The notes under the pieces are model-generated. The model had not been told where the DNA came from and searched no databases. It saw only the letters and a program-made list of their open reading frames with translations. A DNA stretch of 64,000 nucleotides from Venturia oleaginea (taxonomy: Eukaryota > Ascomycota > Dothideomycetes > Venturiales > Venturiaceae): assembly GCA_013176395.1 (NCBI GenBank), contig JABMLP010000017.1:620001-684000 (forward strand), in the 5' to 3' direction. How positions within the stretch are numbered: position 1 is the stretch's first letter; the number at the start of each line of letters is the position of its first letter. This document shows positions 1 through 64,000 of this stretch, in pieces. The position numbers were made by a program, and so were the translations under genes.

Positions 1-90
1 TGGCGAAGCTAGAGCACAGGTTAATTCATCTGTGACATTGTCGCTTCGTTCAATCGTGACTGCATAACTTCGTCTATCACCATGCTTTAA

Positions 91-3890
<3,800 letters not shown>

Positions 3891-4503
3891 AGCGAGAGTT
3901 GTGAGCAGGTGGTTTAGGTGGACGTTGTGTGAGCTGAGGTGGCGGTAAAGGAAAGACGGAGAGGGCGGAGGGGGAGGGCTCAGCGAGTTTGGGTTTGTAT
4001 GTCTGGTGGTGGCAGTTGCGTAGTACGAGTTCTTGGTGATGGTGAACCTAATGGCAGAGCAGTGATGACGAGTTTTTGTGAGAAATGGCTAGGACGTGGG
4101 AGAGCTGCACACAACAACGCCCAGGGAAAGTGTGGGATATCGATAAAGGCGTTGTCGTCTAGCAGAATACAGAGTGCAGAAGGTGGTCATTGGGAGAATA
4201 GCGATTGTATTACACTGGAGAGCACCGTCTGCACACGCACTCTGCAAGGCACCACTTCATGTCACTGCACCAGGATATTCTCCACGCCACCACCACCAGT
4301 ACACTTTCTAGCTAAGCTCCGTGGCTCCCTCCTCCTGGTCACACACATCTCCATTGCCTGTACAGTGCCCACTGTTATGCTCGTGATTCTTCCATTGCCC
4401 AAGCACTGCTCTGGCCTGCATGTGCATGCGCCTTGATCCCGCAATTGTCCAGCCAGTGCTCCTTATGCCCCGCGCATAGCTTGCTTTTGTTAGCTATGCG
4501 TAG
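3891..4503. other. Intergenic region between divergent genes
   Basis: About 610 bp between the starts of the deubiquitinase (-) and the kinase (+). It presumably holds both promoters. The open frame at 3939-4436 has no recognisable domain and odd composition, so I do not call it a gene. I see no RNA gene here. Confidence 0.5.
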
Positions 4504-6092
4504 ATGCAGATACCATTCCGAACAACTGTGATCATGGCATTGAGGCCTACCGTACGTCAGCTGCTGAGTCTTCCTCCTGGCCTGAGACTATTGAGCTCCG
4601 AGAGCTATATTGGTCCTGCGCAAATACCATGGCGTCCAACTGTCGCCCTCGATGAGTATGGATGGCCTTTGGGAGCTCAGATTTACGTAGCTAACTTGGG
4701 CCGTCTGCCAGATGGGTGCAGAAGGAGGCTCGGCCTGTCTCCCTGCGCCAGTTGACTTATTATGGGAGGACCTTGACCGAGTCTAGGCTCATCACCAGTG
4801 CGAATTATGTGCGCACGGAGTTGCCCATCAGGTACGAGCTTGGTCGAGAATTCGCAGAGTGAGGACAGAAGCTAATGGCTATCGTATAGGCTTTCCCACC
4901 GCTTGAGAGAGATGCAAAGGCTCCCCTACGCCGTCCTACAAAACCAACATCTTCTCCATGTTTACCATCTATATTACAAGGCCTTCGACAGCTTTCGAAA
5001 GGTCCAAGAAGTGAGGACACTTGAAGATAATGACAAGTTTTGCAAGATTGTAAAAGACACCCTCAAAGACCACCTCACTGTCATACCGCGACTGGCTATG
5101 GGTGTGCTTGAAGTGCAAGGTCGCATGCAAGCCGAGGCTACGGACAAGTTCATGGACACCATGTTACGATCGGTAGGTGCCCCTTTTTGAGTTCCCATAG
5201 CCTCTAATATTGCCATTCTGTTCATCTACTCGTTCCTTCCTGTCACGCCAAATTGCTGACCTTTATAAAGCGGATTTCACGTCGCGTCATTGCAGAACAG
5301 CATCTATCATTGACAGAGACATTCCACGAGCCATGGCATTTTCCAGACGCCAATCATTCCCAGCACGATCCAAATCAGGAAGAAGTGGGCGAAGTCTTGC
5401 TGCGATGCAACGCCAAAGAGATAGTGGAACGATGCGCCGAGGTCACTCGAAGACTGATGCTGGAGCAGCATGGCCCATCGTGTAATGTGCCCGAGGTCAA
5501 GATCGAAGGACATTCCGAAGCTACATTTCCCTACATTTTGAGCCATGTGGAATACATGATCGGAGAGCTGCTCCGAAATTCGATGCAGGCGATGCTGGAG
5601 CAACCGGAATACTAAGATACTAAACCGCCTCCGATAGAGGTCTTGATCTGCGAAACAGGTCAGCAAGTGCTTTTCCGTATCTGCGATAGAGGTGGTGGCA
5701 TTCCGAAAGAAATTTTGCCACATCTTTGGAGCTTCAGCAAAGGACCCAGGAAGAATCTAAGGTTACAAAATCTGAACCGTGTGCCCAAATTGGCAGCGAC
5801 GATGCAGGAGGTGCAGGCTGATCACAGTGATGCTGGGGAGCATTTCTCTTCACCGGCCGCTCACCTACCAGATCACGGCCCGGACAATTCTTTGAGCTCG
5901 CTCACGAGCCGACCACCAAATTTGCGACTTGGTATCGGTTTACCCATGAGTCGCATCTATGCTGGGTACTGGGCAGGAAGCTTGGAGATCCACAGCCTGG
6001 AAGGTTATGGTGTTGATGCTTTTCTGCAAATTTCAAAGCTGGGCAACAAGAATGAACAATTGACTACAAGGGCAAATATGGATTCTGTTTGA
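4504..6092 (+). CDS. Mitochondrial protein kinase, PDK/BCKDK family, with an in-frame stop
   Basis: GHKL-type kinase that phosphorylates the E1 subunit of a mitochondrial 2-oxoacid dehydrogenase; the region SLRQLTYYGRTLTESRL and the helical N-terminal domain look closest to branched-chain ketoacid dehydrogenase kinase. Exons 4504-4655, 4712-4831, 4890-5172 and 5271-6092 join in phase (459 codons). The N-box region (ELLRNSMQA) precedes, and the G1 box (DRGGGIP) and G2 box (LGIGLPMSRIYA) follow, a TAA at 5613-5615 (codon 300). The frame is open on both sides of this stop and conserved in sequence, and I found no plausible intron that would remove it. A product ending there would lack most of the ATP-binding site. 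An ancestral CAA would need only one C-to-T change. A second ATG at 4534 is an equally good start. It may be a recent pseudogene, a polymorphism or a sequencing error. Confidence 0.8.
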
Positions 6093-8435
6093 TACCTCAC
6101 TTTGTAAAATCGCTAATCTGGCTTTCAAAGAGCACCATCTGATAAAATTTTGGCAGATTAAGCAGGGAGTGTTTCCAGGAAGCTATAATTATCGATGTTA
6201 GATTTGATGTGGTGCTCTTGGCCAATGAGAGGTTTCCAGACGGACCTATATCGATAAATTCGGCATGAAGGATATGCTGCGATAGTCACAAGCTGTCAAT
6301 GTGGCGATCGTGGGGAATGAGATGATTTCGTAGTGTTCTCGAATCCAAGAATGGGCGATCTTCCATTCTCATGAAGCTAGCAATCTTGCTGATTTCAACT
6401 GACTTGTAATTCGTTTTGGCGTGTTGTAAGCGAACTGACAAATGAGCTGGAGCACCAGTCCTAAGAACGGTATGTCGCTGAGTAACAAGTAAGTTGATCT
6501 CTCCTAGCAATGGTCGATGTGTCACTGACTGGGGTTTTTGCAACTCAAGAAATGGATTCTGGCAATAGAACTTCGAAATTTGCCAGTACCTTGCATTTAA
6601 AGTGGCGCCCTGAATTGAGATTATCGATGAATGGTCGAGAATTAATGCATTCTATTACGTCTTCCAAAATTCATCACTGCGAGAGCCTTTGATGTAAACG
6701 AAGCCGTTGAGGAAGAGAAAGAAACGAGAATCCATGTCGCTCAAATCCTCGGACTTGCAATATCAGAATTGCCAGAAATTTAGCGACATCGATCTCAGGC
6801 TGAAGGTCTCGGTCCTCCGGATGTGACTTGGGTTGATACAAGGGCTCAAAGGTTTCATCGTGCATCCTTCGGAGAAAAGAAAGGGGATGCTCTGTTCATC
6901 AAGTCTCGAGAAACTGGTGTCGTGACTGGTTGAATATTAGCAGGCCGGGTCATAGAACTGGCAACAACACAGTGTGATAAGCAGGTCCCAGAATCAAGTT
7001 ACCAGGAATCTATCAATATTGACTTTCCATTGAGGGACTTTACAAAAAGAGCAATCGTCGATGGTCAGCCAACGAAGTCGAGATTAGTAAGGCTACATTT
7101 CTAGCAATCTTAAGAGTTATTCTTCCAGGAACTAGCGATATCAATATCGAACTGACTTCGAAAGGATTGAACATTTGGTGTTTGAGAACGGATGGATTTG
7201 GCACAGTGGACTGGCCAAACGCGCTGTGCTGGCAAGATTCCTCGAGCCATGCGAGTCTCGTGTATGCGCGGACTCAACAAGGCAGCCCGCCTTTGTGGGC
7301 GAACGTCGGACTTGAACGAAGCAGCCTCGAAAACCCTACAATCATTGGCAAATATCTTCTGGCTTTAGAACTCCGCGAAGTCAAGATCAATGTTGTCATC
7401 GCCAGCAATCCAGCAGTACTGGTCTCAAGTTTTTGACGATGGTCTCTTTCTGGCTAGTCCTTTGAGGTGATACAGACTGCGAAAAGTTCATGCCGATTGA
7501 AATTGACTCGATCCCAGACGTAAGGAGAGGGAGATGACCTCCAAAAAAATCAGGCATCGCGTATCTTTGGGTGATTCAGCCAGCACTGAATCGATATCGC
7601 CAAATTTCTGGTTATTTCGCTAGCATACTTTGCCAGAAATTTAGCGATGTGGACAATGACTTGCGAACGATGAAATCTTTTCGGGTGTTCTTTTGATGGA
7701 CGTGGTGCAAAAGACGAAAGGCTCAACTTCTATTCAGCTCGACGTCATGACGTGAAAGGAGAGAGAAAAACGTAGGCATGCAAGCCATCAGCGGTAGACC
7801 CAAAGCAGGCAAGTATAAGACGATGGCGGTTTTCCGTCTCTGCGGCGCCCGACGAAGCACGTTTCCTTTCATGTTTCCGCCAATTTGAGAAAGATATCAA
7901 TAGATTCTGGCAAATCAGTTCTGCGATGTCGCTTGAAGTTTAGAGATATTGATCTCGAGTTGCGCATGATAAATTCTTTTTGGCTATCCCTTCAAGAGAT
8001 GGGATGTCGGGGTTGCGAGAAGCCCATACCGATAGAACTGGAATCTGCTGAAGGAAGAGCGACTCAGAGGAGGGGAAACATGGCAATTCACGCGAGGAAG
8101 CCGCGATTCTATCTACGATGTTGAACGATCTACTACTCACGACTCATGCATCGTTATGAAGTCGCCAACTTGGGGTCGATATCGATGAAGTTCTGGCAAA
8201 ATGACCCGTCAAGGTCGCCAGAAATTCAGCAATATCGATCTCGAGTTGAGAAGAATAAAATCTTTCTAGCTATTCGTTCGAGAGAGGTGGTGATACATCT
8301 CTGTTCCTGCCAAACTTACACCTCCTGCCTGTTTTTCCTTGTGGGAGACTCACTTCCACCAAACAACAACTAACGGTTCCGCTACAATCTCGTCACTTTC
8401 ACGTCAAATAGCCGCTTTTTTACACAAAAATCACC
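6093..8435. repeat. Gene-poor tract with diverged copies of a short repeat
   Basis: No convincing gene in 2.3 kb. Variants of one motif recur: GCCAGAAATTTAGCGATATC followed by GATCTCGAGTTG-like sequence, seen near 6777, 7632 and 8218, with a related stretch near 7930. Each is often preceded by a TCTGGCAA segment (6559, 7905, 8190). Flanks resembling TAAATTCTTTTTGGCTATCC follow two of them (7970, 8260). The copies share only 60-110 nt and differ at many sites. This looks like the decayed remains of an amplified element; the type is unknown. Confidence 0.55.
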
Positions 8436-9810
8436 ATGCCCATGCATTTGAGCGTCTACAATGAGTCGGACCCACTGTGGCGTGGTTTTCAGGATGTCTA
8501 CATCCCAAAACAGCAGCGATTTAAGCCTCAAGGACCCTGCGGAATGGAATACATTGAGAACATTGATGTTGTCACCACCTGGAAAAGTCTACCTTCCTCA
8601 GAGACTGCTAAAGAGCTCCTATTTTGGGAAAATGCATTCCAGAATGCCGTTGGAAGCACTGTGGAGGCGTGGCTGGTTAACAAAATGAAGAGCAAGGGAA
8701 TTGAATTGGTTTTTGACGGAAAAAGTGAGTTTTCTGGCTCATGCGCAGCTTTGCGAGGCTGAGAAAAGAATCTGTTCTAATAACTAAATTACAGGCACTC
8801 TTCCACGACGGGAGCTCGACTATATGCTCTCATATATGTCAGATTGGAGCGATAGAACAGTCTCATGCAAGCTACAGCGCTTGGTGGATGAGATGCTCCT
8901 TGAATACGAGTGCTCTGGGCAGGTATATCCATGGCTAGGGAACCTCGAAGCAGAGGATGTCCGTATTGCTCTGGAGAACTTCATATACACCCATACCTGC
9001 TTTCGCCATTCAACGAGCACAAGATGTATGGAAGTTTCCTTCGCAAGCGAAGTGGTAAACGGCCATCTCCAGGTTTTTGCTACGATCAAGGCAAGGCCTC
9101 ATATTCTCCGGATAGATCACTCCATATCCCCTGCTGGTATCGCTTTCGATCAGGCAATTGTGGATCCCGCTGCTCCTCTATATCCTGAGGATTTCGAAGT
9201 CACCCGTGATTCCTACTACCAAGATCTCTACCACTGCTCCATTCTCACGCATTTCCCCTGTGGAGTTGTGTTTGAAAGGCTATTCCGCTTCATTGCATAC
9301 CTGTTCCCTGCTCGAGACACCCCAGAACACATCCCAGACTGGCTTGTAGAGGGAAGAAGAACAGCAGAGGAGCTGAAGGAGGACCTGCGCCGCGTGGAGG
9401 GCCTCCCAATCAAGCTCAGAGAGGTCTCAATCAACAGCACTCGGGTCCAAGGTGCAGCAAATGAGCCAAAGGATCCTCATACCTATGAAGATGACATCTT
9501 TGTAGGCAAATCTACTACAAATACTGATGTTTTTGATGAGATCAGTGGTCAAAAACGAGGTCATACCGCCACGAATGACGCAGAAAGGTCGATCCTTGAC
9601 GAATATATGGTCAATATTGCACAAACTGAGGAGCACGACGACGAAGACATGTCTTTCGTGGGTCCAAATTCACTAGAGATTATTGCCGGCCGGATGAAGG
9701 AACTAGAGGGGGAATATGCGAGGCTCGAACTTCAATTGAAAGTTTCTTTGGAACCCGCAACGTTGGGATCGAGGAGGATTTCATCTTATGGAAGCTTTTC
9801 CATTGATTAG
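8436..9810 (+). CDS. Hypothetical two-exon protein
   Basis: Exons 8436-8724 and 8795-9810 join in phase (A|GC gives Ser) through a GTGAGT...TTACAG intron with a CTAA branch region, giving 434 aa. I do not recognise a family. The N-terminal 280 residues look globular and rich in Trp, Tyr and Cys, with no signal peptide or membrane segment. The C-terminal third is acidic and low in complexity (EEHDDEDMSF) and ends in a short predicted coiled coil (about RMKELEGEYARLELQLK) before a Ser-rich tail. Long open exons, a clean intron and normal codon use support a real gene. Its neighbours are a repeat tract and transposon debris, so it may be lineage-specific. Confidence 0.7.
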
Positions 9811-10625
9811 GTTATTGGGAATTGGGTATCGCTTTTGGAGCATGGTTGTACTTGTAGCATTGGATTGATGGATTCATGGAATGGGAATACATATGGTTCT
9901 TCAACTCTCTCTTTTGGTTATAAAACTGCTAGTGAAGATTGATATTGATATTTTTTGCGGGAGATGAGCGTTCGAAATTGCTAGGGGTTTATTAATATCG
10001 AGATCGATCTCGTTGTGGTAACGTACATCGTATATCGAGTTATCATGTATAGTATGAGCGTGAGCAGTTTCGGTCGCGATTCCATATCCACAGCTTACTC
10101 TTTATGAGTCTGCTCTATCTATATCTAAGTAAGTCCCAATCGATTCGTATACCCACATATCTCGACTCTTCTGATATTTTTTCAACAGCGATGTCCTTCA
10201 TCCGCGTCTTCTTCTCCGAATTCCAGTACCACCCCCAAAAAGATCGACTTCTATATCCAACGATACTGTATCTCTATATTTCCCGGTCTCTCCATTGCTA
10301 GTAGTTAATTACTGTCTCTAGGTTATGTGTAGTGTTAGCGGTTTACTAGTATATCGCTATTCTATACCTACTTCTTCGTATCTAGTATTCTCCCTTGCTC
10401 CTGTCTTTTGTATACCCGATCTCCAATTGACGAATGCTAATAGCGGATCGAAACCGATGGATTTCTGGTAATCTCGACAATCGTTTTGCTTGAGATTTAT
10501 CGATACATATCTAGACTCAATTTCTCTATTTCTCAGATCGAATAATCAATTAGAATGGAGGTACGGGTTATGACTTCTCATCTCTGGCTATAGTGCTTGA
10601 ATTGAGGCTGAATTGAGGCTGAATC
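9811..10625. other. Intergenic region, no gene seen
   Basis: About 800 bp of fairly AT-rich sequence between the hypothetical gene and the first Copia element. The only structure noticed is two tandem copies of an 11-bp unit (GAATTGAGGCT) at about 10600-10622, directly before the LTR. Confidence 0.5.
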
Positions 10626-10741
10626 TGTTGGGAAGCACAAACTCACTGACTACACGAATACGAGCTTCAGAAGATAATGAATTGCATGACTTCAAAAGCT
10701 AGGAATCTACAGCATAGTTAAGTCATTTGAGTACCCTCAAT
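10626..10741 (-). repeat. 3' LTR portion of the minus-strand Copia element
   Basis: Matches 14241-14357 with few differences and begins TGTTGGGAAG. The LTR probably continues toward 11040; the end is undetermined. Confidence 0.75.
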
Positions 10742-11343
10742 TCATGCGTTGATGCATGAACTTTGATGCATCAAGTAAACATCAGAAACGGGGTCTTGAA
10801 ACGATCCTGAAACCGAACACACCCTCTCAGAATCATATCATGATTCTGACATACAAAATGAGTGATATGGTGACATAAGAAAGTTGTGATGCAAGTGCCT
10901 TTGGAGTAAAAAAATGCTAAGGTTACAAACATGACTAAATGAGTGATTCTGAGAGATAGAGACGATAAAAATGACAGATTTTTTGCTCAATGCGGTTAAC
11001 GCAATGACTTGAGCTCCATGATGAGGGTACCTAAGTCAATATCAATGTACTTAAGGCTCCTGATGGCTCAATTTGGAGCGCCAATATGACGCCCTCCAGG
11101 TCCATCATTCCAAGTAGATGAATGAAATGGCCATGGCCCTGAACGGTGAGGATTTTCGTCATTCCGTCGGCCACCATGAGGTTTGTAGGGACCCAAATGA
11201 TGGTGATGAGGCCGCCCTGGACCTGCTGACGTAAGTAACATTGGTGTATGTCGACATGTCGAAGTTTAGTGGTGAGTTTAGGCGATTCGGCGGTCAGTAA
11301 TCTGATGGTTTGTCGATTATCGCAATGTATGACTGGCTTCTCG

Positions 11344-14023
11344 TCAAGGATTACAGCCTATAGCTTCAAAAAACCTATTCCACCACAGCATTTCTCGTGC
11401 GGCCACTGAAAGAGAGAGTAACTCGGCTTCTGTAGATGACGTGGTGACGGTTTTCTGTTTTTTAGCTGACCAATCCACAAGACCACCAAATAGAGAGACT
11501 GTATAGCCATCTGACGAGTGGCGAGTGGACAACGCGTTTCTGGCTTGGAATCCATATATGATAGATATTCGTAGAGTCGAAGCCGACGTAATAGCCAATT
11601 ACAGCACGCGGAGCCATCTTTTGTCCTTTGGGCACGTCTTTGATGAGTGAATAGGCTTTGCAACCGAATGGTAGTAAGTGGCGAACGTCAGGAAGATAGC
11701 CAAAAACAGCCTCGAAAGGAGTTCGCCAATCCAATGACGCATTTGGTGTCAGATTGAGCAGAACTACAGCGTGCGGCATCGCCTGGGGCCATAGAACCTT
11801 TGGTAAATTGGCGGCCTCAATGAGGGCTCTGGCCATTGACGTAATTGTCCTACCAGCACGCTCAATTGGGCCATTTTGTGCTTGAGTTCGAGGGGCTGAG
11901 GGCTCACGAATAACACCCTCCGAACGTAACGTGTCTTCGAATTTGTCTTCATTGAATGCATCAGTTTTTCAGTACCGAATGCGAAAGCCCCAGTTTTTTG
12001 TGATAATATTTGAATGTTCATTCCAAATTTCACGAATGTGGTAGGCTCGTGAATGAGTGGCCAATAGGTGGTACTTTGTAACAGTACAGACCGTATGACT
12101 GGCGTAGAGATCGTTGTTGTAGCCTTCACCCTCCTCTGACATAACGATCATATCGAAAGATACACGTTCAAAAGGCTGTGTTGCCACCACCGATTTTTCG
12201 GTACGGCGAGAGACTTGAGAAGCCATCTTTGATAGTGCACAGGGTTCACATTGCACAATGGCCGTAGGCTCATTATGGTTAGTGATTGACAGCCCTGTGG
12301 TGGCTCGTTCGAGATGTTCGATTACCTTTGATGATGTATGTCCGAAAATGTGGTGTGCTGTTTTTCCATCAATAGCTAATGGTGGTCGAGGGCGAGCTGA
12401 AATATGTGTTCTTGGCACTTTTCTGGTGATAAAAGAGCCAGATTGTGATACCTTAGCTCCAAGTTGACCAACTCGAGCTGGTGGCTGAATGATGACATCG
12501 AGATCTGAGTTTCTGGCTATCACCCACATAGGTCCATCACGCTCAAAATTGATAATGACGTGGCCAGATTTTGAGACCGTATTGTGCGTGAAGTCCACCG
12601 TGTATCCTTTGTCAATGAGCTTCGAAAGGCTGACCACATTGGTGCAATAGTCTGGGCTGAATAAGACGTTTGTGAACGATATGTGACCATGACCACGTGG
12701 CGAATTGACCGCTAGCCTCACTGAACCATGTCCCTCAACTTTAGTGGAACCAGTACCAGACGTAATAGCTTCTCTGGGTGATGCAGGGCTTTCGTGAATG
12801 AAGATTGACTCATTATTGGTGATGTGGTCTGATGAGCCACTGTCAATGAACCAGCAATCTCCGTAGCGATTGAGAGCCCTTATAGAGAGAGAGAGGTGAC
12901 TCGTGAACGCTGCAATTTCGCCAGATTTTGGCTGTTCAGGAAGCTTATCAATGACATCTTTGTAACGTGTCAAATTTCGCTTCATGGCCTCACTACCTGT
13001 GTGCAGGGCATCTCGAAACTTCTGTGTAATCTCTGAGTTTGGCTTCCATCCTGATGGCCTCAATTTGGGTACCAAATAAGGACAATCCTTGAAAAAATGA
13101 GTGTCACCGTCGACACAAATGAGAGGCTTCCTTTTTGGGACCGAGTCAGATTGTGCAGGACCAGATTTCGATGAAGCTGTCTGATTTGAAGCTGAATTTG
13201 GCGCTGTGTTTACTGTAGAAGTGGTGGGAGGCTCGCCATTGAGGGTATGGTCAGAGACGAATGCATAAGCCCCTGGTCGATGTGTTGCTGTACGTGTCCG
13301 GTGGTAGGCATTGAACTCTTCTACCAATTTCGTCATTGTGGTGGGTTTCTCGTCGTTGACGAGGGCCTTCGTAATGAGTACATTCTGGTTGCGAGCCCAG
13401 TCGGTATCAACCTTGTCTATTGCCTCTAAAAAGGCGTACAGAGGAAGGTCTCCGTCGACATCAGGAAGCTTCACTTTCTGTGCATCACGAAGGGCTTTGT
13501 CCCATTGAAGAAGCCATTTGTCAATATTTGAGGCTTTGAGGCCGCCCAAAACTGATAGCCATTGCTTCCTTATGGCCAACTTTCTAGCTCTTTCTGTAGG
13601 GGCTATTGCTGACTTCAAAGCGATCAACATGGCCCTAGCCGTTGTACAGTCATCAATGAGGCTGTTGTAGCTTCTAGATACCGTAGTAGGAATTTCTTCG
13701 GTGGCGTCAGAAAGTAGCAACGTGAGGGTTCGGAAGGTGGTCATTTGGTGACTGTATTGCGAGTTCAGAATCGTCAGAACTGACCGTTCATCGCTAGTCA
13801 AGTTGTTGATTGCAGCATCAGTTCTAGTTGAGGCATGAGCTGCTGTTGGAAGGATAGGTTCTGTAGGACCTGAGGATTCATCCGGTGTCTCGTCATTCAT
13901 GTACTTCCAGATCCCGATGCGTTTGGCCCTTGACTTGTGACGGGTATACCAGTCCTCCCGGTCATTTGAAGAGTTGAGGATGATGTCCGTAACCTTTACT
14001 TGTCGTGTAGATGATGCTGCCAT
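11344..14023 (-). pseudogene. Copia gag-pol remnant
   Basis: The reading frame starts at 14023 and stays open to 11969. It contains a Gag region, a degenerate zinc-knuckle (CVDGDTHFFKDC), an aspartic protease with DSGSSDH (near 12840), and the HHCC zinc finger of integrase (HHIFGHTS...CEPCALSK, near 12220-12350). The integrase core then continues in other frames (12129-11764, 11836-11600). The last fragment (11598-11344) is the C-terminal RNase H (VDWSAKKQKTVTTSSTEAEL). Frameshifts and the missing RT make it a pseudogene. Normal order in active Copia is gag-PR-IN-RT-RH. Confidence 0.88.
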
Positions 14024-14229
14024 GGCCTTTGGTGGCTCGAATGGCTTCAGAATGATAGAATGGTCGTTTCGTGTGTCCGCGGATGTGTTACTGAATTGCG
14101 GGCAGAATGGTCGAAATATTACCGAATCTGGTTTAGCGCTTGATCACTAAGGTGAAATCACACGGCGGTGAACCCAAAACAGTTTAGCGTCTAGTGAGTA
14201 ATCGGTGTGTGAACGAAATGTGCAAGGCC

Positions 14230-14240
14230 GGGCTCATAAC
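14230..14240 (-). other. Primer-binding site of the Copia element (initiator-Met half-tRNA type)
   Basis: Directly inside the 5' LTR boundary at 14241 the plus strand reads GGGCTCATAAC. This equals the anticodon stem-loop of eukaryotic initiator tRNA-Met, so the element strand is complementary to it. Priming from a cleaved half of tRNA-iMet is known for Ty5 and Drosophila copia. Assignment here is by sequence match only. Confidence 0.6.
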
Positions 14241-14357
14241 TGTTGGGAAGCTACAAACGCACGAACTACACGAATACGAGCTTTAAAAGATAATGAATTG
14301 CATGACTTCAAAAGCTAGGAATTTACAGCATAGTTAAGTCATTTGAGTACCCTCAAT
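14241..14357 (-). repeat. Truncated 5' LTR of the minus-strand Copia element
   Basis: Begins TGTTGGGAAGC and matches 10626-10741. Homology ends exactly at CCCTCAAT, where the inverted Copia fragment starts. Confidence 0.8.
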
Positions 14358-14526
14358 ACCGACGTCACCGGCCCAGTCAGAGTCAGTGAATCCGACGAGG
14401 TTTTCGAGTTCGCCCTGATAGACGAGTGATGCAGAGAGAGTGCCCTTGAGGTAACGAAAGATATCCTCGACGGGGGCCCAGTGTACTGCGTTCGGGTTGG
14501 CTGCATAGCGACTGACGAGGGAGACT
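14358..14526 (-). repeat. Left arm of a Copia fold-back (inverted copy of 14744-14910)
   Basis: Reverse complement of 14744-14910 with only a few differences; spacer about 217 bp. This arm keeps an open frame (GFTDSDWAGDV) that is broken in the right arm. Confidence 0.85.
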
Positions 14527-15363
14527 CAATCTCCATCTATCAAACTGCATACATCACGAAGATTCTCGAGGATCACGGCTTCACCGACTGTCCCTCGAAA
14601 CCCATCCCAATCAACCCATCTGCGAAGCCAGAACCTGCGGAGGAAGGTTGCCTTGCGGACCCTTACTTCAAGACCAAATATCAGTCTGCCGTCGGGTCAC
14701 TGATGTATGCAATGCTAGACACACGGCCAGATATCGCCTCTGCAGTCTCCCTTGTCAGTCGCTATGCAGCCAACCCGAACGCAGTACACTGGGCCCCCGT
14801 CGAGGATATCTTTCGTTACCTCAAGGGCACTCTCTCTGCATCACTCGTCTATCAGGGCGAACTCGAAAACCTCGTCTGATTCACTAACTGACTGGGCCGG
14901 TGACGTCGGTACAAGAAGATCAACCTCCGGATACCTTTTCAATATCGGCAGTGCAGCAATTAGCTGGCAATCCAAGAGACAAGCCACGGTATCACTCTCT
15001 ACTTGCGAAGCCGAATACGTTGGCCAGACGAATGCAATGAAAGAAGCCGTCTGGCTGCAGCGATTGCTTCGCGAGATCAACCCTGGATTTGGTCCATCCA
15101 CTGCAGTCATTTACGCCGATAACCAAGGAGCTATTGCCCTCGTAAAGAACCCTCAATCTCACGGCCGAAACAAAGCCATGGACCTCAAAGAACACTGGGT
15201 CCGCGAGAAGGTTACCAATGGTTCAATTATCCTCAAAATATACGTACGCACTGCGAAGATGGTTGCTGACGGCCTCACCAAGGGGCTACCGGAGCCTACT
15301 TTTGAGCTGTTCAGGGCTGCGCTTGGAATCGTAATTGACTCGATACCTTGGCCCTCATTCTGA
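14527..15363 (+). pseudogene. Copia reverse transcriptase C-terminus and RNase H fragment
   Basis: Shows the RT/RNase H connection ([19 protein letters not shown], ending at a stop at 14877-14879) and, in another frame, RNase H ([37 protein letters not shown]) to a stop at 15361-15363. The break between the two parts is a G-to-T stop plus a 2-nt deletion. The inverted copy at 14358-14526 does not carry these lesions. Confidence 0.85.
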
Positions 15364-15520
15364 GTCGATCGGCGACGCTTCCTCATCTGTACGTCGTCTC
15401 AATGCGGTTAGCCTACTGGCGGTCTCTCTCTCTGCCCCTCTGGCACCTCCTCCTCCCTCTGGGATATTTTAGTGTACTCACTTCATTTACACAAATTTAC
15501 TCTGCTTCAAGCAGGAGGGC

Positions 15521-15648
15521 TGTCAAATAAACTCATCTCATTCTATTCTCATTTGTACTAGCTCGAATACGAGTCTCTCAATTGTATAAATATACGGATA
15601 GCCCACACATCAATTCAGACTTCAGTCTGCTTCATCTATCTTTTGACA
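15521..15648 (+). repeat. Short Copia 3' LTR (128 bp)
   Basis: Bounded by perfect inverted ends TGTCAAA...TTTGACA and preceded by a purine-rich tract (AAGCAGGAGGG, a likely polypurine tract). It contains a TATA-like TATAAATATAC. It follows the RNase H fragment as expected of a 3' LTR. Confidence 0.7.
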
Positions 15649-16616
15649 GCTCTACCGTCTTGGATCTATACCTGGCGAACGAATGCGCCACTTGGGGGCC
15701 AAAGTCGACGTTCCACCATTTCTAGCGAATGAACAAGTTTTTGACGAAAATATGTTACCGCCGCGCCAGTCCATTCACAACTCCGACAAGCGGTTGGTCT
15801 TCAAGGGCCGTGCTCTTGAGAGATCAGAATATCTAGAGAACGGCATGGTCCTAGGTACTATTTCAAGAACACCAGGGTGCGCACTGCAAAGTGCGTTGGG
15901 TAAAAGCAACAAGAGCCCTTCAATTCCTTGACGGTCCCAATTGCTTGACAGCGACGTGACCAGTGGCGAAAAGAATATGCCGGTTAGCAATGTGGTCATC
16001 CTATCCTTCAAATCTTGCTTCGTGACCAGATCAATTGCGACTGTTGTGAACCGCCTGGTTTATACCCGCGTCAGGCCCACTGCCCGTACATAATGTACTC
16101 AAGATCATGTATTTGCACAGGAGACTGTTCCTTTCTCCTCGGTGGCCTAGCTGAATCGGTAATACTGCGTCCACATATAACACCAGGATTTGCAGACTTG
16201 AGAAGTGAGATCGGGTTCGACTTCGTCTCAGTTTGCCCTCTTATCATTGCGAAAGTGCGAGATGACGGGGTGAAGCTCCGTTTACATATGACCAAGTATT
16301 AATGTATTGAAGTAAGAGAACTAATTTAAGAGCTCAGCTTTGCCAAACTTACAGAGGCTTTGCGGAAAATGATATGCCAGAATGAGGCACATGAACTTGA
16401 AAATTACATTAACCTATTTGGTGAAAACAGCTCGGTACTCGAGATAGTGAGTGAGATGTCCCTGTTTCTGCAATCGTTAGGTCTCTGCCCTCTTGCTGCT
16501 GTCTTCGTCTCATGTACCCGAAATATGGTCGTTTCTCATCCCCTCACGCACTGTGTTGCCTAAAAATCTATTAGTGCTACTTTCCTTCAGATGTTCACCG
16601 CGCTGCAGGTAAACAC
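15649..16616. other. Intergenic region, no gene accepted
   Basis: Nearly 1 kb without a supported gene. A tRNA-like stretch near 16137-16236 has A-box and B-box resemblance but does not fold into a tRNA. Open frames here show no domain. Confidence 0.45.
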
Positions 16617-18426
16617 TTACTTGAACCAGTTCAAGAATTGAAACAAGCTAGCTTTTGGAGTACGCTCAAGAGACGTGTAGTTGAGGTACTGCATCCCAAA
16701 TCTAACTTCGGAGCCGACCAACCACTCAAAATTGTCGTAGATGGTCCATCCCCACGCACCAGTAATATTCACGTGGTCATAGTGGATAGACTGCAAGATC
16801 GCATCGAGGTATTGTTGATAATAATCCTACGATCATCAGCCCTAATCACTGTAAAGACCAGAAGGGATATAGACTTACTGCACGACGAAGATCCCACTGA
16901 ATGTCTTCCATTTTCGTCCATTTCGACTCGAAGGGTTCGGCGAATCCAAATTCCGAGACCACAATGTCCGGGATGGATGGATAGAGTACCGTGATGTACT
17001 TGAGAAATTTGCGGAGACCGTATGGTGTCGATTTCAGCCAGGAAACCCCATTGTCTGAGGACGGACCGATCGGAAACCCATTCGAGCCAATAGTAGTAGA
17101 AGCCGCACATTCTGGGTAGCCCCCTGCTGTGCGATTGGTGTAGCACTTTTCGGCGTCAGGGCTTGAGTAAAGTATTGCGGTTGTGTAAGGATCGATGGCG
17201 TAGAAATCGCAAGATCCCTTGATCAAATTCTTTTCCTGGAGCGTGTAGGTAGGCAAAAGATCTCCCAAGGTCTCCCGCAATGACTTGGGATAATCGCCAT
17301 CCGTCCACGGTCCTCCAAACCAACCAATCGAAAAATCAGAACCGCGTTGTGCGGCACGGATATCGGCAGGTGACTGCGTACGCGGTTCTTGATGGTTTCC
17401 AGAGTTCTTGAAAGTAATGCGACCTTTGCCTTTGAACTCGTTGTGGTACCATTTTGCAACTCGTGCGTGTGCGAGAAGGGTATAATGACCACAGAGAAAT
17501 CTTGCCCTGATTTTTCCTTCCCTGCCTACGAATTTGGTGAGATCTTGGCCGCCGATGGGGTAGTACTTTCCATCAAGTGGATACTCCGAGAATTGCCAGT
17601 TGCAGTATTGTGGTTCGTTGATTGTATACCAGGTTGAAACCACGCTGTCGTATCGCTGGATGACGAATTTAGCATAGTCGACGAAATCATCTACAACTTT
17701 GGGAGACTAGCCATGCGCCATATTCTTCGAAAAGTGCGAGAGGTGTATCCCAATGGAACAGAGTGATCACGGGCTTGATGCCTTTAGAGAGGATCTCCTG
17801 GATCACATCATCATAATGTTTTACGGCTTCCTCGTTGACTCCATCTTTAGCCTTTCCAGTGGGGAAGAAGCGAGGCCACGCGAAACTGGGGGAGAATGCT
17901 GGGACACCTAGACCTTTCATACGTGCGATGTCGACTTTGTACATCATGTATTGCTCTGCTGTATTGTCTCCCGTAGTGTTGTCGGCCACAAAGTTCGGCA
18001 CATTATGAGAGAGTGCATCCCAGATACTCGGTCCCTTGCCTAAGGAGCCTCGTCAGCCTAATACACATCGGGTTCATGGGAAAACTTGCCTTCGAGCTTC
18101 GCGGCACCTTCAATCTGGTAGGCTGAAGATGCAACCCCCCAGGTGAAATCCTTCGGTAGCTTAAGATTGGTGAGATTGGTGTCGTGCGAGGCGACCAAGG
18201 GGTGGAACTCATTCGGCTGTGCGTAAGTAGCTGGTTCTGGATTGGGATCAACTGTGCTTGTATATTTGGGAGGCGCGATTGGAGATGCGATCTTTGCCCA
18301 TAATGGCTCGAGCGATGAAGCGGAATATTTCCTCAAACTGTAGCCTTCTGGGATTGGGAATTTAGAGGAATTTTGCGAAGTCGCCAGAGTTGTTGCGACC
18401 AGCGAGAGCAGAACAACTCGGGTCAT
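16617..18426 (-). CDS. Secreted glycoside hydrolase family 1 (beta-glucosidase-like), with a frameshift
   Basis: GH1 retaining beta-glycosidase, expected to release glucose from beta-glucosides outside the cell. The first 17 residues (MTRVVLLSLVATTLATS) look like a signal peptide; an upstream in-frame ATG at 18603 would bury it. A spacer of about 90 residues precedes the GH1 fold (FTWGVASSAYQIEGA). The acid/base motif TINEP (near 17620) and the nucleophile context VVSEFG are present, as is the C-terminal WGWTIYDNFEW. Exons: 18426-18090, 18039-16879, 16826-16617. Intron 1 fits only as a GC-AG intron (GCAAGT donor). Within exon 2, near 17705, one extra nucleotide in a CCC run shifts the frame between EEYGAW and VVDDFVDYAKF. 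The copy as read is broken, unless this is a sequencing error. Confidence 0.85.
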
Positions 18427-19373
18427 GATTGTGCGAGTCGGGGTATCTTTTCCAAATTCGACGAAAAAGATTTGGACGATGAAAAAGAGAACGGAAAGAT
18501 GGCAAGAGACCTGACACCGAGGTGACCCGGCGAAGATGCCGAAGTAATACAACGTAGGACAAGAAGAAAGTAAGGAGTGGCTAGTCAAGTTGAAGACGGC
18601 CAATAATCCGTGCCAGAATATTGCCTATATAAGACGCTAAAATGCTAGGTGAATTATTCCATCTAATCAAGTGCATGGGACCATGGGAGCGGGCCACCAA
18701 TCTATTGGTTACTTTAGTTGCCAAGTTAGGCGGAGATCCGAAAATGTCTCTGGAAGTTGAGACGGGAAGGACCATATTATTTGAAGGGGTTCACAAGCAA
18801 CCATATGATCTGCAGAAGTGTTGTCGATCTATCATTTTCGATGGCAAGGGTTCACAAGGCTGGAGTTCTTTGGCTTTAGATGCTACTCGCAGTCGATGCT
18901 GATGATGGTCCCTGGCAATCTTCAGCACCATGCACGTTTCCGTGTGAGATGCTCCACGACACGATCAATCTTCCTATAGCTGGCATTATATCATGACATC
19001 CGTCGTGACCTCCCAAGGCAGTGCAGAACTGCGCGTGGTCACGACACACCGTGTGTGGAGGTGGGCCGGGTGCAATAGGAGATGAGAGTGGGGACTCGGT
19101 GCAATAGAAATGGATGTAGAATTATGGTATTTGCTTTGGATGCCGTTGAAACAGCTGAAGATGGCAACTTGGCAAGGTAAAGAGAGGAAAAGCCTTGGGT
19201 AGGTACTATAGTTTAAGAGAAAAGAAGAGAAGAGAAGCTCCCGTAGTGCCTGAGGCCAATAGTTCTGATCAGCTGACTCGTAGGTGGTCAGGTCTCATTC
19301 CATCTCATCTCCATTCTTCATCTTCATTCTTTGATTCTCATCGTTCTTCAATCTCAGCTTCACCTTCATCGAG
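18427..19373. other. Intergenic region between divergent genes
   Basis: About 950 bp upstream of both the GH1 gene (-) and the DUF4396 gene (+). A TATATAAG motif near 18626-18633 lies about 200 bp upstream of the GH1 start codon. Pyrimidine-rich TTCATCTTCATT-like sequence precedes the ATG at 19374, as in many fungal leaders. No gene seen. Confidence 0.45.
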
Positions 19374-20021
19374 ATGATCAAAATTTGGACGCCCCGATCC
19401 GTCTTTCGAACGAGACTGTATTCCCTGGGATCAGTATCATGGCGAGCATCATCGTCAACCATCGGAGCTTTGCAACACAGACAAAGGGAGAGCCTGCCAT
19501 CTCCACAGCATCAGAAACGTATGGCCCATGACAGTCATTGTCAGCACGCCAAAAAGAGCTCAACCATCACGCAGCTTGAATTCTGGAAATCGACATCAGC
19601 GTGGCGACGTGCATCCATCAATACCTTCCGATGCCTCATCGGGTGCACCGCCGGAGACTTCAGCGCAATGTGGACTTTACAATCCTTCTATCCCGAGATG
19701 GGAATTCCATCCATCATGGCTATTTCGATGGCATCCGGGCTTGCATCCTCCATCACATTGGAGACAGTCTTACTTCGTTACGGGAAGGACAGGCTTGGGA
19801 TGCTTGCGGCTTTGAAAACAGCGCTTGGTATGAGTCTTGTCTCAATGCTGTCTATGGAGGCTGTCTCTAATATGGTCGACTATCACTTGACTGGTGGTGT
19901 CGTTGCATTCAACGATCCTGCTTTCTGGGGTGCCGCCATACTGTCTATGGGTGCAGGATATCTAGCACCTCTACCTTACAATTACATACGCCTGCGGAAG
20001 TTCGGAAAAGCCTGTCACTAA
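19374..20021 (+). CDS. DUF4396 domain membrane protein
   Basis: Single exon, 215 aa. The C-terminal 160 residues match my recollection of the DUF4396 family: a short hydrophilic start, then four hydrophobic segments (about residues 90-110, 112-130, 143-160 and 185-203), with acidic and Gly residues in the membrane part (GCTAGDFSAMW, ASGLASSITLETV). Found in bacteria and some fungi; no function is established that I know of. The first 70 residues are basic and Ser/Arg-rich, and could be a mitochondrial presequence or mis-called leader. An internal ATG (MAHDSHCQHAKK, near 19520) could be the true start. Confidence 0.72.
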   Translation: MIKIWTPRSVFRTRLYSLGSVSWRASSSTIGALQHRQRESLPSPQHQKRMAHDSHCQHAKKSSTITQLEFWKSTSAWRRASINTFRCLIGCTAGDFSAMWTLQSFYPEMGIPSIMAISMASGLASSITLETVLLRYGKDRLGMLAALKTALGMSLVSMLSMEAVSNMVDYHLTGGVVAFNDPAFWGAAILSMGAGYLAPLPYNYIRLRKFGKACH

Positions 20022-20314
20022 ATCACAAGCAAAGTATTTCAAGTTTGGATATTCCATACCTCATTCCACTTCCCCGGCCACCGGAGGTCACACCTTGAAC
20101 GCAAAAATGCATAACGAATTTTCTTGCCTGATCCACGATTCTCTTTGGTCCGAATAGTATTGATATTGTTCTCTTAGCCTGATAAGGCTTACTATTGTCA
20201 CCCAGATCCATATAGACGAAGTCCTGTGCCACACTTTCTACCAAAGCATCGCCCAGCATTCGACTCCGTTTTTCCCAATCAAGCAATCCCTTTGAAGTCT
20301 ACACTGCAGCCGCA

Positions 20315-20776
20315 ATGCAACTCGCCGCTCATACCATCGCCCTGATCATGGCAGCCTTGCCAGCCTCGACCGTAGCCCGGGACTGTAATAAGGAGCTGCA
20401 CCAGAATCGGTGCCCAGACTACTCGATCGGCCCGGCTTGCTTCGGCGCAATATCCTGGAGACATTGCGACCGTGGCTGTGCTGAGTCAGTAAGAGTTGCC
20501 GATGGTACTTGGTGTAGCGGCAATGGAGTTATCCTTGCTTTAGGGGTTCCAACGTCGACTGCCGGAAGTCAAAACCCGCTCCTCCACCAGTGCCATATCA
20601 GCCTGGTGCCGTACCTAAACCCAGCGTTGGTAAGCATGTCACAATTCCCAGCTTTCCCGCCTGCACATATATTCCTCACCACTTAATACTCCGTACTACG
20701 ATTCGCAACAGCACATACCAAATCCTTTGTCTCCTTTAGCTAACAAATTCTTCAGCGACTTCAGCTGCATGGATAG
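20315..20776 (+). CDS. Small secreted cysteine-rich protein
   Basis: Exons 20315-20629 and 20756-20776 join in phase through a GTAAGC...GCTAACAAATTCTTCAG intron with a textbook branch point, giving 111 aa. Residues 1-21 form a clear signal peptide (MQLAAHTIALIMAALPASTVA), so the mature protein starts near RDC. It has seven cysteines, six of them within the first 50 mature residues. No family recognised. Size, signal peptide and Cys content are those of fungal small secreted proteins, some of which are effectors; that role is inference only. The odd cysteine number means one may be unpaired. Confidence 0.6.
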
Positions 20777-21917
20777 GCCAAAATACAGCAAGCTTAGCTT
20801 AGTACGGCGGGAACCATGAAGTTCATCACTTCCGCTCGATGATGAGCAGCTGCCCATTCAGTTCCAGTTTTTCAACTCTTACCTCAATCAATTCATCGTA
20901 TGCAAACTAGCAAAGTTGGTCAATAGCGTCAAAGAAGCAGATGCTAGGGAATACGCATTTCCGAGATGGAGTCTTCGCCAAACGCGGTAATGTTCCGAGT
21001 TGATGAGATGCACTCGAGTCATAGCCAACATCCTTGAACTTGAGAGAAGGCCTCGCAAACGACAAAGCTGTGGCAGGTTCTAAATGTGTCCAGACAGCAG
21101 CTCGCTCGTCCACGGAACACCACGTGACTGTATCAAGATAGACCGGTTCCTCGGAATGGATATCACTTGTATCACATTAGCCACACTGGCACTAGGAAAG
21201 AACTCTAGTTGGCGATGTTTGATGAAGAGATTACATGAATGCTACATCGCGAAATCTCTTACTTTCGCCAGTTGCTTGCATTTCTGTCTCTGATAAAACT
21301 ACTCTACCCCATCAATTCTCTTGGTCACCACTCGAAGCATGCTCTGTGCAGAAATACACATCATGCCGCACCAACAGTCAATCTCGGATCTCAGAGTCCC
21401 ATCCGCGCTCACTAATCTACTGCAGTCCGAAAGCCTCAAACTGAGAAAGTCCTGGCGGAAGTCCTATCCTTACTCTATCGCCTCACTTTAACATAATAGT
21501 TTCCCGTGTCATTAAACCGTGACTTGCGACTTTCATAATAGGAATCTGACTCTTCTCTCTACTGGTCGAATTTACATCTTCTCCAGTCAAGAATTTCAGA
21601 TTCTTTACCCGCACGCCTCCCGCAGATGCCACCATTTGATCTGGTTAAATCCAGAGCTGTTTAACCTTTTAACAATCGTAAAACCCGGAAAACCCGCATT
21701 GCCATCACCATTGTCCCTACCATCGCCAGACTCTTTTACCTCTAGGACGCGTACAGGGCCTCCCAAAAGCGGCAGCAGCAGTTACCTCGGTATATTCTAC
21801 TCCTTACTTCCACTACCTCCGTATCAGCTACTCATAAAGTAAGCTATTCAAAATCTTGAGCAATTGCACCCACAAAATCCAACTGAAGAGATTGTTACTC
21901 CCAGCGTATACCACAAC
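20777..21917. other. Intergenic region, no gene seen
   Basis: 1.1 kb with scattered short open frames but no domain, signal peptide or coherent intron. The last 300 bp are C/T-rich and probably act as promoter and leader of the gene at 21918. Confidence 0.45.
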
Positions 21918-23024
21918 ATGGCTCATCAACACACCGCAATCCAATGGCTTTCAACGGCGAAAAAAGAACTCGATATCATGAACTTGCCAACAGAACTTCG
22001 TCACCAAATCTACGACCACGTCGAGAGCGATTGTCTCGATCACGCAAACAACATCTACGTACAATTTGTACCGGGCGTCGCAATGCCAATCGTGGAAAAC
22101 GGATACATCGACGTGAATACATATTCCCGCATCGAACCTACTAAGGAATGGCTTTCCAAACGCCTCCTCACCACCCAAAACCTGGGCAAACTGAATTCGG
22201 AATTCAAGAGAGATATTGAAGGGTACTTTTCGCTGAAGCGGATACAACGATCTGTTCATCCCGACATTACGCTTCGCTTCGAATACTTGGAATTTCTCGG
22301 CGAGTTACTACTGGAACTTGGACACGAGGGTCGACAGAAAATTACCTGCGTCGAGTTTAAATGGAATGAAGCGAGGAGTCGGCGTCAGGGGATTAGACAA
22401 TACGAGATCTTTGACTTTTCCTATCGGCCAGATATCACGGCCAAGACCTTCACCCTGCTGGCCGATTGCTCCAACCTCCGCAGCTTGAAGATTGGAATCG
22501 ATCCAAACACATCATCGCAACCCCAACAAGCTCCTCGGTATCAAGAAGCCTGCGAAAAGGCGGAAAATATAGTCAATCTAGATGCCTCCAAAGCCCTCCA
22601 CAATATCCGCCTAGGCCCCCACGCAACCGTAGACCTGAAATACCTCGATACCATATCGCCGCAGATCAATTCAGGGACACCGCCTCCACCCCACTATCTC
22701 ACATGGCTTCTTGCCGGCATATCGAGACCCCGAAACCAACAAGACGTCAACGCCAGATTGAGAAATTTACAACTCGACAGCGAACCATGGGAAATCTATC
22801 TCCAATCGCTCCTCGACGGCTACAGGGGGAAAAGAGGCGGGTACGTGTCAGAGTACCACGAGCAATTGGTCAAAATCGTTCATCACCGGTGCGCTGGCTT
22901 TTGGCGCCTGAGAGAGGATGATGTTCACAAGCGATTGGGGAGATTGGCGGGATTGATGGTGTTGAATCGGGCTAGTGAGGAGTTTGTTAGGGGGGAGGTG
23001 GATGGCGTCCTCTCAGAAAAATAA
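21918..23024 (+). CDS. F-box-like fungal protein
   Basis: Single exon, 368 aa, from the ATG of MAHQHTAIQWL. Residues 20-40 (DIMNLPTELRHQIYDHVES) match the short fungal F-box/2EXR-like signature LPxELRxxIY, which usually recruits an SCF ubiquitin ligase or occurs in expanded families of unknown role. The remainder is a mostly helical region containing one leucine-rich stretch (TFTLLADCSNLRSLKIGI). No signal peptide or membrane segment. Such genes are numerous and fast-evolving in Pezizomycotina, so a specific function cannot be given. The frame is open further upstream but without another ATG. Confidence 0.7.
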   Translation: MAHQHTAIQWLSTAKKELDIMNLPTELRHQIYDHVESDCLDHANNIYVQFVPGVAMPIVENGYIDVNTYSRIEPTKEWLSKRLLTTQNLGKLNSEFKRDIEGYFSLKRIQRSVHPDITLRFEYLEFLGELLLELGHEGRQKITCVEFKWNEARSRRQGIRQYEIFDFSYRPDITAKTFTLLADCSNLRSLKIGIDPNTSSQPQQAPRYQEACEKAENIVNLDASKALHNIRLGPHATVDLKYLDTISPQINSGTPPPPHYLTWLLAGISRPRNQQDVNARLRNLQLDSEPWEIYLQSLLDGYRGKRGGYVSEYHEQLVKIVHHRCAGFWRLREDDVHKRLGRLAGLMVLNRASEEFVRGEVDGVLSEK

Positions 23025-23404
23025 TTTGTTGGAAGGGTGAGTGACGCTACTCACTACCAACTGTTTCTTTCTACATACAGGTAATCTATAGACGGACGAC
23101 GGCCTATGGTAGCTACCTGCCAGATCTTTGAAGAATACCGTAATAGTAGGGATTATGTCTAAGAGCGGTTATACATACAACAACAAGAACAACAACAACT
23201 CTGACAAAAGACCGCTCTTGAAATATACATCTGAATTCTTGGGGTATCCGCGTTTCACACCCCCATCTCAAAGAATCGGTGGAAAGATCAAAAGTATACC
23301 ATCCCAAACCCCCCAAACGCCATCATCAATGCCTTGCTAAAAGAACAATTGTTGTGTCTTACAATAGAAGCAAAAGAAGACCTCCACAGCCGGGTGTACT
23401 CATA

Positions 23405-25200
23405 TCAATGATGAAACTCCCCATTCCTATCCGCCACAGGCGGCGAACCAAGAATATTAATACTGGGCACATTCAACAACTTCGCCTCCTCCTCCTCCTT
23501 CTTCTTCCTAGCATCATTAACAGCTTTCCTCGCCGCATCTGCAAGCGCCTTCTTCATCTCTTCCTCCGCTTTCTTAGCATCTTCCATAGCTTGTTGCTCA
23601 GCCGTCTCCTTATCTTTCCTCGCCTTCTCTTCAGCCGCTTTCTTCGCATCTTCCTCAAGGACCCGTTGGGGGATAACACGTTCCCAATACGCCTTATCCA
23701 CAATTTCCGTGGAATTTCTTTCAACAACGACGTCACCGTAATTCTGGAGAATGTCACTGTGTGTTCTTGCCATCATGGTTTGTAATAGTGAGTCACCAGT
23801 GTTCGGTTTCAGATGGTTCTTCCCGGTCGTGAAATGTCGTACAAAAATACCCTGGCATTCAGATCCCTGTTCCGGGAATCCGTTACCGTCTGAGCAATTG
23901 AAACTCCTGAAATCCGTGGTTTCGTTGTACTTGTAGCGGATGTGTTCACCAAAGGCACCTTGTTCCGCCGGCCAACCTTTACGGAAATCATCGCATCCAT
24001 CAAATTCTTCTTCGTTGTCGGGGCAGGAAACCCAGTCATCTAGCATATCGAAGGTTCGGGGTAGATTCTGAGCAGTAATAAACCCAGCATTCGGGTTCAC
24101 GACACCGTATTTGTTGTTTGTGTAGCCGATTCTGCCGCCGGTATTTACGTCCCAGACTGGATCTAGGGGCATGGCGAATGAGGTGTCTTCTGTGAAGTTC
24201 CAGCGGTTGAGGAGCCATTCGTAAGGAAGGTTGAGGTTTCGGAAGATGGCATCGGCGTCAATCATCACAACCATACGGTAGTCCTTCAATGTTTCGCGCA
24301 AAGTAGGAATCTTGGTCCAGACGTTCTCCCGTGTCTTGTTGTGCCATTCTGTTGTGTGGATGAACTTGTAGTCATAGCCGTGGATTTTCGCTTTCTGCCG
24401 TTAGCCCAGATTCACTTTTTGAAATCAGACTCTGCTGTAAAATTGCCGGATAGAGAGCGGGATAGCAAACATAACCGAACCCTTTGACACCGAGATCAAC
24501 AGCTCAAATTTCCTGGCCACTCAATGGGGAATTGCCAGAAAATTATCGCCCCAATCTCAACTTACTCCAGGTTCTGATCTCCCCAAAACCGCGTCTCTGC
24601 TCCGGATTTCTACACCTTACTCATTTGGTGGGAATTACCATAAAGATAATGATTCAGCATGCCAGTCGACACGCCCGAAATCGATTGCCAATTGAAATCC
24701 TCATTCATCAACTCATCCGTCCCATTCAACGGCCTCGTATCCACATCAATAATGCACAGATTCTTCCCAAGCCCCTTGGTATAAATCGTCTGATTGGTAA
24801 CATAGACCTCCCCATCCGTCGGATCTATAAATTCAGGCGCATCAATGGGATGCAGCATCGGCGCATAAATGGCACGAATGGCATCTTCAAACGTGATTGA
24901 CGATGGAGAGACGCGTGAAGGTGGTGGAGGAGAGTAGGCTTGAGGTACGGATGGCCTTTGTTTTTGTGTTGATGGAGAGATCAATGGGATGCTGCAAGGT
25001 TGTCATTTGGGTTAGCCGTAGATCTCCCGAAGTGCTCAACAAGGGGCCTCGTACTTGTATTGATGAACCTTTTCCCGGATATTCGTCGTCAGGTGGTTGG
25101 GACCGCGAAAGGAGACGAGTGTGACAAAGATGAAGGTAGCGAAGATGCCGGCGGAGAGGGCGAGGTAAGCCGGCCTGACTTCACGGCCGGGGATTATCAT
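23405..25200 (-). CDS. Type II membrane glycosyltransferase with DXD motif (GT34-like)
   Basis: Nucleotide-diphospho-sugar transferase of the secretory pathway. Exons 25200-25055, 24991-24639 and 24390-23405 join in phase (494 aa); the second intron is unusually long (248 nt) and its ends were chosen because the joined sequence HYLYAKIHGYDYKF is continuous. A short cytosolic tail precedes one membrane anchor (about residues 9-30), typical of Golgi type II enzymes. The catalytic region shows MVVMIDADAIF (DXD metal/nucleotide-sugar site), NPNAGFITAQN and EQGAF. The last 100 residues are a highly charged Lys/Glu/Ala coiled coil, unusual for this class. GT34 (GMA12/MNN10) is the closest family I can suggest; the donor sugar is unknown. 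It converges with the F-box-like gene, 380 bp apart. Confidence 0.75.
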
Positions 25201-26007
25201 GATGGCAAGTGTAGCGGAGCACGGCGAGTAAGGTGGTTGCAGTGGAGCGATAAGGCGAGTCGAGCAACCTATGAGTCGAGCGAAGACGACAGGAAACAGT
25301 CGGAAGACATTCAACACGGAGGCCTCCAAGAATTGCAAGCTGATGGGGATCCGATCGTCTTATCCATCTACAGCTTACGACCCGGCTGTGACCAGGCGCA
25401 TCCCTTGCACCTTGCACCTTGCACCACCTTAAGACGCTAAGCTAGAGTCTCCCCTTTGGGTCCCAGAGGGGATTCTGAACGCGACGTGATTTGACCGCGA
25501 GATCTCACTCCACAGACGTAGTAGGAACGGTGGGAGATTTCTATGTAGTAATCTACTAACATGCTGCAAGTCGACGTGTATACCATACATATAGTAGTAT
25601 GAATCCCAACCACGTCGACATCGACCGACATCGACCGATATCGACGAGGTCAATAATCAAAGCCTCCCCGTTCTGCCATCTCGGCAAGGAATCTAGAATA
25701 ATGCACAGACCCACGGCTCGAAGCTTTACACCCTAGGAGTATATCCACTTCGAACCGATATCTCCTTTTTTCTTCCTTGGGGATCCTTGGAGTTGGATCC
25801 CTCGCTACCGTACTATCCATTGGCCTTGCCCTGGACTCTTAGTTCACGTCGCCCGTTGCACGACAAGGGGCATCTGCGGCTGAATCATACAGCTGTCAGA
25901 ACTAGTTTATGCATTAGGATACATCTGCGGCCAGAAACAGCCAAACTAAAAAGAACACTGCTCAACTACGGTACTTGTTACCAATCAACTCGTGAAAATT
26001 AATTTTG
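25201..26007. other. Intergenic region, no gene seen
   Basis: About 800 bp between the start of the glycosyltransferase gene and the stop of GAB1. Near 25616-25645 short repeats of ATCGACCGAC occur. No coding signal. Confidence 0.45.
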
Positions 26008-27541
26008 TTACATTTGTCTCGCCTCCCTTCCTTTCATTTCTGGTCGTTCAGCCTCTAGTTCATCCCGAATGACTGCGTATAGCATATCGCCCAGCACCAC
26101 AATGAGCCCCAGGCTCCACACTAACGTGATGGCGTAAAAAAAGTTGGCATTACCCGATCCCGCGTAGATCCAAAGATGATAAAAAGCTGGACCCAGCAGC
26201 GTTGCGTACATGATTACAGCCGTGGCCAGAAACGAGTATCGCATTACTGTTGATCAATGTAAGCTTATCTGACTTTCAATATACGGCTGTGAGAGCAACT
26301 TACAAGGGAACAGATGTCGGTAGAGAGGAACTACCCCCAAGAACAAAGAGGTATCCGCAATACTCGGGTAGGGCTGAAAAACAGCGATAATCCCGAGCAT
26401 CGCCACGATGGCAAAAAGGGGTTGCTTCTGGAATCGGATCGAGAGTCCACCCACGTATGACGCCATGTGAAGCCAGAAAACTCCTAGGAAGAATTCGCGG
26501 AATGAGTCGAACATTTCAATAAAAAAGTACCACCATAGTCCAACATTCGGCGTTAAATCAGGCAGTAGTAGATATGTGCCATACGTGCTTGTTAGGAACT
26601 GCCATGAGCCAGTTGTCAGATACGACAAGCCGAGGAGCGCCCCTATTGCGACCGCTAGTCCTGCAAAGTGTGTAATTGTGAATATGGTTGCGCTTTGCGT
26701 CTTTTTCCTTCTGCGGAGGCGTCAGTTTTATGTTTTATTTGGCAATATATTGCCACAAATCTATTCATATTGATCTTGATATGATATTGTCCAACTGGAT
26801 TTGGTTGTGAGAACGACTGACCTGGATGTCTGGTCGTAGCATAGGATCAGAAGCGGCGGAAACAGCAAGACTGGGTATAGAGACAGGTATGATGCAGTGC
26901 TTAGGGCTAGGACGAAGGTCAAAGACTGAGCGGTTGCTGCACTTGCGATTGCGGAGAGAATGAAGGTATTCGTGAGGATGCTTGTGGGCCGTGCGATGCA
27001 CGTTGCGATTGTGAAAGGATTGAATAAGTAGCTGTGATCTGTTAGCAAGACCCGTTTAAAGGAAAGACGGATGTTCAAGCATACGCTGCTGCGATTGCTG
27101 TGCTGCCATAACGAAACTCCTTCCTGGGAGATGAGAACAAGCGCGCAGAGACAGAGACACCAGTCTCAGCAATCAGCGTGAGCGCATGTGCACTCAGCAA
27201 GTCCAGTATTATGAAGAAAAGCCCGGTGAAGAGAGGATATCTGGCTGGGTCGGGAAAGAGGGAGAACAGTGGGAGGAGTAGTGGTGCCTGGTGGAATACG
27301 CCGCCATCGTAGGGGGAGATGTTGTGGGTGTATAAGAATAGGCCTTCTTGTACTACATTTACAGATTAGCAGTGCTCGCAATTCCGGAATGATTCCAAGA
27401 CATACACCTCTTGAAGCTTGTCACAGGGGTTGAGATCTCGACGCGTCCAGTAAGGACAGGTGGTAACGAGGGAAACGCCGTGAAGAGTAGCGAACGAATT
27501 GCTACGGCGGAACCGAATAAGAGGGCTTTCTGCTTGTCCAT
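26008..27541 (-). CDS. GAB1: GPI transamidase subunit PIG-U / Gab1 (Cdc91)
   Basis: ER membrane subunit of the GPI transamidase, which attaches GPI anchors to proteins; proposed to recognise the lipid part of GPI. Exons 27541-27406, 27352-27085, 27031-26822, 26710-26304 and 26246-26008 all join in phase, giving 419 aa (yeast 394, human 435). The hallmark luminal region is intact: VEISTPVTSFKRLQEG at the first junction, then YTHNISPYDGGVFHQAPLL, followed by YLFNPFTIATCIARPTS. Roughly eight to ten hydrophobic segments follow, with LLLPDLTPNVGLWWYFFIEMF as another family signature. The first donor is GTATGT at 27405; the nearby GTGTAT gives the wrong phase. Confidence 0.93.
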
Positions 27542-28118
27542 AGCTGGGATGGCATACTATCGAATTGAAAGCTTTGTCGCGGTCGAGCGTGTTGGCTTAT
27601 CAATGCTTCGCGGTTTCATGTCTCCGTCAAGTCCTGCTAGTCCCAACATGGATATGCACGTGATGTGATGCGGTATGAGATTCAATGAAATTTATTTCTC
27701 ATCTCATACCGTACAAACGCGCGTTAGTAGATTTCGCCCACGCATGACAAAATTTGTAGAGCAGATCCTGCTTCCGTCCATACAAAGAGCGTCTGTGCCG
27801 GTTCACTTCGATCCCTGCAACCGGTGCGACTTTGATACATTTGTGTATTTTTGTGGCTTCACGCTAAACTACTTCGATATTACTCAAACACCTAAAAGTT
27901 CCCGAAAGCTCCCACGACCAATCATTCTACTCACGATCCACTCTAAAGGTCCCACAAGCTTCACCAACCAATCACACCTCAGAACACAATGGTATCGTTT
28001 TCTTCCTTCCGTGACGCTGATTGGCTGTGACAGCTTTTGGGAGCTTGGGGGACCTTGTAGGAACACGGGTAGCTGAGGCGAAGCCTCATACGGCATAGTG
28101 CGAAAAAGGAGCGATATA
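27542..28118. other. Intergenic region before the Tc1/mariner insertion
   Basis: About 580 bp including the GAB1 promoter. Related words recur in both orientations (CCCACAAGCTTCACCAACCA and CTTTTGGGAGCTTGGGG) but no clear element. No gene seen. Confidence 0.4.
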
Positions 28119-29461
28119 CAGTAAGGTCGCACAAGTTTCCGTACAGCCGAGATCGCTCAAAAAATGGTGATTCTTGTAATTACATTATCGCGCTTTCAAC
28201 ACGATCATTTTCGCTCATATTCTCGTATAATGTACAGTAATACCAGGGCTACAAAATGAGCCATTCTGTGAGCTATTTAGTATTTTGTGTGCCAACCATC
28301 TGCCGCCAGTAATGCCTCAACCCTCCTTGGCATTGACTCAAGTACAGCATCAAAATAATGTTGTTCAATAAGCCGCCAGGCCTTAATAAGTGCTTCTCCT
28401 AGAACCTCTCGTATATTGTCTACACCGCCAGTAACGTATTCAATCATAGGTTCCACTTTGTAGACCAATTCCTTGAGCCTCCGCCAGAGGTTTTCAATCG
28501 GGTTCATATCAAGACTGTAGGGCGGCGCATCTTGTAGTGGAATGAGGTTTTCCTTAAACCAGACTGTAGTCTTTTTGGCTTTGTGGATAGGCGCGTTTTC
28601 CTGCATAAATTTAAGGCCCGGTTCGTATACTGTAGGTAGCATTTCGTCGAGTAACTTGATATACGAGTTCGTAGAGTAGCCTTGACGCTTGCTCTCTAGG
28701 TCACGCTTAAGAATGTACAATTCAGAGCGCCCTACTTGGCCAGAGAAGCATGCCCAAATCATGATAGACACTCCTTTACCCTTCTTATAGGTATCAATCA
28801 TTGAGGTCTCCCATTTTTGTCCTGGTGTGCGAAAACACCATGTTCTTGCCTTGCCGGTCCCTCGCTCAACTGAGCACTCGTCAGACCATATAATCTTCGC
28901 CCAATCTTCAGCTTTCCACGAGATGTGCTGCTCTGCCCAGAGCTTCCTGGCGTCAGCATGTACCTGTGTGAGGAAAGGGCGCCTTGCAGACCTCCAATTT
29001 GCGATTCCGTACTCTTTCAATATCCTCCTGATGGTATCCTTCGAAAAATCGATGCAAGCCTGTCTTTTGACCTCCTCGTACGTTAACTTAGGCTGCGTAC
29101 GTATAATGCGTAACAGAGATCGTTCATCTCGGTCTGTATACGAGCGTGGCCGGCCGCTGGAAGGTAGGGATTCGCCGTTCTGGCGTAATGGGGCCTTTTC
29201 AAGGCTGTATTGGATGGTGGAACGCGGTAGTTTTTGTAGCGCCGCAATTGCGCCTAAACTGAGCCCGGCTTCACGCTGCGCATCAATTTTGCCGCGTTGA
29301 TATGGAGTAAGACGATGATTAGGAAGCCTCTGCGGGTTTATAGGAGTCAATGGCTTTCGTTGAGGTGGCATAATGGTAGTGCAAAGATAATTTGTTAAAA
29401 AATGAGAGGTGTAGATTTCGCGTTTTCGCTTAATTGTACGGAAACTTTTGCCCTAGTACTG
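28119..29461 (-). mobile_element. Tc1/mariner DNA transposon, structurally complete
   Basis: 1343 bp, bounded by inverted repeats of about 27 bp: left CAGTAAGGTCGCACAAG then TTTCCGTACA; right (reverse complement) CAGTACTAGGGCAAAAG then TTTCCGTACA. A TA dinucleotide flanks each end (28117-28118 and 29462-29463), the usual target duplication. One uninterrupted transposase gene fills the inside. The long open frame suggests recent arrival or weak mutation pressure, in contrast to the LTR elements nearby. Confidence 0.9.
28277..29371 (-). CDS. Tc1/mariner transposase (DDE-type, DD34E spacing)
   Basis: 364 aa, intact. N-terminal paired-like helix-turn-helix DNA-binding region (LTPYQRGKIDAQREAGLSLG, then the second HTH TYEEVKRQACIDFSKDTIRR). 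The catalytic core has IIWSDECSVE (first Asp) and SLDMNPIENLW (Glu). The position normally held by the second Asp (QDNAP) reads QENAP, an Asp-to-Glu change; spacing from there to the last Glu is 34 residues. Whether Glu supports catalysis is doubtful, so the enzyme may be inactive despite the open frame. Confidence 0.9.
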   Translation of the reverse strand: MPPQRKPLTPINPQRLPNHRLTPYQRGKIDAQREAGLSLGAIAALQKLPRSTIQYSLEKAPLRQNGESLPSSGRPRSYTDRDERSLLRIIRTQPKLTYEEVKRQACIDFSKDTIRRILKEYGIANWRSARRPFLTQVHADARKLWAEQHISWKAEDWAKIIWSDECSVERGTGKARTWCFRTPGQKWETSMIDTYKKGKGVSIMIWACFSGQVGRSELYILKRDLESKRQGYSTNSYIKLLDEMLPTVYEPGLKFMQENAPIHKAKKTTVWFKENLIPLQDAPPYSLDMNPIENLWRRLKELVYKVEPMIEYVTGGVDNIREVLGEALIKAWRLIEQHYFDAVLESMPRRVEALLAADGWHTKY

Positions 29462-29537
29462 TATAACTTGAGTTATTTCTTATTTGATCTATCCCTCAAG
29501 TCCTCATCCCATCCTGAACTTGATCGACCTCGGCACC

Positions 29538-29974
29538 ATGCATACCGCGCTTCAAACACCCGAACTGCTCGACATGATACTCGAATTTGCTACTTCAGAA
29601 GCATCTCTTGACGAAGCCAGAGCAACCGCAATCTCAGTAGCATTGACTAACAAAGGTTTCCTGGAACAAGGCTTGAATTTTGCATGGCGAGATGTGCCAA
29701 ACACAGTACATTTGATCCAGCTTTTCCCTCCACAGATATGGGCAGTAAGGGACTCGGACTTTCTGACGGTCAGTCAATGAACATCAGCACTAAGGCTTAA
29801 TTGACGATGGAACAGTTCTACTTTCGTCGAGAGATTACCTCTTCAGACTGGAAAAAATTTGACTACTATGCTCCACGGGTTACCAGTCTGCGCATATCAG
29901 ATATGAAAGTCGCATATCCCACCTGCAGATCAAGTCGTGATGCAGCGCGGTGGCCCAAGTGCCGAGCACATTGA
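29538..29974 (+). CDS. Short F-box-family protein or truncated copy
   Basis: Two exons (29538-29768, 29816-29974; GTCAGT...GAACAG) join in phase, giving 129 aa. The N-terminus (MHTALQTPELLDMILEFATS) resembles the F-box start of large fungal F-box/LRR proteins; FYFRREITSSDWKKFDYYAPRVTSLRI after the junction fits the segment that normally follows. Family members run to 400-600 aa, so this one stops early, and the following 300 bp hold no recognisable continuation. Probably a decayed gene. It starts only 76 bp from the transposon end, so its promoter has been separated from its original upstream region. Confidence 0.5.
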
Positions 29975-30312
29975 ACGCCTCTCTCTCTCTTTTCCAGTTG
30001 CTAGCACCACGTTTCCCTTGTTATCAACTTTCCTTTTTCGATAAACTGAATATCATTCAAAGATAACAGACGACATGATGTTAGCGCTTTAGCATTAAAG
30101 TCGTCGACATTGGTCCTGTTTTGAGAGGTTCCGAGCTGAGCGATACTAATGGTCCTGCTGCGCAACGAGCCCATATTTCTACTCTATCCATAGCAAACTA
30201 AGCATCCTTCAACAATGAACAGAAACTTTATGCCAGTGCGGTCTACAAGCGATCAATCATAACATTCTTCTCGTAGTCTTTTCTTCAAAGTATACAACAT
30301 CGACTTTCCCAC
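29975..30312. other. Intergenic region, no gene seen
   Basis: 340 bp, possibly the decayed 3' part of the truncated F-box gene; no open frame retained. Confidence 0.4.
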
Positions 30313-32287
30313 TCATAACATCCTATCCGCCCAAGCTTTCCAACCCATCTTCTCACCCCCGACAAAACCATGAACCTCCCCATCCCCATCCCTACACCCA
30401 TCCTTCTCCCCACCAACTTCAACCCCGTCAACAACCCCCCCAAAACCCCCCTCATAAACCTCATCCGGCAAAACCGCCCTTTCCACAAAAGTATCCCTGG
30501 GCTTAAATAAAATCGTAAGGATACAATAGACCAGCGCCGTGCCGGTGAAACCAAGTAACCACCCAAACTGGTAAGGGTGGATTCCAACACCGACTTTGAT
30601 ATTCGAGTTGATGGAATTGATGAAGCCGGGGAGGTTAGGCGCGACGCCGACGACGAAGGCGATCACGGCGCGCCAGTTTATGAGAACGGTGTTGTAGTGG
30701 TAGATTCCGTTTGGTCTGTAGAGATCTAGGACGTTATATTTTGCTTTGTGTAGGACCCAGAAGTCGAAGAGCATTATCGCGGCACTGTGTCGAACCATCA
30801 GCTACGATCCGCCGCACCTCCTCCTCATACCAAAACACAGAAAGGAAAAGTGAACTCACATGGGCCCCAAAAAAACAGCATAGGCCGCCATAAAATTCAA
30901 AAAACTCCCCGCGCTCGCCAAAATCTTCCAAGGAACCAACGCCCAACAAAGCACGGCACAAACCAACTGCCCCCTCCGTATATCCACAAACCTCGGAAAC
31001 AACGCCGTCAAATCATTGGCCGCCGACAGCGAATTAGCAGAAATATTCACGCCCAGCGCCGCGAGCGCGAAGGAGAAGGCAGCGAAGAAGCGGCAGGGGC
31101 GGGAGGACCAGTTGGAGATGAGCGCCATGGGATCCCATTCCAGAGTCCCGTAGCGGGCTTCGCCGGCAGAGGACGCGGCGATGCCGATGAAGGCTATGAA
31201 GGTGAAGATGAGGGGGAGGAGGGGGACGTAGATTAATTGCCATTTTACGGATACTTTTGAGTAGCGGGAGAAGTCGGCTTGGTTTACAGAGAGGGTTGCG
31301 TAGTTTCCTATCACGGAGGTGAGGGAGGAGAGGAAGGCCTGGTGGGGTGTTAGAGTGTAGAAGTTTGGGATGGGAGGGAGTGGAGAGAGGACGTACCCAG
31401 GAGTAAGCACTTCCGCTGATGGTGCTCTTTTGTGCGAGGAGATTTCCACCGCCTTCGGCTACGAAGGCCCAGATTAAGATGGCGATCCAGGCGGCTGGTA
31501 CGATGATTGTTTTTGCCATGAATAACCAGCGGAGGTTATTCGGATGCATGTACAAGAATGGTATCTGCGCCAGCCAGAAGAGGAAGAAACTGATCATCGT
31601 ATTCATAGCGATACCCTGACTTTCCGGAATCGTGTTTTCAAGAGTCAAGAAAGATGGCCAGATGGCTCCAATCATAACCCGAACGGTATTGGCTCCATTC
31701 ATGGTTTGGATGGCGAACCAGAACACTGCTAGAATCGCACGTGAGATGATGGCGATGTAAGAGCCCCAGAAGCCCCAAGAGGCTCTGGCGAGGACGGGGA
31801 ATGGCGCGTGGTAGATGACTCCAGTGGCACCTATCATTGTCAATACTATTCCTCAGACCATGCGTTAGATTGGTTACCATTGAACGCGATCACAATTGAC
31901 ACGAGGAAGAAACCAACAGCCACGACGGCAATAGATTCACGCCAGGTCAGACCAATGGCAATGATACCACTTGCGAACTGCCATGTGGCGGCGCTATCGT
32001 CAAGTCAGTACTCCTGCTCTTCAATTTTCGCACTTGCGCGCACTTGCGCGTACATATCATTACATACTTGAACGCGTCCGAGATCCAATAAGCGATGAAG
32101 CTGATTACTCCCCATCTATAACCCGTTAGTGTGTGCGTCCCACGACGAGTCTGAACCGTATGAACAAATCTCACTTCCTCTCCGCCCTCGGCACAGGATC
32201 CATGTCCTTATTCGTCCATCTTGCATTTCCCTCCGCAAAGGCCGATTTAGGCTGCTCGACCTTAAGATGCGGCTTCCTGAACCTCAT
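30313..32287 (-). CDS. NCS1 family nucleobase/allantoin permease (Fur-type)
   Basis: Plasma-membrane proton symporter for uracil, allantoin, uridine or related compounds. Six exons (32287-32175, 32115-32068, 31993-31878, 31830-31397, 31338-30860, 30784-30313) join in phase, giving 553 aa. Family signatures are present: NKDMDPVPRAERKWG before TM1, AATWQFASGIIAIGLTW in TM1, GATGVIYHAPFPVLARASWG, then ATLSVNQADFSRYSK and LGVNISANSLSAANDL. About twelve hydrophobic segments. The NQADFSRY and NISANS motifs place it in the Fur branch rather than the Fcy branch; exact substrate unknown. The C-terminal tail is Gly/Asp-rich. Confidence 0.92.
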
Positions 32288-32738
32288 CTTGTCTCACAGC
32301 TGGGTGGTGTCGCAGGGAAGCAGGACGTTCGAAGGGATCGGACTGACAAGAGGTAGTTTGCAGTAATTATGCGAGTCGATCCATCTGCCGGGTTTGCCCC
32401 AGATAATATATCATTCTAGCGTGTCAGATTGCTGGATGGAGTGAACGAAACGTAAAGATAAGGAATCTATGCTTGCGCGCGGCAAGGATGGCATTTCCCC
32501 TGTAAGCGATAATCGAGTCTTAGGATTTCTAGTCCTGTCATCACGAAGGCCATGAATGTCACTCCGGCTAGCTGTGCCGTGTTTTAGAGTCTTGACCACC
32601 AAGCGAAAGGCTTGGGAGCCGCAAATGGCAGGCGGCATGCGATAAAGCAGCACCCATGCAGCGATCGACAAGAGCCTGATAACATGTGATCTATTTGTAC
32701 TTGGGCTTGCAAGCTGGCATTTATATCGGCATATATAC
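32288..32738. other. Intergenic region upstream of the NCS1 permease
   Basis: 450 bp between the permease start and the 3' end of the AMP-ligase-like gene. Presumably holds the permease promoter; no further feature recognised. Confidence 0.45.
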
Positions 32739-34565
32739 TCATACATAGGACAATGTGTGGTCGTCTCTGAATGTGCCAATGATACCAATATTTACTTCAT
32801 TGCCTGATACAGCAGGACCTGTGACAACGATCTGAAGAACGAATTAGTGCTGGCCAGAAAGTGCGAAGCATTTCAGGACTTACTTCTCCCTTAGGAGTGT
32901 CATCACTCGTCTTGTGCTCGGCAGTATCCACGAGCTTGATCTCGACGCTGCTCAATGGTGAGCCAAAATGGCTGTGCTTATTTTTCGAGCCTCCACTTCG
33001 TCTATAATCGTAGATACTGGTTTGTGCAATGGCACCAGCGACATGAGCCTGGGTCAATGCGTAGACAATTCGAGCGCCGGTGAAGATACGTAAGTCAGAA
33101 AGGTCGTCCGAACTGAGTGGTGGAGATTCTACACCCGCTCTCTCAGATATAAATAGAAGCCTCAGCTGTCCTGGGGTGGTGCCAATGGCCGCACGATGGG
33201 GTGCATTCAAAGTAGTCAGGATGCCATCTACTGGCATACGACCGGCGTCAAGAGCACTAGTCTGCACGCTATGAGCGATCTTCTTGAGTGTCCCAGATAC
33301 CCCAGGTGCGGTAGTCGCATGGACATTTGAAGCTGTTTCTGCAGATGCCACAACCACCGTCGGCTTTACACTTCTGATGGCCTTCGCAAGATCAACGTTT
33401 GTACCGGCCACTGAGTTGATGGCAAGCGAGGAGTGAGAGAACAACGCAGCCAATGTGAGGCATAACGGATAGGTTTGGGTGAAAGAGTCGGCGCAAACGA
33501 AGAGATCAGACGGATTGAAGCGTTGTCGAGGGGGCAGAGCGGCAATGAGCGCAGCAATGGCTGCAACAATATTCTGGTACCCATTACTTGAGAGCTTTTG
33601 TATTTGATACAGTGACCACGTACCTTTTGGGTGAACTCAATGATTCGTTCTTCTGAACCAGGCTTGTCGGCGCTAACAATAACTATCTTGCCTGATTCCT
33701 CGCTCTTGATATCAGGAAAGTCTGTAGTCGAAACGTCCTGATTATCTTGAACTAGTTGATGCCATACTGAGACATCAATATTGCCTCCGATGCCCTTGGG
33801 GACTTCAGTCCAGTCCATGTGCCGGCTTGTCTTCTCCACAACCCAGATAACCTGCTTGAGAGACTTGTGTTTCTGGGCCACCTCCTCGAGAGGCAGCGAA
33901 CCAGCTTGAGCAATGAGAATATCAGCCTTGGTCTTTTGGAGAAGACCGATGATCTCGCTTGCAGGTAGTTCGTAGGGGATGAGGATTGGCGTAAGACCAT
34001 AGAACGAGCAGGAGAACAGCGCAGTCAGGAATTCGATGGAATTTGGAAGGTAGATAGCAACACGAGTACCACCGTGCTTTCGGATCTGAGCTCCAACAAC
34101 AGCAATCTCCTTTGTGATCTCGCTGATGCTGTGCTCAATGACTTCCTCCTTGCCCAGAACGGTCAGAATCTTTCCCTGTCCCACCTCTGCAGCTGGTACG
34201 GGTGCTCGCAAGTCCTTCTCCATGGGAAGCTCGCCTGTGACTCGTCGCCAGACATCTCTTAGGTCGCCGTCCTTTCCAGCAGCCCAAGCCGGGGCTCCCG
34301 CGGATTTGACGCTGAGCCCGGTACAAAGAGGATATCCGTGGGGAGTATTAGAAGACCGGTATACTGCAGATTCTCCTGGGTTGCGGACAAAACTAGCGCT
34401 TGCTTGTCGTTCCAGAATCATAGGATGGGTATCTGGCTCTTCACCGGACACAACAACATATGCCATGAAGCCCAGGATAGCCAGAGTGAGGAGGGTGCTC
34501 GTGGTGTTCCATCCCTGGAGGAGGTCAGCTAATTGCTTGTCCAGTTGCTCTACGAAGCTGGCCAT
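32739..34565 (-). CDS. Membrane-anchored AMP-binding (acyl-CoA synthetase)-like protein, degenerate motifs
   Basis: Exons 34565-33624, 33573-32884 and 32831-32739 join in phase (574 aa). One membrane segment near the N-terminus (about residues 21-40, TTSTLLTLAILGFMAYVVVSG) is followed by an adenylate-forming-enzyme fold: VAIYLPNSIEFLTALFSCSFYGLTPILIPYEL and the ILIAQAGSLP region are characteristic of the N-terminal half. The P-loop expected as [ST]SG[ST]TG.PK is not there (the region reads IVIVSADKPGSEER), I find no YGxTE motif, and the C-terminal subdomain is largely absent. The reading frame is otherwise clean, so this looks like a conserved pseudoenzyme, perhaps on the ER or peroxisome, rather than a decayed gene. 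A real enzyme with divergent motifs cannot be excluded. Confidence 0.72.
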
Positions 34566-35171
34566 GATTGTGAGCTGTATTGGTGGATTGGGTTATGGCA
34601 GACGGAAGCGATGGTCATTGGAGGCTTGTGAGAGCGGACGGGAGCCCTGTCAGTGTCACTGTTGCCAGGTTCTCGTGACATGTTTCAACTAAATTGGGGC
34701 TCGGAATCGGAATACGATACTCCATTTCATCCCCGCTCTCTCTACGAGCCCTCCAATCTTGATGATGGCCTCAGCAACGGGCATAATTAACGTTCTCGAG
34801 CAGTTCCAACTACCAGCATCAGCAGTGAACGGTACATCATCTCATAAGGTTCTAGATACGGCATTGTGGCCTCGCAATCGGGAGCTTATAATGTCAACCT
34901 GGAATTCACGGTCGCACTTTTGGCCTCGACTCCTTGGAGAGACAAAGAGGAGTATATATTCACGAGTGAACTATTCTTCTCTGATATATTCTCAAGCCAT
35001 TTCAGTCATCAGGAAGCCATATTCATCATAGTTTCTCATTTCCACCTCAATCACAGCCTGTCTACTAAACTGACCCGTTCAAGACACCAATCAATCACCA
35101 ACTCAGCCGCCAGCAGCCAGACAACTTTTCTCTAGTGTTTTGACTCACGCCACTAATAGCCTCAGTCAGTC
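34566..35171. other. Intergenic region, possible leader exon
   Basis: A short frame starting at 34762 (MASATGIINVLEQFQLPAS) ends in a possible GTACAT donor near 34830. I could not connect it with confidence to the frame at 35172. Otherwise no gene seen. Confidence 0.25.
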
Positions 35172-35669
35172 ATGCCAGCTAGTCAAGAGTCCATTGCCCC
35201 ATTGCTAACCCAAGATCAGTCATCACTTTTGGCTCGCGAAGCTTTCTCCTCTACCATACTAGCCATAGGCGGCGACAACACCTACTTAGTAGTCATGTGG
35301 AACGCCAAGCACAATATCCGCCAATTCTCCAAGCCCAACGTCGTCGTCCACAATGGAGTGGTGGCGCAACAGAGGAAACGGAGACCTCTTCTTCAGCACA
35401 GCAGGGCGGCTACCACACTTAGCCCTTTGGACAACCCGACCTCCATGTTGTCCGATCACCGATCGATCTTTTCCTCTGTTGTGAATTCTTTCTGCTCGTT
35501 TTATTCATGTTGTACTTTTAATGTATGGTCTAGCTGGGATGAGCGTTTTTACCTGTCGTTCATGGATTCAGGCACTGTGGGGCATTCTCTTTTGCGCTGT
35601 CATTCTTTCGAGCTGGCATTAGAACCTTACACTCTTCCCGATAAGGGCGGTTTTGTTTCCGGGAAATGA
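35172..35669 (+). CDS. Possible gene, unknown function
   Basis: An open frame of 165 codons starting MPASQESIAPLLTQDQSS. The first 60 residues have ordinary composition (AREAFSSTILAIGGDNTYLV); the remainder becomes Ser/Phe/Cys-rich and looks like non-coding read-through, so a real gene would probably splice out within it. No domain recognised. It points away from the AMP-ligase-like gene. Low confidence. Confidence 0.3.
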   Translation: MPASQESIAPLLTQDQSSLLAREAFSSTILAIGGDNTYLVVMWNAKHNIRQFSKPNVVVHNGVVAQQRKRRPLLQHSRAATTLSPLDNPTSMLSDHRSIFSSVVNSFCSFYSCCTFNVWSSWDERFYLSFMDSGTVGHSLLRCHSFELALEPYTLPDKGGFVSGK

Positions 35670-36258
35670 CAGGATTGGATAGCTTAGACTGATAACGTAA
35701 TATGATTCGATCTTTTCTCATATCACGTTACACCCAAGTAACTCGATGCTACGACAGCCTGTCAATCTCCATCCAATAAGCATCGTAAGATGTATATGTA
35801 ATGCTCAGTTTCTCAACGCAATTCTGGTAAAATTTATGTTGAGCACGCCGGCCATTTAGAGATTGTGATCCAAAGTTGGGCAACTCTGAAAGAAAACTTG
35901 TTGGTGACACAATTGTGCGATTGATCGCTTGATTACCAGGTTATATTCCTACCTATTGGCAATGAATCCTTTGCCTGGCATAACATACCGGGTGAACTAT
36001 CCGTGACTTCGCTAAGCGATTCTCTACCTCGCGGCAAGGCTGCAATATTGTTACCTAGGGGCACGAAATAGTCCTCCGCACTGCCAAATCGTAGACATCC
36101 CAATCCTGGAGAACGCTGTCGAAGTTGAGAACGATGGCTACGAATCTCTGACGACTTTCATTTTGTTGATGCCAGGAATCCATTGCCCTAGATCCATGTT
36201 CAGAAGAACCCACTAAACCACACCCATATATCCCTTCCCCATCTCACCACCAACAAAA
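35670..36258. other. Intergenic region, no gene seen
   Basis: About 590 bp between the doubtful frame and the nudC stop codon. No recognisable feature. Confidence 0.45.
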
Positions 36259-36885
36259 TCATCCAATCTTCGCATTACTAAAATCCATCTCCGGATGCTC
36301 CTTCATAAACTTCTTCATGATGTCCTCCTTCTTCTGCTCATCGCTCGTGGGTTTCCCCATCTCCTTCTGCCGCTGGTCAAACATCATCTTCTCCACCATC
36401 TGTCTCGTATCGCCGTCCAGATCACTCAGACTCGAGTTCTCGGGTGTGATTTTGGAGGTGTCGATTTTGGGCGCGGCCGTGACGACGTGGGCCCACCATT
36501 CCATCTTGTTGGATTTGTCGAGGTGGATGGCAAGTTCTTTGCCGGTAGGTGTGGGTTCGAGGGTCCAGGTGCTTTCGTCGGGGATGATGGGGTGGGGGAG
36601 GTCGCCCTGTGAATCTTCGCGTTAGCTTATGTGTTTGTGGAAGGGAGGGAGAAGATATACATCTATGAAGGGATCTTGTCCTTTTATCGAAGCGAAGAGT
36701 TTTGTTTTTGTGAATTTGACGTTTAGGTCTCGTCCCTTTAGGTTTCCAGGTATTTCAATTGTGATGTCGACATCTTTGATTGTTTGCGTCCACTTGTAGG
36801 GGAGAATTGCTTGTTCGGCGTCTTGCTTTGCCTTTGCTTCGGCGTCGATCTTCTTTTGCTCTTCTGGCGGCGGTGAGTCTGTCAT
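36259..36885 (-). CDS. nudC: Nuclear migration protein NudC (CS domain)
   Basis: Co-chaperone-like protein that supports dynein-dependent nuclear movement through NudF/LIS1; cytoplasmic. Exons 36885-36661 and 36606-36259 join in phase ([16 protein letters not shown]), giving 190 aa (Aspergillus NUDC is 198). An N-terminal Lys/Glu helix leads into the CS/p23-like domain ([52 protein letters not shown]), then the NudC C-terminal helix ([22 protein letters not shown] and [18 protein letters not shown]). All family landmarks are present and it appears functional. Confidence 0.96.
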
Positions 36886-37821
36886 CGTGGTGTTTGTTGT
36901 TTAAGTCGAGGAACTTTCGAGATGGAGTGATAGCTTAGCTTTCCCGATCAGGGGGAGACGCCACTTGAGGCGTCTTGAGGCCTCCTATCCCGACCCCCGA
37001 CCCAGACGAATCACCAACATTTACTAGTAACCCTCAATCTTCTTTCTACCACAAGCATATAAAGCTGGATTGTCGGCCACCCGTCTCACTTCAATCACTT
37101 TCGTTTCGAGATGGTTTTCTGCACAAGTATAGGAGAAGCGTCGTGTAAGTTTTGAAACCATACAAGAGAATAACTAAGTAGGTAAAGATTCTATTTTGAC
37201 TCGGTCTACCCGGCCACGATTGTCTAACAACCATGATCTCTTTGCCTCTCATTGCGTAAACTCATTTCGATAACAGCAAGGATCATCCCATTTCAAGGCA
37301 GAACTGTCAACTCAATAGTATGGTGTATCTTTAATCCCTAGCAAAGACGGATTGAACTTCTAGGAGATTGTCAAGATTGGCATCGAGATTGAGGTAGGCC
37401 TTACGGATTTTGGTATTGAGAGACCCCAAAATCAAGACTGGCGCTAGACTGAGGGCTTATACGAGAACTATATTCTACAAGACCTACGGAATCTTGGTAG
37501 CGTCTTGTTGCGCGGCGATTCATGCTTAGAGTTTGCATAGAGAGGTGTACGAAAGATCTCAAGTACACCAAAAGATTAAGGTTGTAAGGCTTATTAGATC
37601 GCGTGTTGAGAGGCTTTACGTACGTAGAATGCATGGCCAACTTTGGCCAGGACTCTGCAAGGTTAAGTAGAGCCTTCCAATTAGCTTATATTAAATAGCC
37701 GCGCTGACATGCTCGTAGACCTCGTAGATAGGATTTTTGAAGTATATTCTCTTAGAATACTTAGAGTATTCTTGTGCACACCCCTGCATCTACGTATTCT
37801 ACGAAATCTACAAGCAAATCT
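36886..37821. other. Intergenic region, no gene seen
   Basis: About 940 bp from the nudC promoter to the first solo LTR. AT-rich toward the right end with many short TA-rich words; no gene supported. Confidence 0.45.
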
Positions 37822-38076
37822 TGTCACGGTACGACCGCGGACAAGTCCTTCCCGCCGTTGGGGTGGCCCCACGGCACGTGATCAAGGCAGAACCCGAGTT
37901 CTGCCGAGGAAAGGTTTTAAAGCCTACGTGGCTTCAACCAATTCGTAGCTCTTTGAGCTACGTCCTGTCGTTAAACCTGCCTGTTGGTTTGCCTGCCAGT
38001 TCGTATATAGCCTGTTAAATGATACCTGTTCCTGCTGATACTCCTTCCTCCTGATACCCGAACCCGCCCCGTGACA
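37822..38076. mobile_element. Solo LTR A (255 bp)
   Basis: Begins TGTCACGG and ends CCGTGACA, perfect 8-bp inverted ends with the TG...CA rule. It is flanked on both sides by AATCT (37817-37821 and 38077-38081), the 5-bp target duplication of an LTR retrotransposon. A TATA-like GTATATAGC lies inside. No internal element sequence remains. Confidence 0.85.
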
Positions 38077-38242
38077 AATCTACAAAATCGTATAGTTCTC
38101 GTACAAGCCCTGATCAAGCTACTATTGTAACAGATAGTAGAAGATTATATGCGACCTCTAGACCAATGGAGAAATCGACCTAGAGAGGCTTTATGTCACG
38201 GGCTAGACCCTTGGGCCTTTATCTAAGTTAACTTGGGCTTTG

Positions 38243-38415
38243 TGTGACGGCACGGCACGTGACCATCAAATCACGTGCCATAGCTCGTGCACTTTCCCTA
38301 CTTAGTCGGAGTTTCCTCACGAAACTCTTACCTCTCTACCTTAGATCCTAAGTGTAATTCGGTGACATGTTCTGAAGTGCCTTGTGCCTTCGTATGGATA
38401 TGCCGTGCCGTCACA
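38243..38415. mobile_element. Solo LTR B (173 bp)
   Basis: Perfect 14-bp inverted ends TGTGACGGCACGGC...GCCGTGCCGTCACA, flanked by CTTTG on both sides (38238-38242 and 38416-38420). TG...CA ends plus a 5-bp duplication favour a solo LTR; a short TIR element is the alternative. Its ends resemble those of the insertion at 48904-49083. Confidence 0.8.
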
Positions 38416-38612
38416 CTTTGCCTATCTCTCTATAGCGCTTGAGGACCTAGCTGTCAAGCCTCGGAATAATTCTAGAGCAAGCTTGTGAATGGCTTGGCAT
38501 CTCCTTCAAGAGGAGTTTGCAATCGTGTAACTATCTTTTTCTCTTTAGCTAGATTGTATTTCACATTTGGGTGGTTTTCCCTGGTATCCTGGCATGATCT
38601 TAACCCGTCACA

Positions 38613-39420
38613 AGGACTCGCAAAGAATGGTTGGGTAACAAGAAGTTGTTGTTAGGACTGATGTGGAGTGGAATCCGTTGGGCGCACAAGAGGGGACTGG
38701 TGCAACCAGGTCAGTCCTAAGAGAGAATAGTACGTGCAGGAGTCACGTGATATTCCCACAGTTCCCACAGCACTTGGCATTGCCCACAGTGTGGGAAGTG
38801 TGGGAAGAGCCAAGAGGTGTGGGAATACACCTTGGCACCCAGAACCAGAAGGGTATATAGGGAGGACGTTGGACAGACTTTCCTTTCTCTCGGTGTGGTT
38901 ATCTCATGTTATGTTTCTCACATAGGAGCTTCTTCAACCTACTACAGTAACGACCTTTTACTTAGATACAATCAAGCACAAGTCATATGCACACGAAGCA
39001 AGCCCACCCCCAACCTTCATACTAACCGACAAGCGTTCAGGATTGATCTGAGGATCAAATCGGTTAGACGACAATTGAATTGGGAGATACATCGGACGGC
39101 TAGGATCTTGAGCCTCCAAAGAACCTGAGCAAGGGAAGGTACTTGAGGTAAGTACTTCCTGTTACGGATACTGTCACGTGGAACGTTTAGTGACATGTAT
39201 GGCGCGTTCCCTTTGTGATTAGTAAGTTGTTACACGGGATCGGAAGGATCATGTGAACGCTCGAGCCTTGGCAAAGCGAGCGCTCGACACGCTCGATGCG
39301 CTCGATTGCGAGCGCCACGAGCGCAGGATTTCTTAGGAGATGGATCTCTATATAAGGGAAGAGACTCTGCTCCCTCAGTGTCTCGTATCTTCACTCTCTA
39401 GTTACTTCGCTATTGCTTTT
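38613..39420 (+). repeat. Left arm of a long inverted repeat, proximal part
   Basis: Position x here matches position 90112-x on the other strand (50692-51499), nearly identically; several stretches of 60-100 codons translate identically in both arms. The arm has two LTR-like promoter signatures (GGGTATATAGGG near 38850 and CTATATAAGGG near 39348) and a GC-rich CGCTCGA-repeat hairpin (39260-39325). It is probably LTR sequence of the Gypsy family next to it. Confidence 0.9.
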
Positions 39421-39774
39421 CGTGCATACACATATTGAGCAATTGAGAGGCTTAAAATCAAGTAGATTTGAAGCAATTGGCAGGCCTTTCGGCAAAGCCG
39501 TGCGGCGGCAGGGTAGTACAGCAAGCTTGGCCTAGGAGCTAGGCCAAATGAGCTGTGCCATTCTGCCAGGCAATGCACGAAAAGAAGCCCAAGGAAAGGC
39601 CCAATTGTGAGGGAAGGAAGGTGACGAGGCCGGCAGCAAGGCTGAGGATACAACTGAGGGAGATTGAGTGAAATGAGTAGAAAAAAGAGAGTGTGTGTAT
39701 GTGATTGGGCTAGCGGCCAGGGTGGGTAAACGGCATTCGTACAATGTACGAAGTCGAAGGCTGCGCCAATCGAC

Positions 39775-40782
39775 TCAGATTGGCGGAGGTTGTGAAGCCG
39801 GCGGTGTAGGCAGGCCAGTAATGATGGGCAACTTGCCATTGACTGCCTGGTAGGCGAGGTGAACCATTCGCGCCGGGTCATCCCTAATGTACAAACGTGC
39901 AGAATCTGAGCGCCATCTGCCCATGATTTGAATGTCCTCGTACGAGATTCCACGCCTGGCCGCTGCCGAGGCAGCGCCTTTGCGAAAACTGTGTCCTGAA
40001 TAACCTGTTGTAGGCAACCCGGCGAGGTCCATTCGTGCGGTGAGAGCGCTGTTGACTTTAAGTTTGGTGCAGGCGCCTCGCACGTTAAAGAGAGGTGAGT
40101 TGGCAGGCTTAGGATCGATAGTAAAGAGGCGGCGGAGGGCTCGGATTGGGCAGGTAGCTGGTGAATGAGGTGAGGCTGCAAGGTAGACCGTAACACCTTC
40201 GTGATTAGCGTCGCTTTTGGAGCGTTTCAAATGGAGGGTTGCGTAAGAATCGTTGGGCGCAATGGTGACATCGCTGCGCAGGACTCGAGTCGATCTGAAA
40301 AGTAAGGCATTCTTAGTTTCCTTGTGTTCATAGCAGAGTTCCCCCATGCGGAACATGCCTGCAAAGGCTACTGTATGGGCAGCAGTAATGTTGACTTCAT
40401 CCTTGTCCATGCTGTCCGTAAAAGGTGCTGAGATCTGGTACAAAAGTTCAGGCGTAACGTCTTCTCGTTGGCGTTTGGTTCCATTAAACAGCCTCTTAAG
40501 GCCTTTGATAAGGCCCCGGAGGTGTTCGCTGCCGAAGTGGGAGGTTGAGAGGGATCTGTCGACGTGATATGCGCGGATGGCAGAGAGGTTAGAGTCGATT
40601 GTAGACGGCTTAACTTGTGTAATACCGTCAGTTCCAAAGCCTCTTCGCTCAATGTATCGCTCAATTGTGGTCTCAGTAGACGGCCAAGGCGGATGTCCAT
40701 CGATTGCGCAAGAGACTTCGTACGAGGTGACGGCGGTGCGGTAACCAGACTGGGTGTCTGCAGAGAGGCGACACCAAAGCAT
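39775..40782 (-). CDS. DIRS tyrosine recombinase
   Basis: 335 aa, uninterrupted. C-terminal catalytic domain shows the first Arg in FAGMFRMGELCY, the HxxR box as GHSFRKGAASAAARR, the conserved Trp in IMGRW and the Tyr nucleophile in ARLYI. The N-terminal SAM-like helical part (STIDSNLSAIRAYH...LRGLIKGLKR) is typical. It would integrate a circular cDNA. The start overlaps the RNase H frame by about 415 bp, an arrangement known from DIRS elements. Ends with a Pro-rich tail. Confidence 0.92.
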   Translation of the reverse strand: MLWCRLSADTQSGYRTAVTSYEVSCAIDGHPPWPSTETTIERYIERRGFGTDGITQVKPSTIDSNLSAIRAYHVDRSLSTSHFGSEHLRGLIKGLKRLFNGTKRQREDVTPELLYQISAPFTDSMDKDEVNITAAHTVAFAGMFRMGELCYEHKETKNALLFRSTRVLRSDVTIAPNDSYATLHLKRSKSDANHEGVTVYLAASPHSPATCPIRALRRLFTIDPKPANSPLFNVRGACTKLKVNSALTARMDLAGLPTTGYSGHSFRKGAASAAARRGISYEDIQIMGRWRSDSARLYIRDDPARMVHLAYQAVNGKLPIITGLPTPPASQPPPI

Positions 40783-42462
40783 CCTGATATAATTGGAGGT
40801 GTGACCCGGTCGGTCTTCGTTGATCTGGCGAATATACCAGATAGGAGGTTCGAAAGCGAGAGGTTCTGCCAGCCAGTTAAGTCAGCAATGGTGTCAATGT
40901 CAAGGCGAGAGAGAGCGTCAGCGAGGCGGTTATTCTGCGAAGAAATCCAGTGAGGTGTGAGCTTGACATCATGCTGGGCGGCTAGAAGCAGAAGTTGACG
41001 TAGAGGATCCATTGCCAAACCTCGAACTGAGTGGTTTTTGATTGCATAGAATGCCGTGGTGCTGTCTGTCATAATATGAACTTCTTTGTGCGACCATAAG
41101 GAAGCCCAGCATTGGAAGGACCTCAAGATCGCGTCTATCTCGTGATAGTTGATGTGAAAAGCAGGATGGTTGTGAGGGCAGGCGTAGGCATGTTGGGCAA
41201 GAGGCCACTTGTCATCTTCAGAGATGAAGTATGCGCCGGAGGCGAAAGATGAGGCATCTGAAAAGAGAGTGACTGCAGCGCGCTCATTATCTTCGAAGAA
41301 GTAGATTCCATTGAACTTGGTAAGAAGATCACGCCACCAAATGAGGTCTTGACGCGCCCCAGGCGAGAGAGATTGGCGTAGCGCCTTCGATCGATTGAAT
41401 GAAGCAGTGAAATCCCAGATTCTGCGTAGAAAGGCGCGGCCAAGGTGGACTACTGAAGAGCAGAATGAGTAGAATCCGGCAACAGATTCCATGTCGTATT
41501 TAGTGACTGAATTGGCTTTGAGCAGGGCCTCAGCAATAGCGATACCTTTGGTGATCTTTTTCGCTGGTAGGCGCGCTTCCATCTTGACCGTGTCAATCTC
41601 GAGGCCTAGGGTGACAACTGTGGTACCTTGTTCATCCTTCGAGTCATTCCTAGGAATGCCTAGTTCGTCAGTGATGAGCTTGTAGTCATCGGAGACCGAT
41701 CGAATAAGGTGGGTGGGCAGGCTGGGCAGAAGGTGGAAAGATCATAACGAAGTCATCTAAGTAATGCTTAACGCGCCATGAGAATTGGTGTTGTAGAATC
41801 CAATGAAAACCCTCAGCAAAGAGGTTGAACAGGAAGGGCGCCGTGCGGAGGCCAAATGGTAGGCAGTTTTCGGTGTAGAATAGGCCCCATTTCATGCCTA
41901 AGAGCCACCTTTGGTTGTAGGCAACTGGGATGTTCCTGAAGGCACTCTCAATGTCGCGTTTGATGAGAATGGAGCTTCTGCCCGTGAGGCGAATAGATGA
42001 CAGAATGCTGTCGAATCTAGTGTAATGAATGGCCGCCCGTGAGGCTGGAATGTGGTCGTTCACCGAATGGGTGCTAGGGTGAGAAAGATGATGAATTCTT
42101 CTCCAACCACCATCACCTTTTGGGACAAGGCCCAAGGGTGATGATATGAAGGGCGCGCTTCCATTATGAATAGAGATGCGGCCACGTATGAGGTCTTGCT
42201 GGACCTGGGTTTCAATGATATGAGGTGCCAGAGAAGCTGAGGCGAGATTTTTCGAATGTAGATGTTGGATAGGGCCATCATACCCAATCTGGACACCGTG
42301 TCTCAAAATGCCACCCAGAATATGAGGTAAGTTACCTGGATAACGCGCCAGGCGTGTTCTCCATGCTGAAGGCACGAAGGGGGAAGGTGAGTTGCGTAAG
42401 GAGGGTGTAGATGGGTCAAAGACCTTGAAGGAAAGTGTGGTGTTAGGCCTAGCCGGAGGCAA
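40368..42462 (-). pseudogene. DIRS reverse transcriptase - RNase H, one frameshift
   Basis: From the ATG at 42462: RT domains with LVPKGDGGWRRIHHLS, IKRDIESAFRNIPV, GLRTAPFLFNLF and the active site HYLDDF (YLDD rather than YxDD with Met/Val). The frame closes at 41686 but resumes one frame over (SDDYKLITDELGI), then RNase H (LFSDASSFASGAYF, INYHEIDAI, TDSTTAFYAIK, LADALSRLD). A single small indel between about 41690 and 41740 accounts for the break. Normal DIRS elements carry RT and RNase H as one protein. Confidence 0.88.
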
Positions 42463-42599
42463 CGTGCGAAAAGGATAAAAGGATATTGCATTTGGACGCA
42501 GCGGAAGCGATGAACTGGAATGTGAATAAGGTAGCTGAAGGCTAAGCGATTTCTGAGGTTTCAGCTGTCTGTTGGCAGGCTCAGATCGTAGCCGTGATG

Positions 42600-43945
42600 G
42601 CTACCTGTGTTCAAAGGCTGGATGTTTCTTATCGCAGCCTCTGCGCGAGCAGATATGGTCTCTCACACAAGTGTCCCAAGTGCAGCCCTTGTCTCTGGTG
42701 TTGTAATTCATGCAGACAACTCCCGCGATATTGTTGCTGCCGCCACGAGCGCTGGCGGCTCTGTTGGACAGGGAGCCTTTGACCATAGGAGCCTGAAGCA
42801 TCTGTCGTTCCCAGTTGAGGGGGACCTGCCAGTTGGAATCGAGAGTGACGCCTCGGACAATAGCTTCCTGATGCCAACGAAGCGCGAGGTGGAGGACACC
42901 TCCCTGCCAGACGTATGTGTCGTAATAGCTCATAATTTGGGCATGAAAGTCCATCATTGACACGATCAGGCGAGGGAACTTGGCTACATGGTAGTGACTT
43001 AAAACTCGCGTAGTTCAGGAAAGTTTGAGACCATATAGCTGGATCATTGCCAAAGTACTTCTCATCGACGTGAGTACGCCTGACAGTCCATTGATCGCCT
43101 GAGACGCCTAGGCGATCTTCTGGAGTATCCAGAATCTGTAAATTGAGCCTTAAGAGAGGTAGGTTCCTTGGGTCGAAGGTACCCTTCCAGATTTTCACCA
43201 ATTCCTTGCGTGGCAGATGAGGAAGAAGGTCCATTGCTGACTGAACTTCTGGAATAGAGACTAACTCACCAGCAGAGTCTTCAATCTCCATGATACCTCC
43301 AGGCCTGTTAACGACTGGAGGTGCTGGAGCGTTGGCAGCGGCCTCAGCTGTAGCAGTTCGAGCCCTAGCTTCTCTCAGGTGAAGTTGTACAAGTTCCCTA
43401 CGTTCCTCCTCAGTGTACATGATGCCTCCTAGGTTGGATTCCGGGCGCTTGCCGGAAGGACCGTCGACCATTGTAGAGGTTTCCTTCGGAGGTAGAGGTA
43501 GAGGTAGAGGTAGGGTGGTAGCTTTCGAAGCCGCTGGTTTGAGAGTTACAGCTTTAGGAGTTGCTGCTTGAGGCGTTCCTAAGAGATGATAGGCTATCTC
43601 GTCTGATGGAGACGGAAGGAGAGTCTCAGGTACGTCTGATTCGTCTGATTCGTCCTGTAATTGGTTTGTAGGACTCGCAAGAGCTGCCTCAATCTCCTCA
43701 GAGGTAGCAGCAGAAGGGCGGCGAGCCCGAGGTGTCTGACTGCGTAATCTAGCCGTAGCGTCGATAACTGGAGACCTTTGGATCCTGCTGGATCTCTGAA
43801 AGGGATTGGACGGCGCAATTTTGGCGACGTAGCAAGCTACTTTTGGTGAATAAGATCTGGAGATAGACGGGCAAATGAATTGGCTTGATTGGTCAAGAGA
43901 GGCGGTAAGGGTATCGATAAGATAAATGAATTGCCAATTGGACAA
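42600..43945 (-). pseudogene. DIRS Gag-like protein, one frameshift
   Basis: Low-complexity N-terminal half (Pro/Leu and Ser/Asp/Glu tracts, including a GGTAGA-repeat coding LPLPLPLP near 43495), then a structured capsid-like region (LLPHLPRKELVKIWKGTFDP). Near 42990 the sense shifts frame to MMDFHAQIMSYYDTYVWQGG and continues to a Cys/His cluster (CTWDTCVRDHICSRRGCDKKH), like the CCCH/CHC motifs at the end of DIRS Gag. It stops at 42601. Confidence 0.75.
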
Positions 43946-44144
43946 CTATGTTGGATATGCAAATGATGCGATACCACAATGATGACAGTCAAACCGGGAG
44001 TTTTAGCTATGAAACAATGAAAACAGCGAGAATCCCTAGTTATATATCCTGTCAGACTTGTTCTTCGGCTCACTGAGCCGTGCCGTGCGTCCAGATAGGG
44101 GTGAGGTGCAGAGGCGACATCCGAGCACGAAAAACCATCCATTT

Positions 44145-44277
44145 AGTTACTTAGCACAATTCACGACCCTTGTATCTTGCAAGCTTCGCTTCACTTGTTT
44201 GATACGATATTGTCGCCCCGGACCACTTGAACCCTACTGTAGGGATTAGCCCAATCCAGCTATATTACTTTGAGCCA
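44145..44277 (+). repeat. Left arm of the long inverted repeat, distal part
   Basis: Continues the arm after the DIRS insertion: x matches 94836-x (50559-50691). A handful of differences, mostly C/T or G/A. It ends at TTTGAGCCA, after which the two sides diverge. Confidence 0.88.
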
Positions 44278-44473
44278 TAGCCTCTGCGTAACATAGTGAA
44301 GATACCGCTTTATACAGTAGAGTTGACGAAGTGTCCAACAACCTATGTCTACGGTTTCATCCAAAGGTCAAGGGAAACGAAAAGAATCCGTTCCACCGTC
44401 GTCTCCACCGCCGCCGCCTCAAAGACAACGTACGGCAGGATCCGAGTCGGACTAAGACGAGTCTGAAGAAGAG

Positions 44474-45834
44474 ATGGCAACTCAAGCTACACCAAGCTCT
44501 TCAGGACGGAACGAATCCCACGACGATCGAAACAAAGCAAAGGTCAATCCACCCGAGGTGTTCAAGGGAGAACGCGGCAAACTCAAGACGTTCTTAACTC
44601 AAGCCAACCTTTACATGTACTGGAACAAATCCGAGTTCGACACTCAGGAAAAGAAAATCATGTTTGTTCTCAGTTACATGCGAGGAACTGCTTATGCTCT
44701 GTTCGAGGATCGCCTCAACGAGTATCTCTCGGATCCAATGGATTACCCCGGCAAACGACTCTTCAACCAATACGGCGAATTTCTCAAACAGATCAACATG
44801 ACGTTCGGCAACGTCGATGAGAAACGTATTGCGGAAAGAGAGCTCAAGGCTTTGAGACAGCATAAATCCGCAGCAGATTACTCCGCCCACTTCCAGCGCA
44901 TCGCTGCACACCTTAATTGGGGAAGTGAGGCCCTGCTCAGCCGATGCTATGATGGCCTAAGGAGGACATCAAGGATGAAATCAGTCGGAAAGAAGATCAG
45001 CCTCAGGACCTGTACTCGATGATTGAAACGTCAATCAAGATCGACAACCGCCTATTCGAAAGAAAACTTCAGAGGAAGGGAGTTAGTTCTTATCGAGGAC
45101 ATGGAAGCAACAGTCGTGCGAACACAGGTGTTCGACGAGTTGATCCATACGGACCACAGCTGATGGAGCTCGACAAGATTCAGAGCGCTCCACGTGGATC
45201 CAAGAAAGGCACAGGTCAGAAAGGAAAATGTTACAACTGTGGAAAGACAGGACATTATGCCAACAAATGTCGACAGCCCAAAAAGAACAACACTGGACGT
45301 TTCACGAATCAGGGACAACGATTCGGAAACTCACCCATCGGCTCAGGACACCTCAACGCCTTACAATCCAATGCGTCAGTACCGCCAATCCACAACGTAC
45401 TGAGCTGGACGGCTTGTTATGAGGACAACTGCAAGGTACACCTATCCGAGAAGCAGGGCTCCGGATACTACCCTCGGGATAGAGGAGGTTACCAAGGCAA
45501 CGGCAATGTCAAAGGACATCTCGCTATGATGAGTTCGTCATCTAGCTCACCCGGTCTTTATTGCACTCAGCTGGGATTGCCAAAACCAGAGTATGGCCCA
45601 AACCAATTCAGGGTTGGGAATACAATGGCTGCTGTCAAAGTCATCAGCAGATACCCAAGCATGAGAAAGAATCCGGAACACGATCTTACTGGAGGATTCC
45701 ATCGAACTGGTGCAAAGTCAAAGAATGCCCACTGTGGGAGCACAAGTCCGAGGAAGACCCAGGAGAACCAGATTGGGAATTCCACTGGGTTCACGAAAAG
45801 GAAGTCAACAATACGAACCTCAGGAAGATCATGA
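44474..45834 (+). pseudogene. Gypsy gag with zinc knuckle
   Basis: Starts MATQATPSSSGRNESH; capsid region FKGERGKLKTFLTQANLYM is typical of Retrotrans_gag. A frameshift near 45000 leads into the nucleocapsid with CYNCGKTGHYANKCRQ (CX2CX4HX4C) at 45230-45271. A Gln/Asn-rich linker follows. Confidence 0.88.
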
Positions 45835-46131
45835 AAATCCCAAACATCAGTGCAAATGCACAGCACGTCCACCACAGACACTTACCTATGAATTGGTGCG
45901 AGAATGAGGAATGCGATTTACCTCAGCACCAGGAAATGAAAGATCTTGGAGAAACACTCCAAGAGTTGCCAGCCATTTCCGGGAGTTGGTCTACACCAAA
46001 CGAAAACGAATCTCTACAGACTATGTCGGGCGACGACAGTGAGTCTACGGTAGAAGACAACTCCAACGAAGGAGAATCGAAGGAAGATCTAGAGTTTATG
46101 ACCTTCCGGCTCTCACGTTTGACACGAGACG

Positions 46132-46899
46132 TTGAACGAGCAATTGATCAGGACGTTTATCCAAATGCATGCCTTGACTTCACCTGCCCATACCATCCGA
46201 ATGGGGCAAGGAACCTTCGACACCTTGTCCGACGATTGGACATCGCAGTCAATACGAAGCAAACACGCAAATGGCATGAGAATTCGGGAAACGAGAGGAT
46301 CAACAGTAGAGAGGCCTCTGTTGAATCCTAATGAAGCGCCTCATTTTCTGAACAACCTTGGTACACCCAAGATGCTGGTCGAAGGAAAGATCGACAACGT
46401 ACCAGCATGGGCCTTCATCGACACCGGTGCCGATAGGAATCTTCTAAGCGAGAAATTGGTCGACGAATGGAAACTACCCGTACGGTCGAAACGGCATCCA
46501 TATCCACTAACTATCGCTGATGGAAGACCTGTCGACTCCAATAGAGGCATGCTAATTTACGAAGCAGACGTAACCTTGTGGATACAAGGGAGGAAAGAAC
46601 AGATTGTTCTAGACGTCACGAGTATTGGAAACTCGGATTTGATCTTTGGTCTGCCATGGCTTCGAACTCACAATCCGCATATCGACTGGGGAACATTGAC
46701 GCTCACGTTCCCAGACCAACGATATCCCGTGCAGGCTAGCATGCGCGCTAGAACACGGACAGCACAAAGACCTTTGCGGAAAAGGCCTACACACGTTGAA
46801 GTGGCACACTGCTATCGTTTTCAGACAGAGGAGGATAGGTCAGTATTCCAAATTCCCAATGAGTACCAGGAATTTGTGGAACTTTTTAAAGAGGAATAG
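46132..46899 (+). pseudogene. Gypsy aspartic protease
   Basis: Retropepsin active site AFIDTGADRNLLSEKL near 46420, second strand LIFGLPWLRTHNPHIDWG. Ends at a TAG (46897-46899) inside the linker to RT; a second TAG follows at about 46963. Confidence 0.88.
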
Positions 46900-48370
46900 A
46901 TCGAAGATTCTCTTCCACCACACCAACCATGGGATCAAGAGATCAAGCTTAAGAACAACGAATAGCCAAAGAAGTTCAAATTCTACCCGCTGCGCGAAGA
47001 TCAGCTTGAAACTCTTTGTGAATACATCGACGATTTCACGAAGAAAGGGTTCATCCTGGAGTCGAAGTCACCCGCCGGATATCCAGTTTTCTACGTACAC
47101 AAGCCCGATGGTTCTCTCGAATGATACACAGTGAAAAGATAAAGATTTAGGATTGCATGAGGTTCAAAATGAACCGGTGATCGAGCGATATTTATACAGA
47201 TTCGAGTGATCTGAAATCAAAACGAGGGTACGTGACTCTAACGGCCATATACAGCTGTATCATCTAACAGGTTCACAACGATTGTGTGTCGATTACCGAC
47301 ATCTGAATGAGATTTCAGAGAAGAATGCGTACACGCTGCCTTTAATCCAGGAGTTGAGGGACAGACTCCAAGGAGCCAGATGGTTCACGAAATTCGATAT
47401 TCCTGCGGCTTTTCATCGAATTAGGATTAAGGAAGGTGACGAGTGGAAGACAGCATTCCGCACTCGCCTTGGGCACTACGAATACCTTGTCATGCCCTTC
47501 GGTTTGACAAACGCCCCTGCGACGCTGCAAGCCTATATGAACAATGTGCTTTACGAGCACTTAGACAAGTTTGTGTCTGTTTATATGGATGATATTGTGG
47601 TTTACTCTCGAACGTTCGAAGAACACGTCAAACACGTTCGAACCGTTCTCCGCGCACTACAGAAATTTAACTTACGGCTAAAACCCTCGAAAAGCGAATT
47701 TCACAAGCAATGAATCAAGTTCGTTGGATGTTTTTTCTCTCAAGCTGGACTTGAGATTGACCCGGAAATTTACCAGAAGGTCCGCGATTGGCCAGTACCC
47801 TCGAACGTCAAAGGAGTACAGTCATTTCACGCCTTCGCGAATTATTATCGACAATTCATCGAAAGCTTTTCCGAAGTTGCAGAACCCCTCACGGATTGAT
47901 GAAGAAGGGGATTACCTTCGAATGGAACGAGCATGCGCAAAAGGCCTTTGACGCACTCAAGATACGGTTAACAACACCACCCATTCTGCAACTGTTTGAC
48001 TCAGAAAAACCAGCCACAGTCGAGGCGGATGCGTCCGATCGAGCCCTCGGAGCATGCCTCAGCCAACCCGATTCAGATGGAAAGCTTAGACCAGTAGCTT
48101 ACCACGCACGAAAATTCCTGAAAGCAGAAATCAACTACTCCACTTCAGACAAGGAACTCATGGCCATAGTTGATGCCTTCAAGCACTGAAAGCATTATCT
48201 TGAAGGAGCGAAACACAAGATTACCGTGTATTCCGATCACAAGAACCTGCGGAATTTCACGACGACAAAGGAATTGAATCGACGGCAACTAAGATGGTCA
48301 GAAGAACTGTCATCTTACAACTTCCATATTCTTTACAAGAAAGGAAAGGAAAACGTTAACGCCGATGCAT
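46900..48370 (+). pseudogene. Gypsy reverse transcriptase and RNase H
   Basis: RT: KKGFILESKSPAGYPVFYVHK, then after a 143-bp insertion LCVDYRHLNEISEKNAY, KFDIPAAFHRIRI, MPFGLTNAP and the active site VYMDDIVVYS. A TGA interrupts at 47711-47713, then a frameshift near 47890. RNase H: VEADASDRALGACLSQ, DKELMAIVDAFKH, a TGA at 48187-48189 where Trp is expected, then VYSDHKNL. Confidence 0.9.
47121..47263. mobile_element. 143-bp TIR-like insertion within Gypsy RT
   Basis: Sits between ...HKPDGSL and RLCVDYRHLN, which are adjacent in intact elements. Ends are ATGATACA...TGTATCAT (8-bp inverted). Flanks contain GGTTC on both sides (47110 and 47271), suggestive of a duplication, but the exact target duplication is unclear. 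Confidence 0.55.
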
Positions 48371-50165
48371 TAAGTCGACGAGAAGACTTCATGGCAGGAG
48401 AAAAAGAGAAAGTCGAACGCGCTTTGTTTCGACAGGAAGGTGATGCACTTGTGCACCAAGTCTCATCACTTCAGACAGGAAAGCCCTCTTATTGGCAAGA
48501 GGTCAGGAACGCGCAGCAAAAGGATCCAGATGTACAAGGCTACATTCAATCAGCAGATCAGAATACCCGTATTGAAGACGGATTGTTCCTCTTCAACAAC
48601 ATGGTATATCTTCCCACGAGCCTTAGGAAACAGTACATCCTACATCAACACGAATCTCCACTCAATGGTCATTGCCGACCAGAGATTGTCCTTTCACGAC
48701 TTCAGAATACCTTCTACTTCCCGCACATGCGACAGGAAGTTTTCAAGGAAATAGGAAAGTGTGTTCTTTGCAAGAAGGCCAAGTACGAACGACACAAACC
48801 CTACGGACTTCTCCAACCCAACAAGGCACCCGACGGTGCATGGAAGACCATATCGATGGACTTCGTTGGACCATTGCCACCTTCTCCGAATTTGGATAGT
48901 GTTTGTCACGGCGAGCATTGAACCAGACAGAATGAACTAAGATTCCATTTACTCAGTGTGATGAGAGAATATCAGATAGAGAGTAAGTAACTACGGGGCG
49001 CGCGAGTTGATGTTCCTCTCGCCACAGTGTAGCTGCGAAACGTTGTCATGTGACAAAGATGGCCACCATGCCATGCCGTCACAGTGTTCAATTTGAACAT
49101 ATCATGGTTGTGATAAATCGACTCACGAAGTACGCGATCTTTATCCCACTACCGAAAGGCTACGACACGCAATACTTGGCAGGAGTATTTGTGCGAGATG
49201 TCATCAGCAAGCATGGCATTCCTGATAGTATCATCTCAGATCGAGACAGCCTCTTTACCTCTCATTTTTGGAAAGAGATCTGTGAGATGTTAAAGATCAG
49301 AAGAAGCATATCGACAGCTTACCACCCTCAGACGGATGGACAAACAGAAAGAATGAATCAGACAATGGAACAGTACCTTCGCATCTACGTCGATGACGAT
49401 CAAAGCAATTGGGTATCGCTTTTACCTCTTGCAGCATTCGCTTATAATGCTACTGTTCAGGACACAATCAAGATGTCACCATTCTTTGCTAACTTTGGAC
49501 GAGAACCTCAATTCGAGATTGAGCAAGGAAACCTCTTATCCACAGAAGCAACCGTTCTTGCCTCTGAGTTGTCAAGGCTTCAGGATCAATTGAAGCATGA
49601 CATTACCTTCTTGAATATGCGCATGGCGATGCGTACGAATCAGAAGAGAACAGTGGGACCTGTTCTGAAGAAGAGGGATAAAGTTTACCTATGGCGACGC
49701 AATATCAAGACGAAGCGGCCAAGCGAAAAACTTGACTTCCGGAAGCTTGGTGCTTTCGAAATCGAAGAAGTCAAAGGTGCAGTCAACTACAAACTCAAGT
49801 TACCCAAGGGAATGAGAATACACCCAGTGTTCCATGTCTCCTTGCTTAAACCAGCACACCCAGACGCCCCGCTTGACGAAAAAACAATACTCCAAGGCGA
49901 CCGACTCGAGCCTGAGTATGAGGTCGAAACAGTTCTTGATCATGCTATTGTGCGACGTCAGCATAAGTATCTCATCAAGTGGAAAAACTATCCTACCTCT
50001 GAAAACACTTGGGAACCTATGTCGCACCTGAAGAACTCTCTCCAAGCTCTACAGGATTTCCATCGGAAACACCCAGAGCACTCCAGTCCACCATCCCTGA
50101 AGTCTCGGTCACCCCAAGCAGCGAGGCGAAGTCGAAGGAAGGATCCGCTAGGTCACCATCGGTGA
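48226..50165 (+). pseudogene. Gypsy integrase with C-terminal chromodomain
   Basis: H2C2 zinc-binding part HQHESPLNGHCRP...CVLCKKAK, core start ISMDFVGPLPPSP, interrupted by the solo LTR at 48904-49083, then VVINRLTKYAIFIPLPKGY, ISDRDSLFTSHFW and AYHPQTDGQTERMNQ with the catalytic Asp and Glu. A GPY/F-like region (PVFHVSLLKPAHP) precedes the chromodomain (EYEVETVLDHAIVRRQ, YLIKWKNYPTSENTWEP). Chromodomains target insertion to heterochromatin marks. Confidence 0.92.
48904..49083. mobile_element. Solo LTR C (180 bp) inside the Gypsy integrase
   Basis: TGTCACGGC...GCCGTCACA, flanked by GTGTT on both sides (48899-48903 and 49084-49088). Removing it and one duplication restores the integrase frame (PNLDSV to HIMVVINRLTKY), which fixes the borders. 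The ends resemble solo LTR B but the interiors differ. Confidence 0.85.
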
Positions 50166-50451
50166 AACCACCATTCCTTTTCCTCTCCTCCTCCTCTTCA
50201 GCATGAAGTTCGTCAAGCAAGCAAATTGTTTTCTCCTTCGCTCTTTCTTCCGCCAGAGCGAGTACCTTTTTTCTCCGACGAATGCGAGCGGCAATCTCAG
50301 ACGCTTTCTGCTGAACCGTCCCCCATTCCTCCAGATCCTTCAGAATTTCACTTTTCATTTCTTGAGTCCGATCAAGACTCTCCCACGACGTGTCAATACA
50401 CGATTTGCCAGTCTTTGCGCACGATGCGCACTCGATGGATTTGGACGACAT
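50017..50451 (-). CDS. Antisense ORF at the Gypsy 3' end (144 codons)
   Basis: Runs opposite to pol and overlaps its last 150 bp. Starts MSSKSIECASCAKTGKSCID (CX2CX5C, a Zn-knuckle-like start), then a helical, highly charged stretch (MKSEILKDLEEWGT, RIRRRKKVLALAEERAKEK). The frame is open and composition protein-like, unlike the damaged pol. It lies just inside the right inverted arm, where the 5' end of a minus-strand element would put its first gene. It may be a Gag-like or accessory ORF of a second element. Function unknown. Confidence 0.5.
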   Translation of the reverse strand: MSSKSIECASCAKTGKSCIDTSWESLDRTQEMKSEILKDLEEWGTVQQKASEIAARIRRRKKVLALAEERAKEKTICLLDELHAEEEEERKRNGGFTDGDLADPSFDFASLLGVTETSGMVDWSALGVSDGNPVELGESSSGAT

Positions 50452-50558
50452 AACAATGCAAGGCCTATTATGTTCAAGGCAGTCGAAACAAGGATGAATG
50501 GACGGTCTCCCTAAAGTGAGGATTTGCTTCGCCGCTCGATGTTTGCGAGAGGTTGAGT

Positions 50559-51499
50559 TGGCTCAAAGTAATATAGCTGGATTTGGCTAATCCATACAGT
50601 AGGGTTCAAGTGGTCCGGGGCGACAATATCGTATCAAACAAGTGAAGCGAAGCTTGCAAGATATAAGAGTCGTGAATTGTGCTAAGTAACTAAAAGCAAT
50701 AGCGAAGTAACTAGAGAGTGAAGATACGAGACACTGAGGGAGCAGAGTCTCTTCCCTTATATAGAGATCCATCTCCTAAGAAATCCTGCGCTCGTGGCGC
50801 TCGCAATCGAGCGCATCGAGCGTGTCGAGCGCTCGCTTTGCCAAGGCTCGAGCGTTCACATGATCCTTCCGATCCCGTGTAACAACTTACTAATCACAAA
50901 GGGAACGCGCCATACATGTCACTAAACGTTCCACGTGACAGTATCCGTAACAGGAAGTACTTACCTCAAGTACCTTCCCTTGCTCAGGTTCTTTGGAGGC
51001 TCAAGATCCTAGCCGTCCGATGTATCTCCCAATTCAATTGTCGTCTAACCGATTTGATCCTCAGATCAATCCTGAACGCTTGTCGGTTAGTATGAAGGTT
51101 GGGGGTGGGCTTGCTTCGTGTGCATATGACTTGTGCTTGATTGTATCTAAGTAAAAGGTCGTTACTGTAGTAGGTTGAAGAAGCTCCTATGTGAGAAACA
51201 TAACATGAGATAACCACACCGAGAGAAAGGAAAGTCTGTCCAACGTCCTCCCTATATACCCTTCTGGTTCTGGGTGCCAAGGTGTATTCCCACACCTCTT
51301 GGCTCTTCCCACACTTCCCACACTGTGGGCAATGCCAAGTGCTGTGGGAACTGTGGGAATATCACGTGACTCCTGCACGTACTATTCTCTCTTAGGACTG
51401 ACCTGGTTGCACCAGTCCCCTCTTGTGCGCCCAACGGATTCCACTCCACATCAGTCCTAACAACAACTTCTTGTTATCCAACCATCCTCTGCAAGTCCC
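50559..51499 (-). repeat. Right arm of the long inverted repeat (uninterrupted)
   Basis: Reverse complement of 38613-39420 joined to 44145-44277. It carries the empty target of the DIRS insertion at 50691-50692. Differences near the outer edge are all transitions (GGACTTGCAGAGGATGG against GGACTCGCAAAGAATGG). Confidence 0.9.
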
Positions 51500-51640
51500 G
51501 CTGTCCCCGCTCTTCGGTCTTGAGGTGATCTGTAACATCTCCATTTTAGCCAGCGCAGCACAGCCACGTCTGTGCCATCCATTTTGGTCCACTTTTCGAA
51601 TCACCGACCTCCCGAAAACCAGACAAGGGCTATCTAGCTA

Positions 51641-52280
51641 TACTATGGTCTGATGCCGATCTGTCAGTGGGGAAATTATCGGACGAAAACATCTCCGGAA
51701 ATGAGTTACATATCTCTTGATTCTACCACAACAATAATAAACAATAATTCTGAAAGAAGAAAATAAGATGGAGAGACTTCTTTTCCACATTCCTCGGGAG
51801 TTTTAGAATTATTCATGGGTTGTTGGTGGAGTTATAAAGGTACGAGCTGTGAAAAGAGAGAGATCGTTTTCAGCCGCTTATGTCTCCCGATGACAGGCCG
51901 ATAGATCTTCGTAAGGGTGTTTTTGCTGTGAAGCACGGATTGTACAAGGGGGATCCACCCACGTTTAATCGGTATCAGACCATTGTACACGTCCACGGCC
52001 AGATTGCACACGCACTTTGCACAGGGATAACGAGGTGAAACAATACGTCTTACACTTGAATAAAGTTGGTGTGTATTTGTGTACAGATTCTGTTGCATTC
52101 TATCGCACAAATGGACGTTGCAGAGTGTGTACATGTCGTCGCAATATGTCGCCATAGTTACTATGGGCTGATGCCGATTAAACATGGGTGGATCCCCCTT
52201 CTACGATCTATACCTCACAGCAAAAACACCCTTACGAAGGTCTAGCTCCACCTACGTTTAATCGGCATCATACCATACTA
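51641..52280. mobile_element. Fold-back/MITE-like element (640 bp)
   Basis: Terminal inverted repeats TACTATGGTCTGATGCCGAT (51641-51660) and its complement at 52261-52280, 18 of 20 matching. Inside, an inverted pair of about 80 bp (51905-51985 against 52160-52245) repeats the same TGATGCCGATTAAAC...GGTGGATCCCCCTT motif. The motif thus occurs four times, in alternating orientation, as if one element had inserted into another copy. No coding sequence. Confidence 0.7.
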
Positions 52281-52970
52281 TGTAGTAAGTCGCAGTCGCT
52301 CGAGATTTTGATGGGGTGTGGCTTTGCGCTTCACATGTGGCTCGATACTATCTCAGCCAATTACAGCGTGCTTGGTACTTAGGGTCGTACACGTGACAGA
52401 TCGGTATAACAATAACCCCGTGATATTCCACTATCTGGCCGCCTCCATCTTTATTCTTATAGACGGGGTGATATTGTACTGCTAGAGTAAGAATGACCGA
52501 TTAAGGAGTTGATCAAGTGGTTACAGTAAACGTAGGAGCTACCTTCTTCTAGAAATTAGTTAAATTCATAGTCAGCATTGCAACACCAAATTGAGGGCTA
52601 TAGAGATTCTACGGCTTCATCGCTCAGCCATGGTAGCTTCTGCCAAGCCGATGCTAGGCTAGCCTGCGGGATGTCACATGGATCGGCGATTCGGCATAAT
52701 ATTCGAATCCTTGAATTAGAGGCCATTTTGATAAGTTAATACGGTACTGTGTGAGATACGAGTATGCGGGGGTGTATCACACGAATTTGACTCGGAGTTT
52801 TCGGACACCATTCATCTGTTCCGTTTCATTCTTAACCTTCGCAGCAATAGAATTCTAGTTCTTCACTCGAACATCTTTCGTCTGAGTTCGTTGTTTTCTG
52901 CCTTTTAGCAAACCATTGTTCTGGGCACATAGTAATCTTGTTGAGACGACGGAATTGTGTCTCGCTCGCC
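52281..52970. other. Intergenic region upstream of the P450
   Basis: 690 bp, AT-rich, no element or gene recognised. Likely the P450 promoter. Confidence 0.45.
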
Positions 52971-54619
52971 ATGTTGTACTTGGTGGCGCTCTTCGCTAGC
53001 TTGCTGGCCTACGTATGTCATCTAACCCCGCCATAGTTACGATCCCCAACACATCCTAACAAGAAGCCAAAAAGTTCACACTCGAAGGCCTATACAATCT
53101 CTTCCTCCACCCATTAAGGCACATCCCCGGGCCAATCGTCAACCGATTCTCAAGTATCCCCCGCCACATTGCAACAATTCAGGGCAGACACTGCCATATT
53201 CTTTCATCTCTACATAATAAATATGGACCCGTCGTACGGTTTGCCCCAAACGAAATTTCTTACATAACAGCCCAATCATGGAAAGACATCTATGGACACG
53301 GTAGAGCCGACATATTTAGTCGACACCTGGGCGCATATGGAGTGCGAACATCCGAGAAGGAGCACATCCTGTCTGTGAGAGATCCAAAAGATCACGTCCG
53401 GTTACGAAAAGCCTTCAATCCAGCTTTCACCGAAAGAGCAGCCCGAGAGCAAGAAACGATATTGGCTAAATACGCGGACCAGATGATCTGGAGGATGGGG
53501 GAAAATGCAAAGAGGAGCAGTACTGTTGATCTGGAAGAAATCTTCACATTCACGACTTTCGATGTTATATCCGACCTAACATTCGGAGAATCACTCCATC
53601 TTCTAGAGCAAGGCGAGTCTATTCCATGGGTGAGCATCATTTTCGACGGCCTCAAGTTCGCCGCATGGGGTGGAATTCTGCAGCGAATTCTGGGATCACC
53701 ACTGGACATGTGGATCGCAACCGTTCTCCTAGCACCGTTCAAAGAGAAATCAGCGCGTCACAGTAAATTCGCATACGACAAGGTCGACAAACGAATGCAA
53801 CAAACAAAGACTGAACGGCCAGATTTCTGGAAATTCATCTTTAGCCCTCATGACGAGCAAGAGCCAGTACTCTCACAGGAACAAGTACGTCTGAACTCAT
53901 CCGTGATCATCATCGGCGGCTCCGAAACTTCAGCCACCTGTTTGTGCGCCCTCGCTTTCTACATGATGCAAGATCAGGACGTCTATTCGAAGCTAGTCCA
54001 AGAAATCCGCACGACTTTCCGTGAGAGCTCCGACATCAACTTAATCGATCTGGCCAAACTACCCTATCTCAACGCCTGCCTCAAGGAATCACTAAGGATT
54101 TTCCCACCTGCTGCTGCAGGCCTAGTACGAGTTGTGCCTCGTCCAGGAGAGCAGGTTGATGGGATATGGCTCCCAGGCGATGTAAGTACACTTCCACAAG
54201 CGTCTCATGGTCTAAGAAAACCTAACGCTCCATAGACGATCGTGTACACGAGCTCCTACGCAGCATATCACAACGCGTCGAATTTCCACGACCCAGAATC
54301 ATTCCGCCCCGAACGATGGCTGGCAGAATCAGGACCCTTCTCAAACGACAACAAAGCTGTCTTCCAACCCTTTTCCATAGGCCCACGAAACTGCATCGGC
54401 AGAATGTAAGCCCCCACGTACTTATCAAGGAATGATTCATGAACTGACGCTTCCCACAACAGTTTGGCGTGGCATGAAATGCGATTGTTCATGGCAAAGG
54501 CCCTTTGGCACTATGATTTCGAGTTGTCCGATCGCACCGGCAACTTTGTCGACACAGAAGTATTCGTCACATGGGAGAAGAAGCACTTGATCGCAAAGCT
54601 CAAGCCGGTGAAGAGGTGA
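52971..54619 (+). CDS. Cytochrome P450 monooxygenase
   Basis: Haem-thiolate monooxygenase anchored in the ER. N-terminal membrane anchor (MLYLVALFASLLAY), hinge FLHPLRHIPGP. I-helix motif GGSETSAT, K-helix ESLR in CLKESLRIFPP, FRPERW, and the haem-binding loop FSIGPRNCIGR with the Cys ligand. Exons 52971-53016, 53067-54181, 54236-54405 and 54463-54619 give 495 aa. The first junction is uncertain: the strong GTATGT donor at 53013 gives the wrong phase, so I used the weaker GTCATC at 53017. The hinge and overall layout recall the CYP65 (isotrichodermin hydroxylase-like) group, many of which act in secondary metabolism. Substrate unknown. It lies 4.5 kb from the repeat-peptide gene and could belong to that cluster. 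Confidence 0.88.
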
Positions 54620-55200
54620 ACGCGTTCTCCCATTCCGCTTTGCGGAAGACCGTCGGACCGTTTCTCCAAAGAACGAATCCAATCATGTGTAGAATACTAC
54701 TAGCCAGGACCCGCAATGAGTCCGTCCTTTCATTCAATTCAGGGTCTCCAATGAAATTTCTATGAATGCAATTGAAGACTTTACTACGTCCATAAAATCT
54801 ACTCTGGAACTGGGAAGGAACACATCCGAAAGGAATTCACCCTTGTAGACTGTATTGAACGTGGCAGAAGACTAGGGCCCATCCCAGACGTATTGCCCGT
54901 AGACGTCCATCATGGGTTCATGTCAATCAAGAACATCTGGAAAAATGTCCGGCAAAGGAGAAGGTTGGAGGTTTTATAGCATGGACGATGAAACTCAGCG
55001 TCCTTTTTTGGATGTCTAGCAGCAACCCAAGAATTTATCAAATTTGACGCGCCTCACTTCACGATTGAATTCTGGCAATTGAAACGATAGAAACGTCGCT
55101 AAACTGACTTCGACCGAAATAAGGTTACAAATGTTATTACCTAATTATCGCGATGTCAGTGCTATCTCGTGCTAGGAGTTAGCCGTGGATATCATGGCAT
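54620..55200. other. Intergenic region, no gene seen
   Basis: 580 bp between convergent genes. Near 55067 it carries TGAATTCTGGCAATTG followed by ACGTCGCTAAACTGACTTCG, distantly like the dispersed motif at 6.1-8.4 kb. Nothing else. Confidence 0.45.
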
Positions 55201-56376
55201 CTAGGTGTCCTCCTTCTCCTCTTCATTTGGCATAACAGCGTACGCACTACAGTAGCTCACACTGCTGTCTTTCAAAGTCCGACAAAGATCACTTCTTTCG
55301 TACCGAACGAACTTGAGCCTCCCCACTCCAGTCTGTGAGCTTTGCTGTTCCAGAACCTCGAGAGCAGCCATGACTACGCCGATCGGATGCCTTCCACAAA
55401 CAGTGTTACGTGTTTGAGCAATGATGCCTGTAAATGCCTGGTGCGCCCCTGTCTCAATAGCATCCATACATAAATGATCGACCATTTTGATACTTTCGTG
55501 GATGGGAGGATTTGTCGGCGTAGCGACCCTGCTACCTAGTTGGATCCCACTGCTTGGATCTTGGGAGGATTGGTAGTATGTGTAACTGAATCGAGCACCC
55601 CAGTGACAAAAATCAGAAGAGGTTACGACTACCGAGGTGGGATCGTTGAGATACGGGGCCAGGAGCTTGCCATACTCAGCCTCTTGCGTTGCCGACAAGT
55701 TTCCAACCAGGATGGGGACGAGTTTTGGCATGGGACTTTGGCCAGTTCTAGGAGGGTTTAGCCACCGAATGTCCAGTTGAAGTGGTTTCTTACAATTTCA
55801 GCATCTTGTAGATGTAAGGCAGATGCATCTCGAGACTGTGTTCGTCCTCATCGTCTCGCTGAGACATGTTCGTGAATTTCTGTGTGGTCCGTAGTTCTTT
55901 AATGGTTTCCAGGCAGAGGACGAGGTCACCAAGAGGGGTTTCGTAATTTTTAAGTTTGGAGAGAGCGCAGCCGCGTAGATAGATATGGTGGGCCGGTCCA
56001 AGGAGGAATACGCGTTTGCTGGAGCACTTGTCAGGTTTTGCTAGAGATCTGTATGGGAGTTGTACTCGTAGCATACCACTTTGACCAGTCGACGGCTTTG
56101 TAAGCCCATGCAGCAGCAGGCCCAGAGTACGAGTATCCGGCATGACTGTCATCACCATCAGCATCCTTAAGCTCACGGGTTCAAGCGTGCAGCATACGGA
56201 GCGACGATGACTCTTGCTCCTTGGACAGGATACGAGACTGGCGGTTCCTTCTTCGATGTCGTCGCTATGCCTTCAACTTGGTCTGGAACTTGCGCTAGCC
56301 AGTCGTGGAGCTGTTTGTCAAGCTCCTTCCCATCGTCAGTGTACCAAGTCCCGGCGTGAGTTGCTTCGCGGCTCAT
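55201..56376 (-). CDS. MHO1: MEMO family protein (Mho1-like)
   Basis: Homologue of human MEMO1 and yeast Mho1, a fold related to class III nonhaem iron dioxygenases; role in cell motility/polarity signalling in animals, less clear in fungi. Exons 56376-56198, 56145-56077, 56018-55794 and 55747-55201 join in phase (339 aa). Family landmarks: REATHAGTWYTDD at the start, VIVAPHAGYSYSGPAAAWAY across the first junction (metal-site His), VFLLGPAHHIYLRG, DEHSLEMHLPYIYKML, LVPILVGN, SSDFCHWGARF and the HPIGVVMAAL region. The last acceptor could also be 21 bp downstream; both keep frame. Confidence 0.93.
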
Positions 56377-56412
56377 GTTTGTGTTGTTTGGTGGGGTTGA
56401 TGTTCAGGAGAT

Positions 56413-56797
56413 GGGAAGGTTGAGTGGGGCCAGCTTACAATCGAATTCGAGTGGCACATGAACGATAGCAACCTCAGCCTGATAGCCAAAACATAACGGA
56501 AAGTTCTTCATCGGAAGAGATGGAAACGAGTGGGAGTTTGTTAGTGATGAATATTGATTTGATCTTGATTCCAATATTCTATATTACAAGGTGAAGATTG
56601 AGCTGGGAAGGTTTAGTAGGGGTAGCTTATAATCGAATTCGGGTATATAAACGACAGCCACCTCAGCCTGATAGCCAAAATATGACGGAAAGTTCTATAT
56701 CAGAAGAGATAGAAATAAGTAGGAATTTATCAGTAATCAATATTGATTTGATCTTGATTCCAACATTCTATATTACAAGGTGAAGATTGAGTTGCCA
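56413..56797. repeat. Tandem duplication, two units of about 192 bp
   Basis: Unit 1 (56413-56604) and unit 2 (56605-56797) align throughout (GGGAAGGTTGAGTGG / GGGAAGGTTTAGTAGG; CAATCGAATTC shared as AATCGAATTC; GAAGATTGAG shared). Most differences are transitions, and the second unit is more AT-rich. It lies just upstream of MHO1 and overlaps its promoter. Confidence 0.85.
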
Positions 56798-56959
56798 AGG
56801 ATGCTCCATGTTCAGCCTCCCCAATTTATGCTACGCGTGTTGACGCGTCGTTGATTGAAAAGCCTTACTATCCCAACTCGCCCATCTAGTATACATCTAT
56901 CCGTCCACGTCTGTCCGCCTACCCGCCTATCCGCCCGAACCATCATACTATCTCTCAAG

Positions 56960-57652
56960 ATGGGTTTCAAGCGCAAACGCTCCATCGATATCTCGCCATC
57001 CACATCCACTTCATCTTTCCTCTCCTCACCATCGCGCACATCAACAAGCCCCTGCCCCGATGCACACCAATACTACAATGAAATGGAAACAGAACCACCA
57101 ATCGCCTATTCAGCCTTCTCAAGCTGGGGCGGTGCACATCAAGAACCTCTGTCCACGAGACTAAACAGCCGAACGCGTAAACGAGCCAGAGATAATCGAC
57201 CTGACGAAGAGAAAATACATGGTAAGATGATTCAAATACGCGTCTTTGCACGCGCAACATGCTAACATGAGACAGAAAACACATTCCAGAAGCTGTTTTC
57301 CGCCCAACGCCAACCGCAAACCGATATCACGCCATCATATACCACTTACCAACCCCTACCCGTAGCGCCGGCCCAAACAGCAACACTGCACTTCTTTTGG
57401 AATCTTCCCCAAGCACCACCGCCACAACGCATCTTCTCTGCCACTCATCCACCAGGCTTCGAGAATAGCGACTTCAGATGCGACGACTGTGACCGAGAGC
57501 TCTACCGATCCGAGAGATTCCTGGGTGCAGACATTGCAGCTATACACGAGTCCGCCGAGAACGCCTGTGGGGATTGTGGCAGAAGGCTCTGTGATATATG
57601 CACGGTGAATATGAGCGGAGGAATAAAGTGTTTGGGTTGTGCTAGGCATTGA
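56960..57652 (+). CDS. Hypothetical protein with C-terminal Cys-rich zinc-binding-like domain
   Basis: Exons 56960-57221 and 57276-57652 (branch GCTAACATGAGACAG) join in phase, giving 212 aa. The N-terminal half is basic and Ser/Thr-rich (MGFKRKRSIDISPSTSTSSF) with a likely nuclear localisation signal (RTRKRARD). The last 60 residues contain CDDC, CGDCGRRLCDIC and CLGC in that order: four CxxC-type pairs, suggesting two zinc sites. I know similar small fungal proteins but no established function. Divergent from MHO1 across the tandem duplication. Confidence 0.72.
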
Positions 57653-57932
57653 AAATTCAAAAATATAATGATTTTGGATACCAAGATCCTAATGTCTTTA
57701 TGACAATAATGAGCCTGGCGTTTGGAATATCTGCATATAAGTTGGAGAGCTTGAATTCTACTGTTGGATGCCAGCTGAGTGTACTTTCTGTACCTGTTAT
57801 ATCGATCAACTATCGATGTATGAAAACCCTGTCTGAAATTCTGAATCTAGTTGGCAGAAATTTTGAGACATGAATCTTGATCTGAGCCAACCCTCCCTTT
57901 TTAAAGCGCATTAAAACTGTCCCTCTACTCGT

Positions 57933-58434
57933 TCACACGCTCTCATGAAATTGTAGCATCGCCACTCTCGTCTCCTCAAACCCAACATCCATTAACAAAT
58001 CATCCCACCTGCGCTCCCCAGCCTCAACAAGCCTTCTCTTCCCACCCTTCTCGTCCTCAACCACTCCAAAATTCCTATAAATAGCCCGTCCCCAACAGAT
58101 ACATTCTTCTGCCACATCCCAAGAATGAATATCTTACCCTTCCCCCTCACAAGCAGAAAATCAAATTCATTACCGTAGTGATACTTACCATTGCGATTAC
58201 GCGAGAGGCTGTATAGCACCATTGACGAGTAGTGCCTTAGAAGGTACTCAAATCGACGATTTTGAGATTTGGGAAGAGATCGAAGAATGTCGTGCGCGAG
58301 GATCCGGGAGCGATCTTGTAGAAATTGAAGTGTAGGGTATGGAAGAAGGCTGCTTTACAGGGGTTTTGGTAACATAAAGTGAGGGAATTTTCGTGGCCGC
58401 CGCGGCGGTGGTTCACACGGGATGATGCCGGCAT
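57933..58434 (-). pseudogene. Possible degraded gene, unknown family
   Basis: A stretch FFHTLHFNFYKIAPGSSRTTF (58330-58250) leads to FPNLKIVD and then, one frame over, FEYLLRHYSSMVLYSLSRN; a GTAAGT...GGCAG intron then gives EECICWGRAIYRNFGVVEDE and a 35-residue C-terminal tail ending at 57933. The protein-like composition and good splice signals suggest a real gene once existed; the frame break near 58248 and lack of a clear start suggest decay. It could also be a short gene starting at 58222 (MVLYSLSRNRNG). Family not recognised. Confidence 0.35.
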
Positions 58435-59131
58435 GAGGGTTCGCGTGCGGGTTGATTATAGCGGAACAGTATTATTAATTCCAGATACTAATCAACAGGT
58501 TGGGGTACACACAACAAGAACAGGACTTCATATCTTCAAGTTCCTTGCTAGTCACATGATTAGGTTGTTATATAAGCGTGCATACTTTCAACCCCCACTT
58601 CAACGTCGACGTGACATCCTCCATCAATGGCATCTACACCAATTCAAGGTGAGAATACAAATGCTTTGATGCCAATCCTCACTGACTGCCCTAGCCTTTA
58701 TCCACAACTCTGGCTCTTCAAGCTTATCACTTTGATATACACATTACGAAATACGAATTGGTCTCGTCAGCACTGATCAAGCATATTCTTGGAAAACAGC
58801 ACGGGTGATACTTGATGGCTTTGCCATATTATCACACTACAAGATATGGGACAGTTGAGATAGTCTTGAATGTGAACATACAAGTCTCCGCTTAGCTTGT
58901 GGCATTCGCACAAGGAGAAATTGGAAGAAAGACCAAGACCACAGAACAGCAAGCAGTTCTTATCTTCAAATTACAGGGTCTTATCCAGCAACCTCGACTA
59001 TCTCCACGTACAAACCAACCTCGCAAAACCAAATCCTTTGTCATAATTTTAAAGCATGGTAAGATGATAGTATGTTTGCCCGACAGTTCCTAAACCACCT
59101 GGTCGCCCTTGACAGTATCGACCTGGTCATA
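58435..59131. other. Intergenic region, no gene seen
   Basis: 700 bp downstream of the repeat-peptide gene. No domain or element recognised. Confidence 0.45.
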
Positions 59132-59654
59132 TCATTTGTGGGCAACGACTCCACCAGTCTCGCGGTCACTGACATCTCTGATGATGTCTTCGTATCGCTT
59201 CTTGTGGGCAACGACTCCACCAGTCTCGCGGTCACTGACATCTCTGATGATGTCTTCGTATCGCTTCTTGTTGGCAATGACTCCACCAGTCTCGCGGTCA
59301 CTGACATCTCTGATGATGTCTTCGTATCGCTTCTTGTGGGCAACGACTCCACCAGTCTCGCGGTCACTGACATCTCTGATGATGTCTTCGTATCGCTTCT
59401 TGTTGGCAATGACTCCACCAGTCTCGCGGTCACTGACATCTCTGATGATGTCTTCGTATCGCTTCTTGTTGGCAATGACTCCACCAGTCTCGCGGTCACT
59501 GACATCTCTGATGATGTCTTCGTATCGTTTTTGGACAATGTTTCCATCTAATTCGTTAGCTTCAGATGCTAGGATGTCGAGGACACATACCTTTTGCGAC
59601 CAAGCCATAAGCAAGTCCGGTGAAGACAAGTGGAAGAACGAGTTCGAATCGCAT
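59132..59654 (-). CDS. Secreted tandem-repeat precursor peptide, candidate Kex2-processed RiPP (dikaritin-type)
   Basis: 159 aa from exons 59654-59591 and 59547-59132 (GTATGT donor, GCTAACGAATTAG branch and acceptor; the join gives Asp in phase). Residues 1-20 are a signal peptide (MRFELVLPLVFTGLAYGLVA). After a 7-residue spacer come six consecutive 22-residue repeats (residues 28-159). Each starts Lys-Arg-Tyr (KRYEDIIRDVSDRETGGV...) and ends Ile/Val-Ala-Asn/His-Lys; only those two positions vary. Lys-Arg is the Kex2 site used on secretory precursors, and fungal dikaritin precursors (UstA, PhomA) share this plan of signal peptide plus KR-delimited repeats with an aromatic residue near the core. 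Two UstYa-family genes lie 1.8-4 kb away. The exact core residues and final product cannot be read from the sequence. Alternative: a repeat-containing secreted structural protein such as a repellent (Rep1-like) peptide. Confidence 0.82.
59135..59530. repeat. Coding minisatellite, six units of 66 bp
   Basis: Six head-to-tail copies of a 66-bp unit (GACTCCACCAGTCTCGCGGT within each). Copies differ at only a few positions (GTGGGCAACG or GTTGGCAATG at the start), grouped in two variants in the order A-A-B-A-B-B from the left. The opposite strand is also open throughout because the unit lacks stops in that frame. Confidence 0.95.
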
Positions 59655-60814
59655 TGTTGAGGAAGACGAAACGATCAGCCTAGAAGAGCTTTGAAAAGAG
59701 TTGGGCGGTTTGATTGGGTTGATAGATTGAATTGGAGAACTGGATGAGCTGGTCGAGGCAGAATATGTCCTTTCTTATTGACCTCGACGGTATAGCCTGG
59801 TCAATGTTGAAACTCCGCCGAGAGGAATGTAAAAAGAGCTGGGCTCGGGAGCTCGTTCATTCTCTCTCGCTTCCGCCTCCCTCCTATCTGCACTCTGAGA
59901 CCAAGGAGCAGCGATGCAAAGCGTCATCGACAGATAGTTGAAGCGTCCTTCGGAGCTACCTCCACTTTGATCAAATCATCCGAATTATCTCCACCCTGTT
60001 GTCACCAAGGCCCAGGGCCAGCATAGCAACGAAACTCCGCGACAAGGCTCATCAAACTTACAACAAGACCAGGAGGTTCTTAGGGCTTCGTCTTCATCCA
60101 TTTCCCGCACTCCATTCAGAAAGATGAGGTCTACTGATTTGTAAGTGCTAATTGTCCACCTGGCATTTACGGGGACATGGGATCTGGTACTGGTCAGATG
60201 TGTGTTGGAGCCTGTCAACTGAGCAACGCCAACTTTTCGATCAGTGACAACTATACGTTGCCATGGCCTGGCTTACGAATCTGGAACGACAACTGAGTGC
60301 AATACCATGTTTAGCGGCCCGTTGTGGCCCTGCCACAAAGACGTGGACACTTCGCGAGAATTCGTAAAGAATTTCGAGCTTCCTAGTTCGCGACCCGGCG
60401 TAGATCTCATCTATACTAGCACATGCGCAGAATGCCTCTCGGCCCGTGCGAAGCGAGGTATATCAATCTTGATCTCATTTAGGTAAGGCTACGAATGGTT
60501 CTTGGTTCTTGGTTCTTGGGCGGCAAACCAAAACGTCAAGTATGCACGTCACTCTCGCCGCGGAAATACAACGTTGATAACTCTTGGCAGAATCTTTGAA
60601 TGGGGTGGCCTGAAGCGATCAAACAAGTTGGATAACACAGCGTTCGTATTTACTCAATGTCGCAGACGATTAAATGAAGGATGACTCGTGGCAATTATGA
60701 AAATAACCTTGTTCTCAGGTCACTTGCTGCACTGACGCGCTTGATCATGATCCAAGCTAAGCAGTGTAAAAAAAATTATACCGCAAATTCCGTGCCAAAA
60801 AGCACGCCATATTA
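59655..60814. other. Region upstream of the precursor; one doubtful coding fragment
   Basis: 1.16 kb. The precursor's promoter lies in the first few hundred bases. At 60244-60486 a frame with protein-like content (PLWPCHKDVDTSREFVKNF, STCAECLSARAKRG, a possible CxxC pair) may be a remnant of a small Cys-containing gene, but it lacks a supported start, splice sites or family. Confidence 0.35.
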
Positions 60815-60962
60815 CTGGTGTCAGGGGATTTAAATGTCTATCGGGTCTACAATGCTTTGACTGCCGCAAGGATTCGCAGGGGTATTTTTTACTGTAAAGC
60901 GGATACGAGGCAGGGTTGATAAGGATGTGGCCACTTGACATTTAAATCCCCTGATACCACAG
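60815..60962. mobile_element. MITE (148 bp) with TA flanks
   Basis: Inverted ends share CAGGGGATTTAAATGTC (60821 onward and 60938 onward, opposite strands); the outer few bases differ by a 2-bp gap. TA flanks both sides (60813-60814, 60963-60964), as for Tc1/mariner-type elements. No coding capacity. Confidence 0.75.
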
Positions 60963-61420
60963 TAGGCTTGCATGTTGGGGAAATCGAGTCGACTGAAAAT
61001 GCTAGCAGATGATTAACCCACGGTTTACGTTACATATTTCCACGGCAATTTACGGCATTGGGCGGCACAGAGGGTTCGCTTATTGTCTGTGTAATAGTGA
61101 TCTGAAAAACAGGGGAGCCCGCGCTCGAAGAACCTTGTACCGCAGGGAAAAGCCGATACTGGGTAATATGAGGAATAGGAGGCGTACTTCTAAGTCCGTA
61201 GATGTTCTTCGATCTATGCGTGTACAACTGAGGTATTCGCCCAGCGGCAAGAGCTGAAGTTCTCTTCGCGGCTCCACTCATTTTCAGATCATTATTACAT
61301 TGACAATAAATGATCTTCCGGGCTTTCCGACTGCGTGTGTCCCCACATTTACCAGCTCTTCATCATTTGGTTCAGCATTGGTTTGAGGCATTTGTCTGGA
61401 GCATTGCACAATCTACCACC
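60963..61420. other. Intergenic region upstream of the first UstYa-like gene
   Basis: 460 bp, no element recognised; presumably the promoter of the gene at 61421. Confidence 0.45.
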
Positions 61421-62306
61421 ATGGACCATTGGGGGAATGAAGGCGAAGTTACGAGACTTCGTTCGCGACCACTGAGCTACCTGTCTATAGCTTCTCTATG
61501 GCTGAACCTGATACTGATACCGACTGTCTTCCTCTTAATGCCCAAACAAATATGGCATCAGAGACCAAACGCAAAATCAATGCATCTTCTCGGAGAGTCC
61601 CAGAATCTTGTTCCAGAATGTCAGTGCAATATCTATTCCTACTCCAGCAGTATAAGCTCCAGAAAATTGGAAAAAGACTGACTAACTAACTTGAATAGTT
61701 CCACTTCAGCTCGTTCGATTCAACAGTGATGAACGTTATGCCCACCCGGACTCTTTCGAAGATGCCCACGTCCTCGAAAACGTCTTAAAAAATTGGAGTG
61801 ACGATATGCCATGTACGTTTACTCTACCCTCCCCCATCCCCCAATCCATCCTCAAAAACAATAACAAGAAACCATAACATTAACCAAACAACCCCTAAAA
61901 AGCCGGCAGAGGATTCATCCGCATCACCCGCCACAACAAGACCCACCTCCCAAACCCCTTCAAAATCCCCAACGACACAACCAGCTACGGCTACTCCGTC
62001 TCCAGCTTCCACCAAATCCACTGCCTCTACCAAATTATGTCCGGCTTCGGCAGTCTGAAATTTGGCCGCGAGTTCAATGCGAAGGCGGACCATTCGAACC
62101 ATGCGGAGCGGCAGAGACATATGGTTCATTGCTTTGATTATTTGAGGCAGGGTGTGCTTTGTGCTGGGGATATGGCGTTGGAAGGGGAGAGTGTGGGGAT
62201 GAAGGGGGAGACGGATGGGTGGGGGTATTTGCATGTTTGTAAGGATCGGCGGGAGATGTTTCGGTGGGTTGAGGGGAATCGGGTTGGTGATTTGGGGGGG
62301 ATTTAG
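61421..62306 (+). CDS. UstYa-family (DUF3328) oxidase-like protein
   Basis: Exons 61421-61619, 61699-61812 and 61903-62306 join in phase (238 aa). A short cytosolic tail, one membrane segment (about residues 19-40, LSYLSIASLWLNLILIPTVF), then the DUF3328 domain with both signature HxxHC boxes intact: HQIHC (141-145) and HMVHC (177-181), followed by CFDYLRQGVLCAGDMALE. UstYa-type proteins catalyse oxidative cyclisation of ribosomal peptides in ustiloxin, phomopsin, asperipin and cyclochlorotine pathways; the His/Cys boxes are thought to bind metal. Conserved WGYLHVCKDRREMFRWVEGNR near the end fits the family. Opens toward the second UstYa gene, so the two converge 311 bp apart. Confidence 0.9.
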
Positions 62307-62365
62307 GGTGTTTTTCTTCTTAGATAGATGAAGGAATGGTGAATCTGTTGGTGTGGTTTGGCACT

Positions 62366-62645
62366 GTGGGAATTGGTTTTCTGGCTTGAATATGAGGGAC
62401 GGGCTTGTTTTTGTGGAAGGGAATCATATGTTTATTCTGTAGATGAAGGGAATGTTTTGAATGAACGAAGTCCGCGTTGTTATAATTTTGTCGTTATGAG
62501 AATTGATTTTCTGGCTTAACCATGAGGGATAGAGTTGTTTCTGTGGAAGGGAATCACATCTGTTACGTAGACGAAAGGAACAATTTGAATGAAGAAAGCG
62601 TTGTTCATAATTTTACACTATGGGAATTGATATTCTGGCTCGACC
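62366..62645. repeat. Tandem repeat of about 125 bp overlapping the 3' end of the second UstYa gene
   Basis: Two and a fraction copies starting GGGAATTGGTTTTCTGG (62368), GAGAATTGATTTTCTGG (62499) and GGGAATTGATATTCTGG (62622). The third, partial copy holds the last codons of the UstYa gene on the minus strand; the two full copies lie in its 3' flank. Shared words include GTGGAAGGGAATCA and TTTGAATGAA. Formed by local duplication of the 3' end. Confidence 0.8.
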
Positions 62646-63621
62646 AAAGGGACACGACCTGTCCTCCTCCCTTCCTGAACACCTGATTCATACCGTTCCC
62701 TAAAGATCTCCATCTGCTCGTGCCGCGTCAGTTCGTCGGGGTGTGATGCTTCAAAATCCAGAGTCGCCTTCTCCACCGCAGCATCCTGAGGAAAGACAAT
62801 GGCATCCGCCGGCCTAGGAACATACTGCACCCGTCTATCATAATCAACACGATTCTGTCTCGCGACATCCAGCAGAGCGCTGTAATCCCTGCACTGCCGA
62901 TTGACCTGAAAATCAGGCTCCGGCGACGGTTCCCCCTCAAGCCATTGGTACGTGTACATGCCGTAATCGACATGACACATCAATCCCTCGAGAAGACTGC
63001 GTATACAATGATCCACGTGGATCAGACCCAGGTGCTTCGGTTTCCCGTGGGGAAAGTAGTATTCGGAATGGACGAATTTCCTCACCATGTTTAGGCAGTG
63101 GATCATATGTATGTGGTCGAATTTGGCCAGCCATCTCCTGTCCCCGTATCCAAAGTCTGAGTTTTCAGGGAGGTGCACGTGTTCTGCTGGGTTCTTGCCC
63201 ATTTGTCGTATTTCGGATTCTGTTAGTAGGAGGATCGAGTTGGTGTAGAGACTGTTCCATGCGTCGTCGACCTCTTTGCTTGGAGGGAGACGGAAGACAT
63301 CGGAGTAGTCCCCTGGACCGAGACTTATGTTTGTGTATTTGTAGAATGACTTTGCGGGTAGAGCTTGTGCAGGACTCATTGCTGTGCCGAGATTAGTTTT
63401 GGTGTGAAATTGGTTCAGGGTGACGTACTTGTATCATGGTACGGTCTGCATTGACTGATTTGGAGTAACCAACCTGCTGCCATTCCAAGGAGAAAGATTG
63501 ATGGCGCGGCGACCCATGGTAGTATCTTGTGAGTCCAGCGTCCATGGCGGAAGCTTCCTTCGCCCTTTCGAATGATATCGACGCCATCGAGCAGCCCTTC
63601 TATTTCCTGGTCCGCGCCCAT
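62618..63621 (-). CDS. UstYa-family (DUF3328) oxidase-like protein, second copy
   Basis: Exons 63621-63429 and 63381-62618 join in phase (GTACGT...GGCACAG), giving 318 aa. N-terminal cytosolic 30 residues, a membrane segment (about residues 33-54, ILPWVAAPSIFLLGMAAGW), then DUF3328 with HMIHC (156-160) and HVDHC (186-190), both intact, with LNMVRKFVHSEYY between them. It continues 100 residues beyond the usual domain end with a charged tail. Sequence outside the motifs is very different from the gene at 61421, so this is not a recent duplicate. In known dikaritin clusters two or more UstY proteins often act together (UstYa and UstYb). Choice of start: the ATG at 63621 gives a normal cytosolic tail; another in-frame ATG lies at 63675. 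Confidence 0.92.
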
Positions 63622-64000
63622 TGTTGATTTCGGTTGACGGTAGAGTGAGTTTCTAGAGATGTGGATGATATTCAATCAGCCCATGAACAAGGACGTGTAA
63701 TTGATCGTGGCGGCTGAGGTATGTCAATGACGCATAAATTCACGACATCAATGATGGGGTATCGATCAGATACTACCCAATCCAAGTTAGTGACGGGACA
63801 CGTAATTGCGGCATGACTCTCGACGACAGTTTCTGAAGACCGCCAGAGTGGAGTAGGATTTAGCTCGCTGTGGAGGCTTGGTTGATCGGCCATGACCATG
63901 AAGTGAGTCCGGGTTACTCGAATCTCTTGGTTCATTTATATGAGGGTTTCCAAGACGGGCTTGCCATGCATATACAGATCTTGTGTGCTTGCTGACGAAC
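63622..64000. other. Window end, no gene supported
   Basis: 380 bp, promoter side of the second UstYa gene. No coding region recognised. Further cluster genes could lie beyond the window edge. Confidence 0.4.

What the first reader, a model, noticed from the sequence alone, without database searches (positions are those of the whole stretch)
59132..63621. Candidate undescribed dikaritin-type RiPP cluster: repeat precursor plus two UstYa proteins
Seen: a signal-peptide protein of six KR-delimited 22-residue repeats, and two nearby genes each with both intact HxxHC boxes of DUF3328. Known: ustiloxin, phomopsin, asperipin-2a and epichloecyclin precursors have a signal peptide and Kex2-delimited repeats, with UstYa-family proteins forming the macrocycle. 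Inferred: this locus makes a cyclic peptide. The repeat (YEDIIRDVSDRETGGV...) matches no precursor I know, and its acidic, Arg-containing sequence is unlike the short hydrophobic cores YAIG or YVIPID.
Basis: partly seen in the sequence, partly recalled or inferred. Interest (0 to 1): 0.92.

Follow-up and report, generated by a model that had tools for sequence, protein, structure and literature searches.

The report
Fungal repeat-peptide cluster with copper-oxidase genes
This fungal locus carries a gene for a secreted protein made of six near-identical peptide copies next to genes of the enzyme family that chemically modifies such peptides, so it probably makes a modified, perhaps ring-shaped, small peptide of a kind already known from other fungi but with a new sequence.

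Summary
At 59132-59654 (minus strand, one 43-nt intron) lies a 159-residue precursor with a signal-peptide-like start and six 22-residue Kex2-delimited repeats, YEDIIRDVSDRETGGV(IAN/VAH)KKR. Two UstYa-family genes follow within 4 kb, both with intact HxxHC boxes (Pfam PF11807, 79.7 and 151 bits). A third, divergent HxxHC gene starts 0.6 kb beyond UstYa-B, past the window end. Best reading: a UstYa-associated Kex2-repeat (dikaritin-type) RiPP cluster, with secretion, Kex2/Kex1 release of a 19-mer beginning with Tyr, then copper-dependent oxidation. The actual modification is not shown. The kind is known: one survey lists 7878 Kex2-repeat proteins, 1758 near DUF3328 genes, and 6 of 15 UstYa loci read in this genome have a repeat array nearby. 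New are the core sequence and its one relative found (Stemphylium lycopersici), which keeps YEDIIxDxxDRET but not the tail. A Cys-rich, HxxHC-type family below Pfam's cut-off is a further lead: 6 of 7 genes found lie in three of these clusters, though one of the six has both boxes altered. Filed as a new member of a known kind.

The parts
59591..59654 (-). Precursor gene exon 1: start codon and signal-peptide-like start (MRFELVLPLVFTGLAYGLVAK)
   Evidence: best N-terminal 11-residue window 2.32 on the Kyte-Doolittle scale; no signal-peptide predictor was available
59548..59590 (-). 43-nt intron GTATGT...CTAAC...TTAG
   Evidence: inferred from consensus ends, no RNA evidence
59132..59547 (-). 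Precursor gene exon 2: DGNIVQKR and six 22-residue repeats YEDIIRDVSDRETGGV(IAN/VAH)KKR; the last ends ...VVAHK-stop
61421..61619 (+). UstYa-A exon 1 (N-terminal hydrophobic helix LSIASLWLNLILIPTVFLL)
61699..61812 (+). UstYa-A exon 2
61903..62306 (+). UstYa-A exon 3 with both boxes, HQIHC and HMVHC; spliced protein PF11807 79.7 bits, profile positions 3-220 of 220
63429..63621 (-). UstYa-B exon 1 (N-terminal hydrophobic helix)
62618..63381 (-). UstYa-B exon 2 with both boxes, HMIHC and HVDHC; spliced protein PF11807 151 bits
   Evidence: six homologues P0002-P0007 at E up to 1e-10, 54-86% identity over 42-99% of the query

Best explanation
This is a biosynthetic locus for a ribosomal, Kex2-released, oxidatively modified secreted peptide (dikaritin-type RiPP). 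The precursor enters the ER by its signal peptide. In the Golgi, Kex2 cuts after each KKR and Kex1 trims the basic residues, giving two 19-residue peptides, YEDIIRDVSDRETGGVIAN and YEDIIRDVSDRETGGVVAH (M 2121.03 and 2130.03), each with Tyr exposed at its N-terminus. The membrane-anchored UstYa-A and UstYa-B, and probably a third divergent HxxHC protein encoded just past the window, act on it with copper and oxygen. The likely core is the Tyr/Ile-rich start (YEDII), and the conserved DxxDRET stretch is probably the enzyme recognition follower; the rest of the repeat is a variable spacer. Shown by sequence: gene structure, repeats, Kex2-type sites, enzyme motifs, clustering, a homologue with the same motif. 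Inferred: processing, modification, partner assignment, core and follower boundaries. A Tyr-ether ring to an Ile is the first guess, not a result.
For: Signal-peptide-like start plus six KR-delimited repeats. UstYa-A starts 1.8 kb from the precursor's start codon, and UstYa-A and UstYa-B end 0.3 kb apart. Both score over the Pfam cut-off, each with one N-terminal hydrophobic helix and paired HxxHC boxes, the architecture described for the copper enzyme CctR (PMC12435403). Stemphylium lycopersici P0001 keeps the Kex2 phase and 10 of the first 13 repeat residues, while none of the next six match (0 of 200000 residue shuffles of the Stemphylium unit reached ten matches). Repeat arrays were found at 6 of 15 UstYa loci of this genome. 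DUF3328 genes are enriched next to Kex2-repeat genes in a published survey (PMC7329392).
Against: No expression, mass or genetic data. No S41 peptidase or tyrosinase match on contig C9 (2 and 25 genome matches at E up to 0.001, all on other contigs). The repeat lacks the EDYxI core of ustiloxins and phomopsins. The only precursor homologue shows two repeats, and its neighbours could not be read. No precursor homologue was found in Venturia effusa, the only named species with a UstYa-B homologue. 9 of 15 UstYa loci of this genome showed no convincing repeat array, so a UstYa gene does not by itself imply a repeat precursor. A mobile-element-like insert lies between precursor and UstYa-A. The structure model of UstYa-B failed (pLDDT 41.7), so the metal site was not checked.
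Confidence: 0.78

Rival explanations
1. The precursor releases a linear, unmodified secreted signal or effector peptide, and the neighbouring UstYa genes serve another product.
For: Most surveyed Kex2-repeat proteins (6120 of 7878) have no DUF3328 neighbour, and linear Kex2-derived peptides are known in several fungi (PMC9769878, passages). The 19-mer is highly charged (net -3) and longer than the 4- and 6-residue cores quoted for ustiloxin, phomopsin and asperipin.
Against: The expected number of UstYa loci within 5 kb of a random point is about 0.003, and two canonical plus one divergent gene are present. The repeat has a Tyr at position 1; 65.6% of DUF3328-linked repeat sequences have Tyr against 38.2% of others.
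Confidence: 0.15
2. The UstYa enzymes modify the peptide without closing a ring: hydroxylation, desaturation or chlorination of Ile, Asp or Val side chains.
For: DUF3328 members are reported to halogenate, hydroxylate, oxidise and isomerise as well as macrocyclise (PMC12435403). The title of a cited paper reports dehydroamino acids installed by UstYa proteins in phomopsins (reference list only). The core has two Ile and several Asp.
Against: A Tyr close to an Ile is the pattern of ether-ring formation in ustiloxin and phomopsin, though there with Tyr-x-Ile spacing, not the Tyr-x-x-Ile seen here.
Confidence: 0.3
3. The precursor is an alpha-type mating pheromone.
For: Same architecture: signal peptide, Kex2-separated repeats.
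Against: No XA/XP (Ste13) dipeptides after the Kex2 sites, no cysteine in the protein, no PYGxPxG motif as described for Pleosporales (PMC6339444). Almost all pheromone-type repeat genes (three exceptions) lack DUF3328 neighbours (PMC7329392 abstract).
Confidence: 0.02
4. The precursor is a hyphal-surface repellent of the Rep1 type.
For: Rep1 is also a Kex2-cut precursor with linear products (passages).
Against: The repeat is acidic and highly charged (5 acidic and 2 basic residues in 19), with no long hydrophobic stretch; it lies beside UstYa genes.
Confidence: 0.03

Closest known systems
Ustiloxin / phomopsin clusters (dikaritins)
   Same: Signal peptide, many Kex2-delimited repeats with Tyr and Ile, two or more UstYa/DUF3328 genes in the cluster
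   Different: No EDYxI core; Tyr directly follows KR, so no N-terminal trimming would be needed; Ile at positions 4 and 5, not 3; no tyrosinase or S41 peptidase match on this contig
Asperipin-2a cluster
   Same: Small cluster with a repeat precursor and a UstYa-type oxidase; four genes, no tyrosinase listed
   Different: Core FYYTGY, one UstYa gene, plus a transporter and a reductase; no such domain was hit in the ORFs I scanned between window 53 kb and the end of L003, but I scanned selected ORFs, not every frame
Dikaritin clusters of Venturia inaequalis (nine, PMC9632046)
   Same: Same gene pairing; UstYa-B's only named homologue is from Venturia effusa at 54% identity
Stemphylium lycopersici hypothetical protein DDE82_006232 (P0001)
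   Same: Signal-peptide-like start and repeats YEDIIIDKxDRETAALTEGM(A)KKR: same motif, same Kex2 phase
   Different: 24-residue unit, two repeats visible, different tail, unknown gene neighbourhood

Membership tests
Kex2-processed repeat proteins (KEPs) | Signal peptide | tested here: inconclusive
   Hydrophobic N-terminus in its own exon looks right; no signal-peptide predictor could be run
Kex2-processed repeat proteins (KEPs) | At least 3 repeats of at least 8 residues between dibasic sites (definition in PMC7329392) | tested here: met
   Six 22-residue repeats
Dikaritins (UstYa-dependent RiPPs) | UstYa/DUF3328 gene adjacent to the precursor | tested here: met
   Two over the Pfam cut-off, a third at 22.6 bits against 25
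Dikaritins (UstYa-dependent RiPPs) | Paired HxxHC motif and N-terminal membrane helix in the UstYa proteins | tested here: met
   (helix by hydropathy only); described for CctR in PMC12435403
Dikaritins (UstYa-dependent RiPPs) | Oxidatively cyclised peptide product | not testable with these tools
   Needs mass spectrometry and gene deletion
Ustiloxin/phomopsin subtype | EDYxI / YxIx core | tested here: not met
   Repeat is KR-YEDIIRDVSDRET; core rule
Ustiloxin/phomopsin subtype | Tyrosinase and S41 peptidase in the cluster | tested here: not met
   No match on contig C9 at E up to 0.001
Ascomycete alpha pheromone | Ste13 XA/XP sites after Kex2 sites | tested here: not met
   Tyr-Glu follows each KR

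The most novel reading that the evidence does not exclude
The locus makes a new dikaritin chemotype, a peptide with an N-terminal Tyr freed directly by Kex2 and modified under the direction of a conserved acidic follower (DxxDRET), using three oxidases, one of which belongs to an unmodelled Cys-rich branch of the HxxHC copper-enzyme superfamily that repeatedly accompanies such precursors.
Probability: 0.3. Interest if true: 0.6.

Novelty: new member of a known kind. Interest (0 to 1): 0.4.

Why it matters
[quoted passage not shown] This locus offers a compact precursor and enzyme set with a motif conserved between two fungi, so that what a UstYa enzyme recognises in its substrate becomes testable. 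The Cys-rich HxxHC-type family, if its members are real partners, would be missed by searches that rely on the Pfam cut-off.

Tried and rejected
Fold of UstYa-B exon 2 with six sequences: mean pLDDT 41.7, pTM 0.32, too poor for a fold search, which I did not run. Search of solved structures with the same exon: two hits, best E 0.82, taken as chance. Profile search for more precursor homologues: only P0001 again, and only the 7994 candidates sharing most words were scored, so misses are possible. Literature search for the repeat strings and the Stemphylium locus prefix: 26 papers, 20 listed. The two longer repeat strings have 0 occurrences in all 20 listed rows (the other 6 rows were not seen), and the hits of the short strings look like chance by their titles. 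Alpha pheromone and repellent readings rejected as above. Synteny in Stemphylium or Venturia could not be tested; no fungal collection is readable here.

Dropped rows in the repeat scan of the 15 UstYa loci: at C12 a 63-residue two-copy repeat (97%; has KR, but looks like a DNA duplication; the one doubtful case); at C7 a 60-residue two-copy repeat and two off-frame readings of the true array; at C34 two off-frame readings; at C5 six off-frame readings; at C2:793k a weak repeat inside the UstYa frame itself. Filters differed: identity 0.60 with a dibasic filter, 0.55 without it, 0.55 with it. Stretches read were 20 kb for 10 loci and 10 kb for 4 (C5, C17, C2 twice), besides this one. Five places with UstYa matches below the cut-off (C34:591k, C60:1350k, C23, C30, C56) were not read.

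Full report
Setting. The window is bases 620001-684000 of contig C9 of a 46.1-Mb genome in 61 contigs.

Precursor. The minus strand at 59654-59132 encodes a 159-residue protein in two exons with a 43-nt intron that has a GTATGT donor, a CTAAC branch-like site and an AG acceptor. After the signal-peptide-like start come DGNIVQKR and six 22-residue units. Three units end in VIANK and three in VVAHK; apart from those two base changes and the run into the stop in the last unit, they are identical, synonymous sites included. So the array was recently homogenised and its internal conservation says nothing about selection. The array keeps other frames open as well, so the frame was checked independently. 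The search of 5.8 billion proteins returned one relative, P0001 (Stemphylium lycopersici DDE82_006232), at E 6.1e-4 with the single sequence. Its E of 8.9e-20 came from a profile that already held part of P0001 and is not independent. P0001 has its own signal-peptide-like start and two repeats YEDIIIDKxDRETAALTEGM, also directly after KR. Ten of the first 13 residues are shared in register, none of the next six, and none of 200000 residue shuffles reached ten matches. This is the only evolutionary evidence on which part of the repeat matters, and it points to YEDIIxDxxDRET.

Enzymes. UstYa-A (plus, three exons, 238 aa) and UstYa-B (minus, two exons, 318 aa) score 79.7 and 151 bits against Pfam UstYa, cut-off 25, and each has one N-terminal hydrophobic helix and two HxxHC boxes. 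They look like different branches. In the alignment UstYa-A resembles paralogues on C2 and C4 by eye, while UstYa-B has a long C-terminal extension shared with Venturia effusa (P0004, 54%) and an unnamed sequence P0003; other unnamed relatives reach 86% identity over part of the protein. No tree was built. DUF3328 proteins are described as binuclear-copper, oxygen-dependent enzymes; of PMC12435403 I read the first of three text parts and found passages. A hydroxylase, a halogenase and a cyclase of the family are described there, so family membership alone does not tell the reaction.

Third gene. Just past the window end, C9:684192-684950 encodes a 252-residue open frame with one hydrophobic helix and boxes HQYHC and HGTHC. 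It scores 22.6 bits against UstYa, below the 25 cut-off. Its relatives in the same genome form a Cys-rich family: with single-protein queries I found seven genes. Six aligned members share three Cys before the boxes and both HxxHC boxes. Four of the six hit UstYa weakly in Pfam, best E 0.00011. A profile comparison with eight canonical UstYa proteins aligns the two boxes at probability 70%, E 3.9e-5, which is suggestive, not conclusive. Of the seven genes, six lie in three loci that also hold a UstYa gene and a repeat array (C9 one, C4 three, C5 two). The second C5 gene has both boxes altered (FVVHC, HTELC), so of the six with intact boxes five lie in these loci. The remaining one, at C60, has no repeat array within the 10 kb read. 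NCBIfam, a library for prokaryotes, has no match for the two members I scanned.

The rest of the genome. UstYa has 31 exon matches at E up to 10, which I group into 15 loci over the cut-off. I read all 15 (this one in the 64-kb window plus 20 kb at and beyond its end, 10 with 20 kb, 4 with 10 kb) and scanned them for Kex2-delimited repeats. Five places below the cut-off were not read. Convincing arrays are at 6 of 15: C9 (this one), C7 (DADAGMSYYKR), C4 (NVDDTKYAWYNFKR), C34 (EPYAYV..VEKR), C5 (PLFAKVDKR) and C17 (AEAYQGFNNKVSKEKR). A seventh, at C12, is doubtful and not counted. No other array was seen in the 64-kb window or the 20 kb at and beyond its end. I did not model the other five precursors; signal-peptide-like starts are visible by eye in the C34 and C5 frames only. 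So the locus is one of a set, which strengthens the class assignment and lowers the novelty. I had no control scan of loci without UstYa genes beyond this window and its flank and the C60 stretch.

Missing parts. S41 peptidase and tyrosinase, found in ustiloxin and phomopsin clusters, have no match on C9. Because Tyr directly follows KR in this precursor, Kex2 alone would free the N-terminus; this is an inference that would explain the missing peptidase.

Known kinds. PMC7329392 (abstract and outline, sections 7 and 13, part 1 of section 6, and passages) found 7878 such precursors, 22% of them near DUF3328 genes. PMC9632046 (passages) reports nine dikaritin clusters in V. inaequalis. PMC12048977 (abstract and outline) reports 987 RiPP clusters in 111 lichen-fungus genomes. 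Cores of ustiloxin, phomopsin and asperipin come from passages of PMC7329392 and PMC6514808. The EDYxI rule and pheromone features come from passages of PMC6339444, and linear Kex2 peptides from passages of PMC9769878. The repeat was not seen in print in the one search made for it (20 of 26 rows seen). A search for papers with DUF3328 or the HxxHC motif (40 of 45 rows seen) showed no title or abstract start about a second, Cys-rich branch; I did not open most of those papers.

Verdict. It is a new member of the UstYa-linked Kex2-repeat RiPP kind, with a novel core. My estimate that the peptide is oxidatively modified by these enzymes is 0.78, and that the modification is a Tyr ring about 0.45. 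The most original lead is the Cys-rich HxxHC-type family, which needs a fungus-wide test.

Noticed in passing
L003:1192-1950 (C9:684192-684950) and paralogues on C4 (three), C5 (two), C60 (one): Cys-rich HxxHC-type family below the Pfam UstYa cut-off; 6 of 7 genes found lie in three loci with a UstYa gene and a Kex2-repeat array, one of the six with both boxes altered.
   Followed up: partly
C7:77795-78595, C4:647399-647596, C34:1309979-1310491, C5:721904-722068 and 722296-722538, C17:575153-575353: Five further loci with Kex2-delimited repeat arrays beside UstYa genes, each with a different unit.
   Followed up: partly
window 60816-60959: Small inverted-repeat element (23-nt arms, 96% complementary) between the precursor and UstYa-A; 40 other matches in the genome (a lower bound; two adjacent ones on C7 may be one copy), like a miniature transposon.
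   Followed up: partly
window 61080-61309: Second inverted repeat, 40-nt arms 85% complementary, 150 nt apart, just upstream of UstYa-A.
   Followed up: no
window 53060-54232: Cytochrome P450 open frame (134.6 bits) about 5 kb from the precursor, with a Memo-like gene between; its C-terminal part was not resolved, and membership in the cluster is open.
   Followed up: no
window 44953-50162: Retrotransposon-like ORFs (zinc knuckle, aspartic protease, RNase H, integrase, chromodomain) about 9 kb from the precursor.
   Followed up: no
L003:2673-4571: GT90-like glycosyltransferase frames beyond the third HxxHC gene, the second over Pfam's cut-off; could mark the cluster's edge.
   Followed up: no
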